Below, piece by piece: positions 1-64,000 of a DNA stretch of 64,000 nt. The notes below the pieces were generated by a model. The model was given only the letters and a program-made list of their open reading frames with translations. It ran no database searches and was not told the DNA's origin. The DNA is from Thermoplasmata archaeon (GTDB lineage: Archaea; Thermoplasmatota; Thermoplasmata; Lutacidiplasmatales; UBA184): contig JAKIWE010000003.1 in assembly GCA_022750195.1 (NCBI GenBank), positions 62,001 through 126,000 on the forward strand, in the 5' to 3' direction. Position 1 is the stretch's first letter, and each line of letters opens with the position of its first letter. Made by a program: the position numbers and the translations under genes.

Positions 1-1340
1 TGCCCGGCGCCACCCCGGCCGTCCTGCTCTGGGTCGTCCTTTCCTACAGCCTCGTGACCACGACCCTGCTCCTCTCGCTGGGGCGGCTCTCCGACATCTT
101 CGGCCGGGTGCGCCTCTACACCGTCGGCTTCGCGGTGTTCACCGTCGGTTCGCTGCTGGCCAGCCTCTCCGCCACCGGTGGCGAGCTGCTCGCCGCCCGG
201 GTGGTCCAGGGCGTCGGAGCTGGATTCCTGTTCTCGAACTCCGCGGCGATCCTGACCGACGCCTTCCCGCCGGGCGAGCGCGGACGGGCGCTCGGCATCA
301 ACCAGGTCGCGGCGCTCTCCGGGTCGATCCTCGGACTCGTTCTGGGCGGCGTGCTGACGACCGAGCTCGGCTGGCGGTCGATCTTCTGGGTGAACCTGCC
401 GGTCGGACTGTTCGGGACGTGGTGGGCGTACGCCCAGCTCACCGAGCTTCACCGCCCGGAGACCGGGGCACGGCTCGACTGGCAGGGGAACCTCACCTTC
501 GGCCTTGGACTGACCGCGACGCTCGTCGGGTTGACGCTCGGTTCCTTGGGGGGATGGGGTCAGCCGACGATCGTGGCCCTCTTGCTCATCGGCCCGGGGC
601 TCCTCGTCGCCTTCGTAGCCATCGAGCGTCGGGCGATCCAGCCGATGTTCGACCTCGGACTCTTCCGGATCCGGACGTTCGTCGCGGGCAACGCCGCAGC
701 GTTCCTCGCCGCTCTGGCCCGGGGGGCGTTCACCTTCGTGATGGTGTTCTACTTCCAGGGCGTGCTGCGAACGAGCGCGGAGGAGGCGGGTCTGCTGCTC
801 CTTCCGCTGAGCGCAGCCTTCGCCGTCGCCGGACCGATGAGCGGGATCGTCTCCGACTTCACCGGGGCCCGGTCGATCGGCACCGCCGGCCTTCTCCTGA
901 GCTGCGTCGGCTTCGGCGTGCTCGTCCTCGCCCCTTCCTCGCCATCCTACTCGACCCTGGCCGCGGCGATGGTGTTGCTGGGCATCGGCCAAGGCATGTT
1001 CGCAGCCCCGAACCGGTCGGAGGTGATGTCGAGCGTTCCGGCCGCGCGACGGGGGATCGCCGCCGGGGTCGGTACCACCTTCCTCAACGCCGGCAACCTT
1101 GGCAGTCTGATCATTGGGTTCACCGTCCTGGCCAGCGTCGTCCCCGCGGGTAGCCTCGCACTTGCTTTCGCCGGACAGACCGGCGGCACGATCGATGCCT
1201 CCGCCTTCGCCTCCGCGCTCCACCTGCTGTTCGCGATCGCCCTCGCGCTCACCGCCTCGGCGGCGGCGGTGAACCTTCTCCGGGGTCACCCGGACCCTCC
1301 ATCGACCCCGACCGAGGTGCGAGCCCCGGCTGTAGGCTGA
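1..1340 (+). CDS. MFS drug-efflux transporter (DHA2-like), 5' truncated by window edge
   Basis: Proton-driven multidrug exporter of the inner membrane by family resemblance. The reading frame is open to the first base of the window: the bases before the GTG at 54 translate as PGATPAVLLWVVLSYSLV, which matches the usual family stretch before the first loop, so GTG 54 is internal and the true start lies outside. Visible: MFS motif A (GRLSDIFGR) in the first cytoplasmic loop, the motif C-like GSILGLVLGGVL, then about ten further hydrophobic segments, a number that fits the 14-helix DHA2 group once the missing N-terminus is added. The HHE-like gene follows after 9 bases and is probably co-transcribed. 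Substrate cannot be told. Family assignment is secure. Confidence 0.88.
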   Translation, partial: PGATPAVLLWVVLSYSLVTTTLLLSLGRLSDIFGRVRLYTVGFAVFTVGSLLASLSATGGELLAARVVQGVGAGFLFSNSAAILTDAFPPGERGRALGINQVAALSGSILGLVLGGVLTTELGWRSIFWVNLPVGLFGTWWAYAQLTELHRPETGARLDWQGNLTFGLGLTATLVGLTLGSLGGWGQPTIVALLLIGPGLLVAFVAIERRAIQPMFDLGLFRIRTFVAGNAAAFLAALARGAFTFVMVFYFQGVLRTSAEEAGLLLLPLSAAFAVAGPMSGIVSDFTGARSIGTAGLLLSCVGFGVLVLAPSSPSYSTLAAAMVLLGIGQGMFAAPNRSEVMSSVPAARRGIAAGVGTTFLNAGNLGSLIIGFTVLASVVPAGSLALAFAGQTGGTIDASAFASALHLLFAIALALTASAAAVNLLRGHPDPPSTPTEVRAPAVG

Positions 1341-1349
1341 AACTCCCCG

Positions 1350-1859
1350 ATGGCCGAAACCGGTCCCCGAGCCCCAGAGTCGTCGAAGGCCTCCCTCGCC
1401 GAGACGGTCGGTCGCTCCCTCGGGCGCGTGCGCGCCGTCGCTGCCGCTCTCGACCGCCACTCCGAGGAGCTTGTGGCGCTCGCGCCGACCCCGGTCCACG
1501 ACGTTCGTCGATCCGTGGCCAACCTCGAAGCGGAGCTGCTCGAAGCGCACCCACCGCTGGTCGCCCGCTGGCTGCGGGAGTCGGACCTCACGGGGGCCGA
1601 GGCGGATCGCCTCGCCTCCGACCACCGATGGTTCCCGGAAGGGTTCGCCGAGATCCGGGGACTCCTCGACGTGGTCGAGAGGGACGATCATGGGGGGAAC
1701 CGCCAGGCGGTAGGACAGTACGGCCGGATCCTGCTCGAGGCGATCCGCCGGCACCTCTCGGAGGAGGAGGCCCTTCTCCTCTCCGGAGACGGGCCTGTTG
1801 CGGAAGGTCGAGGCTCAAATGCGGGGTCGGATACGCTCCCCCCGCCTTCCAACCGATGA
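1350..1859 (+). CDS. Helical protein resembling hemerythrin HHE domains
   Basis: 169 residues, almost entirely alpha-helical. A His/Glu pattern recalls HHE cation-binding proteins: DRHSEEL near residue 35, EAHPPL near 69, SDHRWF near 93 and, most typical, RRHLSEEEALLL near 138. If the fold is right it would bind a di-iron centre for O2, NO or metal sensing. The spacing of the histidines is not textbook, so this is a resemblance only. The tail after residue 145 is low-complexity. It lies 9 bases behind the MFS exporter and is likely in the same transcript. ATG 1350 is the only sensible start. Confidence 0.55.
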   Translation: MAETGPRAPESSKASLAETVGRSLGRVRAVAAALDRHSEELVALAPTPVHDVRRSVANLEAELLEAHPPLVARWLRESDLTGAEADRLASDHRWFPEGFAEIRGLLDVVERDDHGGNRQAVGQYGRILLEAIRRHLSEEEALLLSGDGPVAEGRGSNAGSDTLPPPSNR

Positions 1860-1977
1860 GCGACGGTCTCCGAGCCCACGAAGCGCCGCCTCTGGGGCGG
1901 CCGACCGGTGGGGGGGGCGGCCCGATTCTGGGTTTCAGCGGTGAGAATCGACGGCCCGCACGACTAGCCCCGACGGG

Positions 1978-2388
1978 GTGCTGACCGTGGAGGCTCCGAC
2001 CCCGTCCTCGAATGCCGAGCTGCCGCCACCGCCGAGGGACCGCAAAGAGCGGATCCTGGACGCACTTGGGGACCCGGTCGCGCGCCAGATCATCCTCATG
2101 CTGAACGACGCGCCGCGCTCCGCCCAGGAGCTGCTTGTTGCGAACCACGTCCCACAGAGCACGCTGTACCGCCGCCTCCACGAGCTCGAGGAGCTCGGGG
2201 TGGTCGCCGTCCAACGGACGGTGATCACGGAGGAGGGCAAGCGGGTCGACCTCTACCGCAGCCTGCTCGAAGAGTTCAAGGTGGAGCTTCGCTCCTCCCG
2301 CCTCGAAGTGACGGTCAAGTACCGGGACCTCCAATCCGAGAGGGTCCGGGAGCTCTGGGGCGCGGTGCGTAAGGAGGCGGGCCGGTGA
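1978..2388 (+). CDS. ArsR-type winged-helix transcriptional regulator
   Basis: 136 residues. After a 20-residue proline-rich leader comes a winged helix: ILDALGDPVARQIILMLND, then the recognition helix QSTLYRRLHELEELGVV and the wing. The C-terminal third is helical and probably dimerises. DNA-binding repressor/activator by family; no cysteine sensor is seen, so metal sensing is unlikely. Its stop overlaps the start of the next gene by 4 bases (GTGA), so the two are translationally coupled. This regulator plus small membrane-protein pairing is common in euryarchaea. The start is GTG 1978; GTG 1987 is an alternative. Confidence 0.8.
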   Translation: MLTVEAPTPSSNAELPPPPRDRKERILDALGDPVARQIILMLNDAPRSAQELLVANHVPQSTLYRRLHELEELGVVAVQRTVITEEGKRVDLYRSLLEEFKVELRSSRLEVTVKYRDLQSERVRELWGAVRKEAGR

Positions 2389-2672
2389 TCGAACTGGCGC
2401 CGCTGATGCCGATGTTGATGGTCTGGGCCCCGGTGCTCGCGCTGGGGGCGCTCGTCGCCTTCTACACCTTCCGAGCCTGGCGGAAAGAACACTCTCGCGC
2501 GATGCTCGCGCTCGGTTCGGGATTCCTCCTGCTCTCGATCGTCCCGGGGACCCTCTGGTTCGGGCTCTACCTCTCCACCGACGACGCGTTCATGGCCGAG
2601 CTCGGCTGCGCGGCGATGATGTCCGCCGGCTTCGTCGCGATCGTCTACGCGTTGCGGACCCGCTTCGCCTGA
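2385..2672 (+). CDS. Small three-helix membrane protein coupled to the ArsR-type regulator
   Basis: 95 residues with three predicted membrane helices (about residues 10-28, 40-60 and 70-90) and a short cytoplasmic RAWRKEH loop. Its GTG start overlaps the regulator stop by 4 bases. The size, topology and coupling resemble membrane proteins that accompany ArsR-like regulators in haloarchaea (DUF7521-like), which suggests a membrane input to the regulator; that role is inferred. No catalytic motif is seen. Confidence 0.65.
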   Translation: MIELAPLMPMLMVWAPVLALGALVAFYTFRAWRKEHSRAMLALGSGFLLLSIVPGTLWFGLYLSTDDAFMAELGCAAMMSAGFVAIVYALRTRFA

Positions 2673-2683
2673 TCGTTTCGCCG

Positions 2684-3496
2684 TCAGACCCTTTCGCCGG
2701 GGGAGATCGGCCCCAGCGGGAGGTCGAGGGCCGCGTAGAGGGCGCGGATATTGTCCCCGAGCTCGAGCCGTCGCATCGGTCCCAGATTGAGCAAACGGAC
2801 GCCGGCGCGGTCCCGCAGCCCCGGGAGGGGCGAGGGGGGCTGCTGGACCACCTCGTGCCGTTCCGGGCGGAATCGCTCGGAGGCCAGCAGGATATCGAGC
2901 TCTTTGCGCGTGTACTCGATCACGTGCCCGTTCACCTCGCCGGAGTTGCGTGGGTAGCGGCGGGGGTCCTTGATCGACCGGCCCAGCAGCAGCCGGAGTC
3001 GGTTGGTGAGCCGTGCCTGGTTCGGGGTCGTGATGAGCAGGCGCCCGCCCGGGCGGAGATGGCCGTGGAGCTCGCGGAACAGGAACAACGGGTTACCGAG
3101 CAGATGTTCGACGACCTCGACGAGCAGGATCAGATCGTAATCCGTGGGCAGGGCGGCCAGGCCCGCGGAGACCCCGAGCTCGACCGTGTGGAACGCGGAG
3201 ATCCCGAACTTCGGCTCGACCTCCAGCGCTCGAGGCCGCGGAGCGCCGACCTCGGCCAAATGGTAGTCCCCCCCAAAGGCGGCGTGAAGAGCCACCGCCA
3301 GGCTCCCGACCCCCCCTCCCAGGTCCAGGACCTTCCGCCCGTGGAGCGGCGCCAGCGGAGCGAGGAATCGGAGGATCGACGGATACCGCCGGGCCTGGAA
3401 GGCGAGGTACGGCCACTGATCGGGGGGGATCCCGAGCTCCGTCCAGTACCGCGGCAACAGGTCGGCGACCGGGTCGTCGGAGCGGGTTCCGTCCAT
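2684..3496 (-). CDS. Class I SAM-dependent methyltransferase
   Basis: 270 residues. SAM-binding motif I is clear (KVLDLGGGVGSLAVAL, about residues 49-64), with a post-I acidic strand, motif III (DLILLVEVVEHLLG) and motif IV-like LRPGGRLLITTPN. The C-terminal part (RSIKDPRRYPRNSGEVNGHV) recalls UbiE/Coq5- and glycan-linked methyltransferases that act on lipids or sugars. The substrate is unknown. Start ATG 3496. It is divergent from the AHSA1 gene and convergent with the small membrane-protein gene (gap 11 bases). Confidence 0.75.
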   Translation of the reverse strand: MDGTRSDDPVADLLPRYWTELGIPPDQWPYLAFQARRYPSILRFLAPLAPLHGRKVLDLGGGVGSLAVALHAAFGGDYHLAEVGAPRPRALEVEPKFGISAFHTVELGVSAGLAALPTDYDLILLVEVVEHLLGNPLFLFRELHGHLRPGGRLLITTPNQARLTNRLRLLLGRSIKDPRRYPRNSGEVNGHVIEYTRKELDILLASERFRPERHEVVQQPPSPLPGLRDRAGVRLLNLGPMRRLELGDNIRALYAALDLPLGPISPGERV

Positions 3497-3570
3497 CGTC
3501 GAGCCGTCCGGCGAACGACGCAGACGGCGAGCGCTATCAAAGGTGCGGCGTGCGCCGCCGAGGCGGAAAG

Positions 3571-3579
3571 ACTATTATC
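3571..3579 (+). promoter_or_regulatory. TATA-like element for the AHSA1-family gene
   Basis: CTATTATCC lies 24 nt before the GTG at 3604. This spacing is what a leaderless archaeal transcript would need and is the main reason for choosing GTG 3604 over the upstream ATG at 3550. Confidence 0.45.
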
Positions 3580-3603
3580 CGGCGGACGGCCCCTGCCGCC
3601 GAC

Positions 3604-4059
3604 GTGTTCGACGAGCCCGACCCGATCCTCATCCAGGTGACGATCCCGCTTCCGCCGCCGATGATCCTCGCTGGGTTCTCCGACCCGAAGCAGCTCGCCG
3701 CGTGGCTGTGCGCCTCGGCCGAGGTCGAGCCACGGATCGGCGGAAAGTACGAGCTCACGTTCACCGACGAAGCCTCCTTCACCAGCCACGGCACCGTGAC
3801 ACGCCTCACCCCCGAGGTCGACATCGGCTTCACCTGGGAAGCGCCCTCGGCGTACGCCGCGATCATGAACGGCCCGCCGTTCGCCACGAACGTCTACGTG
3901 CGGCTCCAGGACTCGCCGGAGGGGGTCGACGTCACCCTCGAGCACTCCGGGTGGAAGAAGGGGGACGACTGGGAGGAGGCCCGCTCCTGGCACTTCCGGC
4001 TCTGGGACGACCGGTTGCACCGATTCAAGGACTACCTGCTGAAGGCGGCGTACGGTTAG
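3604..4059 (+). CDS. AHSA1/SRPBCC-family ligand-binding protein
   Basis: 151 residues from GTG 3604. START/SRPBCC fold typical of the AHSA1 group: an N-terminal strand DPILIQVTIPLPPPMIL, an ADLAAWL-like helix (FSDPKQLAAWLC), strands around GGKYELTF and DIGFTWE, the VDVTLEHSGW strand and a long C-terminal helix. These proteins bind hydrophobic ligands or act as Hsp90 co-chaperone relatives; the exact role is not predictable. An upstream ATG (3550) would add an Arg-rich 18-residue tail that falls across the TATA-like element, so it is not used. The 3' end overlaps the convergent surface-protein gene by 35 bases. Confidence 0.7.
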   Translation: MFDEPDPILIQVTIPLPPPMILAGFSDPKQLAAWLCASAEVEPRIGGKYELTFTDEASFTSHGTVTRLTPEVDIGFTWEAPSAYAAIMNGPPFATNVYVRLQDSPEGVDVTLEHSGWKKGDDWEEARSWHFRLWDDRLHRFKDYLLKAAYG

Positions 4060-5737
4060 CCGGGTCCGGCGCGTTCGACCCCGGCGACGCCGGGCCCGTG
4101 GGGGGCGGTCGCGACCCGAGCCGGTCGGAGTAGCTCTTGAGCGCCATCGCCGGCACGGGTCGGTTCCGGCGGCGCCGCCGCTCGAGGAACACGAGAAGCC
4201 CGACGACCACGCCCACGGCCAGGAGCGCGAAGTAAGGCGTCAGCTGCGCCAGCAACGAGGGGCCTCCTCCCCCGGTCCGCACCTCGACGATGACCTGCTT
4301 GCTGCCCCACTCGCCCAGTCCGGCGACGGTCGCCGTGATCGTGACAACGCTTGGGGTCGGCCCAGCGGAAAGGTTCACGGTCAGACCTCCCGCGTGGTCC
4401 GTGACCCCCGAGTTCGGCGTCAACGATGCGTCGCCGGAGGCGGAGAACTCGACGATCGCCCCGGGGACCGCCACTCCGGCGAGGTCCACGGCATGGAAGT
4501 CGAGCTCGATCTGGCCGTTCGGCCGTAGGACCGGCGAGGTCGGCGACACCGACAGCAGGACCTGGGTCGGGGGCGAGAGCGCGACCGAGGCGATCGTTTG
4601 GCCGACGTAGCCGAACAGCGTCACGTTCGCCGTCACCGGGTCGAGCAGGCTCGCCGTGACGTTCGGCGTGCGGAACAGCGAGTTCGCCGCGCCGGAGCCG
4701 TTGGTGACCGGCGAGCCCGGAAGAAAGACGCCCTGATGGGCGTCGTGAAGGTAGACCGAGACCGCCGGAAGCGGCGCCCCACCGATGGTGCTCACGGAGA
4801 CGGTCGCGACCACCGGGATCGTCGCGACGACCGCCGGCGTATCGAACGTAAGCCCGACCCGCACCTGGACCGGGCCGCCGTTCCAGAGCCCGGTACCGTT
4901 CGTCACGTTTCCGATCGCACTACCGGTCTCGACCTCCCCGGGAGCGAGGGTCGGGTGTTGGTTGCGCCCCTCGACGCCCCACTGCGCACTCGCCGCCCCG
5001 GAGAAGCTCGCCGTCCCGTCGGTCGGCAGGTGCCAACCTCCGCCCGTGAGCACCGCCAGGGCGAGCGGCAAGGTCACGACGCTGGGGAGCGACGGGGTGC
5101 TCGGGAAGAGCGCCACTTGCGAAAAACCGATCGAGCTCAGCCAGGTCGCCTGGGGGCTCCCAAAGTCGAAGACCCCAGCACTGGCGTTGCCGGCGAACAT
5201 CGCGCCGTTGACGGTGAGGGTCCAGTTGGTGAGGTTCGTGTGGACGAGCTCGAAGTCGTAGCTGTCCCCCGGGACGAGGCTCAACGTCGACCAGTAGGCG
5301 AGATGGACGTTCTGGTTCGTCCGGTTCGTGAACACCGAAAAGAACGGGACCGCGGAGGTCGACGGGTTGGCGAACAGCCCGAACACCGCCTCGAAGTTGC
5401 CGATGACCTCCTCGGCGCCTAGCTGGTAGGCGGAGTTGGAGGGGAGGGGGTTCGACGCGAAGTCCGTGACGTTGAGTCGGAGGCCGCTGTTCGGGACGGC
5501 CGACGGGTCCGACGTCGAAACCAGGACCCTGCCCTCTCCGCCGGCGTTGGGCAGACTGCCGACCGGGCGGAACGCCGGCGCGATCTCCGCGGAGGGCGAG
5601 GGCTCTCGATCAGCGCTCAGGTGACCGGTGCGGATCGGCGGACCGGGGGCCGAGCAGGTCGGGAGGCCCGCGACTACGAGCAGAACGACGACGAAGGCTC
5701 CCCAGAGCACCCAGCGTCGAGAGCGAGCAGGGCCCAT
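4025..5737 (-). CDS. Large secreted, C-terminally anchored surface protein with Ig-like repeats
   Basis: 570 residues. Signal/membrane segment at residues 8-25 (VLWGAFVVVLLVVAGL), a long Ser/Thr/Asn-rich extracellular part with many N-X-S/T sequons, a lectin/LamG-like stretch (EVIGNFEAVFGLF to NLTNWTLTVNGAMF), two beta-sandwich Ig-like modules (one near LLSVSPTSPVLRPNGQIEL resembles bacterial Big_1), and one C-terminal helix (YFALLAVGVVVGLLVFL) followed by RRRRRNR as stop-transfer, then a short cytoplasmic tail. Likely an S-layer associated or adhesive glycoprotein. ATG 5737 was chosen because it puts the signal segment at the N-terminus; the frame is open to 5797. Function beyond surface location is unknown. 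Confidence 0.7.
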   Translation of the reverse strand: MGPARSRRWVLWGAFVVVLLVVAGLPTCSAPGPPIRTGHLSADREPSPSAEIAPAFRPVGSLPNAGGEGRVLVSTSDPSAVPNSGLRLNVTDFASNPLPSNSAYQLGAEEVIGNFEAVFGLFANPSTSAVPFFSVFTNRTNQNVHLAYWSTLSLVPGDSYDFELVHTNLTNWTLTVNGAMFAGNASAGVFDFGSPQATWLSSIGFSQVALFPSTPSLPSVVTLPLALAVLTGGGWHLPTDGTASFSGAASAQWGVEGRNQHPTLAPGEVETGSAIGNVTNGTGLWNGGPVQVRVGLTFDTPAVVATIPVVATVSVSTIGGAPLPAVSVYLHDAHQGVFLPGSPVTNGSGAANSLFRTPNVTASLLDPVTANVTLFGYVGQTIASVALSPPTQVLLSVSPTSPVLRPNGQIELDFHAVDLAGVAVPGAIVEFSASGDASLTPNSGVTDHAGGLTVNLSAGPTPSVVTITATVAGLGEWGSKQVIVEVRTGGGGPSLLAQLTPYFALLAVGVVVGLLVFLERRRRRNRPVPAMALKSYSDRLGSRPPPTGPASPGSNAPDPANRTPPSAGSP

Positions 5738-5807
5738 CAGCGCGGAAAGGCGGTGCACCTCGCATGAGCATTTGCCCATCCCGCGGGCCGCGCCCACGGT
5801 GGGCGCC

Positions 5808-5999
5808 TCAGCCGGTCGGAGTGAACTTTGGGCAGGTGAGCTCGCCGCAGATCGCGCAGGAGGCCGAAGGGTCGAGTCGGAAGCTTCCGCCGTGACGCTC
5901 CTCGACCGGCAGGACGCGCATGTGGTGGGTCGGGAAGTGACCGCACCGGCAGCGACGCCGCCCTGCCGGGGTGTCGATCGAACCGCTGCGCGCGGCCAT
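5808..5999 (-). CDS. Small zinc-ribbon protein
   Basis: 63 residues from ATG 5999. Metal-ligand pattern CRCGHFPTHHMR followed 20 residues later by CAICGELTCPKF: four to five Cys and two or three His that could form one or two zinc sites. No other domain. It lies between the surface-protein gene and the divergent GcvH-TusA gene. A TATA-like GTAAAGG on the same strand about 22 nt before ATG 5999 supports that start over GTG 6011. Function unknown; a nucleic-acid or protein adaptor would be typical. The Cys/His pattern, not homology, is the evidence that it is coded. Confidence 0.5.
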   Translation of the reverse strand: MAARSGSIDTPAGRRRCRCGHFPTHHMRVLPVEERHGGSFRLDPSASCAICGELTCPKFTPTG

Positions 6000-6079
6000 C
6001 GGCGGTAGCACCAGCCCCGGGCCCTTTACGTTGTGGACGCAGGGCGAAGCGGTAAGTTCCGACTCGATTCCGCCTCGGC

Positions 6080-6808
6080 ATGGAGGTCGAGGGGTGCCCG
6101 CTGCCGGACGACCGCCTCTACGACCTGGAGAACGAGCTCTGGGTCCGGTTCGAGCCCGACCAGCAGGTCGCTACCGTGGGGTTCCTCGCCCCGTTCGCGT
6201 CGTTCATCGGCAAGGTGCAACGGGTGGAGTACCGAACGACGAACGGTCGGGTCGACCGCGGCCGTGGCGTGGCGATCGTGGAGAGCATCCGTTTCACCGG
6301 CGCCGTGCGGATGCCGATCGACGGACGCATCCTCGAGGTGAACCGGCTCCTGGCCGAACGACCGAAGTGGATCAACGATGACCCGTACGGTCGGGGATGG
6401 ATCTTCCGGGCGGCGTCGGCGGCCCCCGTCCGCCCCGGGACGGACGGCCTCGAGAGCGCGGGTGCGATCGCCGACCGGCTGGCGGAACGGATCCGTGAGC
6501 GGCACGTCCGCTGCTGGCGCGCGGCGCCCGACGTCGAGCTCATCGAGGTCGGCGCCGAGTGCGCGGCGATCCTCGCCCGCCTCGACGAGGAGATCGCGCG
6601 CCGGGCCCCGGACGATGTACTGTTGCTCGTCACCGACGACCCGACGAGCCCGATCGAGCTCGTGCGGTGGTCGGACCGGACCGGGCAGAGCGTGGTCGAC
6701 CACCGCTCCGAGGGGACGCTCCACCAGTTCCTCATCCGGAAGGAGGCGAACCCGCAGCCCCGCCTGCGCGGGGCCGACGGCCGCCGACCGTCGGCGGGTG
6801 AGCCGTAG
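6080..6808 (+). CDS. GcvH-like domain fused to TusA-like domain; lipoyl lysine replaced by Arg
   Basis: 242 residues. Residues 12-112 follow glycine-cleavage H protein from end to end: YDLENELWVRF, VATVGFLAPFASFIGKV, VAIVESIRFTGAVRMPIDG, ILEVNRLLAERPKWINDDPY, GRGWIFR. The lipoyl lysine of GcvH (ESVKA) is Arg71 here (ESIRF), so lipoylation is not expected. Residues 151-232 follow TusA: GAECAAIL has Cys161 at the sulfur-carrying Cys (family CPxP, here CAAI), then DDVLLLVTDDPTSPIELVRW and TLHQFLIRKE. A cytoplasmic persulfide carrier or scaffold in sulfur transfer is inferred. It is convergent, 3 bases apart, with a rhodanese gene. The domain calls come from reading the sequence against remembered family members. 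Confidence 0.78.
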   Translation: MEVEGCPLPDDRLYDLENELWVRFEPDQQVATVGFLAPFASFIGKVQRVEYRTTNGRVDRGRGVAIVESIRFTGAVRMPIDGRILEVNRLLAERPKWINDDPYGRGWIFRAASAAPVRPGTDGLESAGAIADRLAERIRERHVRCWRAAPDVELIEVGAECAAILARLDEEIARRAPDDVLLLVTDDPTSPIELVRWSDRTGQSVVDHRSEGTLHQFLIRKEANPQPRLRGADGRRPSAGEP

Positions 6809-6811
6809 ACC

Positions 6812-7672
6812 CTACGGCTTCTCGATCGGGCTACGGATCTGGTTGCCCCACTCCGTCCAGGAGCCGTCGTAGTTCCGCACGTCAGGGTAGCCGAGCAGAT
6901 ACTTCAGCACGAACCAGGTGTGGCTCGACCGCTCCCCGATCCTGCAGTAGGTGATGACGGGCGCAGCGGCGGTGACGCCCTTTCCGCCGTAGAGCGAGTC
7001 GAGGTCGCGGCGGCCCTTGAACGTCCCGTCGTCGTTGACCGCCTGGGCCCAGGGGATGTTGACCGCTCCCGGGATGTGACCGCCGCGCTGGGCGTGCTCG
7101 TTGGGGTACTCCGGAGGCGCGGTGATCTCGCCGGTGAACTCCTTGGGGCCCCGGACGTCCACGAGCTTGAGCTTCCCGTCCTTGACGTGGGGGAGCTCGC
7201 GTCGAACGTCGTCGAGGTAGGCGCGGAGCTTCTCGTCCGGCGCGCCGGCGGTGAACGTCGAGGCAGGGTGGGAGGGGAGCTCCTTCGTGAGCGGCCGGTC
7301 CTCGGCGATCCACTTCTTCCGCCCGCCGTTCATCAGGCGGAGGTCCTTCACGCCGTAGTACTTGAACGTCCAGAAGGCGAAGGCCGCGAACCAGTTGTTG
7401 AAATCGCCGTACAGCACCACCGTCGTGCCGTCGTCGATCCCGGCGTGGCGGAACAGCGAGGTGAGCGCCTCTCGGCCGAGCAGGTCTCGCCGGATAGGGT
7501 CGTTGATGTCCTTGCGCCAGTCGAACAGCACGGAGCCGGGCACGTGCCCGAGCTCGTAGTTCGCGGCCGGGTCGTAGTCGACCTCGGCGACACGGACCTT
7601 CGGGTCCTTCAGGTGGGCGTTGACCCATTCCGTGTCGACCAGCACTTCCGGGTGCGCGTAGGCATCGCTCAT
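6812..7672 (-). CDS. Two-domain rhodanese-type sulfurtransferase
   Basis: 286 residues with two tandem rhodanese domains. The N-terminal domain (VAEVDYDPAANYELGHVPGS to VLYGDFNNW) has Asp instead of the catalytic Cys in the loop YGDFN and is the inactive half. The C-terminal domain carries KLVDVRGPKEF and the active loop YCRIGERSSHTWF, the form seen in thiosulfate sulfurtransferases of the CysA/SseA type. The enzyme moves sulfane sulfur from thiosulfate or a similar donor onto its Cys and on to an acceptor; the neighbouring TusA-like protein is an obvious candidate. Cytoplasmic. ATG 7672 start; TTTATC about 36 nt upstream may be the TATA box. Confidence 0.88.
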   Translation of the reverse strand: MSDAYAHPEVLVDTEWVNAHLKDPKVRVAEVDYDPAANYELGHVPGSVLFDWRKDINDPIRRDLLGREALTSLFRHAGIDDGTTVVLYGDFNNWFAAFAFWTFKYYGVKDLRLMNGGRKKWIAEDRPLTKELPSHPASTFTAGAPDEKLRAYLDDVRRELPHVKDGKLKLVDVRGPKEFTGEITAPPEYPNEHAQRGGHIPGAVNIPWAQAVNDDGTFKGRRDLDSLYGGKGVTAAAPVITYCRIGERSSHTWFVLKYLLGYPDVRNYDGSWTEWGNQIRSPIEKP

Positions 7673-7875
7673 TGCTCCCCCTCACCGCGCTCGACGGTGA
7701 AGGAGATAAAGCGTAGCTGTAACGATTCGCTTTCCTCGGTAGTGCTCGGGGCCCCGAAGCGAGATCTACTCGGATGCCCCCCTTCAGCAGCGTTTCGCCG
7801 CCGGCCTGACGCACACCGTTCACCCACTTCGAACAGGCCAAATAGGGTCCCGTCGACCACTCCCCGCAAGTCCCC

Positions 7876-9177
7876 ATGCGACTATCCTTTCAGTACCGGC
7901 TGTACCCATTAGCCGACCAGCTTCCCATACTGCAAGCCCACCGCGCTGAACTCGCGTACCTTTGGAATCACGCTCGCGCACAGCGCCGCGATGCGTGGGC
8001 GAGGGACCGTCGATCGATCCACTACCTGGACCAGCAGCGCGAGCTCACCCGTTGGCGAGCTTACGATTCTCAAGGTCTTGGTCGACTCTCTGTCCGGGTC
8101 GCCCAAGACTGTCTTCAACGCCTAGACCTTGCCTTCTGCGCGTTCTTCCGGGGCGTTCAGGGGGGCGAGCGGCCGGGCTACCCCCGAATCAAGCGGGAGG
8201 TCAACTCGTTTACGTTCCCCACGCTGCGAGATCCGATCGTTATGAGTCGGAACGGGACCTGGCGACTGAAGGTCCCCAAACTCGGGGAAATCCCTCTCAG
8301 GTTACACCGGCCGCTACCCCAGGGAGCGGAGGTGAGAACCGTCACAGTCCGCCATGTGGCCAGCGCTTGGTACACTGACCTCTCTCTCGAGATTCCCGAC
8401 CCCGCCCCACCCCCCCGCGAATCACCCCAAACGCCAGTCGGTGTCGACCTCGGCCTCACTCATCTCGCGACTCTCTCGACTGGTGAGGTGATTGAACGAC
8501 CGGGGTTCCTTCGAAAAGGGGAGTGGCGGCTTCGGAAGGAGCAGCGTCGGCTCTCGCGTAAGCGCCGCGGGTCCCACCGTTATCATCGTCAGCGGGTGCG
8601 TGTGGAAAGGGCCCACGAAAGGGTGCGTCGTCAGCGACGTTGGTTCGCCCACCGGATCTCTCATGACCTCGCGGAGCGTTTCGACATGGTGGCGTTCGAG
8701 GACATCAACATCGCCGGTTTGATGGAACGGACTCGGCATGCGAAGAGTCTGTCGGACGCCGGGTGGGGAATCCTCCGGGAGCTGACGGAGTACAAAGAGA
8801 CCCTACGCTCCGGGCGGTGCCTCCGTGTTCCAGCTCGGGGGACCACGCAGGGGTGTTCTAAGTGTGGGAGGCGGGCTGACCCTCCTCTGGAACTTCACAC
8901 TCGAACATACCGGTGCCCATGCGGCTATGAGGGCGATCGGGACTTCAACTCGGCGAGGAACGTCCTCGCTCGAGGAATCCATCTCCTTTCGGAGGAGCTA
9001 CGCCGGAGCTCGGCGGAAGTCAAGTGCGTGGAGAGCGGGCCTACACGGGCATTGGGAGGCCGAAGGGTTTACCAGCGTCGGCGCGCCTGCTTCAAGAAGC
9101 GCGAATACGGGATCGAGGTAGGGGCACCATTCGAACGTCCGACCTGGGCTGTCCGACTGGCGGTACCAATCCCGTGA
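7876..9177 (+). mobile_element. tnpB: Solitary TnpB (IS200/IS605, IS1341-like) RNA-guided nuclease gene
   Basis: 433 residues, the usual TnpB length. N-terminal OrfB helix-turn-helix/WED region (LSFQYRLYPLADQL), then a split RuvC nuclease with all three acidic residues: Asp191 in GVDLGLTHLAT, Glu275 in VAFEDINIAGL, Asp356 in DRDFNSARN. A zinc finger sits between (CSKCG at 327-330, CPCG at 347-349). The gene looks intact and potentially active. There is no tnpA within reach, so it cannot transpose alone. TnpB proteins use a right-end RNA to cut at the empty donor site; structured sequence after the stop fits this. It is inserted between the rhodanese gene and aIF1, and its GC is visibly lower than that of the neighbours. 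Confidence 0.93.
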
Positions 9178-9189
9178 ACAGTTACGCCT

Positions 9190-9229
9190 AGGCGAATCGC
9201 GGAACCAGCCGCTCTGGGGCTATTCGCCT
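9190..9229 (+). ncRNA. Candidate right-end / omega-RNA stem-loop of the TnpB element
   Basis: Thirteen bases after the tnpB stop, AGGCGAAT (9190-9197) pairs perfectly with ATTCGCCT (9222-9229). The 24-base loop holds an inner stem GCGG/CCGC (9199-9202 with 9209-9212). IS200/IS605 right ends form such hairpins, and the 3' end of tnpB mRNA is processed into the guide RNA. The guide would begin just past the element's right boundary, which I cannot fix without an empty site. Confidence 0.5.
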
Positions 9230-9240
9230 TCGCGGCTGAG

Positions 9241-9258
9241 GAGCCCGGATGCGGGCTC
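9241..9258. terminator. Perfect 7-bp hairpin overlapping the aIF1 stop codon
   Basis: GAGCCCG-GATG-CGGGCTC. It lies where the minus-strand aIF1 gene ends (stop complement 9257-9259) and 12 bases past the TnpB right-end stem-loop. It may be a transcript-end hairpin of aIF1 or part of the mobile element's right end. No T-rich tract follows on the minus strand. Confidence 0.4.
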
Positions 9259-9577
9259 AATGGCGGCCACGTTTGGGCAGTTGGGCGTTCGAGACCTCGA
9301 CCGTCTCGGGGTCGAAGCCGAGCTTGCTCAGTTCGTCACGGATGCGGGCCCGGTGGTCCCCCTGGAGGTACACTTCGCCGTCGACGACGCTCCCGCCGGT
9401 CGCGAGACGGTTCTTCAGCGACCGGGTCGTTTCGGCGAGGTCGACGCCCGGGGGGAATCCGGAGATCACAGTCGCGGGCTTGTTGTAACGGCGCGGCTCC
9501 GCGCGCACGCGGATCCGGGCGGTCTCTCGATCGAGCGCGGAGAGGATCTCGTCGAACTCTTCGTCCCCCATGTGCAC
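9257..9577 (-). CDS. Translation initiation factor aIF1 (SUI1)
   Basis: 106 residues, the archaeal SUI1 size. Core strands and loops are evident: IRVRAEPRRYNKPATVISGF, LKNRLATGGSVVDGEVYLQG (the basic loop that contacts the ribosomal P site) and DELSKLGFDPETVEV. aIF1 binds the small subunit and secures start-codon selection fidelity. The ORF begins MHMGDEEF; ATG 9571 (MGDEEF) is an equally good start. Single-gene unit; the TnpB element sits directly behind its 3' end. Confidence 0.92.
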   Translation of the reverse strand: MHMGDEEFDEILSALDRETARIRVRAEPRRYNKPATVISGFPPGVDLAETTRSLKNRLATGGSVVDGEVYLQGDHRARIRDELSKLGFDPETVEVSNAQLPKRGRH

Positions 9578-9760
9578 AAACTTTCCTAAGAGCTCCGGAC
9601 AACGGTCGAGCAGGACGGTCGTGGCCCCGATTCTCGAGCACCGGGTACCCCCCGCGACGCTCGGCGGAGGCGACCGACAGTTCGATTTCGCGTGGGCACC
9701 GACCCTCCGATGACGGGAGAGGGTATCAACATTGGGGGTCGGCAGGGAGGTGCGGCGGGC

Positions 9761-10534
9761 CTACGTGCTCTTCCACCGGTAGAGTCGTAAAGCGAGCACC
9801 GTCCCGAGCGCCGCCGAGCCAACCAGCGTCGCCCCGTAGAGGAGCATCGTCGCGGCGCTGAGTGAGCCGGGGGCGAGGGCCCCGCGCAACAGCAGCGCGG
9901 CGTACGTCGAAGGGAGGCACAGGGCTACGTCGCGCCAGAGCGGCGGGACGGCGCTAAGCGGGTAGTAGAGCGGCGTCAGCATCCCGACGACGGTGAAGAC
10001 GAGGTTGCCGACCGGCCAGATCTCCCGCTGGCTCTTCACCCGGCTCGAGATCGCGATGCCGACGGCCGAGAAGAGGATCCAGATCACGGCCACGGCGCCG
10101 ATGAGGATGAACCAGAAGGCGACCGGGACGGTCGCGACCGACGCGAGCACGACGGCCAGGACGACCAGCGCCGGCGCCGCCGGGATCAGGTTGGAGAGCG
10201 CGATGCCGAACAGGTAGCGGACCTTTCCGAGGGGGGAGGCGACGAACAGGTCCTGCAGCCCGGTGTGGATCCGCCAGGTCGCCGAGTCGCCGAGCACCCA
10301 GTTGCCGATGTTCTGCGTCGTGAACAGCATCGCTCCGACGACCTCGGCCGGGAAGAGCGAGGCCGGTGAGATGATCCGCAGGAAGTACAGGAAGATGAAC
10401 GGGATCAGGATCGGAGCGACCGTCGCCGCCGGATTGCGGCTGATCCACCGCCAGCCGATGATCGCGAACGCCGGCACGACCTCGCCGTGGCGGCTCTCGC
10501 CCACCGTCTTTGGCGGCGCGAGGGCGGTGCTCAT
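9761..10534 (-). CDS. ABC-2 type transporter permease, second subunit
   Basis: 257 residues with six hydrophobic segments in the ABC-2 arrangement: two after residue 25, a pair at about 125-160, then VFTVVGMLTPLYYPLSAVPP (the family signature loop) and a last helix ending LALRLYRWKST. Third gene of an ATPase-permease-permease operon read leftward; its start overlaps the preceding permease stop by 4 bases. Such exporters move drugs, lipids or polysaccharide; the substrate is not predictable. It pairs with the 10531-11289 permease as a heterodimer. Confidence 0.82.
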   Translation of the reverse strand: MSTALAPPKTVGESRHGEVVPAFAIIGWRWISRNPAATVAPILIPFIFLYFLRIISPASLFPAEVVGAMLFTTQNIGNWVLGDSATWRIHTGLQDLFVASPLGKVRYLFGIALSNLIPAAPALVVLAVVLASVATVPVAFWFILIGAVAVIWILFSAVGIAISSRVKSQREIWPVGNLVFTVVGMLTPLYYPLSAVPPLWRDVALCLPSTYAALLLRGALAPGSLSAATMLLYGATLVGSAALGTVLALRLYRWKST

Positions 10535-11289
10535 TGTTCCCTCACCGACCGGCGCGACCAGTAGATCGCGAAGAGGAACATCGCCGACGCCTCGACCACG
10601 AGTCCGACGACTGCGAGGGTGATCTCCCCGGACGACAAGAGCCCGGGGGAGAGCGTCGTCTGCACGAGCCCGGTCGCCGCGCTCGGCGGCAGGAGCAGGG
10701 CGAATGGGACCGCGGCGGCCGGTTGGAGAAGCCCGAAGGGGTAGAAGACCGGCGGGAGGATGCCGAAGAGATTGTAGAACAGGCTCGAGTACGGCCAGAT
10801 CGTTCGCATGTCGCGGAAGATCGTCGAGACGACGTAGCCGAAGCTCACCGCGAACAGCCAGACGGTGACGCAGCTCAGCACTAGCGTGAGGGCGGAGAGC
10901 GTGGAGAGATGCAGGATCACCTCGGCGACCGCGAACAGCACGAGGATCGGCGGGAGGTAGGCGAGCAGCACCCCGAGGGCCATCCCGAAGAAGTATGCCT
11001 CAGGGGCGAGGGGGGAGGCGCCGTACAGCTGGTTGAGCCGGTGGTCGATCCGGACGTACGCCGCCTCGTTCCAGACCCGCTGACCCATCGTGAAGAAGGA
11101 GAAGACCACGGCGCCGACCAACGCAGCAGCCAGGTACTGCGGCGCGAGGATGGTGACGAAGATCAGCAGCACCGCCTGCACCGTCATCGAGGTGGCCACG
11201 GCCATGTTCTCGTGCAGCTGGACCCTAAGCTCGGTGACCAGGAACGGCCCGACGCCCCGGAAGCTCGGCAGGCGGGGGAAGGCACCCAT
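10531..11289 (-). CDS. ABC-2 type transporter permease, first subunit
   Basis: 252 residues, six predicted helices. Family features: an N-terminal cytoplasmic helix (FLVTELRVQLHENMAVATSM), the long mid-membrane pair, FYNLFGILPPVFYPFGLLQP as the re-entrant signature loop, and a C-terminal helix ending with IYWSRRSVREQ. It starts 3 bases after the ATPase stop and overlaps the next permease by 4 bases. It lacks close identity to its partner, so an ancient duplication or heterodimer is likely. Confidence 0.82.
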   Translation of the reverse strand: MGAFPRLPSFRGVGPFLVTELRVQLHENMAVATSMTVQAVLLIFVTILAPQYLAAALVGAVVFSFFTMGQRVWNEAAYVRIDHRLNQLYGASPLAPEAYFFGMALGVLLAYLPPILVLFAVAEVILHLSTLSALTLVLSCVTVWLFAVSFGYVVSTIFRDMRTIWPYSSLFYNLFGILPPVFYPFGLLQPAAAVPFALLLPPSAATGLVQTTLSPGLLSSGEITLAVVGLVVEASAMFLFAIYWSRRSVREQ

Positions 11290-11292
11290 CGA

Positions 11293-12273
11293 CTAGCTCG
11301 CCTCGTCGTCGATCGAACGCCCGACGGCCCGGAGGAACGCCTCTTCGAGCGTGACCGGTCCGACCGTGGCGTTGAGCCCGTGGCGGACGGCGACCTCCAT
11401 GATCTCACCGAGCCGGGGCGGCTCGGTGATCACGTGCACCGCCTCGCCGTCCCCCACGCAGTGGCCGAACGAGGCGAAGAGCGCCTCGACCTCCTTCCCG
11501 CCCTTGACCGAGACGCGAAGCGTTCCGCCGACCCGGTGCTTCAGCGCGTCCGAGGTCCCTTCGACCAGCACGGTTCCTCGGTCGATGATGTAGAGGCGTT
11601 CGGCGAGCGCCTCGGCTTCGTCGAGGTAATGGGTGGTCAGCAGGATCGTCGAACCTTTCCGGGTGAGCCGGCGGAGGCACTCCCAGACCGCCCGGCGAGC
11701 GAACGGGTCCATGCCAATGGTCGGCTCGTCGAGGAAGAGGAGCGGGGCCTCGGTGGCGATCACCGTAGCGACCATCGTCCGCTGGCGCTGGCCCCCCGAA
11801 AGGGTGACGCTGAGGCGGTCGGCGACGTCTTCGATGCCCATCTGGGCGAGGGACTCCGCCGTACGCGAGAGGGCGGTCTCTCGCGAGAGGCCGCGGGCCC
11901 TCAGGTAGGTGTACACTTGCTCGCGCGGCGTGAGGTGGAAGAACGGCTTGCCCTCCTGCGGCACGACCGCAATCAGCGCCCGGACCTGGTCGGCCTCCCG
12001 GTCCACGTCCTGGCCGAAGACGAGGACCTCCCCAGAGGTGGGCGTCAGGAGCGTGGAGGCGATCTTCAGGAACGTCGTCTTTCCCGCACCGTTCCGGCCG
12101 AGCAGGCCGACTCGCTCGCCGGGGCGGACCGTCATCGAGACGCCGCTCAGAGCTTCAACGGCCCCGTCGTCCGGAGCGCGCCCGCTCCGAGCTGTCGCCC
12201 GGCGCCAGCCCGCGAAGCGGCGGGTCTGGTAGATCTTCCGCACGTCGGTCGCGCGGAGGGCGTCACTCGTCAC
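11293..12273 (-). CDS. ABC exporter ATP-binding protein (ABC-2 / DrrA-like)
   Basis: 326 residues. Walker A GRNGAGKTTFLK (about residues 59-70), Q-loop near VVPQEGKPFFHL, signature LSGGQRQR, Walker B LLFLDEPTIGMD, H-loop LTTHYLD. The C-terminal 80 residues (TLRVSVKGGKEVEALFASFG) form the regulatory extension seen in DrrA/NatA-type ATPases. First gene of the exporter operon. The GTG start at 12273 is fixed by a TATA box 23 nt upstream, so the mRNA is probably leaderless. Confidence 0.92.
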   Translation of the reverse strand: MTSDALRATDVRKIYQTRRFAGWRRATARSGRAPDDGAVEALSGVSMTVRPGERVGLLGRNGAGKTTFLKIASTLLTPTSGEVLVFGQDVDREADQVRALIAVVPQEGKPFFHLTPREQVYTYLRARGLSRETALSRTAESLAQMGIEDVADRLSVTLSGGQRQRTMVATVIATEAPLLFLDEPTIGMDPFARRAVWECLRRLTRKGSTILLTTHYLDEAEALAERLYIIDRGTVLVEGTSDALKHRVGGTLRVSVKGGKEVEALFASFGHCVGDGEAVHVITEPPRLGEIMEVAVRHGLNATVGPVTLEEAFLRAVGRSIDDEAS

Positions 12274-12296
12274 GGCGGCGGCCGAGCCGACCCCCG

Positions 12297-12304
12297 GTAT
12301 ATAA
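12297..12304 (-). promoter_or_regulatory. TATA box of the ABC exporter operon
   Basis: TTATATAC on the minus strand, with 23 nt between it and GTG 12273. Sequence and spacing match an archaeal leaderless promoter. Confidence 0.7.
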
Positions 12305-12570
12305 TGCCCGAGCCGTGAAAATTGTTCGACTCCGAAAGCCCGGATTCCACCTCAGAACGGAGCGGAGGCCCAAAGAAGCTGGTACTCGGTGGCTCCGAAC
12401 GCGTCGGTGCGATGGAGTATCAGAGCGGTCCAGCTGAGGCCCACTCAACGCCCGCCCCAGTCGGCCGAAACTCCGGCCGAACGCACTCGAACCCGTTCAC
12501 CCGTGAGTGCCGGGACGGCCCGCCCGTTGGGCGAATCCGACCCGGGTCGTGCCGGGGGGGGCTTAACGGC
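12305..12570. other. Non-coding interval between the ABC exporter promoter and the HesB/IscA gene
   Basis: About 270 bases. I see no gene with a family signature, no tRNA and no repeat. The open frames that cross it are antisense continuations of the neighbouring genes. A GGTTCGAG-like stretch near 12490 (minus strand) lacks the T-arm and acceptor pairing of a tRNA. Confidence 0.5.
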
Positions 12571-12963
12571 TCAGCCGCAGCCGCAACCGCCGCCAGCGTC
12601 GGAGCTGTTGCCGCACGAACCGCAACCGCCTGCCTGGCCCCCCGCGTCCGGTTCGGGCAGAGTGGGGTTGGTGATCTTGAATCCGGACTCCTGGAGCCCC
12701 TCGACGTAGTCGATGACCGCACCGTTGACGAACTGCTTGCTCATCGGGTCGATCAGGATGGAGAAGCCATCGACCTTGACGACCTCGTCGTCGGGCCGCG
12801 GCTTGGCGAACGCCATGCCGAACTGGACGGCGCCACCGCCGCCCCCGCAGCAGCCGCCCCCGCCAGGCTGCGCGTACACGCGGACGCCGACCTCGGGCTT
12901 TTGGCCCGCCATGAGGCGTTGAACCTGGACTACGGCCCCAGGCTTGATCTCGACCTCGACCAT
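12571..12963 (-). CDS. HesB/IscA-family iron-sulfur assembly protein
   Basis: 130 residues from ATG 12963, which has an AGAGGA ribosome-binding-like sequence 7 nt upstream; GTG 12990 and ATG 12981 are alternatives. Core A-type carrier features: VEVEIKPGAVVQVQRLM, VRVYAQPGGGGCCGGGGGAV in place of the usual Cys-containing glycine strand, GFSILIDPMSKQFVNGAVIDYVEG (strong family match) and GFKITNPTLPEP. The C-terminus is unusually long and Cys-rich (CGSCG and GCGCG, residues ~113-130). It probably delivers Fe-S clusters to apo-enzymes such as MoaA. The Gly/Cys tail is an oddity. Confidence 0.85.
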   Translation of the reverse strand: MVEVEIKPGAVVQVQRLMAGQKPEVGVRVYAQPGGGGCCGGGGGAVQFGMAFAKPRPDDEVVKVDGFSILIDPMSKQFVNGAVIDYVEGLQESGFKITNPTLPEPDAGGQAGGCGSCGNSSDAGGGCGCG

Positions 12964-13152
12964 CGGTCTTCCTCTGCCCATTGTACGCACCGCGCCCCGT
13001 TTAAGCTCTACGCCAACAGTGGCGCGGACGATACCACCTACAACGTCACGGCCGTCTCGTGTTACCCCGGACCATACCGAGGATTCCGTCGACGCCCCGC
13101 TCCCATGGTGAGAGGAGGCGAACGCTGTCGGACGGGAGCCGGTCCGCGAGCC

Positions 13153-14862
13153 TTAACCCGAGGGGGGAGGTTGCAATCCTACCGCGGCACCCGGAGCAGC
13201 CCGGTCCAACTCCAGCGTCGTGTCCCGCCAGCAGAGCCGGGCGAGCTTGTTCCCGAGGCGAGTCGGCATTCCGAGGCTCCGGCTCAGCAGACGGACATCG
13301 TCCTTGGAGAGCTCACCGGTCAGCGCCAGGACGAGGAAGTAGACAGCGAATCCGAAGGCGATAGCCCCGAAGAGAACGTAGTACCGGCTGACCGGCAGGA
13401 CGGCGTTCAGCCGGGAGACCGCGATGAAGCTGGCCAACGCGCTGACGGTGATGAGGGCGATCGGCAGGGGTCGGATCCGGACGGCCATCAGTCGCTCCAT
13501 GAAGTAGGCGTTGACCGCGAACGCGGCGATCGAGGAGAGGAGGATCGCGACCGAGGCCGCCTCGAGGCCGTCGAGCCCGAGGTAGCCATGGAACAACGGA
13601 TCCCCCGGCGCTCGCTGGGGCATGAGGAGGAAGGCCGAAGCGAACAGCACGACGACCTGCACCGTGGTCAGGTACAGCTCGAGACGTTGGCGGCCGATCG
13701 CGTTCAAGGAGGTGCCGATGAGCTGGCTGAGCGCAAGGGGAAACGCGGAGATGGCGAGTATCGCCATCGGAATCGCTCCGGAGATGACGAACGGTCCGAG
13801 GGCTATGGGTGCGCCGGCGGAGAGCCGGAGGTACTGGCCGGTCAGAAGGATATTGATGATGTTCACGCGGTACACGGTTAGGGCGATGACGCCCGGAATG
13901 ACGAGCATCGACGTATAGCGAAGCGCCCGCCAGGTCTGCTGACGGATCTCCTCGAACTTCTTTCGCACGTGCAACCCCGCCAGTAGCGGGAACAGGGGGA
14001 CGGTGACGGCGGTGGGTAGCTGAAGGATGAGGATGCGGAAACCGTTCTCGGAGTTGAACACGTTGCCGAGGGCCCGGCCCTGGTCGGCGTAGACCAAGAA
14101 CAGGACCGCGGTGGTGGCGGTGAACAGCAAGAACATGCTTCCCATCAGCGGCGTAGCGTACCGGAACATCGACGTGGCCTCGCTGCGATGCGGCCGGCCC
14201 GCCTTCGCCAGCACCGACGGCAGCGAGATGGCGGTCGAGGCCAGCGCGCCCAGCAAATAGGCGATCGTCAGATTCCAGAGGTTCGGCCCGATCAGCACCA
14301 CCGTGATCAGGGCCGCGGTGCGGACGATCGACTCCAGGAGGACGGGGTACTGGGCCCGGATCGAGTCGCCCAGCGCAATCCACAACTGCGTGTAGACCGT
14401 CGAGACCGACCAGATCACGGGCAGGATCATGTACACCCCGAGGATCCCGAGTTCGGAAGTGCCGGTCGCGAGCCCCGCGGGGACCGCGAGCAGATAGATC
14501 GCCAGCCCCGAGACGCCCACCATCGACAGTCGGAGCACGAAGTAGGTGCCCGTGCTCGGACCGACGGGGCGCCCTCGGGCGACGAAGTAGGTGAAGGCGG
14601 TACCGATGCGCAGGTCCCCGATGCTGGTGACGGAGGACGCAATCAGGACGAACAGGCCGACGGTCCCGATGAGGGCCCGGCCGTCCGGCGTCGTCCCCGG
14701 GCCTCGCGCCAGGAAGAACGTCGAGGCGTAGCCGATCAGCTGGACGAGGATGCTGATGACGAACACTCCGGTCGAGCTGATACCGAGCCCGCGCGCCGGG
14801 CTCGGGAGTGACGGCTCGGTGACGATCACGCCGGGGGACGGTCGTTCGTCGGTCGTCTCCAC
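13153..14862 (-). CDS. Wzx-type polysaccharide/lipid-linked oligosaccharide flippase
   Basis: 569 residues with about 12-14 predicted helices and the MOP-superfamily layout. Recognisable stretches: GVFVISILVQLIGYASTFFL (first helix), YFVLRLSMVGVSGLAIYLLA, ATPLMGSMFLLFTATTAVLF (seventh helix), QLIGTSLNAIGRQRLELYL (typical 'N-A-x-G' turn). Such proteins flip lipid-linked glycans across the cytoplasmic membrane for surface glycosylation, consistent with the sequon-rich surface proteins in this window. No glycosyltransferases are adjacent. Confidence 0.75.
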   Translation of the reverse strand: METTDERPSPGVIVTEPSLPSPARGLGISSTGVFVISILVQLIGYASTFFLARGPGTTPDGRALIGTVGLFVLIASSVTSIGDLRIGTAFTYFVARGRPVGPSTGTYFVLRLSMVGVSGLAIYLLAVPAGLATGTSELGILGVYMILPVIWSVSTVYTQLWIALGDSIRAQYPVLLESIVRTAALITVVLIGPNLWNLTIAYLLGALASTAISLPSVLAKAGRPHRSEATSMFRYATPLMGSMFLLFTATTAVLFLVYADQGRALGNVFNSENGFRILILQLPTAVTVPLFPLLAGLHVRKKFEEIRQQTWRALRYTSMLVIPGVIALTVYRVNIINILLTGQYLRLSAGAPIALGPFVISGAIPMAILAISAFPLALSQLIGTSLNAIGRQRLELYLTTVQVVVLFASAFLLMPQRAPGDPLFHGYLGLDGLEAASVAILLSSIAAFAVNAYFMERLMAVRIRPLPIALITVSALASFIAVSRLNAVLPVSRYYVLFGAIAFGFAVYFLVLALTGELSKDDVRLLSRSLGMPTRLGNKLARLCWRDTTLELDRAAPGAAVGLQPPPSG

Positions 14863-14940
14863 AGACGTGCTCGGGCGGAACGACCACGGAGCCCCCTCTT
14901 ATCCCCACCGAACGGCCGGCGCGGAGGCCAGCGCGGGGGG

Positions 14941-15342
14941 CTAGTCGCCTTCGCGCGAGGCCGGGGCGTTGTCGGTCGCGCTCCGCGACTCGAGCTCGAC
15001 CCAGATCCCGTCCGGGTCGGAGAGGAAGGCGAGCCTCACGCTCCCTTCCTGGAACGGGGCGATGCGCACCTGCGCGCCCATGGCCTCTAAACGCTCGATC
15101 GTCCCTTCCATATCCTCGACCTGGAACCCCAGATGGTCGAGCTCGTCACCCTCCCGGTACGGCGGCTGGTCCGGGTAGAAGTTCAGCTCCAGGATCTGAC
15201 CGCTCACGGGGTCTTTGAGTTCCTCCCACTGCCCGCCGGCGGCCATCCGACCGGCGCGGGTGAAGGTCAGACCCAGCCCCTCGCAGTAGAATCTCCGGGC
15301 GCGGGCGAGATCTCGAACCCGGAGGCCGGTATACTCCAGCAC
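14941..15342 (-). CDS. VOC/glyoxalase-family protein
   Basis: 133 residues from GTG 15342. Paired beta-alpha-beta modules of the vicinal oxygen chelate fold: LEYTGLRVRDLARARRFYCE, then ELKDPVSGQILELNFYPDQP, ELDHLGFQVEDMEGTIERLE and SVRLAFLSDPDGIWVELESR. His in DHLGF and Glu in IWVELE are two of the usual metal ligands, so glyoxalase, dioxygenase or resistance activity is possible. The frame is open to 15846, but that part lies across the NUDIX gene in another frame, so the internal GTG is used. A TTTATCC 20 nt upstream could be its TATA box. Confidence 0.8.
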   Translation of the reverse strand: MLEYTGLRVRDLARARRFYCEGLGLTFTRAGRMAAGGQWEELKDPVSGQILELNFYPDQPPYREGDELDHLGFQVEDMEGTIERLEAMGAQVRIAPFQEGSVRLAFLSDPDGIWVELESRSATDNAPASREGD

Positions 15343-15445
15343 GTTCGGCCGGAGACGATTCGGGATAAAGGCCGTGCGCCCTCGTGCGACGGCCCCGGCG
15401 CACCCGGGCCACCCCGGAGCCCCCCCCGAACCGGACGAACGAGCC

Positions 15446-15973
15446 CTACGCGCGACGCCGGGTGGCGGGACTCCGCGCGTCGGTCGATGCGTTCTCGTCG
15501 GCGAGCATCCGGGCGTGGTCCGCGGCGAGCGGGGGCAGCCCGCCCATCGGCCACCATCGGGCCTCGACCGCATCGGAGCTACCCCGGGGAGTTCCTCGTC
15601 CGGCTCGAAGGCGGAACACGACCGAGACGACGTGGGCGCGCGGGTCCCGCTGCGGGTCGGAGTACACCCCGACCAACCGAACGACGCGGGTCCGGACCCC
15701 GGTCTCCTCCCGGAACTCGCGCACGACGGCCTCCTCGCAGCTCTCGCCGATCTCGACGAATCCGCCGGGAAGTGCCCACATGTCTTTCCAAGGGGGACGC
15801 CGCCGCCGGATGAGGAGGACGTGCGGTCCGTGCCGGAGGATCCCATCGACCACGAGGGCCGGCGTGTACAGAGGTGGACGGTCCCGGTACGGAGAGTCGG
15901 CGTAGGGGACGGTAGCGCCCCGCGGCCGGCTCGCGGACGGTCGTCGTCGCTTGCCGGTCGTTCGACTCACCAT
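15446..15973 (-). CDS. NUDIX hydrolase
   Basis: 175 residues. Full NUDIX box GFVEIGESCEEAVVREFREE followed by TG (Gx5Ex7REUxEExGU), about residues 71-93. The strands before it (PALVVDGILRHGPHVLLIRR) and PWKDMWALPGG are of the ADP-ribose pyrophosphatase/NADH-pyrophosphatase kind. It hydrolyses a nucleoside diphosphate linked to another group; the exact substrate cannot be read. The N-terminal 22 residues are basic and may be shorter in reality. The VOC gene follows about 100 bases downstream on the same strand. Confidence 0.88.
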   Translation of the reverse strand: MVSRTTGKRRRPSASRPRGATVPYADSPYRDRPPLYTPALVVDGILRHGPHVLLIRRRRPPWKDMWALPGGFVEIGESCEEAVVREFREETGVRTRVVRLVGVYSDPQRDPRAHVVSVVFRLRAGRGTPRGSSDAVEARWWPMGGLPPLAADHARMLADENASTDARSPATRRRA

Positions 15974-16010
15974 GTAGAGCGCCGCCTACGAGGCCGGAGC
16001 GCCCGGAGGG

Positions 16011-17078
16011 TTAGAGCACTCGCCCGTCCCGCACCAGGGCATCCCCGTCGAGCGTGAGGGTCCCGCCGCGCAGACACGACCACATCGTGAAGGGGATCCT
16101 GGTCGAGCCGCCGAAGAAGCCGTTCGCCCCGATCCCGAGCGTGATCGTCCCGCGGGCCTGGTCCTGCAACGTCGGGGAGATGTCGAGCGCCGGGTTGAGC
16201 CCGATCGTGAGAACGCCGGGCCGGTCCCGACCCTTCGGGGCCTTCTGGAACTCCTTACGCACCTGCGCCTCGCCCGAACTGTAGGTGAACTCCGTGAGAC
16301 GTCCGCCCGAGAACGTCCAGACACCTCCGTGCGCCGGGGCTTCCATGGTGGGCGCAGGGATCGAGGCGACGAACGTCCCTTCCGCGACCTTCTCGTCGAC
16401 GGCGACGCTGACCCAACCGGCCGGGGCAGTGAGCATGTTGAAGCGCAACCGCTCGAGTTCCGGCGTAACGATGCCTCCACCCGCGACGGCCTTTCGGCCC
16501 CGGAGTCGCAAAGTGAGCGAGGAGCCCTTGGGGCCCGTAATCTTGACCTCACGACCGCTCGTCAGGCGGCGCGCGAGCCGCTCGGCCTCCTTCTGCAGCG
16601 GCACCGGATCGACCAGCGTCCCTTCGATCAGCTCTTCCCGCCAGAGGTCCGCCGGAACCTCGGCGGCCCGGGCCGTCGCTTCGCTGACCTGGCCCAGGGG
16701 AAGTCGGATGCCGCGGACCTTCGCCTTCGCCGCGCGCGCGTACCAGTTCGGGTTGTAGGCGATCGCCGAATTCCGGACCTTCTCGGGAAGGGCGCGGAAC
16801 CGAGGCACGTCCGCCGGGCCGTAGAAGAAGACATACGCGTCGCTCTTCGCGAGCGCCGCCCACTCGGGCTCCCCCGCGGTCCCGACGACCTTCGGGTTGG
16901 CCCGGACGGCGTCCCAGTACCCCGCCTCGTCCTCGTAGAGGATGAGCGGGTGGACGCCCATCTTCCTGGCTTCCAACGCAAACGCCGACGCCCAAGGGAG
17001 GCAGTCGGTCCAGGTCTCGATGGTGACCGATTCACCCTTTCGGAGACGGAGGGACCCGCGAAGGACGTTCTTGGCCAT
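16011..17078 (-). CDS. M29-like aminopeptidase-fold protein with altered metal site
   Basis: 355 residues. ATG 17078 has GAGGAG 5-10 nt upstream, better than the ATG at 17117. The architecture follows thermophilic M29 aminopeptidases: MAKNVLRGSLRLRKGESVTI, then Rossmann-like N-domain, ELIEGTLVDPVPLQKEAERL and C-domain strands with IPAPTMEAPAHGGVWTF and IGLNPALDISPTLQDQARG. M29 enzymes have Glu, His and Asp ligands near the C-terminus, normally in a stretch like N-x-S-x-I-H-W-D. Here it reads IPFTMWSCLRGG: the His and Asp are missing, and the Glu before GIGLNP is not in place. It may have lost peptidase activity or bind a different metal. Confidence 0.7.
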   Translation of the reverse strand: MAKNVLRGSLRLRKGESVTIETWTDCLPWASAFALEARKMGVHPLILYEDEAGYWDAVRANPKVVGTAGEPEWAALAKSDAYVFFYGPADVPRFRALPEKVRNSAIAYNPNWYARAAKAKVRGIRLPLGQVSEATARAAEVPADLWREELIEGTLVDPVPLQKEAERLARRLTSGREVKITGPKGSSLTLRLRGRKAVAGGGIVTPELERLRFNMLTAPAGWVSVAVDEKVAEGTFVASIPAPTMEAPAHGGVWTFSGGRLTEFTYSSGEAQVRKEFQKAPKGRDRPGVLTIGLNPALDISPTLQDQARGTITLGIGANGFFGGSTRIPFTMWSCLRGGTLTLDGDALVRDGRVL

Positions 17079-17207
17079 CGTGGCTCCTCGCTCGGCGGTG
17101 AAACCGGGAACGGTCATGCCCCTCCGACCGGACGGTACTATTTCTGCCCGTAGCCGGGCGAGTATCTCCGACCTCAGGCGGTCGCCCCGGGTCGGGCGAC
17201 TCTCGCC

Positions 17208-17438
17208 TCACCGGTGATGGACGATACGCTGGTGGTCGCGGAACGCGGCCGGGGTATTGAACAGCTGCTCGCAAGCACCGCAGCGGAGCGGTTCGGGGCG
17301 GGTGGGGTTCGAGCCGGACGTCGGACGGGCGGGAAGGTGGACCTGAATGCGGTGACCCTCCAGCGCCTCATCCGAGCGGAACGTCATTCCGCACTCGGCG
17401 CAGACCGCCTCTACCTCGTCATACTCAACGTACGGCAT
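17208..17438 (-). CDS. Small protein with two C2H2 zinc fingers
   Basis: 76 residues from ATG 17438 (MPYVEYDEVEA). Two fingers: CAECGMTFRSDEALEGHRIQVH and CGACEQLFNTPAAFRDHQ followed by RIVH, separated by a 17-residue Pro/Ser linker. Both keep Cys-X2-Cys, the hydrophobic pair and His-X4-His. C2H2 proteins of this size in archaea are DNA- or RNA-binding. The ORF is open to 17522 but the extra residues are low-complexity. It stands alone. Confidence 0.75.
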   Translation of the reverse strand: MPYVEYDEVEAVCAECGMTFRSDEALEGHRIQVHLPARPTSGSNPTRPEPLRCGACEQLFNTPAAFRDHQRIVHHR

Positions 17439-17579
17439 CGCCGCGGGAAGGGGCGGCGGGTAATCTTCGTTGCCCGCGCTCGGTCCGGGCCTCTCGAGCT
17501 CGCGGGGGCGACCGCGAAGCACCCTTGGGCCCGGCCGCCGGTTCAGATCCGGCGGTCGGTAGGAGGGCGGACCTGCACC

Positions 17580-18014
17580 TCAGTGCTTCGCCGTGAACGA
17601 ACGGAGTCCCTCAGTGTCTTCCTGGAAGACCTTCTCGTTGTTCGCCATCACGGCCTGATGGAGCTGAGCCTCCGGAATGACCTTCGAGGTATACTCCCCG
17701 ACGACGGTGACCTCCGTCTTGTGGCCTTTGGGCGTGTAGAAGTTGTAGAACTTCGAGCCCGCCAGCGGACCCTCGAGCGGTTCGACGCTGAAGCCGACCG
17801 GTGCGAGGAAGGTGAGCCGGTTCGCGCTCTTGACCCACTTGCCGTCCGTCTCCTGCTCCCACGCGAGCTCGACCATGTTCGGGCCGAGCTCCTTGCGCGA
17901 GAAGTTGCGGCGCCCCTTGTGCGAAGCCCCGTGGTCCTGCTCGGCCTGAAGATACTTCCAGACGACCTCGACCGGCGCGTCGAATACGCTCCCCTCGTCC
18001 TTAATGTGCACCAT
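17580..18014 (-). CDS. SRPBCC-family protein
   Basis: 144 residues. START-like fold: FDAPVEVVWKYLQAEQDHGA, strands NMVELAWEQE and WVKSANRLTFLAPVGF, KFYNFYTPKGHKTEVTVVGEY and a C-terminal helix KVFQEDTEGLRSF. Binds a hydrophobic ligand or acts as cyclase/dehydratase in relatives. It is preceded, on the same strand, by a membrane-anchored DUF protein after 90 bases. Confidence 0.7.
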   Translation of the reverse strand: MVHIKDEGSVFDAPVEVVWKYLQAEQDHGASHKGRRNFSRKELGPNMVELAWEQETDGKWVKSANRLTFLAPVGFSVEPLEGPLAGSKFYNFYTPKGHKTEVTVVGEYTSKVIPEAQLHQAVMANNEKVFQEDTEGLRSFTAKH

Positions 18015-18104
18015 GGGAACCTCGGTTTTCGCAGGAGGCGGCCGTGGAATATGAAGGGGCGCCCTCCACCGGTTTCGGGGGGTCCGAAGCTCCTGGGGGG
18101 GTGC

Positions 18105-18665
18105 TCAATTGGCCGCAGTCGGCGGAGCGGCCGCGGCGTTGTGCGGGGGCGGATGCTCGCGCATGTACCGCTCCGTCCCCTCGGCGAGCCATCGGAAGTT
18201 GGGGTAGGCGGGGACCCCCCACGACGATTCGAACTGATGGACCGCCGGGAGGATTGCGTTCCAATCGGAGACGAGCCAGTACCCTAGGGCCTGTTGAAGG
18301 GTCGGTTCGTCGATGAGCCCGATCTTGGCCATCGTGGCGCTCGCTTCGTAGGTCGCCGCGAACGCCCGGATCTCGAAGGCGTCCGACGAGTCGAGGAACC
18401 CTTCCCACCGGACCGCCGTGTACTTCGCGACGATGTCTCGGACGATCTTGCGTTGCAGGACGTACTCTCGAGTACTGAGGCGTTCGGCGATGTTCAAGAA
18501 CACCTGAGAGCGGGTCTGGGCGATCATCACCTCGACCTGTCGGTTCGAGGTCGCGACGAGCCGGGCGTTCTGTCGCATCTGGAGCAGGATGAACGGCACG
18601 CCCAAGATCACGGACACGGTGCTCGCCGCCCCGAGCACCTGCACGAAGGTCGTCAGATCCACCAT
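18105..18665 (-). CDS. Membrane-anchored protein of unknown function (DUF4760-like)
   Basis: 186 residues from ATG 18665 (MVDLTTFVQVLGAASTVSVI). One N-terminal helix (residues 5-25) is followed by a Gln/Arg-rich amphipathic helix and a helical globular part with WEGFLDSSDAFEIRAFAATYE and LVSDWNAILPAVHQFESSWG. The pattern of one anchor plus helical domain is as in DUF4760 proteins. Function unknown. The open frame extends upstream to 18794 without a convincing start. Confidence 0.6.
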   Translation of the reverse strand: MVDLTTFVQVLGAASTVSVILGVPFILLQMRQNARLVATSNRQVEVMIAQTRSQVFLNIAERLSTREYVLQRKIVRDIVAKYTAVRWEGFLDSSDAFEIRAFAATYEASATMAKIGLIDEPTLQQALGYWLVSDWNAILPAVHQFESSWGVPAYPNFRWLAEGTERYMREHPPPHNAAAAPPTAAN

Positions 18666-18824
18666 GGTTTCTCCGGATTCGTTCCCCGGGATTCGAGGGC
18701 CTGCCCCTACTGAACCCTTCCGGCCCCCCGACGGAGGATCCAACGCCTCCCCGCACGCGGCGGGCGTCGATGTCCGTGCGCGGTCCGCGCCCACGAGGCC
18801 GGGCCGGCGGGTCTCGGAGGCCGA

Positions 18825-19250
18825 CTAGTCCCGATCGATAGGCCCCATGACGAGGGGGTAGTACTGCTGGGGGAGCCACGCCAGTTGGGCCTGCTGATCT
18901 TCCGTCAACTGCCCGGGTCGGAGGCTCGTCCAGATGAGGAGGAACAAGGAGACCGCGCCCCCGATGAACGCTGCGGCCGACATGGCCGTCGAGAGGCCCC
19001 CAGTAACGAGACCGACCCCCGTGAGCGCATCGACGATGCCGCTGGCGATGAAGAACGACGCGAGGAGCGAGAGCAGGGCCAGGAAGCGCTGACGCTTCTC
19101 CTGGAGAAAGACGATGTGCACGAGGCCCCGCTGGAGGAGCTGGCGGCGCCGGAGGCTCCGCATCATGCCGAGCAGGAGGGCGATCATCGCGGCGGGGACG
19201 AGGACGGTCACGACGACGATCAGCGTGTCATAGCTCGTCCACGGCGGCAT
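18825..19250 (-). CDS. Three-helix membrane protein
   Basis: 141 residues: helix 1 at 9-28 (LIVVVTVLVPAAMIALLLGM), a basic cytoplasmic loop RSLRRRQLLQRG, helix 2 (LALLSLLASFFIASGIV) and helix 3 (AAAFIGGAVSLFLLIWT), then a 35-residue soluble tail LTEDQQAQLAWLPQQYYPL. No known domain. Upstream of the DUF4760-like gene on the same strand (160 bases). Confidence 0.6.
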   Translation of the reverse strand: MPPWTSYDTLIVVVTVLVPAAMIALLLGMMRSLRRRQLLQRGLVHIVFLQEKRQRFLALLSLLASFFIASGIVDALTGVGLVTGGLSTAMSAAAFIGGAVSLFLLIWTSLRPGQLTEDQQAQLAWLPQQYYPLVMGPIDRD

Positions 19251-19359
19251 GGCCTTGAATCGTCGAGGGGGCTACCCCCATGTAAAGGGTCTAGCGGAGC
19301 GGCAAGCGCCGCCCCTCGTAGACGGACCGCGGCTCCCGGCCCCGGGCGGCCGCGCCGGC

Positions 19360-20886
19360 CTAAACAATCCTGAGGAGGTCGTACGGCCCCGAGTTGGCCG
19401 GCTCCGCGAGCACGAACCCGGTGGTCCACGGCTTGAGGCCGTAGATGAGCACGCGGCCCTGTCGGTTGAGCAGCCGCAAGTGGATCGTCGCGAGGGATTT
19501 GATCGCGCGGAACAGCGGCGCCTCGGCGCGCCCGACCGCGATCAGGTGGAGCCCGCTCCCGAGGGTGTTCTGGATCGAGGCGGGCATCGACGCCGCGGCC
19601 TCCGACGTGAGGGGGATCTTCAAGGTCGCCGCGAGGCTCTCAAGGCCGGCCCCGTACATCGTGACCAACCCGGGGTGGCCGCCGACGACCCCGCCCTTCA
19701 ACCACCGGCTGATCTCGTTGTCGTCGGGGTCCTGGTCGGGTGAGGGGGTCGGCAGGGACTTGATCGGGATCAGGCTGGCCCGTCGATCCTTCTTTCCGGT
19801 GCGGAGCGACCGCTCGAGCTGGCCGCTCACGTCCAGGACGCGATAGACATCGGAGAGGTGGCCTTCGGGACGGGAACCCTCCACCGGGCCCCAGATCTCG
19901 TCGGGCGAAAGTGCGGGGGACGGGATGTCGAGGACCCGACCTCCGCTGCGGACCGCGTGCACCTTGGCGGGGGTGAGGAGGTGCTGGACGACGTAGTCCG
20001 GTATGTCCTCTTCCACCTCGACGAGCGTCATCCGGCCGACGGCGAGGCGGCCGAAGGCCTCGGCGAAGCTCTTCGAACCGGGCCAAATGAAGCCCGGCAA
20101 CGGGTCCGGCTCCGGGTCGATCTGCCCGTGGCGAAGCTCCGAGTAGGCGCGGAGGGGCTCGATGCACTGGAACTTCGCACCCTCGACCGTGTACGGGTAG
20201 CTCGCGTTCGCGATGCGGATCCCGCGGAGCTTCGGCAGGTGGAGCCACCGCTCCAGGCGGTCGTTCACCGACTCGCGCTTGGTGACGACCACGCCGTTCA
20301 CTAGGTAGTCCAGCTGGCCTTGCTGGTCCGTCTCCAGGACGAGGATCAGGTGGCTCGGAGATCGGCCCATCCACCGCAATAGCATCCGTTCCAGCTCCGC
20401 GCGGTCGAGAGGCGCGTCCGGTCGAGGGCCCCGCCGTCCCAGGAAATGCTCGACGAGCGCGTCCCAAGAGTCGATAACGATCGTCGACGGCCCAGCCGTC
20501 GGAAGCCGGCTCCACGCCTCCTGAATAGGGGGCGGGAGGGTCAGGAACTCGGAAAGCTGTCGGCGTTCCGCACTGTCCGGATCGTGGATGATCGCCGCCG
20601 CCGACACCGCATCCGCGATCCCGTGCAGGGAGAGCTCCATGTCGCTCGCGTCGACGACCTGGATGGCGGAGCTTCCGTTGCTCCCCAACCACGGGAACTC
20701 GCGAGCGAGCTCCGTGCTCGATACGCGGTCGGTCACGAGCACACGTTCGCCCGAGGACGCCTCCAGCAGCGCGAGGCTAAGCGTGGTCTTTCCCGAGCCG
20801 GGAGGTCCGCGAATCACCAGGGATTGGGGTCCGGCAAGCTGGAGGAACTGCCTCAGCTCGTTGGGCAAGCGTACCGCGGAACTCAT
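19360..20886 (-). CDS. KaiC/GvpD-like RecA-fold ATPase
   Basis: 508 residues. Walker A at residues ~22-36 (IRGPPGSGKTTLSLAL), Walker B TIVIDSWDALVEH about residue 138, and the RecA-like strand HLILVLETDQQ. Strand LDYLVNGVVVTKRES is typical of KaiC-like GvpD P-loop proteins. The C-terminal half (to residue 508) is unlike KaiC and ends with LRLLNRQGRVLIYGLKPWT. Archaeal relatives are used in signalling or motility control; the role here is unknown. The 5' leader carries a strong hairpin 8 nt before the ATG. Confidence 0.7.
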   Translation of the reverse strand: MSSAVRLPNELRQFLQLAGPQSLVIRGPPGSGKTTLSLALLEASSGERVLVTDRVSSTELAREFPWLGSNGSSAIQVVDASDMELSLHGIADAVSAAAIIHDPDSAERRQLSEFLTLPPPIQEAWSRLPTAGPSTIVIDSWDALVEHFLGRRGPRPDAPLDRAELERMLLRWMGRSPSHLILVLETDQQGQLDYLVNGVVVTKRESVNDRLERWLHLPKLRGIRIANASYPYTVEGAKFQCIEPLRAYSELRHGQIDPEPDPLPGFIWPGSKSFAEAFGRLAVGRMTLVEVEEDIPDYVVQHLLTPAKVHAVRSGGRVLDIPSPALSPDEIWGPVEGSRPEGHLSDVYRVLDVSGQLERSLRTGKKDRRASLIPIKSLPTPSPDQDPDDNEISRWLKGGVVGGHPGLVTMYGAGLESLAATLKIPLTSEAAASMPASIQNTLGSGLHLIAVGRAEAPLFRAIKSLATIHLRLLNRQGRVLIYGLKPWTTGFVLAEPANSGPYDLLRIV

Positions 20887-20893
20887 TGAGACA

Positions 20894-20913
20894 CCGCCCC
20901 TCGGGAGGGGCGG
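20894..20913 (-). promoter_or_regulatory. Leader hairpin before the KaiC-like gene
   Basis: CCGCCCCTC/GAGGGGCGG, 8-9 perfect pairs, tip 7 bases before ATG 20886. It is flanked on both sides by ATGAG (minus strand), so it also lies between two near-identical short repeats. A stem this close to the start could hide or expose the ribosome-binding region. Confidence 0.45.
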
Positions 20914-21297
20914 CTCATTGACGTGATTGCGTGGCTCATGGCTATCAACGTTCCTAGCGCCCGGCTCGGGAGTTCGCGGCTCCCGGTACGGAGCGGGCGA
21001 AATGGCGTAGGCTTCGTAGGTCGCGGAACAGTCCGTCCGTACGCGGCTCTCCCGCCACCCTTCTGGAACAGCAGTGGACTCGACTAGGAGCGAACTCGGT
21101 TATACAGCGGGCTGTCGCTGCGCCCTCGTCGCACGGAAGGAAACCACTCGAACCGGAAGGTCAATGCCGAAGGCGCCTGTGCGGCGACGGGGGTGTTCGT
21201 CCGACTGCCGGGTCCGCGCTCGATGGCGTGTAGAAATTTCGGCCAGGGAATGGTCGGCACCGCTCCAGCTCACCACCGCTCTAGGGGGTAGCCGCGG
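20914..21297. other. Non-coding interval between the KaiC-like gene and the first four-cysteine secreted-protein gene
   Basis: About 380 bases, divergent intergenic region. Short open frames here show no family signature or codon regularity. GGTTATACAG near 21098 and GAAATTTC near 21234 are AT-rich spots that could be promoter elements, but neither has the right spacing to a start. No tRNA, repeat array or other RNA is recognised. Confidence 0.45.
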
Positions 21298-21831
21298 TTG
21301 ACGGTGGTCCGGTCCCGGCGATTGAGGCAAACGTTGGCCCTCGCCTCGATGGGCGTAGGGGCGGCGGCCCTCCTGGTGGGAGTTGCCACGGGTTTCATCA
21401 CGCTCGGCCATCAGAATCAGAGCGCGACCGGGGACCACATCAGCTACAGCGGCGTCGTCACCGGCTTGACGTACACGTCAATGGTGGTGAGCACCGTCCC
21501 GAACCCCGCCCCGGCGGCGTCAACGGGGACCACTTCGCTCCAACAGCTCCTGGTCGGCGGTGCCAACGACTTCTGTGCTGTTAAGTGCACGGTCGGGAAT
21601 CGATCCGTGGTCGTCACCTACAGTTTCACCACCTCCCTTGCGGGGGCGATCCAGATCACCGTCCAGGTCACCGCTTCCGCCGGAAGCGGCACCGCCAACC
21701 TCTACCTCCGACAGTTGATCTTACCGACGAGCGGCACCATCGTGATCGTCTGGGACGTCGGGACGGCCGTCTCGCTGCTGACCGACGTGAAGGTGACCAT
21801 CCATCAGTGCGGGCTGCTCAGTTGTCCCTGA
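21298..21831 (+). CDS. Secreted four-cysteine protein, first of a paralogous pair
   Basis: 177 residues from TTG 21298 (GTG 21304 also possible). N-terminal helix LALASMGVGAAALLVGVATG at about 13-32, then an all-beta mature part: ISYSGVVTGLTYTSMVV, a Pro/Ala linker, a Cys pair FCAVKC, VVVTYSFTTSLAGAIQITVQ, GTIVIVWDVGTAVSLL and a terminal Cys pair HQCGLLSC. Roughly half of the last 65 residues are identical to the next gene. The N-terminus resembles that of SipW/TasA-type secreted fibre proteins, but that is only a resemblance. Probably a surface filament or matrix subunit. Confidence 0.65.
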   Translation: MTVVRSRRLRQTLALASMGVGAAALLVGVATGFITLGHQNQSATGDHISYSGVVTGLTYTSMVVSTVPNPAPAASTGTTSLQQLLVGGANDFCAVKCTVGNRSVVVTYSFTTSLAGAIQITVQVTASAGSGTANLYLRQLILPTSGTIVIVWDVGTAVSLLTDVKVTIHQCGLLSCP

Positions 21832-21951
21832 CGTCGGCTTCCCGTCGGTCCCCCACGCCCGCGGCTCCCCGTGATCGGGCCGCCGGAAAGGTCGGCGACC
21901 GGCGTCTCGCCGAATCTGGGCGTCCGCGGTCCTACGCAATTTTGCTAACGA

Positions 21952-21959
21952 TTAAATAC
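21952..21959 (+). promoter_or_regulatory. TATA box of the second four-cysteine secreted-protein gene
   Basis: TTAAATAC, 42 nt before ATG 22002. The expected transcription start (about 22-25 nt downstream) falls at the left arm of the GGTACCC palindrome. Confidence 0.55.
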
Positions 21960-21980
21960 CGGCATCCGGCAGTATCGTGA

Positions 21981-21998
21981 GGTACCCCCAAGGGTACC
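21981..21998 (+). promoter_or_regulatory. Palindrome/hairpin GGTACCC-CCAA-GGGTACC at the mRNA 5' end
   Basis: Seven perfect pairs with a 4-base loop, ending 3 bases before ATG 22002 and beginning near the predicted transcription start. It can act as a DNA operator (inverted repeat across the start site) or as an mRNA stem that stabilises the 5' end and limits ribosome entry. Confidence 0.55.
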
Positions 21999-22001
21999 GA
22001 T

Positions 22002-22520
22002 ATGAATCGAATCAACGGCAAGCTGATCTATGGAGTGACGGCGGCGAGCATTCTGGCGCTGATCGCCGGCTTTGCCATGGCGTCGATCAGTCTGACCACC
22101 ACGACGCAAAACGCCACGGGGAACTACGTCAACGCGAGTGGAGCGGTCACGGGCGTCACCTACACCTCCACCGTTCTTGGCGCTACGAGCAGTCCGGCGC
22201 CGGCCGCCTCCACCGGCACGGGAGCCGCCCCTCAGGCCGTGGCCGCCGGTGCGAACGCGTTCTGCGCGAACACCTGCACGGCCGGCGACTTCGCTCAAGT
22301 GGTGACCTACACCTTCACGACGTCCATGGCTGGGTCGATCCAGATCAACATCCAGGTCACGGCCACCGTGGGTGGTGGCGTGGCGACCCTCTACCTGAAG
22401 CAGGCGGGGGCCGCCGTGGCGGGAACCATCGTCATCACCTGGGACGTCGGCAGCGCGACCTCCAGCTTGACCGCTGTCACCCTCGGCCTGCAGCAGTGCA
22501 GCGGCGCCACCTGCCCGTAA
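22002..22520 (+). CDS. Secreted four-cysteine protein, second of the pair
   Basis: 172 residues. Signal/anchor helix LIYGVTAASILALIAGFAMA (8-27), then ISLTTTTQNATGNYVNASGA, Cys pair FCANTC, VVTYTFTTSMAGSIQINIQV, GTIVITWDVGSATSSL and terminal Cys pair QQCSGATC. It keeps the same four cysteines as the 21298 gene, so two disulphides are likely. It has N-X-S/T sequons. A strong TATA box, a 5' hairpin and a very stable 3' hairpin suggest a highly expressed single-gene transcript, as for a structural surface protein. Confidence 0.72.
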   Translation: MNRINGKLIYGVTAASILALIAGFAMASISLTTTTQNATGNYVNASGAVTGVTYTSTVLGATSSPAPAASTGTGAAPQAVAAGANAFCANTCTAGDFAQVVTYTFTTSMAGSIQINIQVTATVGGGVATLYLKQAGAAVAGTIVITWDVGSATSSLTAVTLGLQQCSGATCP

Positions 22521-22542
22521 GCGCGCACTCATCGAGCACGAA

Positions 22543-22564
22543 GGGGGCGGCTTCGGCCGCCCCC
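22543..22564 (+). terminator. Nine-bp stem with TTCG tetraloop behind the second secreted-protein gene
   Basis: GGGGGCGGC-TTCG-GCCGCCCCC, perfectly paired, C(TTCG)G closing, 23 bases after the stop codon. No T tract follows, so it is more likely a 3'-end stabiliser or processing signal than a classical terminator. A second small stem CCCC-CTAT-CGGGG lies 10 bases on. Confidence 0.6.
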
Positions 22565-22765
22565 GAAACCCTTCCCCCTATCGGGGGACAACGACCCCTC
22601 GTGGGACAGCGGCGGAGGGCGCCTATCTTTGACACCCTGCCGGTCTAGCGATATCCTCAACAACCAGGAACGACCAGATTCCCTAGCGGGAGAGCGCCCA
22701 CTCGCAATGCGCTGGAGTCCGATCCGCTCCGGGCCGACGTTCGAGTCCAGCTCTCGCTCCGGCGC

Positions 22766-23803
22766 ATGAGCGGTTACCCGTCGCTGAACGCAGCCCAGCT
22801 CGGCCACCGCCGGAGCGACGGTCGCGTCCGTCTCCGGCACGCCTTTCCCCTCCTGTTCTTGGGCATCGCGTTCCTGCTGGTGGGAGCGGTACTGCTCCAG
22901 AACGGGTTGCACGTACGTTCGGTGCTCCCGATCTGGCTCCTCGCCCTCTCGGTGGGCGCGGTCGCCCTCGGTGGAGGGATCACCGCGGCGTTGGCCGGGG
23001 ATTTTGGCGCACCGGCCCCGGCGACTCTCCCGCGCGCGCGCCCGGTCCGTGACCGGGAGAGCGCGCCCCCTGCCCGGCGGAGCGCGCTGACCGGCGACGT
23101 TTCCGCTAGGTCCCTCGATCTGGGCGCGCGGGCCTCGACCCCGATGCCGGTCGCGGAAGCTCCCTCCCCGCCGCCCACGCGCGAACCCCCGTCCGTAGCC
23201 CGAGTTCCGTCGACCTTGACGATTCCGGGGCGAGCACCGCCGGCTGTCGCCGAGTCAAAGGCCGAGCTCGTCCGTCCCCCGCCGCCCGACCGGGCCCTCG
23301 ATGCGGCGCTGTCGGACCTCGAGCGGATGTTCCGTGAGATGGGTCCGAAGCGGAGCCCCGCGGTATCGTCGCCCCCCACGACCCCTCCGTGGGTCGAATC
23401 TCCTTCTCCGGTGGAGGCTCCGGCTCCCGTCCGGCGGGCGATGCCTGAGGAGCCTTCTCCGCGCGGGGACCGGGTTCGCCTTGCGGCGGCCGAAGCCGCA
23501 CCGCCTCCGGCCGGTCTCCCGACGGGTGTCGTGGACGAGTTCGCGAGGCTCTTGAGCGAGTTCTATCCCGATATCAAGCCGGGGAGTCGAGACCCCGGGT
23601 CGCGCTTGTCCTCCGCGAAGCAGGGGTTGCTCGGGTGTCCGGGCTGTGGCCGCGGTCTCTTCGACCAGTCAGGTAGGACCCGTTGCGTCCGCTGCACACG
23701 ACCGATGTGCGACGACTGTGGCGAGCAGGCCGCGACGGCGAAACGGGCCCTCCTGTGCCGGTCGTGTTTGGCGACGTACGGGGTCCGCTCCCCCGGGGGC
23801 TGA
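22766..23803 (+). CDS. Two-helix membrane protein with long Pro-rich linker and C-terminal zinc ribbon
   Basis: 345 residues. Helices at about 28-46 (LLFLGIAFLLVGAVLLQ) and 52-73 (VLPIWLLALSVGAVALGGGI), then some 200 residues rich in Pro/Ala/Arg/Ser, a short helix VVDEFARLLSEFYPDI, and a treble-clef-like zinc module: CPGCGRGLF, CVRCTRPMCDDCG, CRSC (about 291-334). The arrangement suggests a membrane-tethered cytoplasmic adaptor. No family name can be given. Confidence 0.62.
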   Translation: MSGYPSLNAAQLGHRRSDGRVRLRHAFPLLFLGIAFLLVGAVLLQNGLHVRSVLPIWLLALSVGAVALGGGITAALAGDFGAPAPATLPRARPVRDRESAPPARRSALTGDVSARSLDLGARASTPMPVAEAPSPPPTREPPSVARVPSTLTIPGRAPPAVAESKAELVRPPPPDRALDAALSDLERMFREMGPKRSPAVSSPPTTPPWVESPSPVEAPAPVRRAMPEEPSPRGDRVRLAAAEAAPPPAGLPTGVVDEFARLLSEFYPDIKPGSRDPGSRLSSAKQGLLGCPGCGRGLFDQSGRTRCVRCTRPMCDDCGEQAATAKRALLCRSCLATYGVRSPGG

Positions 23804-23831
23804 CGGTCCGCCCTGAGAGAACCGACCCAGC

Positions 23832-24152
23832 TCAGCGGGAAGAGCGATCTTCGCCTTCGGGATACGCCGGATGGTGAGGCGGTTGCCCGTCAAGAGGGGA
23901 GATCCACGGCACCGGATCTCTCGACTGGTAGCTGTCCTCCACGGTGAAGACCCGGTAGGTGGCGCCGCTTCCCTTCAAGGCCGCGTGGATCGAACCCATG
24001 CGGCGGTCGAACTCCGCGGCGGTCTTCCAACGGAACATGACATCGTGCTCTCCCATGACCGAGGAAATGCCCTCGAGCGTCTGCAGCTTCGTAACGACCT
24101 CGGTCGAGGGGCGGCCTTCCGGTGAGAAGACGAGGTCGACGAACGTGATCAT
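23832..24152 (-). CDS. Stand-alone Lrp/AsnC ligand-binding (RAM) domain protein
   Basis: 106 residues. A single alpha-beta ferredoxin-like domain matching the Lrp/AsnC effector-binding half: FVDLVFSPEGRPSTEVVTKL, LEGISSVMGEHDVMFRWKTA, and FDRRMGSIHAALKGSGATYR. The DNA-binding half is absent, as in many archaeal stand-alone RAM proteins that modulate Lrp family members or bind amino acids. ATG 24152. The Ser/Arg tail after residue 85 is disordered. Confidence 0.75.
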   Translation of the reverse strand: MITFVDLVFSPEGRPSTEVVTKLQTLEGISSVMGEHDVMFRWKTAAEFDRRMGSIHAALKGSGATYRVFTVEDSYQSRDPVPWISPLDGQPPHHPAYPEGEDRSSR

Positions 24153-24335
24153 CGCGGGGTGAGAGCAGTGTCGGCCTACGAATAGATATCGTCAGAGGCG
24201 AGGCGCCCGTGCGGAATCAATTCACCCCAACGGACGTCGTCCTGAGCCGATCGACCCGCCGGAATCTACGCACGTCCGAGGAGTTCGCCTCGGGTCCGCC
24301 CCCCCCCAAGACCCGGTCGGGGCCAAACCCCGCCG

Positions 24336-24418
24336 CTATCCGATCCGGTCGCGCCGTCGGCCGAGGTTAAAGAGAGCTGCGACCGCAACGAGAGCCGGGA
24401 CGCCGGTAGCGAGCAGAA
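24336..24418 (-). pseudogene. Out-of-frame C-terminal membrane anchor of the glycoside-hydrolase-like gene
   Basis: In the frame one base back from the 24419-26221 gene, the minus strand reads on through its stop as GELILLATGVPALVAVAALF then NLGRRRDRIG and a stop at 24336-24338: a textbook helix plus basic stop-transfer. The same frame also turns the last residues of the gene into a Ser/Gly-rich linker (PPGAGSTSGSSSRPP). The frames would join at the run of six G at 24480-24485. Confidence 0.6.
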
Positions 24419-26221
24419 TCAGCTCTCCGGGGTTGAAAAGCGGAGGCCGGGAGGAGGACCCCGACGTGGACCCGGCCCCGGGGGGATGGCCACCGTCCGA
24501 AAGGTGACCGAGTTCGACCAGGCGGAGGCGCCGGACGAGTTGGAAGCGCTAACGGCTGCACAGTACGCGGTCGAGGGCGACAGCCCGGCGATGAGGTAGG
24601 AGGTCGAGACCGGGAGCGCGACCCGGACGTTCCAGCTCCCGCAGGCGGTCCCCGAAGCGAGGTAGAAGGTGTTCGAGGTCAGCGATCCGGGCGGGTTGGC
24701 CCACGCGACGGCAGTTCCCGTACTCCCCACGCCGGTCAGCCGGAGATCGGTCGGCGCGGCGGGGGCGTAGGGGCGAGGGGCGCTCGCGGAGGTGTTCGAG
24801 AGCTTCACCAACATGATCTGCATGGGTCCCAGCGAGATTACCGGGCTGCTCGTGAGATTCTGATCGAAGGTCGTGGCGACGACGAACTGTTCGGGGCGTA
24901 GCGAGCTTACCGTCACGACAGGCGACAGCCCGCTGAACCCCTGGCCGAGTTCGAATCCGTAGGTGTTCGTGAGATTCGCATTCACGAGGAAGGCCCACCT
25001 CGTCGAGCCGCTCACGTCCTCCGCGGCGTAGACGTGGGGTGCGCCGGAGACGGAGGCGTTGAAGAGGGTCCCCGGAGGCAGCTGGTTCGCGATCGAGGAG
25101 AAGAAGTAGAAGGCCGGGTTCGCGACGCGGTGGATCCCGCCGCAGAGGGCGTCGAGCTCGAAAACGCCGTTGTCGCACTTGTGCTCCACAGGGGCGGCCA
25201 GCGTCCAGGGCACGAACCTCGACACGTTCGCCTGCCAGGCCTGGATCACCGAGGCCGCGTAGAAGACCGCCTCGTCGTACCCGGCTCGATACGGGGCGTA
25301 CAGGTCGTACGGCGGTGAGTCCGGGCCGCCGTTCACCTCCCCCACGAAGAGTTGGAACCCGCAGCTCCCGCACGCAGCCTTGATCGTGGCCCAGGCGAGG
25401 TTCGCGCCCTGGACCACCGAGTCGTCGTACCACGGTGCGTACAGCGAGTTGAGGAAATCCTGCTCGAGGCTGCCGGAGGTACCCGCGTTCGGATAGGTGT
25501 GGATGGAGATGGCCGAGATGTTCGCTCCGTCGACCTTCGAGACGTTGAAGATGTACGGGGTGCCCTGGCCGTTCGGCACCTGGGTCTCGAGCCCCACGAA
25601 CTTGGCGGCGGGGTCGAAGGATCGAACTCCGGAGATGAACGACTGCAGGTTCCGAGCGTAGGCCAACGCCGAGACGCCCTTGGTCGCGGGTTCGTTCCCG
25701 TACGCCCAGAACGTCGCGTGGACCCCGTAGGTGCTCTCGAGCGCTCGGACCTCGGCGACGTCCTGTCCGGGGGAGTCGGTCAGGTTCCAATCGATCGTCA
25801 CCTCCGACTGCGAGCCGGACCATCGGTCGAAGCGGTCCGCGCTCTGAAGCGAGGCGTTGCTCCACTGGAGCACGTCCCGAACGAACCGGATCGGAGTGGC
25901 GTTCAGGTACTCCGAGAGGGTCGCGTTCTCGAAGTTTGTTTGAGGCTCGTTAATGTCGTAGTTGATCCCCCAGAACGTCGGGGCGAGGGAACCCATCGCC
26001 CCGAAGGCGTTGAGCACGGCCACGGGGGCCGGCGAAGTGTTATCGACCGGCGCGCCGCGCGCGACCTGGCTCGGTTCGACGCTCGAGCGCGTTGACCCGA
26101 CCAGCACCAGCAGCAGGAGTGACACCGCCAGGAGTGGCGCCAGCCCGGTGAGTTTGACGCCCGCCCCGAGAGGGAACCGCCAACGTTCGCGTAGGTGATC
26201 TCGATGATGCGGCCGAGCCAA
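24419..26221 (-). CDS. Secreted glycoside-hydrolase-like protein (clan GH-A type) with FN3 domain
   Basis: 600 residues from TTG 26221. Signal helix at ~26-42 (GLAPLLAVSLLLLVLVG). A TIM-barrel-like catalytic domain follows: FWGINYDI near 83, ATFWAYGNEPATKG with acid/base candidate Glu177, ISAISIHTYPNAG near 238 and FVGEVNGGPDSPPYD with nucleophile candidate Glu295. This pattern is as in GH39/GH79-like enzymes. A beta-sandwich follows, then a fibronectin type III module (APTDLRLTGVGSTGTAVAWA to SAWSNSVTFRT). The stop at 24419 cuts the protein before a membrane anchor that exists in the next frame, so either a real frameshift or an assembly error. The substrate is unknown. Confidence 0.68.
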   Translation of the reverse strand: MARPHHRDHLRERWRFPLGAGVKLTGLAPLLAVSLLLLVLVGSTRSSVEPSQVARGAPVDNTSPAPVAVLNAFGAMGSLAPTFWGINYDINEPQTNFENATLSEYLNATPIRFVRDVLQWSNASLQSADRFDRWSGSQSEVTIDWNLTDSPGQDVAEVRALESTYGVHATFWAYGNEPATKGVSALAYARNLQSFISGVRSFDPAAKFVGLETQVPNGQGTPYIFNVSKVDGANISAISIHTYPNAGTSGSLEQDFLNSLYAPWYDDSVVQGANLAWATIKAACGSCGFQLFVGEVNGGPDSPPYDLYAPYRAGYDEAVFYAASVIQAWQANVSRFVPWTLAAPVEHKCDNGVFELDALCGGIHRVANPAFYFFSSIANQLPPGTLFNASVSGAPHVYAAEDVSGSTRWAFLVNANLTNTYGFELGQGFSGLSPVVTVSSLRPEQFVVATTFDQNLTSSPVISLGPMQIMLVKLSNTSASAPRPYAPAAPTDLRLTGVGSTGTAVAWANPPGSLTSNTFYLASGTACGSWNVRVALPVSTSYLIAGLSPSTAYCAAVSASNSSGASAWSNSVTFRTVAIPPGPGPRRGPPPGLRFSTPES

Positions 26222-26895
26222 TAGATTTCCCCGAATGCAATGCCATCGCCCTCGAAGGTCGGGTCGAAGATCGGCTTCTTCGAGGCGAACGGTGTCAGGG
26301 CGAGCAGAAGGACACTGACCATAAACCTGACTTCGGGAAGGACCTTACTTTCGCCTCCGGAGCGTTGCGGGTGGCACGGCCCGGCGACCATGCGCGTGAG
26401 ACGGGGTGGGCGGGCGACCGAGGGCACCAGTCGACGGTAGGCGAGCCGACCGGTATTCGTCGTCGAAAGCCCCGTGGGAAGCCGGGTCGCCCCCCGCCTA
26501 GCGCTCCCTTGGCTCTTCGGGAGGCGGCACTCGTTCGGTCTACCTTGAAGAACCTCCAGGAGCGCGGACTTACCGCCGGCGCGCTCGGGTGCTCGGTTCT
26601 CGACCCCGGGAACCCTCCGTAGACTCCCCGTTCCCCCCGAGCGCCGCCTCGAGGTGGTTACCGAGGGGGTGTGTTTGGGAAGGTAGGAGTCGACCTCCCA
26701 ACCTCAGCCGAACCCGTTCAGCGACCTCCGCGCCGAGCGGGAACTTCGTACAGTGTCGTCCTTGCGTTCAGGCGCGATAGACCGCGGCGGAGGAATCCTA
26801 CGGGCGAAACTCGCGACGCCCGTCGGCTCAAGGGCAGCGCGAGCACGGGGACCCGGCTCTCGAGTAGCGAAACCACGCGCATGCACCCACCATCG
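26222..26895. other. Long non-coding interval between the glycoside-hydrolase-like gene and the LMW phosphatase gene
   Basis: About 670 bases without a supportable gene. Short frames on both strands have no family signature. Base composition starts to drop here relative to the flanks. I looked for RNase P RNA, SRP RNA, tRNA and repeats and recognised none. It could hold an unrecognised RNA or gene remnants. Confidence 0.45.
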
Positions 26896-27315
26896 TCAAT
26901 GGTCCCCCGCGGTGTGGTCATCGCTGACACGAAGCCGCTCGCCCAACTCGGCGACCCGGCGTCGAATCAGGTCCCGAATTGCCCTGCGCTCCTCGTCGGT
27001 CTTGCCGAATCCGCCTGGGATCGGCCAGTCTTCCACTCGGGAAGGAGGGCCACCCGGAAGCCTGTCCGAACACCCGAACGTGACGACAAGATCGCAGGCC
27101 CGGATCATTTCGGACCTCACCGACCGGGGTGTGCGAGCGACCGGCTGAAAGCCCACCGCTCGAAGAAGCTCGACCGCCGCGGGACTGATGGAGCCACCTG
27201 CTAGAATGCCCGCGCTGGAAGAGATCCAGCCAGGGATCCGTTCGGCCTCGAAGAACGTCTCCGCGATCACGCTACGGAACGTGTTGCCCTCACAGACAAA
27301 CAAGAGACGATGCAT
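26896..27315 (-). CDS. Low-molecular-weight protein tyrosine phosphatase / arsenate reductase-like
   Basis: 139 residues from ATG 27315 (MHRLLFVCEG). P-loop CEGNTFRS fits C-X5-R-S; DLVVTFGCSDR and DWPIPGGFGKTDEERRAIRD supply the later strand and the acid loop. In ArsC relatives extra cysteines relay electrons; only one further Cys (VTFGC) is seen, so either tyrosine phosphatase or arsenate reductase is possible. Base composition is lower in GC (about 57 % in two counted lines) than nearby genes, suggesting transfer. No arsenic genes adjoin it. Confidence 0.75.
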   Translation of the reverse strand: MHRLLFVCEGNTFRSVIAETFFEAERIPGWISSSAGILAGGSISPAAVELLRAVGFQPVARTPRSVRSEMIRACDLVVTFGCSDRLPGGPPSRVEDWPIPGGFGKTDEERRAIRDLIRRRVAELGERLRVSDDHTAGDH

Positions 27316-27498
27316 CGCAGGAATCGACCCCAAGAGGTGGCATCCACGGGCAGCCAATACGGGAGAGGTGGGAACACGGGAAGTCGCTCCTGGAGGAGCA
27401 AATCGGCTGGCTCGGGCGAGTGGATGCAGGGCTGCCGCGATTGGACGCAGTTCGCAAGGTCCGTTTCCAGAGTTTTCACCTATGAGGCGAAAGGGCCC

Positions 27499-28044
27499 TC
27501 AAAAGGTTCCAACGTCCACGGTGGGGTAGTAGTCCCCGTTGGAGGCCGGCGAGTGGAGGGTTACCGAGACGCTGGCGTTTCCGCCGGCCATGATCACGAG
27601 CGGCACCGTAGGGGAAAGATGGGCCAGCAGAAACGGTGGCAGTACCACTACGCTCTGGATTGTGTGCGAGTTCTGGGTGTCCGTACTGTGCAGAAACAGG
27701 GTCAAAGTCAGGGCGGAGCCCGGGGCTACGATCGTGCTCTCGCAATACTCCGGCATTGGTCCATACGATCCGGAAAGGTACCCCGTCGAGTTTCCAGTAT
27801 ACTCGAACTCATGGATCCCTACTTGCCCACCGCAGGAATCGACTCTGATGCTCTCCTGATCGGCCAAGGAATGTGCCAGCGCAAGGGCCAGGAGCGCCGA
27901 GGCAACCATCACCGTAACGACAACCGGGACGACCCGCGGCTCCGAAAGCCCGCGACGCCACTGACGACGCCTTGCGGCCCGAACGTGCGGCCCGCGGGTG
28001 CACCCCGACTGGGTAGCCGGGCCGGCGACCCAACCATCCGGCAC
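27499..28044 (-). CDS. Membrane-anchored extracytoplasmic protein, pilin-like N-terminus
   Basis: 181 residues from GTG 28044. A basic N-terminus runs into RRGLSEPRVVPVVVTVMVAS and a hydrophobic stretch to about residue 60: this looks like an archaeal class III signal (cleavage after RRG), though it sits about 30 residues in. The rest is a beta-rich exposed domain with a likely disulphide (DSCGGQ and PEYCES) and sequons NSTGY and GNASVS. Function unknown. Low GC, 36 bases from the 3' end of tRNA-Trp. Confidence 0.5.
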   Translation of the reverse strand: MPDGWVAGPATQSGCTRGPHVRAARRRQWRRGLSEPRVVPVVVTVMVASALLALALAHSLADQESIRVDSCGGQVGIHEFEYTGNSTGYLSGSYGPMPEYCESTIVAPGSALTLTLFLHSTDTQNSHTIQSVVVLPPFLLAHLSPTVPLVIMAGGNASVSVTLHSPASNGDYYPTVDVGTF

Positions 28045-28079
28045 GGGGGCGGGAAAGGGTTCAGCCTGATTAACCGATA

Positions 28080-28243
28080 TGGGAGCACGGGGATTTGAAC
28101 CCCGATATGCGGGTCTCTCCGCGCGCTCCAGTCACTCGTCATCGGACCGCCAGAGGCGGTCCTCCGCAGACCCAAATCCACAGGATCGCCGGTAGGCAAT
28201 CCTGACTGGAGCCCGCTGGTCTACCAGATTAGCCTATGCTCCC
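28080..28243 (-). tRNA. tRNA-Trp (CCA) with a 91-nt intron at position 37/38
   Basis: Exon 1 is 28243-28206, exon 2 28114-28080, intron 28205-28115. Acceptor GGGAGCA/TGCTCCC (7 perfect pairs), anticodon stem GCGGG/CCCGC, anticodon CCA (28209-28207), T arm CGGGG-TTCAAAT-CCCCG, discriminator A; CCA end not encoded. Splice sites fit the archaeal endonuclease: bulge AG^T, 4-bp helix CTCC/GGAG, bulge AG^A. The intron forms a 10-bp hairpin right after the 5' splice site and GGACCGCC/GGCGGTCC further on, and contains TGACTGGAGC, complementary to exon/intron bases GCTCCAGTCA around C34. A GATGA (degenerate box C) precedes this, as in euryarchaeal tRNA-Trp introns that guide 2'-O-methylation. Confidence 0.93.
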
Positions 28244-28337
28244 CCGAGGCCCCGGGAGTCGACCCGAACTTATCCTTTGTTCCTTGGCGTCCGATTCGGC
28301 ACGCGGGTCCTGCAGGCCGGGCGTTCGGCACGAAATG

Positions 28338-28344
28338 TTTAATT
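28338..28344 (+). promoter_or_regulatory. TATA box of the cobalamin/iron-complex importer operon
   Basis: TTTAATT with 24 nt to ATG 28369, giving a leaderless transcript for the binding-protein gene. Confidence 0.6.
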
Positions 28345-28368
28345 GAAAGCTCGTTTGCCTGGAATCCA

Positions 28369-29412
28369 ATGTCGTTGAATACCACCTCGAACTCGCCCCC
28401 TCGATCGGGCCGCCAAGTCTCGCTCGCGTTGGTCGCGGTCCTCGTCCTCGTGGTAGCCGGCGCTGCGATCGGCGCCACCGCGGCCTACTTCGAGCTCAAG
28501 CCGACGCCCGGGACCTCCTCCCCCAACCACGTCACGGTAACGGACGACCTCGGCCGGACCGTCATGGCCCCGTGGAATCCGACGCGGGTGGTCGCGCTAT
28601 CGCCGAGCATCGTGGACTCCATGGTCCGTCTGGGTCTGAGGGACCACCTAGTCGGCGTCGATTGCTCCAGCCCCGCGTTCGGCGGCCTGTCGGCCGACTA
28701 CGACGCGAGCCAGACGGCCGCGTGGCACCTTTCCTCGGCGATGTGCGTCCAGACCGCACCGCTCGACAGCGAAGCGATGGTGAATCTGTCGCCGGAACTC
28801 GTTCTCGCCTCCACGATCGTCTCGATCAGCGCTGTCCAGGAGATCACCTCGACGCTCCACATCCCGGTCCTGATGCTGCAGCCGGTCTCGGTGACGTCGA
28901 TCGTGACGGACGTGCAACTGCTCATGTCGTTGTTTCCGACCGGGACCGCAGGGCCGAGCCTGGTCACGGCCATGGAACGTGAACTCGGCAACGTCTCCAC
29001 GCTCGACGCGAACCTTTCGGCCAACGACGCTCTGTTGCCGAGCGTCCTGCTCACGTACGCCGTGAATCCTTCCGGGAGCACCGCCCCGGGGTACTGGACC
29101 TTCGGACCTAGTACCTTCGGACAATCGTTGGTCGAGCTCGCGGGCGGTTCGAGCATCTCGGCCAACGTCACCATCCCGTGGCCCGAGCTTTCCGGCGAGC
29201 AGGTGTTGCTGGCCAATCCCTCCCTGATCGTGTACGGCACCGGCTTCGGATTGGACCTCGCTCAGTACGCGCAGGGTCCGGATTGGTCGAGCCTGGTCGC
29301 GGTCCAATCCTCCCACGACTACGCCATCGATTCGACGCTGATCACCGAACCGGGGCCGACCACGGTGCTCGTAGGGCTGCCCGCGCTCATCGGGATCCTC
29401 CACCCCAGCTAA
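28369..29412 (+). CDS. Periplasmic-type binding protein for cobalamin or iron complexes (BtuF/FecB-like)
   Basis: 347 residues. Signal/anchor helix LALVAVLVLVVAGAAIGATA (19-38), Thr/Pro linker, then the class III binding-protein fold: VTVTDDLGRTVMAPWNPTRV, VALSPSIVDSMVRLGLRDHL, VGVD, LSPELVLAS, and the C-lobe FGQSLVELAGGSSISANVTI. This is the extracellular receptor of the ABC importer encoded by the next two genes. Cobalamin is the likelier ligand because of the ATPase type, but ferric siderophores are possible. It starts the operon; gap to the permease gene is 19 bases. Confidence 0.88.
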   Translation: MSLNTTSNSPPRSGRQVSLALVAVLVLVVAGAAIGATAAYFELKPTPGTSSPNHVTVTDDLGRTVMAPWNPTRVVALSPSIVDSMVRLGLRDHLVGVDCSSPAFGGLSADYDASQTAAWHLSSAMCVQTAPLDSEAMVNLSPELVLASTIVSISAVQEITSTLHIPVLMLQPVSVTSIVTDVQLLMSLFPTGTAGPSLVTAMERELGNVSTLDANLSANDALLPSVLLTYAVNPSGSTAPGYWTFGPSTFGQSLVELAGGSSISANVTIPWPELSGEQVLLANPSLIVYGTGFGLDLAQYAQGPDWSSLVAVQSSHDYAIDSTLITEPGPTTVLVGLPALIGILHPS

Positions 29413-29431
29413 ACTCGCTCCGGATGCGCTG

Positions 29432-30526
29432 GTGCCCCCGAACACGGCCGTCGCCGACCGCGTCGGCCGCTCCCGGTTCGGTGGCGCTCGCGTCGCTGCG
29501 CTGATCGCCGCGCTCGCCGGGCTTGCACTCCTTTCGTGCTTCGTCGGCACGATCTCGATACCTCCGTCGGTCGTCGCGACCATCCTCCTCCACCAATCTT
29601 CGAACGGCGCACTCCTCTCCTCGAACTGTCCGGCCTCCGTCTCCGCGTTCCGGTGCGACGCATTCACCTCCATCGTCTGGGATCTGCGAGTCCCGGCCGT
29701 ACTGCTGGCCCTCACGGCCGGCGCGGCGCTTGGGCTAGCGGGCGGCACGCTTCAGGGGGTCTTTCGCAACCCGCTCGCCGACCCGTACCTCTTCGGACTC
29801 TCCTCCGGCGCCGCCGTGGGCGCCGCTGCCCTCTTCGTCTTCAACGTAGGCGTCCGGGAGTCGAACCTCACCCTGCCGCTGTTCGCGTTCCTGGGGGCCG
29901 TGCTCACGGGAGCCGCGATCCTCGCGATCGCGGGGGGCCGCTTCGGCTCGATCGAGACCCTGCTGCTGAGCGGGGTTGCCCTCAGCTACCTGCTCTCGGG
30001 TATCTTGTCGCTGATGCTGCTCTACAACCCGTTCGGAAGCTTCCAAGTGAGCTTCTGGCTCCTCGGAGGGCTGACGGGAGCCACCTGGGACCGCGTCGGC
30101 GTGGCGTTCGGCGGGCTCTTGGTCGCGGGATCTTTCCTCGTGATCGCCGGGCGGGAGGTCAACGTCCTTCAGCTCGGGGACGAGGTGGCGAAGAGCCTCG
30201 GGGTCGAGGTCAGCCGCGTGCGTACCCGCCTCATCCTCCTCGCGTCGCTGGCGACCGGCTTCGCGGTCGCGTTCACGGGGGTGATCGGCTTCGTCGGGCT
30301 CGTTTCGCCCCACATCGTCCGACGCCTCTTCTCCGCGGACTACCGCGTGGTGCTCCCTGGGTCGGCGCTCGTAGGGGGTCTGTTCATGCTCGGCGCCTCG
30401 GACCTGGCACAGTCGATCCTCCCCCAGACGGTCCTGCCGGTCGGCGTGCTCACGGCCTTCGCGGGCGCCCCGTTCTTTCTGTTCCTTCTTCAGCGGCGCC
30501 GCCGCCGGGCCCCGAGGGGAGACTAG
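29432..30526 (+). CDS. FecCD/BtuC-type ABC importer permease
   Basis: 364 residues from GTG 29432, 9-10 predicted helices. FecCD hallmarks: VPAVLLALTAGAALGLAGGT with LQGVFRNPLADPYLFGLSSG right after it (motif NPLA-P-LGxSxGA), and near the C-terminus VAFTGVIGFVGLVSPHIVRR and SALVGGLFMLGASDLAQSIL. The C-terminal FFLFLLQRRRRR is the usual end. Imports cobalamin or an iron complex with the flanking binding protein and ATPase. Confidence 0.92.
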   Translation: MPPNTAVADRVGRSRFGGARVAALIAALAGLALLSCFVGTISIPPSVVATILLHQSSNGALLSSNCPASVSAFRCDAFTSIVWDLRVPAVLLALTAGAALGLAGGTLQGVFRNPLADPYLFGLSSGAAVGAAALFVFNVGVRESNLTLPLFAFLGAVLTGAAILAIAGGRFGSIETLLLSGVALSYLLSGILSLMLLYNPFGSFQVSFWLLGGLTGATWDRVGVAFGGLLVAGSFLVIAGREVNVLQLGDEVAKSLGVEVSRVRTRLILLASLATGFAVAFTGVIGFVGLVSPHIVRRLFSADYRVVLPGSALVGGLFMLGASDLAQSILPQTVLPVGVLTAFAGAPFFLFLLQRRRRRAPRGD

Positions 30527-30530
30527 CCGC

Positions 30531-31862
30531 ATGGGGCTCGGCCTATCGATCGACCTGGTCGGTGTTTCCGTCCGCTACGCGGGGCGCCCGGCACTGCGCG
30601 AGGTGACCCTGAGCATCGAGCCCGGTGAACTGCTCGCCCTCACCGGGCCGAACGGCTCGGGCAAGACGACCCTCCTGAAATCGATCCTCGGCCTGGTCGC
30701 GGTCGATCGCGGCACCATCCGAGTAGGCAGGTCGGAGCTCGCCGCGCTCGCGCAGCGCGAGAAGGCTCGAGGGATCGCCTGGGTCCCGCAATCCGAGTCG
30801 CCCCTCGACAACGTTCCGCTCATCGAATACGTCCTCTACGGTCGCCACCCTTACATCGGCCTCTTCGAGCGCGAGAACGCGGAGGACGCCCGGCGGGTCA
30901 GCGACGCGCTCGCCGCCGTCGATCTGACCGGCCGGGAGGAGGTCGGCATCCTCGAGCTCAGCGGGGGCGAGCGGCAGCGGGCGTTGCTGGCCCGGGCGCT
31001 CGCGCAGGACACGCCGGTCCTCCTGCTCGACGAACCGACCTCCAGCCTGGACATCGGCCACCAGCTCGACCTCCTCGAGCGGATCCGGGCAAGGGCCCGC
31101 GGCGAAGGGCGGACGGTCGTCACCGCCATGCACGACCTCAACCTCGCGGCCCGGTACGCCGACCGCATCGCGGTCCTCGACCGGGGGCGCCTCGTTGCGC
31201 TCGGCCCCCCGGCGGAGGTGCTCTCCGCCACCCTCCTCCGAGAAGTCTGGGGCGTAACGGCGGACCTCCGACACGATGCCCGTACCGGTCTTCCGTTTCT
31301 GGTGCCGCGCTTGCCGCCCCCGGCCCCCACGGAAGAACGTCCGAGCAGCGGGCGCCGCCGCCCGGTCCACGTGATCGGTGGTGGCGGGGCGGCGGTGGCC
31401 ACGATGCAACGTCTCGTCGACGAAGGCTACCGCGTCACGGCCGGGGTGCTCAACCTGCTCGACTCGGACAGTGAGACCGCCCAGTTGTTGGGGATCCCGT
31501 TCGCTGCGGAGGTTCCGTTCGCCCCGCTCGGCGAGGAGGCGCGGGCGGAGAATCGTCGGCTGATGGGCGAGGCCGACGCGATCGTCCTGACACCGTTCGC
31601 AGTCGGGCCTTCCAACCTGGCCAACCTGGAAGATGTGGTCACGCAGGGCCCGACGGGGCCGCCGGTGTTCGTGTTCGTGGAGCCTCCCTGGAGCGCCCGC
31701 GACTTCTCCCACGGTCGGGCGGCTCCCCTCGCCGAGGTGTTGCTGGCACGGGGAGCGACCCCCGTGAAGGACGTCGGGTCGCTCCTTCGTGCGCTAGGCG
31801 GACTTCCGCGACGCGCGCCGACGACGCCGGTCCACGGCGGTCCCGCGACGGCCACCGGTTAG
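30531..31862 (+). CDS. Cobalamin/iron-complex ABC importer ATPase with extra C-terminal domain
   Basis: 443 residues. ATPase part (1-255): Walker A TGPNGSGKTTLLK, Q-loop WVPQSES, signature LSGGERQRALLARAL, Walker B VLLLDEPTSSLDI, H-loop TAMHDLN. After a Pro-rich linker a second domain (about 281-425) begins RRPVHVIGGGGAAVATMQRL and has VTAGVLNLLDSDSETAQLLG and ADAIVLTPFAVGPSNLANLE: a Rossmann-like fold also fused to BtuD-type ATPases of other archaea such as haloarchaea; its role is not known, a corrinoid or nucleotide sensor is a guess. It starts 4 bases after the permease and overlaps the convergent regulator gene by 69 bases. Confidence 0.88.
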   Translation: MGLGLSIDLVGVSVRYAGRPALREVTLSIEPGELLALTGPNGSGKTTLLKSILGLVAVDRGTIRVGRSELAALAQREKARGIAWVPQSESPLDNVPLIEYVLYGRHPYIGLFERENAEDARRVSDALAAVDLTGREEVGILELSGGERQRALLARALAQDTPVLLLDEPTSSLDIGHQLDLLERIRARARGEGRTVVTAMHDLNLAARYADRIAVLDRGRLVALGPPAEVLSATLLREVWGVTADLRHDARTGLPFLVPRLPPPAPTEERPSSGRRRPVHVIGGGGAAVATMQRLVDEGYRVTAGVLNLLDSDSETAQLLGIPFAAEVPFAPLGEEARAENRRLMGEADAIVLTPFAVGPSNLANLEDVVTQGPTGPPVFVFVEPPWSARDFSHGRAAPLAEVLLARGATPVKDVGSLLRALGGLPRRAPTTPVHGGPATATG

Positions 31863-32705
31863 CGTTCGGACCGACATCGGCGGGGGGTCGACCTCCCCGA
31901 CGTCGCCGAGGAAACGGGGAAGCTCCGGGGCGCTCACGAGCACCGTGCTGGGAATTCCTAAAAGGGAGGCCTCTCGGCACGCCGCGCCGACGCCGAACCG
32001 AACGATCGGGGCGTGGCTCGTCCGCTGGGCGAGATGGTACGCTTCGAGCCCGACCGCGGCGAGGATACCGTCCGGCCGCGCTGCGAGGAGGCTGCGAGCC
32101 GTCCGGATCGTCCCGAGGTCCTCCCCCCGCTTCGGGTCGAGGAGAAGGACCGACACGGGAGCGGGGCGCAGAGGGACGATCCCGTGGAGGTCGACGATCT
32201 CCACGATCGCCCCGGAGCGCGCCGGCCCGGCCGCGCGCCCCGTCGACGACCCCGAGTTCCCCGGGCGGGCCGTCAGGATACCTTGTTCCAAGGAGAGGCT
32301 CACGACGTCGCCCGTCCGCAGGGCGGCGCCGGCCAACGCTCGGCAGCTTCGAACGATCCGGAGCCTCACGAGACGGTCGGCCAGATCGTCGCGAAGTTCT
32401 CCGAGTCGAGAGTGCAACCAATCCACTCCCGTGACCGTCGGGCGGTACCGGCCGTCCCGACTCTCGACCAGCCCCCGTCGCGCCAAGGTCCGGAAGGCGT
32501 GGGAGGCGGCCTGCACGGTCACGCCCAACCGATCCGCGATCGGCCGGAGACGCGTCGGCGGCGCGGTCGTGCATTCGTAGAGGAAGAGGAGCTCCGTCAG
32601 CTCCGCTCGTCGACGAAGGCCCGCTAGGCCCCTCCGCCCCCGCCCGACGGGGGCCGGCGCGGAACCTGACGGTGAGGGCGAGGATCCCTCCGTCCCACCG
32701 CTCAC
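31794..32705 (-). CDS. Winged-helix regulator with C-terminal sensor-like domain
   Basis: 303 residues. The GTG start at 32705 overlaps the uvrB stop (GTGA), fixing the N-terminus; the open frame upstream lies inside uvrB. Winged helix at about 25-90: ELTELLFLYECTTAPPTRLR, LGVTVQAASHAFRTLARRGL. The remaining 200 residues (VSLSLEQGILTARPG; SGAIVEIVDLHGIVPLRPAP; YHLAQRTSHAPIVRFGVGAA) form an alpha-beta domain of archaeal regulators with no firm name. Third gene of larE-uvrB-regulator; it is convergent with and overlaps the importer ATPase gene by 69 bases, so transcripts of both could interfere. Confidence 0.7.
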   Translation of the reverse strand: MSGGTEGSSPSPSGSAPAPVGRGRRGLAGLRRRAELTELLFLYECTTAPPTRLRPIADRLGVTVQAASHAFRTLARRGLVESRDGRYRPTVTGVDWLHSRLGELRDDLADRLVRLRIVRSCRALAGAALRTGDVVSLSLEQGILTARPGNSGSSTGRAAGPARSGAIVEIVDLHGIVPLRPAPVSVLLLDPKRGEDLGTIRTARSLLAARPDGILAAVGLEAYHLAQRTSHAPIVRFGVGAACREASLLGIPSTVLVSAPELPRFLGDVGEVDPPPMSVRTLTGGRRGTAVDRRRRRASRKSA

Positions 32706-34768
32706 GAACTGGCCGCCTTGGCCCCGCGGCCCCGCCCCGCGTGGGCGCTGATGGCGACCTTGAGCTGTCGCTCGAGGTCCCGGATCCGGTCGCGGATGCG
32801 GGCCGCCTCCTCGAAGTCGAGCCGCTCGGCGGCGAGGCGCATCTCCTCCTCCAGGTTGGCGAGCAGGAGGGGGAGCCGTTGCTGCCACTTTGGACCCAGC
32901 CGCGAGGTAGAGAGCTCGCCGGAGGCCGCCTCGGCGCCCGGCTCGAGGAGAGAACGGATCTCCTTCCGGATCGACTCCGGCACGATGCCGTGCGCCCGGT
33001 TGAAGGCCACCTGGGTCTCCCGCCGGCGGTTCATCTCGGCGATCGCCCGCTGCATCGAGCCCGTGACCTTGTCCGCATAGAGCACGACGCGCCCGAGGAC
33101 GTTCCTCGAAGCGCGGCCCGACGTCTGGATGAGCGAGGTCTCGCTGCGGAGGTACCCTTCCTTGTCGGCGTCGAGGATCGCCACCAGACTCACCTCCGGC
33201 AGATCGAGCCCCTCCCGGAGAAGGTTGATCCCGACCAGGATGTCGAACTCCCCGAGCCGGAGGTCGCGCAGGATCTCCACGCGCTTGAGCGTCTCGACGT
33301 CGGAGTGCAGATAGCGGACCTTGAACCCGAGCTCCGCCAGGTAGCTGGCGAGCTCTTCGGAGGTGGCCTTGGTGAGCGTGGTCACGAGCGCCCGGTCGCC
33401 CCGCGCCACCACGGCCCGGAGCTCCTGGACCAGGTTCTCGATGTGGCCTTTCAGCGGCCGGACGTCGATCTCCGGGTCGACGAGGCCGGTCGGCCGGATG
33501 ATCTGCTCGACCACCCCCTTCGAGACCTTGCGCTCGAACGGACCGGGGGTGGCGGAGACGAACACCGCCTGCGGCACCTTCCCGAGGAACTCGGGGAACT
33601 TCAGCGGGCGGTTGTCCCGCGCCGAGGGGAGCCGCCAGCCGAAGTCGACGAGGTTGTCCTTCCGGCTCCGGTCACCCTTGTACATCCCCCCCAGCTGCGG
33701 GACGGTGACGTGGGACTCGTCGACGAACACGAGGAAATCGTCGGGGAAGAAATCGAGGAGCGTGAAGGGCGGCTCGCCGGGCTTCCGTCCGGCGAAGTAC
33801 CGCGCGTAGTTCTCGATCCCCCCGCAGTAACCGGTCTCCCGGATCATCTCGAGGTCGTAGTCGGTCCGCCCGCGCAGCCGCTGGGCCTCCACGATCTTCT
33901 CCTGCGCGGTGAATTCGGCGATGCGCGCCTCCTTTTCCGCGTTGATCTCGGCGAGGATGGACTCCAGCCGCTCGTCGGCGCTCAGGAAGTGCGTGGCCGG
34001 GAAGACGACGATCTCGTTCACGTCGCGGATCTCCTCCTGCGTGAGCTTGTCGAGCTCGGTGATGCTCTCGATCCGGTCGCCGTCGAAGACGATCCGGTGG
34101 AGCGTGTCGCCGGCGCCGAGCAGGTCGAGCGTGCCGCCGCGGACCCGGAACCGGCCTCGCTTGAGCTCGACATCGTTGCGCTGGTAGCGCATGCGGATCA
34201 ACTGCTCGATGAGGGCACGACGGCCGAGCTCCTCGTCGCGCCGGACGCGGACGACGTTCGCGCTGTAGTCCTCCGGGGAGCCGAGGCCGTAGATGCAGCT
34301 GACGGAGGCGACGATGATCACGTCGCGCCGGGTCATCAACGCCTGCGTCGCGCGGTGGCGGAGCTTCTCGATCTCCTCGTTGATCGAGGCGTCCTTCTCG
34401 ACGTAGAGGTCGGTCTGCGGGACGTACGCCTCGGGCTGGTAGAAGTCGTAGTAGCTCACGAAGTACTCGACCGCGTTCCGGGGGAACAGGGCCCGGAATT
34501 CGCTCACGAGCTGCGCGGCGAGCGTCTTGTTCGGCGAGACCACGATCGTCGGCCGCTGCAGCTGCGCGATGACGTGGGCCATCGTGAACGTCTTGCCCGA
34601 GCCGGTCACGCCGAGCAGGGTGACGAACTTCTCGTCGCGCTGGAGCCGTTCGACCAGTTCGGCGATCGCCTTCGGCTGGTCGCCCTGGGGGACGAGCTCG
34701 GTCTCGATCTCGAATCGCCCGGGCAGCGTTCGCAGGGCCAGCGCCTTCGAGGGAGAGGCGGCCGGCAC
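32702..34768 (-). CDS. uvrB: UvrB, nucleotide excision repair helicase subunit
   Basis: 688 residues, full length. Domain 1a Walker A LLGVTGSGKTFTMAHV, the TNKTLAAQL-type motif (VSPNKTLAAQLVSEFR), damage-probing beta-hairpin YYDFYQPEAYVPQTDLYVEK, Walker B/DEAD-equivalent FLVFVDESHVTVPQLGGMYK, motif V GINLLREGLDLPEVSLVA, motif VI QTSGRASRNVLGRV, and the C-terminal UvrC-binding coiled coil (LEEEMRLAAERLDFEEAARI). Loads on damaged DNA from UvrA and recruits UvrC; a bacterial-type system found in some archaea by transfer. GTG start, 6 bases after larE. uvrA and uvrC are not in the window. Confidence 0.97.
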   Translation of the reverse strand: MPAASPSKALALRTLPGRFEIETELVPQGDQPKAIAELVERLQRDEKFVTLLGVTGSGKTFTMAHVIAQLQRPTIVVSPNKTLAAQLVSEFRALFPRNAVEYFVSYYDFYQPEAYVPQTDLYVEKDASINEEIEKLRHRATQALMTRRDVIIVASVSCIYGLGSPEDYSANVVRVRRDEELGRRALIEQLIRMRYQRNDVELKRGRFRVRGGTLDLLGAGDTLHRIVFDGDRIESITELDKLTQEEIRDVNEIVVFPATHFLSADERLESILAEINAEKEARIAEFTAQEKIVEAQRLRGRTDYDLEMIRETGYCGGIENYARYFAGRKPGEPPFTLLDFFPDDFLVFVDESHVTVPQLGGMYKGDRSRKDNLVDFGWRLPSARDNRPLKFPEFLGKVPQAVFVSATPGPFERKVSKGVVEQIIRPTGLVDPEIDVRPLKGHIENLVQELRAVVARGDRALVTTLTKATSEELASYLAELGFKVRYLHSDVETLKRVEILRDLRLGEFDILVGINLLREGLDLPEVSLVAILDADKEGYLRSETSLIQTSGRASRNVLGRVVLYADKVTGSMQRAIAEMNRRRETQVAFNRAHGIVPESIRKEIRSLLEPGAEAASGELSTSRLGPKWQQRLPLLLANLEEEMRLAAERLDFEEAARIRDRIRDLERQLKVAISAHAGRGRGAKAASS

Positions 34769-34774
34769 GGTCCT

Positions 34775-35590
34775 CTAGGCCCCCGCCCGTGGTCGATAGC
34801 CCACGGGGTCCAGCACGACGTCGGCGAAGCCTCGGCGACGCAGCTCTCCCTGGACGGCTCGCGCGATCGTAGGGTCGAACAGGCGAGGGAGCTCGTCGGC
34901 TCCGACCTCGATGCGGGCGGCGTCGCCCCGCGTCCGGACGCGGACGCGGTGGAACCCCTGGCCCTCGAGCCAGGCTTCGGCCGATTCGACCCGGGCGAGC
35001 ACGTCGGCGTGCACGGCTTCCCCGTGGGGGATCCGGGAGGCTAGGCAGGCATCGGACGGTTGGTCCCAGTTCGGGAGGTGGGACTCCCGGGCGAAGGCTC
35101 GAACGTCGTCCTTGCGCCATTGCCCGGCGACGAGCGGATGCCGGAACTTCGCCTCGTCCATCGCACGGAGCCCCGGACGGTCGTCCCCCAGGTCGTCCAA
35201 ATGGACCCCGTCCAAGTACTGTACGATCCCGTTCGCTGCGCCCCATTCGCGCAACACGGACGATTCGGTCGATCGGCAGAAGTAGCAACGGTTCGGCGGG
35301 TTGGCTCGGTACTCCGCCACGGTGAGCGGATTCACGGGGAGGACGACATGCTCGATGCCGATCGAGGCCGCCACGCTCCGAGCCCGTTCCACCTCGCGGG
35401 CGGCGACCGCGGGCCCGGTGAGCGTCACCGCGACCGCCTGCCCGGGGAAAGCGGTCTCCGCCAGGCGGGCGACCGCGCCCGAGTCGACCCCTCCGGAGAG
35501 CGCCACCAGCGGGCGGCCTTCCCGCGCTATCCAAGCCTGGAGCTCCGCCGGGCTCCAGCGGCGGGGTACGGGCGACGGGCCCTCCACCAT
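34775..35590 (-). CDS. larE: LarE-like ATP-dependent sacrificial sulfur transferase (PP-loop)
   Basis: 271 residues from ATG 35590. PP-loop LVALSGGVDSGAVARLAETA, conserved NPPNRCYFCRS with Cys residues near 98-101 and the signature PSDACLASRIPHGEAV. In bacteria LarE gives up its own Cys sulfur to make the nickel-pincer cofactor; C176-type Cys is present here in DACLASRI. No larB or larC is nearby, so another sulfur-insertion role is possible. First gene of a tight operon with uvrB (6 bases) and a regulator. The open frame extends to 35998, antisense to the PPC gene, and is not used. Confidence 0.85.
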   Translation of the reverse strand: MVEGPSPVPRRWSPAELQAWIAREGRPLVALSGGVDSGAVARLAETAFPGQAVAVTLTGPAVAAREVERARSVAASIGIEHVVLPVNPLTVAEYRANPPNRCYFCRSTESSVLREWGAANGIVQYLDGVHLDDLGDDRPGLRAMDEAKFRHPLVAGQWRKDDVRAFARESHLPNWDQPSDACLASRIPHGEAVHADVLARVESAEAWLEGQGFHRVRVRTRGDAARIEVGADELPRLFDPTIARAVQGELRRRGFADVVLDPVGYRPRAGA

Positions 35591-35683
35591 CCGCCAGCCT
35601 ACGCCGCCCGCGAGAAAACCGTTGCCCCGAGGTCGGGAAACGGGCCGCAACGGAGATACGATTCTTGCCGAGTGGGTCCAGCC

Positions 35684-36121
35684 ATGCAGGTCGTGAGCGA
35701 AGGCAGTCGGTGGATGCTCAGGCTCAGCGAAGGGGACGACCTCCACGAAAAGATCGGTTCGCTGGTCGACTCGGCGGGGGTGAAAGCGGGGGCGGTCGTG
35801 ATGGGGATCGGGATGCTCGGCTCGGCGTCCATCGGGTTCTGGAACGGGCGGGAGTACGCGACGCGCGAACTCATCACGCCCCACGAGCTGGTCGCGCTCG
35901 GCGGCTCCCTCGCCATTGCCGACGGGCGGCCGTCGGTCCACCTCCACGCGAGCCTCGCTGGGCCGACCCACGCCGTCGTCGGGGGCCATCTGGTTCACGG
36001 GAAGGTCGGCATCCTCGCCGAGGTGCTCGTGGCAGGCTTCCCGGGACGTACCTTCGGCCGACCTATGGTCGAGAGCCTCGGTCTACGCGCCCTCGACCTG
36101 GAACCGGCGCCTTCCGAGTGA
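35684..36121 (+). CDS. PPC/DUF296 domain protein
   Basis: 145 residues. Single PPC fold: WMLRLSEGDDLHEKIGSLVD, AGAVVMGIGMLGSASIGFWN, and the metal-binding signature HLHASLAGPTHAVVGGHLVH (His-X-His and Gly-Gly-His). In archaea these are stand-alone trimers of unknown role; in plants they are fused to AT-hooks. Reads toward lhr; gap 36 bases. Confidence 0.88.
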   Translation: MQVVSEGSRWMLRLSEGDDLHEKIGSLVDSAGVKAGAVVMGIGMLGSASIGFWNGREYATRELITPHELVALGGSLAIADGRPSVHLHASLAGPTHAVVGGHLVHGKVGILAEVLVAGFPGRTFGRPMVESLGLRALDLEPAPSE

Positions 36122-36157
36122 GGGGGGCGGGGCGGCCGCCTCCCCTTACGCCATATC

Positions 36158-39004
36158 GTGGTCGAGATTGCGCGCGGCCCCGTGACGAGCACCTCGACGG
36201 TCGGCCTCGAGCGCCTCCACGCCCGCCTTCAGGAGGCGGTGCGCCGGAGGGGCTGGCAGGAGCCGACCGAGATCCAGCGCCTGGCGGTCCCCCTGCTCCA
36301 CGAGGCGACGGACGCGTTGCTCATCTCCCCGACCGGGACCGGCAAGACCGAAGCGGCGCTCCTTCCCCTCCTCTCCCGGCAGCTCAAGGACCCGTCCCCT
36401 CCGGTGAGCCTCCTCTACGTCACGCCGCTCCGAGCGCTCAACCGGGACCTCGAACACCGTCTGGTCGAGCTCGTCGGGGAGATCGGCCTCAAGGCCGCGG
36501 TCCGCCATGGGGACACGCCGCCGGCCGAGCGGCTGCGCCAATCGAAACGGCCGCCGGATCTTCTGTTGACCACGCCGGAAACCCTGCAGCTCCTTCTCGT
36601 CGGGCGGAAGCTTCGAGAAGGACTGCGACAGGTCCGTGCGGTCGTCGTCGACGAGGTCCACGAGCTCGCTCCCTCGGACCGCGGGGCCCAGCTCGCGCTG
36701 ACGCTGGAACGGCTCGACGACTTCGTCGGTCGACCGGTCCGACGGATCGGCCTCTCGGCGACCGTCGGCAACCCCGAGGAGGTCGCGCGGTTCCTCTCCC
36801 CCGAGCCCCGACGGGTCGAGGTGGTCACCGCGCGTCGTCCCCGCCGGATCCACATCGACGTCAAGCTCCCCCCACCGGACCGGCCTCCGTTAGCGGCCGA
36901 GGTGGTCTCGGAGCTGAAGGCCGACCCCGTCCTTCTCGCCGGGCTTAGGTCGGTCGAGGAGGAGATCCGTAGCCACCGGACGACGCTGATCTTCGTCAAC
37001 ACGCGACCGACGGCCGAAGGGCTCTGCGCCCGGTTGCGGCGGCTCGCCCCGGACCTGCCCGTCGCGGTCCACCACGGCTCCCTGTCGCGGGAGGTGCGGG
37101 AAGAGGCGGAGCGGGCGTTCCGCGACGGCGAGCTACGAGCGCTCGTCGCGACGTCCTCCCTCGAGCTCGGCATCGACATCGGCGCCGTCGACCTCGTGCT
37201 CCAGTTCGGCTCGCCCCATCAGGCCGGGCGCCTGCTGCAGCGCGTGGGCCGCAGCGGCCACCGCATCGACCGAGAGGTCCGTGGCGCGGTCATCGCGCTC
37301 GACGACGAGGACGTGGAGGAGGCGGCGGTCCTCGCGCGCCGCGCGGTGCACGGCGAGATCGAGCCCACCCGCTGGCGCACTCGCAACCGGCTGGCCGTCG
37401 CCCAACAGATCCTGGGCACGCTCCGCGCCGAAGGCGGGGTCGACGCGGCTGAGCTTCGCGCACGGTTCCGCCGGGCGGAGCCGGCGCGCGGGCTCGACGA
37501 CGGCGAATGGGAGGCGCTGGTCGGTTACCTCGAGGAGATTGGTCTTCTACGCTCCGAAGCGCGCCGCCTCGTCTCCGGCCGGGGGACGCTGCACCGGTTC
37601 TACTCGACGCTCTCGCTCATCCCGGACGAGCGAACCTACCGACTTCGGGACATGGCGACCCGCCGCGTGATCGGCACGCTCGACGAGCGGTTCGTCCTGA
37701 CGCAGATCCTCGCGCAGCCGGAGATGATCTTTCTCCTGCACGGTCGGACCTGGAAGGTCGTCGAGTTCCGGGACGAGGAGCTGCTCGTCGAGACCGTCGC
37801 GGAGCTCGGACAAGAGCCGCGGTGGGTCGGCGAGGACCTCCCCGTGCCGTTCGACGTGGCGCAGGAGATCGGCCGGCTGCGGCGGGAGCGCAACACCGCC
37901 GACTACCCACTCGACGCCCCCGCGCGGGCGCGGCTCGACGAGCGGTTTGGCCAACTGCCACGGACGGCCGTGGTCCCGGACGACCGTCGGGTGACGATCA
38001 CCGTCTCCGGGCGCCTCGCCGTGGTCGGTGCCTGTTTCGGCACCCGCACCAACGACACTCTCGCCCTCGCCGCGGCCGGTCTCCTGACCGCCCGGCTGGG
38101 GGCTCGGGTCGAAGTGGTCGCGGTCGAGCCTACCTGGATCGTCCTGGGCCTACCGGTCGCCGTCGACGGGGCGACGATCCGCGACTGCCTCGCCATCCCT
38201 CCAGCGACCCTCGACGGGCTCGTCGAGCGGCTGGTCCCGAGCGGCCTCGACTACCGATGGGTCTTCCTCACCGTCGCCCGGAAGCTGGGGGTGTTGCCCC
38301 CGTCGGCGGACCCCCGCAACCTGAGAAACCTCGAGCCGCTCCTCGACCGCTCCCGCACGACTCCGCTCGGCGAAGAGGTACTCGAAAAGACGCTCCACGA
38401 CCGGTTCGATGTCGACCATGCCCGGGAGGTCTTGGGACGCTTGGAGTCCGGCACCCTCGAGCTCCATCTCACCCCCCCCAACGCGTGGAGCGACCAGCCG
38501 CTCTCGCGACTTCGGTGGCGGGAGCTACCGGACGTTCCTCCCCCTACCCTTCTGAAGGCCGTTGGAGACCGACTGAAACAGGAAGCTCTCACGCTCGTCT
38601 GCCTGCGATGCGGGTTCACCCGGACCACGACGGCCGCCCGCTACCGGACCGAGGGCGGTAGCCAATGTCGGATCTGTCACGGAGCGCTCTCGGGCGTCCT
38701 CTCCCCGCGACGGACCGACGAGATCGACCGGCTCTCTCGGTACGCGAAGGCGAAGTGGAAAGGCCGTAAGGGTCCGGGTCGGAAGGTCGGGGCGATCGAA
38801 GCGCTGGTCCGGCAAGCCTACACCTCCGCCGAGCTGCTCGCCCACTACGGCGAGCGGGCGCTGCTCTGCCTCGCCGCCCGGGGCATCGGGCCGGATACGG
38901 CCCGCCGGCTCCTCGCGCGCCTGTACCGGAGCGACGACGAGCTGCTCACGGAGATCCTGCGCGCCGAACGCAGCTACGCCCGTACCCGGGCTTTCTGGGA
39001 CTAG
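36158..39004 (+). CDS. lhr: Lhr-type superfamily 2 DNA/RNA helicase
   Basis: 948 residues from GTG 36158. Helicase motifs: Q-motif region (PTEIQRLAVPLL), I SPTGTGKTEAALLP, Ia TPLRALNRDLE, II VVVDEVHELA (DEVH), III LSATVGN, IV FVNTRPTAEGLC, V VATSSLELGIDIGAVDLV, VI QRVGRSGHR. The Lhr core domain with winged helix follows, then a long C-terminal part with a Cys4 zinc module (LVCLRCGFTRT and SQCRICHGAL, about 802-845) before a helical tail. Lhr unwinds RNA:DNA hybrids in repair or recombination. Its stop overlaps the convergent trm1 gene end by 4 bases. Confidence 0.93.
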   Translation: MVEIARGPVTSTSTVGLERLHARLQEAVRRRGWQEPTEIQRLAVPLLHEATDALLISPTGTGKTEAALLPLLSRQLKDPSPPVSLLYVTPLRALNRDLEHRLVELVGEIGLKAAVRHGDTPPAERLRQSKRPPDLLLTTPETLQLLLVGRKLREGLRQVRAVVVDEVHELAPSDRGAQLALTLERLDDFVGRPVRRIGLSATVGNPEEVARFLSPEPRRVEVVTARRPRRIHIDVKLPPPDRPPLAAEVVSELKADPVLLAGLRSVEEEIRSHRTTLIFVNTRPTAEGLCARLRRLAPDLPVAVHHGSLSREVREEAERAFRDGELRALVATSSLELGIDIGAVDLVLQFGSPHQAGRLLQRVGRSGHRIDREVRGAVIALDDEDVEEAAVLARRAVHGEIEPTRWRTRNRLAVAQQILGTLRAEGGVDAAELRARFRRAEPARGLDDGEWEALVGYLEEIGLLRSEARRLVSGRGTLHRFYSTLSLIPDERTYRLRDMATRRVIGTLDERFVLTQILAQPEMIFLLHGRTWKVVEFRDEELLVETVAELGQEPRWVGEDLPVPFDVAQEIGRLRRERNTADYPLDAPARARLDERFGQLPRTAVVPDDRRVTITVSGRLAVVGACFGTRTNDTLALAAAGLLTARLGARVEVVAVEPTWIVLGLPVAVDGATIRDCLAIPPATLDGLVERLVPSGLDYRWVFLTVARKLGVLPPSADPRNLRNLEPLLDRSRTTPLGEEVLEKTLHDRFDVDHAREVLGRLESGTLELHLTPPNAWSDQPLSRLRWRELPDVPPPTLLKAVGDRLKQEALTLVCLRCGFTRTTTAARYRTEGGSQCRICHGALSGVLSPRRTDEIDRLSRYAKAKWKGRKGPGRKVGAIEALVRQAYTSAELLAHYGERALLCLAARGIGPDTARRLLARLYRSDDELLTEILRAERSYARTRAFWD

Positions 39005-40095
39005 CCGCCGGCCACCGAGCGCGCCGTCGACTCGACGACCTCGCGGGGGGCGGTGGTCCGGAAGGCGCTCGGGCGCACGTGCGATCGGGCGGCGAGGTAC
39101 CCGGCGCCTCGAAGTCCCTCGACCAGGGGGGCCAGGGCCGGCGGAGAGCCGAGGTGGAGCGCCCCGGCGATCTCATTCGGCTCGTAGAACAGTACCGCTT
39201 CGACCGACGATTCCTCTCGCCAACGGTCGATCAGCCGGCGGAGCGCCAACGGTTCGGCCGCGGTCGAGGGCACCTCCAACCGGTGGACGAAGGCAGCATC
39301 GAGGAGAGGTCCCAACCACATCGGCCCGAACGAGTCTCCTGCGGGCAGTCGAGGGCCGGTCCAGCCCGGTCGGAGGATCGGGCCGACCGGGTCGGCCTGG
39401 TTCGTCGGCTCCTCGCCTACCGTGAGGTAGCAGCGAAGATGATGGCCGAGCACGTAGGCGAGGCGAGGGGTAAGGGACCGCTTGGATCGCCGGGCGGCCC
39501 CCGCGAGGTAGGCGAGCAGGATCCGAAGCCCCCCCTCGGGGCCCAGCCGGCCGCGAAGCGGGACCGCGCGGTACCGTCGCTCGCAGGCCGCCCGGTTGGC
39601 CCCAGCCAGCACGGGGAGATCGGTCGCCGTGACCGCGAGGAGACCGCCGCCCGCGACCGCGGCGAGCGCGGCGTCCACGAACGGCACCGGAGATCCGAAC
39701 GGGTCGAGGTCGACGTAGTCGAATTTCCGGAGCGCGATGGTTCGTTGCGCATCGCACCGAACGACCTCGGCTCCCCGGTCCCGAAACGCAGCGCCGTTCG
39801 ACGCCAACACCCGTATCGCCGCCGGATTTCGCTCCGTGAGCACCATCCGCCCGAACGGTCCGCCTTCGTGGAGGATGCGCAACCCGCGCACGCCCGTCGC
39901 CGAGAGCATCTCCCAGCCCAGGCGCTCTCCGGTGCGTCCGGCCTCCGCCCGGGCGACCGCGACCGAGAGGTCACGGTCCAGCGCCATCGCCGGATTGTAG
40001 AACACCGACTGGCGGCGGGCGGGACCGCGGCGGTTCGTAGAAACGGGGTGGCGGAACTCGGTCGCGCCCTCGCGTCCGAGCGGGGCGTCGCTCAG
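39001..40095 (-). CDS. trm1: tRNA (guanine26-N2/N2,N2) dimethyltransferase Trm1, likely CTG start
   Basis: Adds one or two methyl groups to G26 of tRNA using SAM. From GTG 40005 the protein would be 334 residues and begin VFYNPAMALDRDLSV, lacking the normal N-terminal strands. The same frame stays open upstream and encodes LSDAPLGREGATEFRHPVST then NRRGPARRQS, which aligns with the family's opening (e.g. KEGKARILVPK before VFYNP). No ATG, GTG or TTG exists there; a CTG at 40095-40093 overlaps the upstream gene's TGA as CTGA, just as ATGA/GTGA couplings do elsewhere here. That gives 364 residues. Other motifs: LGWEMLSATGVRGLRILHEG (SAM loop), FDYVDLDPFGSPVPFVDAAL, TATDLPVLAG. Identity certain, start probable. 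Confidence 0.9.
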   Translation of the reverse strand: MSDAPLGREGATEFRHPVSTNRRGPARRQSVFYNPAMALDRDLSVAVARAEAGRTGERLGWEMLSATGVRGLRILHEGGPFGRMVLTERNPAAIRVLASNGAAFRDRGAEVVRCDAQRTIALRKFDYVDLDPFGSPVPFVDAALAAVAGGGLLAVTATDLPVLAGANRAACERRYRAVPLRGRLGPEGGLRILLAYLAGAARRSKRSLTPRLAYVLGHHLRCYLTVGEEPTNQADPVGPILRPGWTGPRLPAGDSFGPMWLGPLLDAAFVHRLEVPSTAAEPLALRRLIDRWREESSVEAVLFYEPNEIAGALHLGSPPALAPLVEGLRGAGYLAARSHVRPSAFRTTAPREVVESTARSVAGG

Positions 40096-40649
40096 TGGGC
40101 CTGGCCCGTCAGGAGGCGCACGATCTTGATCGCGAGCAGGTTCTTGTTCACCGGCGTCACCTCGAGGAGCCGTAGTTCGTCCCTCCGCCGGATGTCCTGG
40201 AGGAGCGGATTGCGGGATTTCTTATGAAGCGTCATGACGATCGACTTCTCGGTGTCGAGCGTCTCGATCACCGTCTTCGTGAACGCGTCGCTCTCGACCT
40301 CCATCTTGCCGACCTCGTCGATGACGACCACGTCCGCAGACTCCCGAGCCTCCTTGAGCGCGCGAGAGCCAAGGCCCTCGAGAGCGGCGAGGTTGACGCC
40401 GTACTTCCCGGAGCGAACGCGCGACTTGATCGACTCGTGGGCGAACACCTCGCTCTCCTTCGTCATCCAGTTCGTGATCTGGAAACCGGCCCGCCGGTGC
40501 TTTTCGACGATCGGTTCGGTGACCATGCCCCCGACCTTGATCCCCTCCTGCTCGAGGAGCTGGATGATCCGCAGGAGCGTCTGCGTCTTGCCCGAGCCGG
40601 GAAGGCCCGTGATCCCGATCTTCACGGGCGCTACCGGACGGCGAGGCAC
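40092..40649 (-). CDS. THEP1-type nucleoside-triphosphatase
   Basis: 185 residues. Walker A GITGLPGSGKTQTLLRII, Walker B VVVIDEVGKMEVES, and RSGKYGVNLAALEGLG as in THEP1 from hyperthermophiles. Hydrolyses NTPs in vitro; its cellular role is unclear. The GTG start at 40649 has an excellent ribosome-binding sequence GGAGTGATCC 4 nt upstream (40654-40663). Overlaps the downstream trm1 start by CTGA. Confidence 0.88.
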   Translation of the reverse strand: MPRRPVAPVKIGITGLPGSGKTQTLLRIIQLLEQEGIKVGGMVTEPIVEKHRRAGFQITNWMTKESEVFAHESIKSRVRSGKYGVNLAALEGLGSRALKEARESADVVVIDEVGKMEVESDAFTKTVIETLDTEKSIVMTLHKKSRNPLLQDIRRRDELRLLEVTPVNKNLLAIKIVRLLTGQAH

Positions 40650-40653
40650 GAGT

Positions 40654-40663
40654 GGATCACTCC
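40654..40663 (-). promoter_or_regulatory. Strong Shine-Dalgarno sequence of the THEP1 gene
   Basis: GGAGTGATCC, 4 nt before GTG 40649, nearly the full complement of the archaeal 16S rRNA 3' end. It fixes the start of the THEP1 gene and shows that leadered messages coexist with leaderless ones. Confidence 0.6.
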
Positions 40664-40720
40664 TTCGACCACCAAATGGCCGCGAGAGATAAGAGCCTGC
40701 TCGGGTCCGGAGCAGTTTCC

Positions 40721-41497
40721 GTGCGATATCGCCTCACGGTCGATCTCCCCCCGAGCGTGTACCCGCCGCGAGAGGATTCGACCCTTCTCCTCCCCTGCGC
40801 GCGAGGCAGTGCCGGCCTCACCCTGCTCGAGATAGGATGCGGGAGCGGAGAGGCCTCGCTCACCGCCGCCCGCGCCGGCGCTCGGGTCGTCGCGACCGAT
40901 CTCAATCCCGAGGCGCTTCGTTTCGTCCGGGCCGCCGCGCTCCGCGAGTCGCTGCGACTAGACGTAGTTCGCACCGACCTCGCGGCGGGCCTCAAGCGGT
41001 TCGATCGCGTCCTCGCGAACCCGCCCTATCTGCCCACTCGGCCGTCCGAGCGCGACCCCGATCGCTGGCACAATCTCGCGCTCGACGGCGGCCCCGATGG
41101 TTGGGCGACAGCAGCGCGGCTGTGGCGCGACCTGCCCGATCATCTCACGCCGGGCGGCGTTGCCTTCCTCCTGGTCTCCTCGCGCCAACACGCTCGGCGG
41201 CGACGCGAGCTCCTCGCCTGGTGGCGCCGCCAAGGTGGGGAGCGAACGGTCGTTGGGCAGCGGAGGCTCGGTCGGGAGCGACTGTTCCTCTGGAAGCTCC
41301 GGATGCCGCGCCGCGGAGCGTCGAACCGAGCGCCTATCGGAGGGTCTCGGCGTGCGCGACGACGGCCGCCAGGAACCTCTGGCCGTCCCCGGGGGCCTCC
41401 GGCGAGCCGCTCCGGGTCCAGTCCGGCGCTTGCGTCCGGAAGAAATGCCGCTCGGGGTGGGGCATCAGGCCGAAGACGTTCCCCTCGGGGTTCGTGA
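40721..41497 (+). CDS. HemK/Mtq2-like N5-glutamine methyltransferase
   Basis: 258 residues from GTG 40721 (VRYRLTVDLPPSVYPPREDS). PxxDT-like N-motif YPPREDSTLLL, SAM loop LLEIGCGSGEASLTAARAGA, ATDLNPEALRFVRAAA and the catalytic NPPY motif ANPPYLPTRP. Archaeal relatives methylate Gln of release factor aRF1. The enzyme should end near residue 195; the frame runs on through an Arg/Ser/Gly-rich tail that is antisense to the last 164 bases of purQ. The tail is probably not functional sequence. Divergent from THEP1. Confidence 0.85.
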   Translation: MRYRLTVDLPPSVYPPREDSTLLLPCARGSAGLTLLEIGCGSGEASLTAARAGARVVATDLNPEALRFVRAAALRESLRLDVVRTDLAAGLKRFDRVLANPPYLPTRPSERDPDRWHNLALDGGPDGWATAARLWRDLPDHLTPGGVAFLLVSSRQHARRRRELLAWWRRQGGERTVVGQRRLGRERLFLWKLRMPRRGASNRAPIGGSRRARRRPPGTSGRPRGPPASRSGSSPALASGRNAARGGASGRRRSPRGS

Positions 41498-42161
41498 GCC
41501 CGGCGATGTCGCCGATCGATCCGTTGGGGTTCCAGGGGTACTCGGCCGGACCTCCGTCGGGAGCGGTGAACCGGAACAGCACCTGGCCCGCCCTCGCGAG
41601 GGCCACGACCCCGGCCTCGCCGTTCGCGAGGACGAGCTTTCCTTCCGCGTGAGCGACCGGGAACATGAAGCGCGTCCCGAGCGGGGTCTGCCGGAGGGGG
41701 AGGAAGTTCCCGCCTTCCCATCGAAGGTAAGTGGGGCGACACTCGAAGTGCCCCGAGCCGTTCGTGATCAGCGCTGCTTCCTGGCGCCCGAGTCCCCGGC
41801 CCTTGCGGCCGGGAAGGAGCCCGAGCTCCGTCAACACCTGGAAACCGTTGCAGATCCCGCCGACCAGGTGACCGTCTCGAACGTACTCCTCGAGCTCCGG
41901 CCCCAGCGCCGCACGGAGGCGCGCGGCGAAGATCGCCCCTGCCCGTACGTAGTCGCCGCCGGAGTATCCGCCCGGGATGAGGACGACATCGAACTCGGAG
42001 AGCCGTCGCTCGAGTCCCGGCGGGACGTCCCGCCCCTCGAGCTGCTTGAGATGCACTACCTCCGGGGCCGTTCCGAGCTCGCGCATCGCAGTGAACAGCT
42101 CCGCGTCGCAGTTCGTCCCCTCGATCGAGAGGATCGCGACCCGAAGCGCCCGCCGGCCCAT
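41334..42161 (-). CDS. purQ: Phosphoribosylformylglycinamidine synthase subunit PurQ
   Basis: 275 residues from ATG 42161 (MGRRALRVAILSIEGTNCDA). Class I glutamine amidotransferase: nucleophile Cys in GGICNGFQVLTELGLL, His/Glu pair in GLMPHPERHFF, and SGGDYVRAGAIFAA. Supplies ammonia to FGAM synthase PurL in purine synthesis. The reading frame remains open far upstream through moaA (antiparallel frame shadow) but only this start matches the family. purS and purL are not in the window. Confidence 0.93.
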   Translation of the reverse strand: MGRRALRVAILSIEGTNCDAELFTAMRELGTAPEVVHLKQLEGRDVPPGLERRLSEFDVVLIPGGYSGGDYVRAGAIFAARLRAALGPELEEYVRDGHLVGGICNGFQVLTELGLLPGRKGRGLGRQEAALITNGSGHFECRPTYLRWEGGNFLPLRQTPLGTRFMFPVAHAEGKLVLANGEAGVVALARAGQVLFRFTAPDGGPAEYPWNPNGSIGDIAGLTNPEGNVFGLMPHPERHFFRTQAPDWTRSGSPEAPGDGQRFLAAVVAHAETLR

Positions 42162-42196
42162 GGACGAGCGACGAGGCTCCGGGCCAAAACGTTGCG

Positions 42197-43207
42197 CTAG
42201 TGCGACGGGACCATCGGGAACGCAGCGCCTTCCGACGCCCAGGCCAGGGGCTCGGTGCCGGACGGCGCCGGGGTCTCCGGGCCCACGAAGAACGGACGGC
42301 GGGTGGCGACCGCCAACTCGAAGGCCCGGTCGAGGGCCAATTCCGGGTCGCTGCCCCGAAGGAGCGGGTTCAGGTCCACGAGGCCGCGGTTGGTCATGAG
42401 GCAGCCTTTGAGGCGGCCGTCGGAGGTCAGGCGGAGCCGATGGCAGGCCATGCAGAACGCAGGGTTCTCGACCGGCTGGACCACTTCGAGCGTGACGGCG
42501 GTGCCATCGGCGGCGAAGGTGTAGCGCGGTCGGTCGTGGAGCCGGTTGTGCTCCGTGCGGAAGGCGCGGCGGGCGGCGTCGGCGCTGAGCCGCCCCAATT
42601 CGGAGTGGAAGCGCCGGTAGACCTCGGGGTCGACGCGCCCGCTCACGTTCTCGAACTCGATGACCTGCAACCAGGCGCCCGTCGCCTTTGCGAGCTCCAA
42701 GAGGGCGTCCCTCGACTGCCCGTCGTCGTTGCGTCCGCTCAAGGAGACGACGTTGAGTTTGATCGGGGCCAGACCGGCCTTCCTCGCCGCGTAGATCCCT
42801 CGTAGGACCCGCGGGACCCCGTCGACGCCGGTCAGCTCCCGATAGGTGTTCGGTTCCAGGCTCGGGAGGCTGATGTTCACACGGTCCAGGCCTGCGGCGC
42901 GCAGAGGCGCCGCGAGCTCCTCGAGGCGCAACGCGTTGGTGGTCATCGAGAGCTCCCGCATGTGAGGACGGAAGGCTCGGACGATCTCGAGAAGGTCGGT
43001 ACGGAGCGTCGGCTCGCCGCCGGTCAGCTTTACCCGGTCGATGCCGGCGCGCGCGGCGGCACGGACGATCGTCGTCAGGTCGTCCAGGCCGAGCTCTTCG
43101 GAGGAGACCGGCTGCCCTTCCATGTGACAGAACACGCACTTGAGGTTGCACCGCTGGGTGAGGGAAATGCGCAGGTCGGTGACCTCCCGGCCGTAGCGGT
43201 CGCGCAT
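42197..43207 (-). CDS. moaA: GTP 3',8-cyclase MoaA
   Basis: 336 residues. Radical-SAM cluster motif CNLKCVFC (Cys-X3-Cys-X2-Cys with the preceding TQRC), GG-loop VKLTGGEPTLR, and the second C-terminal cluster cysteines FCMACHRLRLTSDGRLKGCL. Makes cyclic pyranopterin from GTP, first step of molybdenum cofactor synthesis. Second-cluster and GTP-binding residues are in place. It lies 35 bases upstream of purQ on the same strand and 66 bases after moeA. Confidence 0.95.
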   Translation of the reverse strand: MRDRYGREVTDLRISLTQRCNLKCVFCHMEGQPVSSEELGLDDLTTIVRAAARAGIDRVKLTGGEPTLRTDLLEIVRAFRPHMRELSMTTNALRLEELAAPLRAAGLDRVNISLPSLEPNTYRELTGVDGVPRVLRGIYAARKAGLAPIKLNVVSLSGRNDDGQSRDALLELAKATGAWLQVIEFENVSGRVDPEVYRRFHSELGRLSADAARRAFRTEHNRLHDRPRYTFAADGTAVTLEVVQPVENPAFCMACHRLRLTSDGRLKGCLMTNRGLVDLNPLLRGSDPELALDRAFELAVATRRPFFVGPETPAPSGTEPLAWASEGAAFPMVPSH

Positions 43208-43273
43208 CCGACGACCATGGTTGGGGCTGCGGATATGCTTTCGGAAACCCCCCTCCGGAGCGCGGACCCGCCC

Positions 43274-44521
43274 CTAGGGGGCGGGGGCGTCGCCCAACGG
43301 GGACGGGAGGAACTGCACGTCGAGTCGAGTGCCCCTCGTGAGAGGCCCGTGACGGCCGTCGACGAGCGCGAAGGCGTGGACACCGGCTAGGCTGGTGATC
43401 GCCGAGGAGTCGTGGAAGGTCGGGTAGCCCCAGCCTCGCTCGACCCGCAGGGGAATCACGGTCGACAGCCCCGGGGTCGGCGGGTCGTACGCGCGCGCCA
43501 GACGGACCGTTCCGTCCCACCACCCGGGCCCCGGTTCGCCCGCGAGGCGACGGAGCACCGGCAGGAGCAGCCAGTAGCCGTTCAGGAGACAGGAAGTTGG
43601 GTGCCCAGGCATGCCGATGACGAGCGTGCGTCCGACCCGGACGGCCAGGGTCGGCTTCCCCGGCCGGACCGCCACCCCGTGGAACAGGAGCCGACCGAGT
43701 TTCGGGAAGATCGACGGCAGGTAGTCACGCTCGCCCACCGAGCTGCCTCCCGTGAGGAGCACGAGGTCGCTCCTCGGGACCGCCCTCCGGATCGCCGCTT
43801 CGATCCGCGCCGGGTCGTCCCGTACCGGTGGCAGCGGCCGCAGCTCCGCACCGGTCGCCCGGACGACGGCCCCGAGGGCGAGGTTGTTCGATTCGTAGAT
43901 CTTCCCGCGGGTCAACTTCCGACCCGGTTCGACGAGCTCGTTACCGTTCGGGATGATCGTCACCCGCGGCCGGCCGACCACGCGAACGTGCGTGCGGCCG
44001 GTGGACGCGAGCGCTCCGAGCGAAGCGGGCGTGAGCGGACGCCCACGTTCGAGGAGGACTGCGCCTCGTGGAAAGTCGTCGCCTGGGTTCGCCACACGGT
44101 TCCCGAGCCGCACCCGACGGGAGACCAGGATGGCGTCGCCGCGGCGCTCGACGACCTCGAAGATCACGACCGCGTCGGCGCCGCGTGGGAGCGCCCCTCC
44201 CGTGGCGATCGCCGCGCATTCACCCAAGCCGAGCGGGCGTGGGAGCTGCTCCTCAGCGTAGATCTCGCCCACGATCTTCAGTCGGACCGGCCGGGCCGGT
44301 GACGCGTTCCGTGTGCCCCGGGCCGAGAGGGCGTACCCGTCCCACGTCGCGCGGGCAAACGCGGGCACGGCGCGCGGGGCACGGACCGTCTCCGCGGCGA
44401 CCCGCCCGAGTGCGTCGCCAAGTCCGACCCGCTCGGTGCGCCGCAGGGGCTCGACCGCCGCGAGGAGTCGGCGCCGGGCCTCTTCGGCGGGGATCAACGT
44501 TCCGAACGGTCGCATCTTCAT
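43274..44521 (-). CDS. moeA: Molybdopterin molybdenumtransferase MoeA
   Basis: 415 residues; ATG 44521 overlaps the PfkB stop as ATGA, so the two are coupled. MoeA hallmarks: PAFARATWDGYALSARGTRN (MDGYA motif), GECAAIATGGALPRGADAVV, ASLGALASTGRTHVRVVGRP, IPNGNELVEPGRKL, VLLTGGSSVGERDYLPSI and VIGMPGHPTSCLLNGYWLLL. Inserts molybdate into adenylylated molybdopterin. No MoeA-linked sugar-binding tail. The frame is open upstream but overlaps the kinase gene. Confidence 0.93.
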   Translation of the reverse strand: MKMRPFGTLIPAEEARRRLLAAVEPLRRTERVGLGDALGRVAAETVRAPRAVPAFARATWDGYALSARGTRNASPARPVRLKIVGEIYAEEQLPRPLGLGECAAIATGGALPRGADAVVIFEVVERRGDAILVSRRVRLGNRVANPGDDFPRGAVLLERGRPLTPASLGALASTGRTHVRVVGRPRVTIIPNGNELVEPGRKLTRGKIYESNNLALGAVVRATGAELRPLPPVRDDPARIEAAIRRAVPRSDLVLLTGGSSVGERDYLPSIFPKLGRLLFHGVAVRPGKPTLAVRVGRTLVIGMPGHPTSCLLNGYWLLLPVLRRLAGEPGPGWWDGTVRLARAYDPPTPGLSTVIPLRVERGWGYPTFHDSSAITSLAGVHAFALVDGRHGPLTRGTRLDVQFLPSPLGDAPAP

Positions 44522-45456
44522 CGGATTCCTCCTGGTTTTCGGCGTCGATGGGACGAGGGCGGAAGGGTGGTCATCCATTTCGCCGCTGACCGGCAGCCTC
44601 GCACGAGGCACGCTCGGAGGGGTTCGCCCCCGAGCCACCCCGCGTAGAAGCCGCCCCGGAAGGCATCGCCAGCGCCGGTGATACGGCTAGGGCCGCGGAG
44701 CTTTTCGGCCCGGACTTGCACCACGCCCGTCCTGCTGAACGCTCGGGCACCTCGCGCCCCCTCGGTGACCACGACGAGGGGCACGAGCCCGGTGAGCTCA
44801 CGGGCGGAGCGGAGATGGAGCAGTTCGGCGGCCTGCGTGATCTCGTGCCGGTTCCCAAAGAGGATCTCAGCGAACCCGATCAGCCGCCGCAATCGGGGGC
44901 CGTCCCATCGGTAGTGAAGCTCCTGCGCTGGGTCGATGGCGAGGGGGAGCCCCATCTTGCGCGCTGCCGCGGCGAACCGGAGCTGGTAGTCCGGGTCGCC
45001 TGTCGTGAGGTGGACCCATGAGGCGCTGCGAAGAAGGTCGAGGCGCACGGCCACGCCCTTCGCGTCGTCCATCGACCCTTGACGGAACACGGACATTTGT
45101 GACCCACGGCCGTCCTCGAAGATCGTGCACGTGGGGGTGAAACCCCCGGGAATCGCCTGGACGCCGTCGGCATCGACACCCTCCCGTCGGAGGGTGGTAC
45201 GAAATTCGGTTGGGAAGTCGTTCCCGACGAGGCTGACAAGTCCGACCTTGAGACCTTCGGCCGCCGCGACCCGCGCCAAATTGCCGGCCGTGCCTCCGAG
45301 CCGTACGGACTCCCCCCGGACGGGGATCGTGCGGTCACGTTGGGGAAGTCGAGGCACTTCCACGATGCGGTCGATGTTCGTGTGCCCGACGACGAGGAGG
45401 TCGCGCGGGCGGCCCTCGACCCGCGGGGTCCGACCTGCGGTCACCGAGCGCCTCAC
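44518..45456 (-). CDS. PfkB/ribokinase-family sugar or nucleoside kinase
   Basis: 312 residues. PfkB signature 1 region VRLGGTAGNLARVAAAEGLK, NxxE motif FGNRHEITQ and signature 2 RITGAGDAFRGGFYAGWLGG with catalytic Asp. Phosphorylates a sugar, nucleoside or similar alcohol; the substrate cannot be read. GTG start; another GTG four codons on is possible. Coupled to moeA by ATGA, a pairing without an obvious pathway link. Confidence 0.85.
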   Translation of the reverse strand: MRRSVTAGRTPRVEGRPRDLLVVGHTNIDRIVEVPRLPQRDRTIPVRGESVRLGGTAGNLARVAAAEGLKVGLVSLVGNDFPTEFRTTLRREGVDADGVQAIPGGFTPTCTIFEDGRGSQMSVFRQGSMDDAKGVAVRLDLLRSASWVHLTTGDPDYQLRFAAAARKMGLPLAIDPAQELHYRWDGPRLRRLIGFAEILFGNRHEITQAAELLHLRSARELTGLVPLVVVTEGARGARAFSRTGVVQVRAEKLRGPSRITGAGDAFRGGFYAGWLGGEPLRACLVRGCRSAAKWMTTLPPSSHRRRKPGGIR

Positions 45457-45516
45457 TCCTCTCCTGCCATATGGGTTTGGACCGCGCGTTCGGTCGGGGG
45501 GAGAACGGGGGCGCCC

Positions 45517-45524
45517 TACTTATC
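45517..45524 (+). promoter_or_regulatory. TATA box of the amidohydrolase gene
   Basis: TACTTATC with 25 nt to ATG 45550; leaderless spacing. Confidence 0.55.
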
Positions 45525-45549
45525 CCGCGGAACCTCGCGGGGGGTCGAC

Positions 45550-46611
45550 ATGATCGTGGAGGGGGCCGTCCTCGACGCCGATGGCCCGCGACCGGGCTAC
45601 GCGCGGATCCGGAACGGCGTCGTGGTCGAGACCGGGGCGGTCGGCACCGACGGGCGCCGCGGCCGCGAACGGCGGGTCCGAGGGATCGTCGTCCCTCGCC
45701 CGGTCAACTCGCACACCCACCTCGGCGATGCCATGTTCGGGCGAGAACCGCCCTGGACCACGTTTGACGAGATCGTTCGGCCGCCGACCGGGGTCAAGTT
45801 CCGGCTTCTCGCCACTACCTCCGCCCGCGTCAAGGTCGCCGCGATCCGAGGGGAGCTTCGCCGGCTCGAGCAGCGAGGGATCGGTGCGGTCGTCGACTTC
45901 CGGGAGGAGGGTATCGACGGCGTCCGCTGGTTCCGACGGGCGGCGCGGGGGCTCGACTACCCCATCCTCGTCTTTGGGCGCCCGACTCGGCGCCCGATCG
46001 ACCCGGTGGAGGTCGATCAGATCCTCGAGCTCGCTGACGGTATCGGGCTGAGCTCGGTCGCTGAGGAGCCCGCCGCGGTCCGCCGGAGCCTGGCCCGTGC
46101 GTGCCACCGCCGGAAGAAGCGCTACGCTCTCCACGCGAGCGAAGGTTCCCGGGAGTCGGCCGACGAGTACCTCGACCCCCGGCCCGACATGCTGGTGCAC
46201 ATGACCTGCGCCACCGACGACGACCTTGTCCGCGTCGCGGAAAAGAAGGTCCCGGTCACGGTCTGCCCTCGGTCGAACGCGCTGTTCGGCCGGCGACCGG
46301 ACCTCGCGCGGCTCGAGCGGCTGGGGGTCACGACCCTGGTCGGCACGGACAACGCGATGCTCAACCAACCGTCGATCTGGCGCGAACTCGAGTTCGCGTA
46401 CGTCTCGGCGCGGTTGGCCGGTCGCCCGATCTCTCCGGCGTTCCTCTTTCGCGCGGCGTTCGTGAACCCGTGGTCGTGGCTCGGGATGACCGAGCGCGCT
46501 CGCCTCTCGCCGGGCGGCCCGGCCCGCCCGCTCGTCTTGCGGCTACCTCCCGACGACCCCGAGTACCAGGTCGTCGTTCGCACCACCGAACAGGTTATGG
46601 TGCGGGCGTGA
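45550..46611 (+). CDS. Amidohydrolase-superfamily deaminase/chlorohydrolase-like enzyme
   Basis: 353 residues from ATG 45550. Metal ligands of the cyclic-deaminase branch: PRPVNSHTHLGDAMF (His-X-His), YALHASEGSRES (His), MLVHMTCATDDDL (His) and TLVGTDNAMLNQ (Asp). Typical of cytosine/guanine/adenosine-type deaminases; ligand-specific loops do not name the substrate. TATA box and start spacing support the start. The glycyl-tRNA synthetase gene follows after 25 bases. Confidence 0.85.
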   Translation: MIVEGAVLDADGPRPGYARIRNGVVVETGAVGTDGRRGRERRVRGIVVPRPVNSHTHLGDAMFGREPPWTTFDEIVRPPTGVKFRLLATTSARVKVAAIRGELRRLEQRGIGAVVDFREEGIDGVRWFRRAARGLDYPILVFGRPTRRPIDPVEVDQILELADGIGLSSVAEEPAAVRRSLARACHRRKKRYALHASEGSRESADEYLDPRPDMLVHMTCATDDDLVRVAEKKVPVTVCPRSNALFGRRPDLARLERLGVTTLVGTDNAMLNQPSIWRELEFAYVSARLAGRPISPAFLFRAAFVNPWSWLGMTERARLSPGGPARPLVLRLPPDDPEYQVVVRTTEQVMVRA

Positions 46612-46636
46612 ACCGTCGTCCAGGTCGACCGGGCGA

Positions 46637-48148
46637 ATGAAGTCGGACGAGCTGTTCGCCCTCCTGCGGCGAAGGGGCTTCCTCTGGCCGTCCGCCGAGA
46701 TCTACGGCGGGGCGCAAGGGCTGTTCGACTACGGCCCGCTCGGTTGGGGTCTCAAGCGTCGTCTCGAGGACGCCTGGACGCAATGGTTCGTCGGGCTCTC
46801 CGACGACTACTACCGGATCGAACCGGCCGAACTGCTGCCGGAGGCCGTCGTCCGGGCCTCCGGTCACCTCGAGCACTTCACCGACCTCGAGGTCGCCTGC
46901 GGCTCGTGCCACTCGGTGTTCCGCGCCGACACGGTCCTCGAGCGGTACCGCCCCGAAGGTGTCGACGGGATGTCCCCGGAGCAGGTCGGCGAGCTGCTCA
47001 CGACCTACCAGGTCCGCTGCCCTTCGTGCGGCAAGACCGAGCTCTCCGTCCCTCGCCCGTTCAACATGATGTTCGGCGTCGACTTCGGCCCGACCGGCGG
47101 CGAACGGGCGTACCTCGCCCCGGAGACCGCCCAGGCGAGCTACCTCGCCTTCCCACGGATGTGGGAGGTCGGCCGGAAGGCCCTCCCCCTGGGCATCGCG
47201 AGCGTCGGTAAGGTCTATCGGAACGAGATCGCCCCCCGTCAGGTACTGTTCCGCATGCGGGCGTTCACGCAGGCGGAGCTCCAGATCTTCTTCGACCCCA
47301 CCACCTTCGCCCCGCCCTTCGCGAGCGTCGCCTCCGAGCCGCTCCCGATGCTGCGGGCCGAGCGCCGCACGGCCGGCGAAGCGGCGCCGGAGCTGGTGAC
47401 GGTCCGCGACCTCGTCGACACCGGCCTGCTCCCCGCGTTCTACGCCTACCATTTGGCCGTCTCCTACCGATTCTACCGCGACGTCCTGGGCCACCCTGCG
47501 AACTCGATCCGCCTCTACGAGAAGTCCGACAAGGAGCGCGCATTCTACAACAAGATCCAGTACGACATCGAACTCCACCTCGACAGCCTCGGAGGCTACC
47601 GGGAGCTCGGTGCCGTGCATTATCGCGGGGACTACGACCTGACCCGGCACGCCCAGGGGTCGCGGAAAGATCTCAGCGTGAAGACCGAAGACGGCCGGAG
47701 GTTGCTGCCCCACGTTCTCGAGCTGACGTTCGGCCTCGACCGGAATCTCTGGGCGCTCGCCGACCGGCATCTGGCCGTCGACGGTGAACGGACGGTCTTC
47801 CGGCTACCGCCGTACCTCGCACCGGTGCCGCTAGGGCTGTTTCCGTTGCTGAAGAAGGAGCACGGCCTCTTCGCGCGCGAGCTTCAGCACCGATTGCAGG
47901 GGGCCGGCGTGCCCGCCGACTTTGACGACGCAGGTTCGATCGGCAAGCGGTACGCTAGGGCCGACGAGGCCGGGACCCCGTTCGCCGTGACGGTCGACGG
48001 CGAGAGCGTCGCGGACGGTCCGAACCGGGGGACGGTGACGCTGCGCGAGCGCGATTCGAAGGCACAGGTACGTCTCGGCTTCGAGGGGCTGCTCGCGCGG
48101 GTCGCTCCGACTCTTCGGCTCCCGTCGGCGCCGGTCGACGCTCGCTGA
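46637..48148 (+). CDS. glyS: Glycyl-tRNA synthetase (class II, homodimeric)
   Basis: 503 residues. RRRGFLWPSAEIYGGAQGLF and DYGPLGWGLKRRLEDAW open the enzyme; a Cys-X2-Cys pair (CGSCHSVF, CPSCGKTE) forms the zinc site; motif 1-3 class II core (IGKVYRNEIAPR type: GKVYRNEIAPRQVLFRMRAF), RPFNMMF and GLDRNLWALADRHL. The anticodon-binding domain ends at ~495. Joins glycine to tRNA-Gly. Archaeal/eukaryal type, complete. Confidence 0.95.
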   Translation: MKSDELFALLRRRGFLWPSAEIYGGAQGLFDYGPLGWGLKRRLEDAWTQWFVGLSDDYYRIEPAELLPEAVVRASGHLEHFTDLEVACGSCHSVFRADTVLERYRPEGVDGMSPEQVGELLTTYQVRCPSCGKTELSVPRPFNMMFGVDFGPTGGERAYLAPETAQASYLAFPRMWEVGRKALPLGIASVGKVYRNEIAPRQVLFRMRAFTQAELQIFFDPTTFAPPFASVASEPLPMLRAERRTAGEAAPELVTVRDLVDTGLLPAFYAYHLAVSYRFYRDVLGHPANSIRLYEKSDKERAFYNKIQYDIELHLDSLGGYRELGAVHYRGDYDLTRHAQGSRKDLSVKTEDGRRLLPHVLELTFGLDRNLWALADRHLAVDGERTVFRLPPYLAPVPLGLFPLLKKEHGLFARELQHRLQGAGVPADFDDAGSIGKRYARADEAGTPFAVTVDGESVADGPNRGTVTLRERDSKAQVRLGFEGLLARVAPTLRLPSAPVDAR

Positions 48149-48198
48149 CCGATCGGCGCCCCGGCGGCGCGTCTCGAGGGCGCAACTCGCCGGAACTG

Positions 48199-48206
48199 CT
48201 ATATGG
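48199..48206 (+). promoter_or_regulatory. TATA box of the coiled-coil/UPF0200/SixA operon
   Basis: CTATATGG, about 25 nt before ATG 48233. The upstream ATG at 48203 lies inside the TATA box, so it cannot be the start. Confidence 0.6.
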
Positions 48207-48232
48207 TGCGGGGTCCCTTTCTTCGAGGGCGG

Positions 48233-48847
48233 ATGGCGCCGGAGGAGACCCCGGGGAGCTCCCCGGCCGACGGCCACGGCGTCCTCCAGCGCGCGCGCGA
48301 GACCCGCTGGCGCGGTCAGGAGTTCGCGGACATCACCAAGCTTCGCGAGATCTCTGCCAAGCACGAGCGGATGGCCGCCAAGAACGAGGCCCGCGCGGCC
48401 CGCCTCGCGACGCGGATCGAGAAGCTCCGGCACCAGGCGACGGTGCAGCGGGAGAAGGCGCAGACCGTGCTCGGGCTCATCCCGGGCATCGAGCAGCAGA
48501 TGACCCAGCACGAGCGGGACATCAAGGCGGCCACCGAACGGACCGGTGGGGTCGCGGTCACCAGCGACGTGACGAGCCTCCACTACCGCATCCGCAAGCT
48601 GCAGCAGAAGATCGTCGACCTGCAGCACAAGTCCCGGACGCTGGAGCACCGGGCGGCGCAGAAGACCCAGAAGACCTCCGAGCTCAAGATCAAGGCCGAC
48701 CGGTACCACGAGCACGCGCGGCTCGAGGAGCTCGAGGCGCAGAGCTGCCGGCAGAGGGCCGACCGTTTGCAGCTCGCCTCGGAGAGCTCCGGCGCTCCGA
48801 GTCCCGAGCCGCGGGAGACGCCGAGGGATACGACCGGCCCCGCATGA
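48233..48847 (+). CDS. Coiled-coil protein
   Basis: 204 residues from ATG 48233. Almost entirely helical with heptad patterns: KLREISAKHERMAAKNEARA, RIEKLRHQATVQREKAQTVL and RIRKLQQKIVDLQHKSRTLE, ending in a Ser/Pro-rich tail. Probably a dimeric structural or scaffold protein. Its stop overlaps the UPF0200 gene by ATGA, coupling it to nucleotide-kinase-like genes. No family name recognised. Confidence 0.75.
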   Translation: MAPEETPGSSPADGHGVLQRARETRWRGQEFADITKLREISAKHERMAAKNEARAARLATRIEKLRHQATVQREKAQTVLGLIPGIEQQMTQHERDIKAATERTGGVAVTSDVTSLHYRIRKLQQKIVDLQHKSRTLEHRAAQKTQKTSELKIKADRYHEHARLEELEAQSCRQRADRLQLASESSGAPSPEPRETPRDTTGPA

Positions 48848-49386
48848 GACTGATCGTCACGGTCGGCATGCCCGGGGCCGGGACCGACGAGCTCGCCGAC
48901 GTCGCGCGGAGCCTCAATCTCGCGACGCTCAAGATGGGCGACCTCGTCCGCGACGAGACGCGCCGACGGGGCCTGCAGCTCACCAACCAGAACATCGCCC
49001 GCATCGCCTCGGAGGAGCGCGAGAAGCACGGCCCGGGGGTCTGGGCGCAGCGCGCGCTGCCGAAGATCACCGAGACGAAGATGCTCGTGAACGGTTGCCG
49101 CTCGGACGGCGAGGTCACCGTCTTCCGCCACAACTTCGGGGACCTGTTCGTCCTCGGTGTCTACTCCTCACCTGAGAGCCGGTACGACCGGATGCTGCAG
49201 CGCACGCGCGGCGGCAACGAGGGCCTTCAGGAGTTCTACGAACGCGACCGACGGGAGCTCAAGTGGGGGATCGGCAACGCCTTCGCGCTGGCCGACGGGA
49301 TGCTGATCAACGAAGGCCCTCTACCGGAGTTCCGCGTGCAGGCGCGCACGATGCTCGAACGGATCCTTCGCAAGGAACCGGAGTAG
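48844..49386 (+). CDS. UPF0200 adenylate-kinase-fold protein with Walker A Lys replaced
   Basis: 180 residues. The family's P-loop normally reads GMPGxGKxE; here VTVGMPGAGTDELADV has Thr14 in place of Lys. Other features are kept: TLKMGDLVRDETRRRGLQLT, VNGCRSDGEVTVFR, ESRYDRMLQRTRGGNEGLQE. So nucleotide binding may remain but phosphotransfer is doubtful. Coupled by ATGA to the coiled-coil gene and followed 12 bases later by the SixA-like gene. Confidence 0.82.
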   Translation: MRLIVTVGMPGAGTDELADVARSLNLATLKMGDLVRDETRRRGLQLTNQNIARIASEEREKHGPGVWAQRALPKITETKMLVNGCRSDGEVTVFRHNFGDLFVLGVYSSPESRYDRMLQRTRGGNEGLQEFYERDRRELKWGIGNAFALADGMLINEGPLPEFRVQARTMLERILRKEPE

Positions 49387-49398
49387 ACCGGTGCCCCC

Positions 49399-49902
49399 GT
49401 GCGACTCTACCTCTTTCGCCACGGACCGTCGGAGAACCGCGACCCGCGCCGGTGGCCGGACGATACCCGCCGACCGCTGAGCCGACCGGGGCGCCGGCAG
49501 ACGCAGCAGGCGGCGAAGGGGTTCGTGACCCTCGCCCACGACGCGACGATGGTGCTGGCAAGTACGGCCGTCCGCGGCGCCGTGACCGCGGAGATCGTGC
49601 ACACCGCGCTCGGGCTCAAGCGCGAGATCGTCCCCTGGGAGGTGCTGAACCCCGGCGAACCGGCGGGGCCGATCCTCGAGAGACTGGGGCGACCGGGCGG
49701 GGCCCGCGGCGTCCCGGTGCTCGTCGGCCACGAGCCGACGCTCAGCGAGTTCGTGGGCCTCGCGGTGACCGGCGACGCAACGAGCTTCGTCCACATCGCG
49801 AAAGCGGGCGCCGTGGCGATCGAGTTCTCCGCGCGGGTCGCCCCGGGGTGCGCGCGCCTCGACTGGCTGCTTACGCGCTCGCAGCTGGCCGCGCTCGCTT
49901 GA
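49399..49902 (+). CDS. SixA-like phosphohistidine phosphatase
   Basis: 167 residues from GTG 49399. Histidine-phosphatase motif LYLFRHGPSENR (RHG), RQTQQAAKGFV helix, VLASTAVRGAVTAEIV and second His in VLVGHEPTLSEFV. Removes phosphate from phospho-His proteins or small substrates. Last gene of the coiled-coil operon; its end overlaps by 32 bases the convergent thymidylate-kinase-like gene. Confidence 0.85.
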   Translation: MRLYLFRHGPSENRDPRRWPDDTRRPLSRPGRRQTQQAAKGFVTLAHDATMVLASTAVRGAVTAEIVHTALGLKREIVPWEVLNPGEPAGPILERLGRPGGARGVPVLVGHEPTLSEFVGLAVTGDATSFVHIAKAGAVAIEFSARVAPGCARLDWLLTRSQLAALA

Positions 49903-50641
49903 CGGCGCGGGTCTTGGGCGGGGACGGCGCCGGACGCGGCTCGCCTCCGCGGACCCGGATCCCGTAGAGAGGCGCGACGAGCCGCTTCACGTCCTTGTGG
50001 ACGGCTTCGGCGGAACGGTCCGCGTCGACGCGGGAAAAGCCGTACTGCTTCGCCATCCAGACGAACTCCTGGCGGAGCTTCTCCTGGTAGAGGAAGAAGC
50101 TCTCGAACCGGTCGCGCGAGAGCGAGAGGTCCATGCCGCTCTCCCAATAGTCCAGGCTGCCATACTTCGCGATCGCCCGGTGGAGCAGGATGTCCGGGCG
50201 CGCCTCGAGGAAGATCGTCAGGTCCGGAACGAGCGCGAAGCTGTAGAGCCGGGCCGCCCACTCCCGGGAGGCGCCGCGGGCCACGGCCCGAGCCATCAGC
50301 GTGTAGATGTACCGGTCGGCGAGGACCGTCGACCCCGCCGCGAGCGAGGGGAGCATCTTGTTCTCGAGCTGGTCGGCGAAGTCGGCCGCGTAGAACAGCG
50401 CCATCGTCGTCGCGCCGAGGGTGTGCCCCTGCTTCGCCCGGTCGATCTGTTCGGAGAGGAGGTTCGACCGGCGCAGCCCCGTGTCGACGACGGGGTGGCC
50501 CTCGATCTCGAGCCAGTCGCGGAGCTGCTCGACCTCGGTGGTCCGGCCGGAGCCGTCCGCACCCTCGATCACGATGAGCGTGCCTCGGCCGAGGTGGTCG
50601 GGGGAGATCCCGGGCAGGCGCGTGCCGAAGGTCTTACGCAT
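49871..50641 (-). CDS. Thymidylate-kinase-like protein with Walker A Lys to Arg change
   Basis: 256 residues. Paralogue of the upstream gene: VIEGADGSGRTTEVEQLRDW has Arg33 where kinases have Lys, while LADRYIYTLMARAVARGASR (DRY motif) and YESGMDLSLSRDRFESFF-like LID region are kept. It has an added Lys/Arg/Pro-rich tail (RVRGGEPRPAPSPPKTRAVK). Catalysis may be reduced or lost, with a regulatory or partner role in a heterodimer with the active copy. Starts 8 bases inside the end of that gene. Confidence 0.83.
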   Translation of the reverse strand: MRKTFGTRLPGISPDHLGRGTLIVIEGADGSGRTTEVEQLRDWLEIEGHPVVDTGLRRSNLLSEQIDRAKQGHTLGATTMALFYAADFADQLENKMLPSLAAGSTVLADRYIYTLMARAVARGASREWAARLYSFALVPDLTIFLEARPDILLHRAIAKYGSLDYWESGMDLSLSRDRFESFFLYQEKLRQEFVWMAKQYGFSRVDADRSAEAVHKDVKRLVAPLYGIRVRGGEPRPAPSPPKTRAVKRARPAASA

Positions 50642-51329
50642 GGACGAGGTCCTCCATCGTCGGGAAGTCGGCGAGCAGCGGTCGAATCTCCTTGCGAACC
50701 TGGGCGAGGACCTCTTCGACCTTCCGGTCGGCGTCGACGATCGCGAAGTTGTCGCGGGGGGCGAGCAGGTCGTACTCCCGCTTGAGCCGACCCTGGAACC
50801 GCTCGTAGCTGTCGGTGACCTCGTTCGAGAGGCCGAGGTCCATGCCGGCCTCGTAGTAGGAGATCTTCTGCCGGGAGGCGAGCTTGCGCTTGAGCGACGT
50901 CTCGACGGAGACGCGGAAGTACATCGTCTTGTCCGGCGTCGGGGCGAAACCGTAGAGGTTGCGCACCCACTCCGGGTCGCACCCCCGCGCGGCGTCGCGC
51001 GCGAAGGCGGTGTAGATGTACCGGTCGCAAACGACGATGTAGCCGGCGCGCAGGGGGGGCAGGATGTCGCGCTCGAACCGGTCGGCGAAGTCGGTCGCGT
51101 GCAGTAGGGAGAACGTCGTCGGGGTCAGCAGCCCCTTCTTCTTGCCGCGACGGATCGTCGCGGAGACCAGGTCGGAGGAGTTCCACTCCGTGAAGAAGAC
51201 CCGGTAGCCGCGGGCCTGAAGCCACTTGACGAGCAGCCGCGCCTGCGTCGATTTGCCGCTGCCGTCTAGGCCTTCGAAGACCAGGAGACGCCCGCGTGGG
51301 CCGACAGGCGGGAACGGGGTATCACCCAC
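50634..51329 (-). CDS. tmk: Thymidylate kinase
   Basis: 231 residues. Walker A VFEGLDGSGKSTQARLLVKW, DR-Y motif VVCDRYIYTAFARDAARGCD and the YYEAGMDLGLSNEVTDSYER region. Phosphorylates dTMP to dTDP (dTMP-kinase family; a deoxynucleoside-monophosphate role in archaea is possible). Intact. It overlaps the paralogue downstream by 8 bases, and its start overlaps the end of the Ppx/GppA gene by 8 bases. Confidence 0.87.
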   Translation of the reverse strand: MGDTPFPPVGPRGRLLVFEGLDGSGKSTQARLLVKWLQARGYRVFFTEWNSSDLVSATIRRGKKKGLLTPTTFSLLHATDFADRFERDILPPLRAGYIVVCDRYIYTAFARDAARGCDPEWVRNLYGFAPTPDKTMYFRVSVETSLKRKLASRQKISYYEAGMDLGLSNEVTDSYERFQGRLKREYDLLAPRDNFAIVDADRKVEEVLAQVRKEIRPLLADFPTMEDLVHA

Positions 51330-52872
51330 GAACGCCCTCCAGCTCGACGCCCAACTCGCGGTTCAGCCGCCGAGCGACGCGCGCGAGGAGTCGCGCCCTC
51401 GCCGCGGGGCCGGAAGGATGAGGCAGCGTGAGACGGACCCGGTTCGGAGAATGGGTCCCGCGGAACTTGGCGCCGAGACCGGCGAGCTCCTCCGCCACGG
51501 CCAGGATCGCGCCGAACTCATGCGCGGTCGCCGCGTCGTCAGGGGTTAGGACCGTCTTCCAGCCTTTGCACCAGCCTTCGGGGGCCGGGTCGCCCTCGTG
51601 CATGTACGCCGCCAGGGCCGCCATGAGGATCTCGCGGTGCGACGCGCCGTGGATCGGCGTGTGACGCAGGATGTAGGCGGAGTGGAGCGGGTGGCGCCAC
51701 TCCTCGATTGCCGTCCCGACGTCGTGCATCCACGCGCCGATCGACAACGCGAGCCGGTCGGAGTCGTTCCAACGTCGGCGGACCTTCAGCAGGTCGAACA
51801 AAGCGACGGCGGTCCCTCGGACGTCCTCGGCATGGGCGAAGGAGAAGCTGAACGCACGAGAGGCGCCGAGCACCGACCGCCGGGCGAGCGTCTCCGCCGG
51901 GGCCGGGACCTCGATCTTCGACACCTCGACCGCGACCCCTTGGCGGATGCCGTTGCCGCTGACCGTCAGGTGGTCGAGCCCGGTGGCGCGGAGCAGCTCT
52001 TCCACGACAATGACACCGGCGACGACCACGTCGGCACGGTGTCCGCTCACGCCCGGGACCTCGCGCCGTCGTTCGGCCGGCATCTCCTCGAGGATCGAGC
52101 CGAGCGCGCGGAGCTCGCGGAGCCCGAGAGGGTAGCCGTGGACCTGCGCGACCGGATAGTTCGAGAGCAGGATCGCAACGCGCGCCAGGCACCGGATCGT
52201 GCCGCCGAGCCCGTACAAGCGCCCGTAGCTGCGACGGGGCGGGACGGGGAGTTCGCTCAAGGTGGCGCGAACGTGCTCGCGCAACAGGTCGAGCTCCTTG
52301 CGCTTGGGCGGGTCGTGCTTCAGGAACCGCTCGGTGAGACGCAAGACGCCAAGCGGGGCGCTCCCCGCCCGGTCGAACGCCCCGTCCCGCGTGACGGCAA
52401 GCTGGATGGACCCACCGCCGACGTCCAGCACGAGGTCGTCGGCGAGCGGCCAGGCGGCCGCCGTGCCCAGGAACGCGTAGCGGGCCTCCTCCTCGCCGCT
52501 GATGATGCGGAGGTCGATCCCGGTCTCGCGTCGAATGCGCCGAAGGAACTCCCGGCCGTTGCCGGCGTCGCGGATCGCGCTCGTCGCGACCCCGACCACC
52601 GAGGGGCGGCCCCAGACGTCGATCTCGCGGGCGAAGCGCTTCATCGTGGCGACGCCCCGGTCCATCGCCTGGGGCGTGAGCCGGTTGTGGTCGGCGAGCC
52701 CCTGTCCGAGGCGCGGAACCTCCTTCGATTCGAAGACCGTCCGGAGCGAACCGCCCTCGGTGACCTCGAAGACGTCCAGGCGCGCGGTGTTCGAGCCCAG
52801 GTCGATGACGCCGACCTCGCGGACGGCGACCGCCGTGGCGGCCGGTGAGATCAAACGTGTCGCCGCGACCAT
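51322..52872 (-). CDS. Ppx/GppA-type phosphatase with C-terminal HD domain
   Basis: 516 residues from ATG 52872. Actin-like fold: VIDLGSNTARLDVFEV, SAIRDAGNGREFLRRI, GVIDLR-type IISGEEEARYAFLGTA, VLDVGGGSIQLAV, GLGGTIRCLARVA. The C-terminal HD module is at LSIGAWMHDVGTAIEEWRHP with a further HPLHSAYIL. Degrades polyphosphate or (p)ppGpp-like compounds. TTTTTAAG about 35 nt upstream may be its TATA. First gene of the run into the two thymidylate-kinase paralogues. Confidence 0.9.
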   Translation of the reverse strand: MVAATRLISPAATAVAVREVGVIDLGSNTARLDVFEVTEGGSLRTVFESKEVPRLGQGLADHNRLTPQAMDRGVATMKRFAREIDVWGRPSVVGVATSAIRDAGNGREFLRRIRRETGIDLRIISGEEEARYAFLGTAAAWPLADDLVLDVGGGSIQLAVTRDGAFDRAGSAPLGVLRLTERFLKHDPPKRKELDLLREHVRATLSELPVPPRRSYGRLYGLGGTIRCLARVAILLSNYPVAQVHGYPLGLRELRALGSILEEMPAERRREVPGVSGHRADVVVAGVIVVEELLRATGLDHLTVSGNGIRQGVAVEVSKIEVPAPAETLARRSVLGASRAFSFSFAHAEDVRGTAVALFDLLKVRRRWNDSDRLALSIGAWMHDVGTAIEEWRHPLHSAYILRHTPIHGASHREILMAALAAYMHEGDPAPEGWCKGWKTVLTPDDAATAHEFGAILAVAEELAGLGAKFRGTHSPNRVRLTLPHPSGPAARARLLARVARRLNRELGVELEGVRG

Positions 52873-52957
52873 CGGAGCTTGCAAGAACCGGGGGTTCCCC
52901 CCTCTCTTAAAAATGCCGTCCTTACGGCGGAGCCCCCCGACGCGTGTCCGGGCACCG

Positions 52958-53587
52958 TCATAGGGACCGTAGTCCGGCGACGATACCCGCCAGGCGCTCC
53001 CGGTCGACGATCCCGACGGTCCGCGCCCCGACGCCTCCGAGCTTGGCCAGCTGATCGGCGATCCCACGCTCGCGCGCTTCGTGAAGCCGGGCCGACCCCG
53101 AGCCAGGCGTGAGGCGGTGGTCCCACGCGAGGACGAACTCGTCGGCCGACGCGGCCTCCGGAGGGTGCCGGATCATCCCCCGCTCGCGGACGGTGCGGCG
53201 GACCAGTTCGAGGTAGCTCACGTGCTCGGTGAACTGGTCGGCCAGCGCCTCCTCCGACGGGTCGAGCGGGGCGACCTTCACCTGGGCGCGACGCGCCCAC
53301 TCGAGCGCGGCGAGGAACGTCGGGTGGGGGACCCGCACCTCGCCGAAGCGGGCGAGCCCACGGATCTCCGCCGTCTCGGCCGACGTGAGCGGGACGAGCG
53401 GTTCGGAGTCGGTGCCGACGAAGTAGTCCGTCAGCCCGGTCAGCTCCTCGGCGGAGAGTCCTACCCCAACGACGGACGGGCGAAAGCGCTCGAGCTCCGC
53501 CACGGCGAGGCTGGCCTCGGAAGCCATACCGCGAACGGCACCCAGGACGAGGAGGTTCGGTCGCCCGGGAACGGCGGCCCGGATCAC
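52958..53587 (-). CDS. TraB/PrgY-like protein
   Basis: 209 residues. N-terminal LGAVRGMASEASLAVAELER then FRPSVVGVGL, and C-terminal ARERGIADQLAKLGGVGART then VGIVDRERL resemble the conserved ends of TraB family proteins, but the middle is divergent and no membrane segment is evident. Function unknown; some TraB relatives degrade or sense peptides. Its ATG overlaps the regulator's stop as ATGA. Confidence 0.5.
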   Translation of the reverse strand: MIRAAVPGRPNLLVLGAVRGMASEASLAVAELERFRPSVVGVGLSAEELTGLTDYFVGTDSEPLVPLTSAETAEIRGLARFGEVRVPHPTFLAALEWARRAQVKVAPLDPSEEALADQFTEHVSYLELVRRTVRERGMIRHPPEAASADEFVLAWDHRLTPGSGSARLHEARERGIADQLAKLGGVGARTVGIVDRERLAGIVAGLRSL

Positions 53588-54618
53588 GAACCTTCCCGCT
53601 CGCCGATCGTTTCGAGAAGATCGTCCCGATCGCGCTGACGGCGGAATTCAGTGATCGTGAGGACCGGCAACCGTTCGCGGGAGGCACGGTCCGGGGCCTC
53701 GCGCACGACGAACAGCGCGTGGCCCTCGGCGACGCGGGCCAACTCCCGAAGGAGTTCGGCGCGGTTGAGGGCCGTCCGCCAGTTGCCGACGGAGGTGAGC
53801 AAGATCTCCTTCTCCCCGCGCGCCGCGGCGTGGGTGAACGCATCGAACGGGCAGCGCAGGGTGACGACGACCTCCCAGCCCATCCCGCCAAGCTGACGGA
53901 GGACGACGTCCCGCAGCGCGTTGCCCGTGGTCACCGGCGCGTGGGAGACCTTCCCTTCCTCGACCGCGGCCGACGGTTCGTCGCCGTCGGTGGGTGGGCG
54001 CTTCGCGTCGCCGCGGGGCGGAGGCGCGGGTGCGTTCCAGAGGGTGATCGGAACGGCGATCGCTTCCCCCAGATACCGCTCGAGCCGTTCGATCACGTCG
54101 ACCTCGGCGCCGGCCCCTTCCTCGTAGAGCTGGATCGTGCGCCTCGACACCCCGGCGACGGAGGCCAGGGCTCCCAGAGAGAGGGAGCGGGCCTCTCGCG
54201 CTCCGCGCAGGCGGTGGCCGTCCACGCGGGCGAAGATGCCTCCGGGACTCGAGAAGAGGAACGGAGGAACCCCTTCGAGAAGGAGGTCCCCGAGGGTCTC
54301 CTCGGTCACGACGGCGACGCTGTAGCGGTTGTACACCACACCGGCCTCGAGAGGGGCACCTCCCGAGGTCTCGCCTACGACGACCGGGGCGGCCGGGAAA
54401 AGCTGGCCCAATTCCTGAAGCCGGCGGGCCTCTTCCGGGTCGAGCGCGTCGATGTTCTTGAGGACCTTGACGATGAGCAGCAGCGAGTCGCGTCGCGCGA
54501 GGAGGTCGAAGCTCGTCGGCCGGATTCCATGGGCGTCCGACACGTAGAATCCCGCCCGCTCGAGCAGGCCGCGGATCCCTTCGATCGCCTTCTCCCGGCG
54601 GCGGGTCGAGACTCCCAT
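53584..54618 (-). CDS. Archaeal HTH transcriptional regulator (MJ1164-type)
   Basis: 344 residues from ATG 54618. N-terminal domain (RREKAIEGIRGLLERAGFYV; LLIVKVLKNIDALDPEEARR) followed by a Cro/C1-type HTH at about 146-180 (EARSLSLGALASVAGVSRRT) and a C-terminal part (RDVVLRQLGGMGWEVVVTLR) as in the family 'putative HTH-type transcriptional regulator' of archaea. A TATA box 24 nt before ATG 54618 sets the start; TTG 54633 is inside the untranscribed region. Regulated target unknown. The TraB-like gene follows with overlap ATGA. Confidence 0.85.
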   Translation of the reverse strand: MGVSTRRREKAIEGIRGLLERAGFYVSDAHGIRPTSFDLLARRDSLLLIVKVLKNIDALDPEEARRLQELGQLFPAAPVVVGETSGGAPLEAGVVYNRYSVAVVTEETLGDLLLEGVPPFLFSSPGGIFARVDGHRLRGAREARSLSLGALASVAGVSRRTIQLYEEGAGAEVDVIERLERYLGEAIAVPITLWNAPAPPPRGDAKRPPTDGDEPSAAVEEGKVSHAPVTTGNALRDVVLRQLGGMGWEVVVTLRCPFDAFTHAAARGEKEILLTSVGNWRTALNRAELLRELARVAEGHALFVVREAPDRASRERLPVLTITEFRRQRDRDDLLETIGEREGS

Positions 54619-54642
54619 CGTCGTCGTAACCAATAGAACTTC

Positions 54643-54650
54643 TATATAAA
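54643..54650 (-). promoter_or_regulatory. Shared bidirectional TATA element TATATAAA
   Basis: Read leftward as TTTATATA it is 24 nt before ATG 54618 (leaderless regulator mRNA). Read rightward it is a strong TATATAAA about 92 bases before the phosphoesterase GTG 54743. Confidence 0.7.
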
Positions 54651-54742
54651 AGAAATAGGCTCTCTCTCCCGAGCGGTGGGAGGGGCCTCGGGGGAACCCA
54701 GAGCGGCCAAACCGTCATCCCCCGCGCGCGACTTCGCGCGTC

Positions 54743-55543
54743 GTGGGCCACGTCGCGCTCCAGCCCCTCTCCGATTTCGCGGCTCTGAAGGTCGTCCCTG
54801 CTAACGCCCGCCCGTTCCTCGTCGTCGCGGACCTACACCTGGGACTCGGGGCGACCGCGGCCCAGGCGAGGGGGCCACCTCCCGCGGATGCGCCGACTCT
54901 GGCCGAGACCGTCTGCCTCGCGGCCCGTACCTCCGGCGCCCGAGCGATCGTGGTCGCGGGGGACGTGAAGCAGCCGATCGTCGGAACGCCCCGAGCCCTG
55001 CGCCCGGTGATCTTCGACTTCTTCTCGACCCTGCTCGCTGAAGGACTCCGGGTCGAGATCGTGCTCGGCAACCACGACGTAGGACTCACGCCCCACCTGC
55101 CGCGGGAGGTCCACGTGGCTCCTCCTTCGGGAGTCGTACGGTCCGGCGTGGGCATCTTCCATGGGCACCGCTGGCCCTCGGCGCGGGTGCTGAAGGCCCC
55201 ACTGCTCGTCGTAGGGCACCTTCATCCCGGCGTTCGATTGGCCCCAACCCCTGACGAGGACCGGGGCAAAGTCCGGTGTTGGCTCCGCGCAACGTACGCT
55301 CCTGGGCCGGTACCTCGAAAACGCAACGCCCACCTCCCCCGACGATTCGCGGCGCGCGAGCTGGTGGTGCTGCCGGCGCTCAACCCGATCACCGGGACGG
55401 AGGCGCTGAACCGGCAGCGACCGAGCCGGGGCCGATCCTTCCTCTTTCAGCGATTCCTATCGGACGCGCGGGTGCGCGCCTACCTGCTCGACGGGACCGA
55501 CCTGGGCGAACTGGTCATGCCGCAGAGTCCCGACCCCCGCTGA
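54743..55543 (+). CDS. Metallophosphoesterase (ICC/MJ0037-like)
   Basis: 266 residues from GTG 54743. Calcineurin-like motifs: D-X-H in LVVADLHLG, GD in VVAGDVKQP, GNHD in IVLGNHDVG, HGHR in IFHGHRWPS and GHLHPGV. Family enzymes act on DNA ends or phosphodiesters and sit near Lhr or DNA-repair genes in other archaea. The 3' end overlaps by 29 bases the convergent YyaL-type gene. Confidence 0.88.
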   Translation: MGHVALQPLSDFAALKVVPANARPFLVVADLHLGLGATAAQARGPPPADAPTLAETVCLAARTSGARAIVVAGDVKQPIVGTPRALRPVIFDFFSTLLAEGLRVEIVLGNHDVGLTPHLPREVHVAPPSGVVRSGVGIFHGHRWPSARVLKAPLLVVGHLHPGVRLAPTPDEDRGKVRCWLRATYAPGPVPRKRNAHLPRRFAARELVVLPALNPITGTEALNRQRPSRGRSFLFQRFLSDARVRAYLLDGTDLGELVMPQSPDPR

Positions 55544-57641
55544 GGAGGATCGGTGCGACCCGGGCGGGTTCGGTGACCGGCGCGAGGCATCGGGTACCGA
55601 AGCAGACGAGCAGACGCGCCGGGCCGGACGACGGGGCGGAGGTCAGCTCCTCGGGGATCGAGAACGGGGCGGGGGGCGTGCCGCGGAACAGCCACGCATT
55701 CGGGTACCACGAATTTGCCGCGGCCCGGTACAGCGCGTCGGCCTCCTTCCCTTTCCCCTCCAGGACCAGGCGTGCGGGGGGAGTGTCGAGGAGCCCCACC
55801 CCGAGGGCGGCGCCCGTAGCGAAGAGCCCGGCGTGGGCGAGACGACCCTGCACCGCACCGAGGAGAGCCCTCGCTTTCTCGCGCCACCCGTCCGACTGGG
55901 TCAGGCTCGCGAGCCGCAGCATCGCCAACGCGGCCGCCGAGTTCGGCGAAAGGTGGGGATGGTCCTCGAGCGGGAAGCTCGGCTCACCGACCGAGCCGAT
56001 CGTCGGTCCGTCGTACAGCTTCGGCGCGAGATCGCGCAGGAGGCCGTTCTCCGCCCGGAACTCGGTATCGATGAGCTCGAGCAGGCGCTCCGCCGGGGCT
56101 AGGTACTTCGACAAGCCCGTCACACCCGCGAGCTCGACCAGGCCGAACGCGAACTCCGCCTGGTCGGCGAGTTGCCCCCACCCATGTCCGCCGTCCTCGT
56201 CGACCCGATGCGCGACGCCCTTGGCCGGATCGTAGGCGGACCGGAGGAACCGATCGGCGGCCTCTTGGCCCCGACGAAGCGTGTCAGCGTCCCCAAGCAT
56301 CTGGCCGGCGTGGGCGAAAGCCCGAACGAAGGCACCGTTGATGTCGGCATAGACAGCGGTGTCCACGACCGGCGTGGAACGCCGCGCGCGCGCCGAACGC
56401 AACTTGCCGAGGGCACTCGCCAGCAGCCCGTCCGCCTCGTTCACGCTCAAGGTCGATCCTTCCCGGGCCTCGTCGACGGTCATCAGCCGAAAGAGGACGT
56501 TCCGCTCCGGGTCGTGCGGCATGCGGCCGTCGCTGCCGACTCCGAAAAAGCGCGTGACCAGCCGCAGCTCCTCCGCGGTCAGGACCGCCTTGAGCTCCGG
56601 CCGGCTCCAGGTGAAGTAGCTGCCGTCGTCGCCCGGAGCATTGTCCGCGTCCTGGCTCGCCCCGAAGCCCCCGTGGGGTTGCCAGAGGACCGTGGAAGCC
56701 CAGTCGACGGTGTCTCGGACGGTCTCGACGAACCGCGGTTCGCCAAATCGGCGGGCTCCCTCGACGAAGACGTCCAGAAGGGCAGCGTTGTCGACGCCCA
56801 TCTTTTCGAAGTGCGGGATGTGCCAGCCTTCGTCGACCGCATACCGGTGGAACCCGCCTCCGACCTGATCGTGGAGGCCGCCGTCGGCCATCCGCAGCAA
56901 CGTGGTCCGCGCCCGCTCGGCCGAACCGTCCTCCCGGGAGGCGAAGGCGTCCCACAGCAGGAAGGCGACGCCCGTGGGATGCGGGAACTTCGGGGCCTGG
57001 CCAAAGCCGCCGTTCACCGTGTCGAAGCTCTCGAGCAGGTGACCACGGACGCTTTCGAGGAAGGCGGACGGGGACGGACCCACCGGACTCGCGCCGGGAT
57101 CGCGGGAGCGACCCAGCGCGTCGCGCACGGCCGCGGCGTTCCGGCGGATCGTCTCGGGCTCCTCCTTCCAGAGCCGCGCGACCTCCTTGAGCACGCGGCG
57201 GAAGCCCGGGCGGCCGAGGCCGTCCTGGGGAGGAAAATAGGTCCCGCCGAGAAAGACGTCGCCCTCAGGGGTCAGGAACGCCGTGAGGGGCCAGCCCCCT
57301 TCGCCCGTCAGCGCACCGACCTGGCGTTGGTACCTTCGGTCGACCTCCGGGTTCTCGTCCCGGTCGACCTTGACGGTGACGAACTGGGAGCGGAGCAGTC
57401 GGGCGACTTCGGAGTCGGCGTACGTCCCCTCGTCCATGACGTGGCACCAGTGGCACCACGCGGCACCGATGTCGAGAAGCACCGGTCGGTTCGTCCGGCG
57501 GGCGAGCTCGAAGGCCTCGCTGCCCCACGGGAACCAGTCGATCGATTGCTCGTGCGCGCTGCGCAGATACGCCGACGAGGAGCGAGCGAGACGCCACCCG
57601 CCCGTGGTGTCGGACGGCGACACGGGCTCGCTCTTGGCCAC
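55515..57641 (-). CDS. YyaL/SSP411-type protein with thioredoxin-like domain
   Basis: 708 residues. N-terminal DUF255 thioredoxin fold: DIGAAWCHWCHVMDEGTY (Cys-X2-Cys), TVKVDRDENPEVDRRYQRQV, GGWPLTAFLTPEGDVFLGGT and TYFPP. The large remainder is an (alpha/alpha)6-barrel as in glycan epimerase/glucosidase folds (FHRYAVDEGWHIPHFEKMGV; GGFGASQDADNAPGDDGSYF). Function is unsettled in all kingdoms. Cytoplasmic, no signal peptide. Confidence 0.92.
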   Translation of the reverse strand: MAKSEPVSPSDTTGGWRLARSSSAYLRSAHEQSIDWFPWGSEAFELARRTNRPVLLDIGAAWCHWCHVMDEGTYADSEVARLLRSQFVTVKVDRDENPEVDRRYQRQVGALTGEGGWPLTAFLTPEGDVFLGGTYFPPQDGLGRPGFRRVLKEVARLWKEEPETIRRNAAAVRDALGRSRDPGASPVGPSPSAFLESVRGHLLESFDTVNGGFGQAPKFPHPTGVAFLLWDAFASREDGSAERARTTLLRMADGGLHDQVGGGFHRYAVDEGWHIPHFEKMGVDNAALLDVFVEGARRFGEPRFVETVRDTVDWASTVLWQPHGGFGASQDADNAPGDDGSYFTWSRPELKAVLTAEELRLVTRFFGVGSDGRMPHDPERNVLFRLMTVDEAREGSTLSVNEADGLLASALGKLRSARARRSTPVVDTAVYADINGAFVRAFAHAGQMLGDADTLRRGQEAADRFLRSAYDPAKGVAHRVDEDGGHGWGQLADQAEFAFGLVELAGVTGLSKYLAPAERLLELIDTEFRAENGLLRDLAPKLYDGPTIGSVGEPSFPLEDHPHLSPNSAAALAMLRLASLTQSDGWREKARALLGAVQGRLAHAGLFATGAALGVGLLDTPPARLVLEGKGKEADALYRAAANSWYPNAWLFRGTPPAPFSIPEELTSAPSSGPARLLVCFGTRCLAPVTEPARVAPILLSGGRDSAA

Positions 57642-57755
57642 GCGAGTAAGGGGGAAGCTGTGCAGATACCGTTGGCGGCCGGCGGGCTTCGCGCGACCCT
57701 CGACGCGAGAACGGGCTGCTACCGACCTACCCGGACGTTACCGTCCAGCGACTCG

Positions 57756-57762
57756 TTATAAA
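57756..57762 (+). promoter_or_regulatory. TATA box of the exosome superoperon
   Basis: TTATAAA, 38 nt before the psmA ATG at 57801, giving a short leader that carries GAAGGAAG as ribosome-binding sequence. Confidence 0.65.
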
Positions 57763-57800
57763 GGAGTCCAAGGTGGCGCGGGCCGCCGAAGGAAGTTTCG

Positions 57801-58556
57801 ATGGAGATGCAGCCCGGCCAGATGGCCTACGACCGCGCGATCACGGTCTTCTCCCCCGACGGACGACTGTTCCAGGTCGAGTACGCCCGGGAAGCAGTAC
57901 GACGCGGGGCGACCACCGCCGGCGTCGTCTTCGATGACGGCGTCGTGCTCGTCGCGGACCGGCGCATCCCGAATCCGAAGCTCGCCGAGGCGTCGAGCCT
58001 CGAGAAGATCCACCAGATCGACGAGCACATCGGCTGCGCGACCGCCGGGCTCGTCGCCGACGCGCGCGTCCTCGTCGACTACGCTCGGCTCGCCGGTCAG
58101 ATCAACCGCGTCACCTACTCCGAGCCGATCTCCGTCGAGCTGCTCGTCCGCCGGATCTGCGACTACAAGCAGCAGTACACCCAGTTCGGCGGCGTGCGTC
58201 CGTTCGGCACCGCCCTTCTCGTCGGTGGCTACGACGACACCGGCATCCGTCTCTTCGAGACCGAGCCGTCCGGCTCGCTGACGAGCTTCAAGGCGACGAG
58301 CACCGGGGGCAACAAGGGACCGGTGATGGAACTGTTCGAGCAGAAGTACAAGCCCGGGATGGACGTCGATCAGGCGATCCTGCTCGCGCTGGAGGGGCTC
58401 CGCCAGTCGCTCGAAGACCCGACCAACGTGGGCCAGGTCGAGGTCTGTACCGTTCGGCGGGGCCAGGGCCTCCGCCGGTACACGCCGGAGGAAAGCCAGA
58501 AGTACGCTGCCCGCCTCCCACCCGCGCCGAGCGGGAACCGACCCGGCCGCAGCTAG
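57801..58556 (+). CDS. psmA: Proteasome subunit alpha
   Basis: 251 residues. Alpha-subunit signature GQMAYDRAITVFSPDGRLFQ then VEYAREAVRRG, the N-terminal gate extension, VLVADRRIPNPKLAEA and GVRPFGTALLVGGYD. Forms the outer heptameric rings of the 20S proteasome and gates entry. First gene of the superoperon (psmA-sbds-rrp4-rrp41-rrp42-L37Ae-rpoP). The C-terminal tail after ~235 is Pro-rich; the HbYX-docking pockets use Lys in this fold (region with KLAEASSLEK). Confidence 0.97.
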   Translation: MEMQPGQMAYDRAITVFSPDGRLFQVEYAREAVRRGATTAGVVFDDGVVLVADRRIPNPKLAEASSLEKIHQIDEHIGCATAGLVADARVLVDYARLAGQINRVTYSEPISVELLVRRICDYKQQYTQFGGVRPFGTALLVGGYDDTGIRLFETEPSGSLTSFKATSTGGNKGPVMELFEQKYKPGMDVDQAILLALEGLRQSLEDPTNVGQVEVCTVRRGQGLRRYTPEESQKYAARLPPAPSGNRPGRS

Positions 58557-58584
58557 GTAGGGTCGCCGCGGAGCGGCGCCAGCC

Positions 58585-59358
58585 ATGGTGAAGGAGAACC
58601 GCGACGGGAAGAGGGCTCGGCCGCCGACCACCGGCGCGGCCCCCCACGGAGCGGTGCCCCCCGTCGTGAGCCTTCAGAACGCCGTCGTCGCGCGATGGGA
58701 GACGCAAGGCTCCCGCTTCGAGGTGCTCGTCGAGCCGCACGCCGTTCAGGACCTCAAGGACGGGAAGAACGTCGACCTGAGGGACAAGCTCGCCCTCGAG
58801 CAGGTGTTCAAGGACGCCCGCAAGGGCGACAAGGTCAGCGACGAGCACCTCGAGAAGATCTTCCATACCCGCTCGCTCGTCGAGATCGCTCGCCAGATCA
58901 TCCTCAAGGGCGAGGTGCAGATCACGACGGAGCAGCGCCACGAGCTCCAGAGCGCGAAACGCAAGCAGATCGTCGAGCACATCGCGCGGCACGCGATGAA
59001 CCCGCAGACAGGGGCCCCCCACCCGGCCGGCCGCATCGACGCCGGGATGACGGAGGCCAAGGTCCACGTGGACCCGTTCCGCGCGGCCGATGCTCAGGTG
59101 AACGAGGTCGTGGACCAGCTACGGCCCCTGCTGCCGATCCGCTTCGATACCGCGCGGGTGAAGATCCGCGTGCCCGGCCAGCATTTCCCGAAGGTGATCG
59201 GCGAGATCAAGGGGCTCGGCAAGCTCACGGACGAGCAGTGGCTGAGCGACGGCTCGTGGTCGGCGATCCTCGAAATTCCCGCCGGAGTTCAGACGGAACT
59301 CTACGAGAAGCTCAACGCGCGCACCAAAGGGACCGCCGAGACCACCCTTGTTAAATAG
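58585..59358 (+). CDS. sbds: Ribosome maturation protein SBDS
   Basis: 257 residues. Domain I VSLQNAVVARWETQGSRFEV then LVEPHAVQDLKDG, domain II helical (HTRSLVEIARQIILKGEVQI), domain III ferredoxin-like (KIRVPGQHFPKVIGEIKGLG). Releases aIF6 from 60S-like subunits together with EF-2. Compared with other archaeal SBDS there are 27 extra residues (Arg/Pro-rich) before VSLQNAV; GTG 58666 would give the usual N-terminus, so that start is a real alternative. Gap to psmA 28 bases. Confidence 0.95.
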   Translation: MVKENRDGKRARPPTTGAAPHGAVPPVVSLQNAVVARWETQGSRFEVLVEPHAVQDLKDGKNVDLRDKLALEQVFKDARKGDKVSDEHLEKIFHTRSLVEIARQIILKGEVQITTEQRHELQSAKRKQIVEHIARHAMNPQTGAPHPAGRIDAGMTEAKVHVDPFRAADAQVNEVVDQLRPLLPIRFDTARVKIRVPGQHFPKVIGEIKGLGKLTDEQWLSDGSWSAILEIPAGVQTELYEKLNARTKGTAETTLVK

Positions 59359-59393
59359 CGCGCCTCGGTCGCGCGCCCGGTGCAGTCAATAAC

Positions 59394-60254
59394 ATGGGAT
59401 CTCGGCATCGGCCCGGCCCGAGTGGGCGGGGCCACGACGGAGCGCAAGGCTCCGTAAGCGACGGACGAACTCTCGTTCTTCCCGGGGACGAAATCGCCGC
59501 GGGCGGCCTCCGCCCGGGCCCCGGCACCTACCGCACGGGCGGCAAGATGTACGCGAGCGTGCTCGGCCTCCTTCAGCAACGCCCCCCGGTGGTCCGCGTC
59601 GTGCCGCTCGCCGGGAGATACCTTCCGAAGGCGGGCGACCTGGTCATCGGGATCGTCGCGGACGTCCAAGGGACGTTCTGGCTGCTCGATATCGGTGCGC
59701 CCCGCTGGGCGCCGTTGCACCACACCGGCACGCCCTGGAAGCTCGAGCCCGGGGAGACCGACCGGTATCTGCACGTCGGCGATAGCGTCGTCGTGGCCGT
59801 GGAGAGCTTGGAGAATACGGGGCGCATCGGTGTCACGATGCTCGGCGACGGGCTCGGCAAGCTCGAGGGCGGCACCTTGGTCACGATCACCCCTGCAAGG
59901 GTCCCGCGCGTCATCGGCCGCAGCGGCTCGATGGTCGAGGCCCTCGGGCGGATGACCGGCTGCAAGCTCGCCGTCGGGCAGAACGGTCGGATCTGGATCA
60001 ACGGTCCTCCCGACGGGATCGAGCGTGTTCGCGCCGCGCTCCGGATGATCGAGAACGAGGGCCAGCGCCCTGGGCTCACCGAGCGCGTTCACAGTTACCT
60101 CGAATCGACCCAGGCACGGGACCGCGACGGCCAGCCCGAGCCAGCGCCGGGGGAGCCTCGCAACGCACCGATCGATACGGAGCCGTACGACGATACGGAC
60201 GCCGTCGGTCGGTTCGACTACGAGGGCCCCGGCAAGAGCGACGGGCCGTCGTGA
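59394..60254 (+). CDS. rrp4: Exosome RNA-binding subunit Rrp4
   Basis: 286 residues. N-terminal beta domain (GRTLVLPGDEIAAGGLRPGP), S1 domain PKAGDLVIGIVADVQGTFWL (to about 145) and KH domain VPRVIGRSGSMVEALGRMTG with ISVGxNG-like LAVGQNGRIWINGP. Trimer cap on the Rrp41/Rrp42 ring that feeds RNA to the pore. The acidic tail after 225 is longer than usual. Start ATG 59394. Confidence 0.95.
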   Translation: MGSRHRPGPSGRGHDGAQGSVSDGRTLVLPGDEIAAGGLRPGPGTYRTGGKMYASVLGLLQQRPPVVRVVPLAGRYLPKAGDLVIGIVADVQGTFWLLDIGAPRWAPLHHTGTPWKLEPGETDRYLHVGDSVVVAVESLENTGRIGVTMLGDGLGKLEGGTLVTITPARVPRVIGRSGSMVEALGRMTGCKLAVGQNGRIWINGPPDGIERVRAALRMIENEGQRPGLTERVHSYLESTQARDRDGQPEPAPGEPRNAPIDTEPYDDTDAVGRFDYEGPGKSDGPS

Positions 60255-60279
60255 ACGGACATTCCAAGGAGAATCGAAC

Positions 60280-61038
60280 ATGGGAAGCGTAGGCGCGAAA
60301 GAGATCCCCGTCCTGTTGAACGCGGACGGTCGCCGGATCGACGGACGACGGCTGGACGAGCTGCGACAGCTCTCGATCACGGCCGGTCCCCTCAACCAGG
60401 CCGACGGGTCGGCCTTCGTCGAGTGGGGGGCGAACAAGGTGATGGCCGCTGTGTACGGGCCGCGGGAGGTCCACCCCCGCCACCTTCAGGAGAACAACAA
60501 GGCGATCGTTCAGTGCCGCTACAACATGGCCGCGTTCTCGGTCGACGAGCGCAAGCGACCCGGGCTCGACCGCCGCAGCCAGGAGATCAGCAAGGTCATC
60601 GCCGAAGCGTTCGAGTCCGTCATCTTCGTCGAGGAGTTCCCCCGCACGTCGATCGACGTCTACATCGAGGTCCTGCAGGCGAACGCCGGAACCCGGTGTG
60701 CCGGGGTCGTGGCCGCCTCGGTCGCCCTCGCGGACGCGGGGATCCCGATGGTCGACCTCCTCCCCTCCGTAGCGGTGGGGAAGATCGGCGGCGCGATCGC
60801 GCTCGACCTCAAGAAGGAAGAGGACAACTTCGGCGAAGCGGACCTTCCGATGGCGATGGTCCCGCAATCCGGCCGACTCGTACTTCTCCAGATGGAGGGG
60901 CACATGAACCGCGAGGAGCTCTCCCAGGCGCTCGAGCTCGGCGTGAGCGGCTGCCGCCAGATCCATGAGAAGATGAAAGCGGCCCTGCGCGAGCGGTATG
61001 CGCCGTCGTCCGCCAACCCTTCGGAGGCGGCGGCATGA
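60280..61038 (+). CDS. rrp41: Exosome catalytic subunit Rrp41
   Basis: 252 residues. RNase PH fold: RIDGRRLDELRQLSITAGPL, KVMAAVYGPREVHPRHLQ, RRSQEISKVIAEAFESVIFV and the catalytic acidic cluster DFGEADLPMAMVP-like (NFGEADLPMAMVPQSGRLVL). Phosphorolytic 3'-5' RNA decay with Rrp42. AAGGAG precedes the ATG. Overlaps rrp42 by ATGA. Confidence 0.96.
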   Translation: MGSVGAKEIPVLLNADGRRIDGRRLDELRQLSITAGPLNQADGSAFVEWGANKVMAAVYGPREVHPRHLQENNKAIVQCRYNMAAFSVDERKRPGLDRRSQEISKVIAEAFESVIFVEEFPRTSIDVYIEVLQANAGTRCAGVVAASVALADAGIPMVDLLPSVAVGKIGGAIALDLKKEEDNFGEADLPMAMVPQSGRLVLLQMEGHMNREELSQALELGVSGCRQIHEKMKAALRERYAPSSANPSEAAA

Positions 61039-61817
61039 GCGACGAGGTCCGCGCCGAGATCCTCACGAGCCACATTCTCGAACTGGCCCAGTCCGGCCGC
61101 CGCATCGACGGTCGCGGCCTCGACGACTGGCGTACGGTCACGGTCGAACCCGGCTACGTCACCACGGCCGATGGTTCGGCGCTGGCGCGGATCGGGGACA
61201 CCGCCGCCCTCTGCGGCATCAAGCTCGAACCCGGTAAGCCGTTCCCGGACACCCCGAACGCCGGCGTGCTCACGACCAACGCCGAGCTGGTGCCCCTCTC
61301 CTCGCCGAGCTTCGAGCCCGGTCCCCCGCACCCGCGGGCGATCGAGGTCTCGCGGGTCGTCGACCGGGCGATCCGGGCGGCCGAGACGATCGACCTCACG
61401 CGGCTGTGCGTGACGCCGAGCGAGAAGTGCTGGACCTGCTTCGTGGACATCCACGTCCTCGACCACGGTGGCAACATCATCGACACGGCCTCCCTGGCGG
61501 CCCTCACCGCGCTCCTGCACGCCACCGTCCCCGCGAAGCGGTTCGGGATCGCTGACTCCGACTACGCCCTCGAGGTGCTGCACCGCCCGATCGAGTGTAC
61601 GTTCGTGCGCCTCGGAGAGGCGATCGTCTCCGACCCGCTCGTCGACGAGGAGCGCGCCTGCCAGGGCCGGATCACCATCGCGACCGACGAGGTCGGCCGG
61701 GTCGTCGCCATGCAGAAGGGGCTCATCGGGGCGTTCTCCCCGGACGACGTGAAGGACGTCGTCGAGCGAGCCTTCAAGCACGGCGACCGGCTGCGGGCGC
61801 TCGCCGCCGGAGCGTAG
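61035..61817 (+). CDS. rrp42: Exosome structural subunit Rrp42
   Basis: 260 residues. RNase PH fold without the catalytic Asp pair: SGRRIDGRGLDDWRTVTVEP, GDTAALCGIKLEPGKPFPDT, VVDRAIRAAETIDLTRLCVT, HVLDHGGNIIDTASLAALTA. Alternates with Rrp41 in the hexameric ring and shapes the active site. ATGA overlap with rrp41; L37Ae follows after 4 bases. Confidence 0.96.
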   Translation: MSDEVRAEILTSHILELAQSGRRIDGRGLDDWRTVTVEPGYVTTADGSALARIGDTAALCGIKLEPGKPFPDTPNAGVLTTNAELVPLSSPSFEPGPPHPRAIEVSRVVDRAIRAAETIDLTRLCVTPSEKCWTCFVDIHVLDHGGNIIDTASLAALTALLHATVPAKRFGIADSDYALEVLHRPIECTFVRLGEAIVSDPLVDEERACQGRITIATDEVGRVVAMQKGLIGAFSPDDVKDVVERAFKHGDRLRALAAGA

Positions 61818-61821
61818 GGCG

Positions 61822-62103
61822 ATGAGCAAGCGGACGAAGAAGGTCGGCAACACGGGCTGGATGGGCCCGCGCTACGGCATCCGGATCCGCCGCCGCGTTC
61901 TCGAGCTGGACCGCGCCCGGGCGCGCGCCGCGGCCTGCCCTCGCTGCTCGACGATCACCCTCCACCGGGTGGCGAGCGGCGTCTTCGAATGCCGGCGCTG
62001 CGGCGTGCGGTACGCGAGCGGCGCCTACCTGTTCACCCCCCCGCCCCCCATCACGCGGAGCGAGAAGGACGCAACGACCGTAGTCGCCCCGGGCAAGGCT
62101 TAA
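61822..62103 (+). CDS. rpl37ae: Ribosomal protein L37Ae (eL43)
   Basis: 93 residues. MSKRTKKVGNTGWMGPRYGI start and a zinc ribbon CPRCSTITLHRVASGVFECR then RCG (Cys4). Large-subunit protein; same place in the superoperon as in other archaea. Confidence 0.95.
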   Translation: MSKRTKKVGNTGWMGPRYGIRIRRRVLELDRARARAAACPRCSTITLHRVASGVFECRRCGVRYASGAYLFTPPPPITRSEKDATTVVAPGKA

Positions 62104-62128
62104 GCGGGTCGTTTCGCCTCTCACGAGC

Positions 62129-62263
62129 ATGTTCCGCTGCATCCGTTGTGGGGAAGCGCTCCCGAGCGACGCGAACCTCTTCGGCGTCCGCTGCGACAAC
62201 TGCGGCGGGAAGATCTTCACGAAGGAACACCCCAACGTGAAGAAGGTCCTCAAGGCCCGCTGA
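62129..62263 (+). CDS. rpoP: DNA-directed RNA polymerase subunit P (Rpo12)
   Basis: 44 residues (MFRCIRCGEALPSDANLFGV, then RCDNCGGKIFTKE): the Cys-X2-Cys ... Cys-X2-Cys zinc ribbon of the small archaeal RNA polymerase subunit P, which joins the Rpo3/Rpo10 assembly platform. It follows L37Ae by 25 bases, its normal neighbour. Too short to be kept by ordinary length filters. Confidence 0.93.
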   Translation: MFRCIRCGEALPSDANLFGVRCDNCGGKIFTKEHPNVKKVLKAR

Positions 62264-62434
62264 GGCGTTGAGGAAATCCCGCGCTCCGAAAGGGTCTCAC
62301 GACGCGCCGGAAGCGGGTCCGCTCGCCCTAGATCACGAAGTACCCCTGTCGTTCGAGAGGGTCGAGTAGGTCGGGGGCCAAGGGCGGCTTCGCCCGGCGA
62401 TTCTATTCAGCGGACCTGAGTCGGTCTCGAGGTC

Positions 62435-62932
62435 TCATGGGATACTGACGGAGGTCTGCCCTGAGCCGTCTCCCGATTCGGCGATGATGACGTGGTCACC
62501 GTCGAGGCTCACGTTCGCCGAGTAGATTGAAACCTGCATGAGACTCGTCCAGGGCGTGTGGCTCCCGAGGGACCATACGCCGGCCGTCAGGTTGTAGACC
62601 CCGACCACCGATCTCGAGGCGTCCTCCACGGTCAGAGACCAGTTCGTGCCGGGGCTCACGATCGAGCCGGTCGGCGTCTGGAACTGCCAATGGGTCTCCC
62701 CCAAAGTGGCCCCGCCGCCCGCCGAGGCGACCGAGGCGTTGTACCAATGGGCCCAGGCATCCGTCGTAGGAGTCGGCGTCCCGATGGCAGGTCCCAAAAG
62801 CTCCGCGGGGCAACCGCAGGTAGATCCGGGCGGATAGAGTTCAGGTCCAAGAATGAGCCCAACGTAGAGGATTATTCCGGCCGCCGCGACGATGGCCGCC
62901 ACGGTGAGGATCTCGGCGCGCCGAAGGGCCAC
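62435..62932 (-). CDS. Pilin-like exported protein
   Basis: 165 residues from GTG 62932. Basic start then a long N-terminal helix: ALRRAEILTVAAIVAAAGII, as in type IV pilin-like proteins (Glu near +2 of the hydrophobic stretch). The exposed beta-rich part has a CGC motif and sequons (WYNASV, TNWSLT, YNLTAG, SANVSL). Function unknown; surface filament or anchor. Convergent with rpoP across a 171-base gap. Confidence 0.5.
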   Translation of the reverse strand: MALRRAEILTVAAIVAAAGIILYVGLILGPELYPPGSTCGCPAELLGPAIGTPTPTTDAWAHWYNASVASAGGGATLGETHWQFQTPTGSIVSPGTNWSLTVEDASRSVVGVYNLTAGVWSLGSHTPWTSLMQVSIYSANVSLDGDHVIIAESGDGSGQTSVSIP

Positions 62933-63198
62933 GGAGATGGTACCGAGTCTGGCGTGATAGTTGTATGCGGGGATTGGTCGAATCCCGTCGAGTCCCCAGC
63001 GTTTGAACTATTGCTCATCGCCGAGGTGAACCATCAGGAGGACAATGCCGCGCAGGTTTCCGCGAACAGAGTTCGCGCTTTCTTCGATTCCTGGGGGTGC
63101 GCTCTAGGCTCCCCACTCGCCGTCCGCTGTAACTCACAGACTCCCCAACGGGCGGCCGAGGTCGCAAGCGATAACTCGACCGCGCCGTTCCTACCGGC

Positions 63199-64000
63199 GT
63201 GACCCCGCCGCGCCTCACCTTCCTGGGCGGAGTGCGGGAGATCGGGGGCAACAAGCTCCTGATCGAGGACGGCCCCGACCGGGTTCTGTTCGACTTTGGC
63301 CCGTCGTTCTCTCCGCGGTTTGACGAGTTCTTCGTAAACTATCTCGTCCCCCGCATGAACGTCAGCCCGGTCAAAGACCTGCTCGAGTTCGGGCTCCTTC
63401 CGCGAGTGCCCGGCCTCTTCTCGCGCGACGCGCTCGTTCACAGCGACCTGCCCCACCAGCCTCCGGAGGTCCACGGGGTGTTCGTCAGTCACGCCCACTT
63501 CGACCACGCCGGCTACCTGTCGCTCATCGACCCGGAGATCCCGGTCTACGTGAACGAAGGCACGCGCGCTCTGCTCCAGGCGATCGAAGGCTCGCGCGGG
63601 AAGAAGTATGGCGAACACCCGTGGAAAATCGTCCCCGACCGCGCCCCGGTCAAGGTCGGGAACATCGAGGTCGTGCCGCATCCGGTCGACCACTCCATTC
63701 CCTGGGCCTCCGGGTTCGTCGTGCACACCCGAGAGGGCAGCGTCGCGTACACCGGGGACTATCGGGCCCACGGCCCCCGACAGAAGCTCACGCACGAGTT
63801 CGTCGACGCGGCTCGGGCCGCTGACCCCTCCGCCCTCGTGATCGAAGGGACGCGGGCCGGACCGGACGCGCGGAAGAACTTCACGGAAGCCGGCGTCCGC
63901 GAAGGGGTGGACCAGATCCTCGGGGCCACCGACGGACTGGCGCTCGTTTCCTACTATCCCCGCGACGTCGACCGGATCCTGACGATGTACGAGGCAGCGC
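63199..64000 (+). CDS. RNase J-like metallo-beta-lactamase protein, 3' truncated by window edge
   Basis: 267 codons from GTG 63199 remain in the window. Motifs: LTFLGGVREIGGNKLLIEDG, HFDH metal motif in VFVSHAHFDHAGYLSL, later His PHPVDHSIPWASG and Asp in VAYTGDYRAHGPR. These are the MBL motifs shared by RNase J and CPSF-type nucleases. It continues past base 64000, so the beta-CASP region cannot be judged. 5'-3' exonuclease or similar RNA role by family. Confidence 0.85.
   Translation, partial: MTPPRLTFLGGVREIGGNKLLIEDGPDRVLFDFGPSFSPRFDEFFVNYLVPRMNVSPVKDLLEFGLLPRVPGLFSRDALVHSDLPHQPPEVHGVFVSHAHFDHAGYLSLIDPEIPVYVNEGTRALLQAIEGSRGKKYGEHPWKIVPDRAPVKVGNIEVVPHPVDHSIPWASGFVVHTREGSVAYTGDYRAHGPRQKLTHEFVDAARAADPSALVIEGTRAGPDARKNFTEAGVREGVDQILGATDGLALVSYYPRDVDRILTMYEAA

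Follow-up and report, generated by a model that had tools for sequence, protein, structure and literature searches.

An H-protein fold fused to a TusA fold in Thermoplasmata archaea: a candidate sulfur carrier that mostly has arginine at the lipoyl-lysine position

Results

One gene joins an H-protein fold to a TusA fold

In a 64,000-nucleotide stretch of a Thermoplasmata archaeon genome (hereafter the window), we identified a gene in which an H-protein fold is fused to a TusA fold. The original prediction had described a GcvH-type domain fused to a TusA domain, and the fusion itself is borne out by Pfam matches to GCV_H and TusA, by a Foldseek comparison of an AlphaFold2 model and by conserved orthologues. 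Invariant cysteines at positions 6 and 145 and a convergent rhodanese gene are observations beyond those of the original prediction. The features to which we refer below are as follows.

6080..6808, + strand: fusion gene, LbpA-like H-fold plus TusA-like domain (ATG-started open reading frame, 242 aa plus stop)
6095..6097, + strand: codon of Cys6, the N-terminal LbpA-type cysteine (78/78 fusion rows)
6116..6415, + strand: H-protein/LbpA-like domain core, residues 13-112 (Pfam GCV_H; Foldseek 1onl)
6290..6292, + strand: Arg71 codon CGT, lipoyl-lysine position (alignment with 1onl and other H-proteins)
6512..6514, + strand: codon of Cys145, the C-terminal LbpA-type cysteine, immediately ahead of the TusA domain (78/78 rows)
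6551..6742, + strand: TusA-like domain, residues 158-221 (Pfam match; Foldseek 3lvj_C, 3lvk_B)
6560..6562, + strand: codon of Cys161, TusA catalytic-Cys position (Cys in 78/78 rows)
6812..7672, - strand: double-rhodanese sulfurtransferase, convergent (Pfam)
6944-6946, - strand: codon of rhodanese Cys243, CRIGERS loop (Cys243 in 60/60 distinct copies)

In the window protein, the Pfam GCV_H profile matches residues 13-111 (70.5 bits, E = 1.6e-19). A profile search of the C-terminal half returned the proposed TusA match at residues 158-221 (27.4 bits, E = 3e-6), 1.2 bits below the curated cut-off of 28.6; rescored in a whole-genome scan, this place reached 30 bits, above the cut-off. The fusion's C-terminal half is the sole TusA match at E ≤ 0.001 in a whole-genome profile scan of the window's genome, and it scores 14 bits with the NCBIfam TusA model, for which the cut-off is 78. 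Among 60 aligned orthologues, GCV_H is matched by all 60 and TusA by 59 (E ≤ 1e-3). When compared by sequence with solved structures, the protein matched the Thermus H-protein 1onl (E = 2.2e-15) and E. coli TusA (E = 0.02). Both an H-protein fold and a TusA fold are confidently predicted in an AlphaFold2 model made with the 60 aligned rows as input (mean pLDDT 95.6, pTM 0.87), which Foldseek aligns to 1onl (E = 1.2e-11, TMt 0.87, 31% identity) and to TusA of the IscS-TusA complexes (3lvj_C, TMt 0.89; 3lvk_B, TMt 0.91). An assembly or annotation artefact is ruled out by 70 distinct full-length fusions from many genome records, the remoter ones belonging to another family.

By our hand tally of the search rows (the source of the counts 44, 42, 41 and 16 used in this text), 44 of the 200 genomes sampled from the class carry the full-length fusion: 23 belong to f1, the family of the window, 13 to family f25 and 8 to family f11; two further genomes (G139 and G154) hold contig-edge fragments of the fusion and are outside the 44. 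Any match to the window protein was found in 160 of these 200 genomes, many of the matches being plain GcvH. A scan of GTDB species genomes, which reaches close relatives and so leaves room for fusions elsewhere, gave 63 loci; their records are titled Thermoplasmata or Euryarchaeota archaea, apart from L037, whose title reads 'bacterium'. When the TusA half alone was searched against 389 genomes of the phylum, 68 had matches and 321 had none; matches of at least 68 bits occurred only in f1 and f11 fusion carriers, and those outside fusion genes scored at most 38.6 bits. No version split into two separate genes was seen among the 389, in line with the predicted fusion. One stand-alone match (G036; 43.1 bits, full query) was considered as a split half and rejected, as it is an ordinary TusA with CPIP. 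In a tree of the H-domain, 31 fusions form one clade (support 99/93), which is consistent with a single origin of the fusion.

Three cysteines are invariant and the lipoyl lysine is mostly replaced by arginine

We counted residues in 78 fusion rows, of which 77 are distinct because L091 and L095 come from one genome; two loci open at a contig end (L068, L082), two that miss the N-terminal part (L092, L094) and identical sequences were left out. Cys6, Cys145, Cys161, Glu68, Glu160, Asp186, Asp187 and Glu193 are invariant in all 78. The peptides used for locus retrieval included DDPTSPIE (residues 186-193) and a stretch beginning at Cys145, so the invariance at Asp186-Glu193 and at Cys145 is partly selected. 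Fusion loci among L002-L031, plus L095-L102, were retrieved otherwise and have the same residues, and Cys6 and Cys161 lie outside all retrieval peptides.

As predicted, the arginine lies at the lipoyl-lysine position: in an alignment with solved H-proteins, Arg71 (CGT) falls on their lipoyl lysine. Of the 78 rows, 66 have Arg at this site, 11 have Lys and one has Thr, compared with Lys in 17 of 17 canonical GcvH proteins. Residue 71 is therefore not Lys in most orthologues, as had been proposed, but the description of the family as a 'lysine-less' form holds for that majority and not for the 11 rows with Lys. A quick tree built without column 71 places five changes at this site, at least four of them forced by starred branches. 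Lys or Thr is confined to f11, f25 and EA_ records, several of the last being letter-for-letter matches to f25 genomes, and the listed f1 rows are all Arg. Positive charge at site 71 is thus kept more strictly than Lys, which would argue against lipoylation as the essential function even in the Lys-bearing members. As Lys and Arg interchange here, Lys-bearing members may still be lipoylated. We consider it very unlikely that lipoylation is still the working state of those members and that the Arg members derive from a lipoylated LbpA-TusA protein as specialized or degenerate versions of it. The Lys rows, from f11 and from f25 or matching EA_ records, do have a motif that resembles the one in LbpA, but related sequences switch between Lys, Arg and Thr, and f1, which has Arg, is the largest lineage and retains all three cysteines in each of its rows.

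CPxP is the motif of TusA proteins and is seen in the sHdr-cluster TusAs of the sequences compared here. The original prediction placed Cys161 at the persulfide cysteine of TusA, with CPxP reduced to CAAI, and this agrees with what we observed: the window protein reads CAAI, and among 70 distinct fusions site 162 is Ser or Ala in 67, site 164 is Val or Ile in 62, and Pro never occurs. Glu160, which directly precedes Cys161, is kept in 78/78 rows.

Signature residues of the N-terminal half resemble those of LbpA

The N-terminal half had been assigned to GcvH. Its H-protein fold stands, but its signatures (Cys6 and Cys145) are LbpA-like, and trees decide for neither family; from the signature residues it appears to resemble LbpA more than GcvH, an assignment that could be wrong. 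According to the founding LbpA paper (PMC6067878; eLife 2018), a lysine is strictly conserved in LbpAs, and so, some archaeal LbpAs aside, are two cysteines without counterpart in GcvH, one close to each terminus. We compared 79 fusion rows (the 78 above plus the truncated L106), 11 Thermoplasmata LbpAs and 17 canonical GcvHs in one alignment. The Cys6 site is Cys in 79/79, 11/11 and 0/17 of these, respectively, and the Cys145 site in 79/79, 10/11 (the eleventh is truncated) and 0/17 (all 17 end earlier). Gly44 is found in 79/79, 11/11 and 2/17, and Gly74 in 69/79, 11/11 and 0/17. Tyr, Phe or Trp occupies site 72 in 66/79 fusions, 11/11 LbpAs and 0/17 GcvHs; the LbpA count at sites 69-72 is partly true by construction, as are those of two other groups described below ('second' and SSGKW), all three having been chosen by motifs with Lys (plus nearby Trp and Gly), while the GcvH and fusion counts there are free of this effect.

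The H-domain tree has a branch (88/83) that splits GcvH plus the SSGKW sequences from the remaining sequences, a pattern compatible with the LbpA reading. In an approximately unbiased (AU) test that included Thermoplasmata LbpAs only, neither a grouping of the fusion with GcvH (p = 0.243) nor one with LbpA (p = 0.245) was rejected. Among the unfused relatives of the window protein, the highest scores (61-82 bits) belong mainly to 146-aa proteins that have an [NG]GC motif in their N-terminal region and end in a CxxC tail; canonical GcvH scores below them, at under 60 bits. At locus L108, the neighbors of one 146-aa relative encode an LplA-type ligase, two CCG-domain proteins, an FAD oxidoreductase, TusA and DsrE-family proteins; we take this relative as LbpA because its surroundings at this one annotated locus fit the sHdr set. 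The sHdr-like cluster of L108 (DsrE, TusA, LplA-like, LbpA, two CCG genes and FAD oxidoreductase) spans positions 1750-14854 of that locus; the genome belongs to the same genus as the window.

The best NCBIfam match of the window protein is a GcvH model, far below its cut-off; the two GcvH models give 68.3 bits (cut-off 117) and 54.2 bits (cut-off 115.85). The GcvH-related model NF045810 (GcvH_rel_desulf) gives 52.9 bits for the window protein against a cut-off of 150 and matches 59 of 60 members at E ≤ 1e-3; it has 167 positions, and the match stops before the TusA part. Two other groups of GcvH-like proteins were seen. A second, very divergent one with an ES[ED]KW motif (branch length 1.45) lies near the LbpA gene at L103, L107, L108, L110, L111 and L134, and a clade with an SSGKW motif and no Cys6 occurs in families f17 and f24 (L122, L123, L127).

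The three cysteines, together with four acids close to Cys161 in sequence or motif (Glu160, Asp186, Asp187 and Glu193), could instead be ligands of a metal or an Fe-S cluster, or act as a thiol switch, in which case the fusion would be a redox or sulfane-sulfur sensor or a scaffold and not a carrier. These three Cys and four acids are kept in 78/78 rows, more strictly than the single thiol of a carrier demands, and an A-type Fe-S carrier family is encoded nearby in 22 loci. Nevertheless, we judge this explanation unlikely: Cys6 and the C-terminal Cys occur in unfused LbpA too, no classic metal motif was seen in the fusion, and the invariance at Asp186-Glu193 is partly a retrieval effect. Moreover, PMC6067878 compares the C-terminal Cys of LbpA with the sulfur-binding Cys of SoxY.

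A rhodanese is the usual convergent neighbor

We examined 72 loci, of which 65 have at least 900 nt downstream of the fusion gene. In 57 of these 65, a convergent rhodanese gene comes directly after the fusion, at gaps of -3 to 71 nt; the 57 include the window and one place that is represented twice (L091 and L095). Cys243 is the only cysteine in the window's copy of the rhodanese. The eight loci without an adjacent rhodanese are L058, L077, L086-L090 and L092, with L086-L090 and L092 being soil EA_ records. At L058 there is no rhodanese and SUI1 lies 107 nt past the fusion; therefore, the fusion can persist without its usual neighbor.

The rhodanese (E ≤ 1e-40) was found in 49 of 200 genomes: 42 of the 44 with the fusion and 7 of the 156 without it (Fisher p = 2e-33, relatedness ignored); G139, which holds a fragment of the fusion, is among these seven. 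In f1 the rhodanese occurs in 22 of 23 fusion genomes and in 3 of 7 others (Fisher p = 0.006, relatedness ignored). Two genomes, G193 and G144, have the fusion and gave no rhodanese at E ≤ 1e-40. Most f25 genomes have the two genes on separate contigs; where they share a contig they are still convergent, at distances of ~0.65 kb (G090), ~1.5 kb (G175), ~8 kb (G187) and ~44 kb (G060). Linkage of the fusion and the rhodanese is no proof of partnership, as convergent genes are not an operon.

Genes past the rhodanese encode SUI1, ABC-2 transporter proteins and an A-type Fe-S carrier. The window's Fe-S carrier gene (12571-12990, - strand; Fe-S_biosyn, E = 1.7e-13) encodes a glycine- and cysteine-rich tail, and a gene family annotated as Fe-S_biosyn mostly sits 4.6-5 kb from the fusion (22 loci). 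An OrfB/TnpB-like gene (7876-9177, + strand), with OrfB_IS605 and Cas12f1-like TNB domains by Pfam, lies between the rhodanese and SUI1 genes of the window. SUI1 is 2449 nt past the fusion here and 0.92-1.04 kb past it in 40 of the 43 other loci that have SUI1; because of this shorter spacing elsewhere, the OrfB/TnpB-like gene looks like an insertion private to the window's genome.

Lipoate and sHdr genes in genomes that carry the fusion

One alternative is that the fusion donates sulfur for lipoate or Fe-S biosynthesis, its H-like fold mimicking a lipoyl-domain client to dock on lipoyl synthase or ligase, with TusA supplying the sulfur. LipA scored above its curated cut-off in 41 of 44 fusion genomes versus 42 of 156 others, and the window's genome has LipA and two lipoate-ligase-like (LplA-like) genes. 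In addition, Glu68, three residues ahead of site 71, is invariant and the acceptor Lys is not. However, LipA is also present in entire families that are free of the fusion (f19, f22 and f29), and for this reason the co-occurrence with LipA is counted for this alternative only; no lip gene was seen among the annotated neighbor families, which are part of all the families. Taken together, these data make a role as lipoate or Fe-S sulfur donor quite unlikely.

The fusion might also serve the sHdr sulfur-oxidation complex as an accessory adaptor, uniting TusA delivery with an LbpA docking surface. LbpA (E ≤ 1e-50) was found in 17 of the 200 genomes, 16 of which carry the fusion, and the one annotated LbpA locus (L108) is an sHdr-like cluster. 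Such a role is nonetheless improbable in our view: 28 of the 44 fusion genomes gave no LbpA at this threshold, and the association of LbpA with the fusion is weak inside f1 and f11 (Fisher p = 0.10, relatedness ignored). The window's genome has only one gene with CCG domains and no LbpA match at E ≤ 1e-50, an absence that is not final for an assembly of 95.65% completeness and 5.57% contamination.

Discussion

We propose that the fusion is a two-domain carrier of sulfane sulfur that is charged by the rhodanese, with its LbpA-like half docking or relaying by cysteines without lipoate, and we give this reading, which is drawn from sequence, an even chance of being correct. Cys243 of the rhodanese would accept sulfane sulfur from a donor such as thiosulfate and transfer it to Cys161 in the TusA-like domain. 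The LbpA-like domain would have mostly given up lipoate, with Arg at the attachment site, and kept its two LbpA cysteines and the H-protein hairpin; this half would then dock the carrier on a client or pass the sulfur on via Cys145 and Cys6. We infer each of these elements: the loading with sulfur, the direction of flow, the relay and the absence of lipoate. The originally predicted persulfide carrier with an H-domain that docks is still the reading we favor, but this domain may do more than docking, given that both of its cysteines are invariant in 78 rows.

We counted the published sHdr model in favor of a carrier, as it places TusA and rhodanese as feeders and LbpA as presenter. In that model (PMC6067878), rhodanese or DsrE together with TusA deliver sulfane sulfur and LbpA is the prime candidate for the presenter; the paper also cites dihydrolipoate as an acceptor for rhodanese in vitro. 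The role of LbpA in sulfur oxidation is itself a proposal there, in which the central carrier is TusA and the protein that presents the sulfur is LbpA. Counting against a carrier are the loss of CPxP, the partial retention of the hallmarks of both TusA and LbpA, and the tree, in which the N-terminal half is not grouped with LbpA. Counting against the rhodanese as partner are the soil EA_ lineage without an adjacent rhodanese and the two genomes, G193 and G144, without one at our cut-off.

Because three cysteines are kept in every copy and the lipoyl Lys is mostly lost, these data suggest a sulfur-relay protein that works without a lipoate cofactor. A broader and more doubtful proposal is that the fusion is the core of an archaeal sulfane-sulfur pathway independent of sHdr, running from the rhodanese to Cys161 and on to the LbpA cysteines, on an H-fold that has shed lipoate. 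If so, the fusion would be a natural lipoate-free LbpA, and TusA would hand sulfur directly to LbpA-type proteins.

No description of an LbpA-TusA or GcvH-TusA fusion was found in the titles and abstract starts of the open-access literature searched. The main text of a survey of archaeal fusions (PMC11237513) does not mention TusA, GcvH, glycine cleavage, sulfurtransferase or lipoyl, and its supplementary tables could list the fusion; the main text of PMC6067878 has neither 'fusion' nor 'fused', and PMC10332631 uses the word 'fusion' four times, one of them in the abstract. The parts themselves, LbpA-like and TusA-like, are of known kinds. A natural fusion of the two is evidence that TusA and LbpA parts touch. 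Loss of the lipoyl Lys while both LbpA-type cysteines are invariant makes the role of the cysteines separable from that of lipoate, and a single-chain fusion with a single-cysteine rhodanese offers a small system for the direct study of sulfur hand-off.

The fusion can be compared with three known systems. Its N-terminal half is like GcvH (1onl, 3a7l) in fold and overall sequence, but most members lack the lipoyl Lys, Cys6 and Cys145 are extra, and scores fall far below the NCBIfam GcvH cut-offs. Its C-terminal half is like E. coli TusA (PDB 3lvj, 3lvk) in fold and in having Cys at the sulfur-carrying position, whereas it mostly has C[SA]A[VI] instead of CPxP, sits behind an H-fold and has Glu before the Cys. 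In PMC6067878, LbpA of sHdr is described as having a strict lipoyl Lys and a gene located within an hdr-like cluster or next to one; no such cluster was found at the fusion, whose annotated neighbors encode rhodanese, SUI1, an ABC transporter and an Fe-S carrier. The fusion and LbpA are alike in their H-protein fold, their N- and C-terminal cysteines and their link to sulfur transfer, and the fusion differs in having mostly Arg at site 71, an attached TusA domain and a rhodanese as its conserved neighbor.
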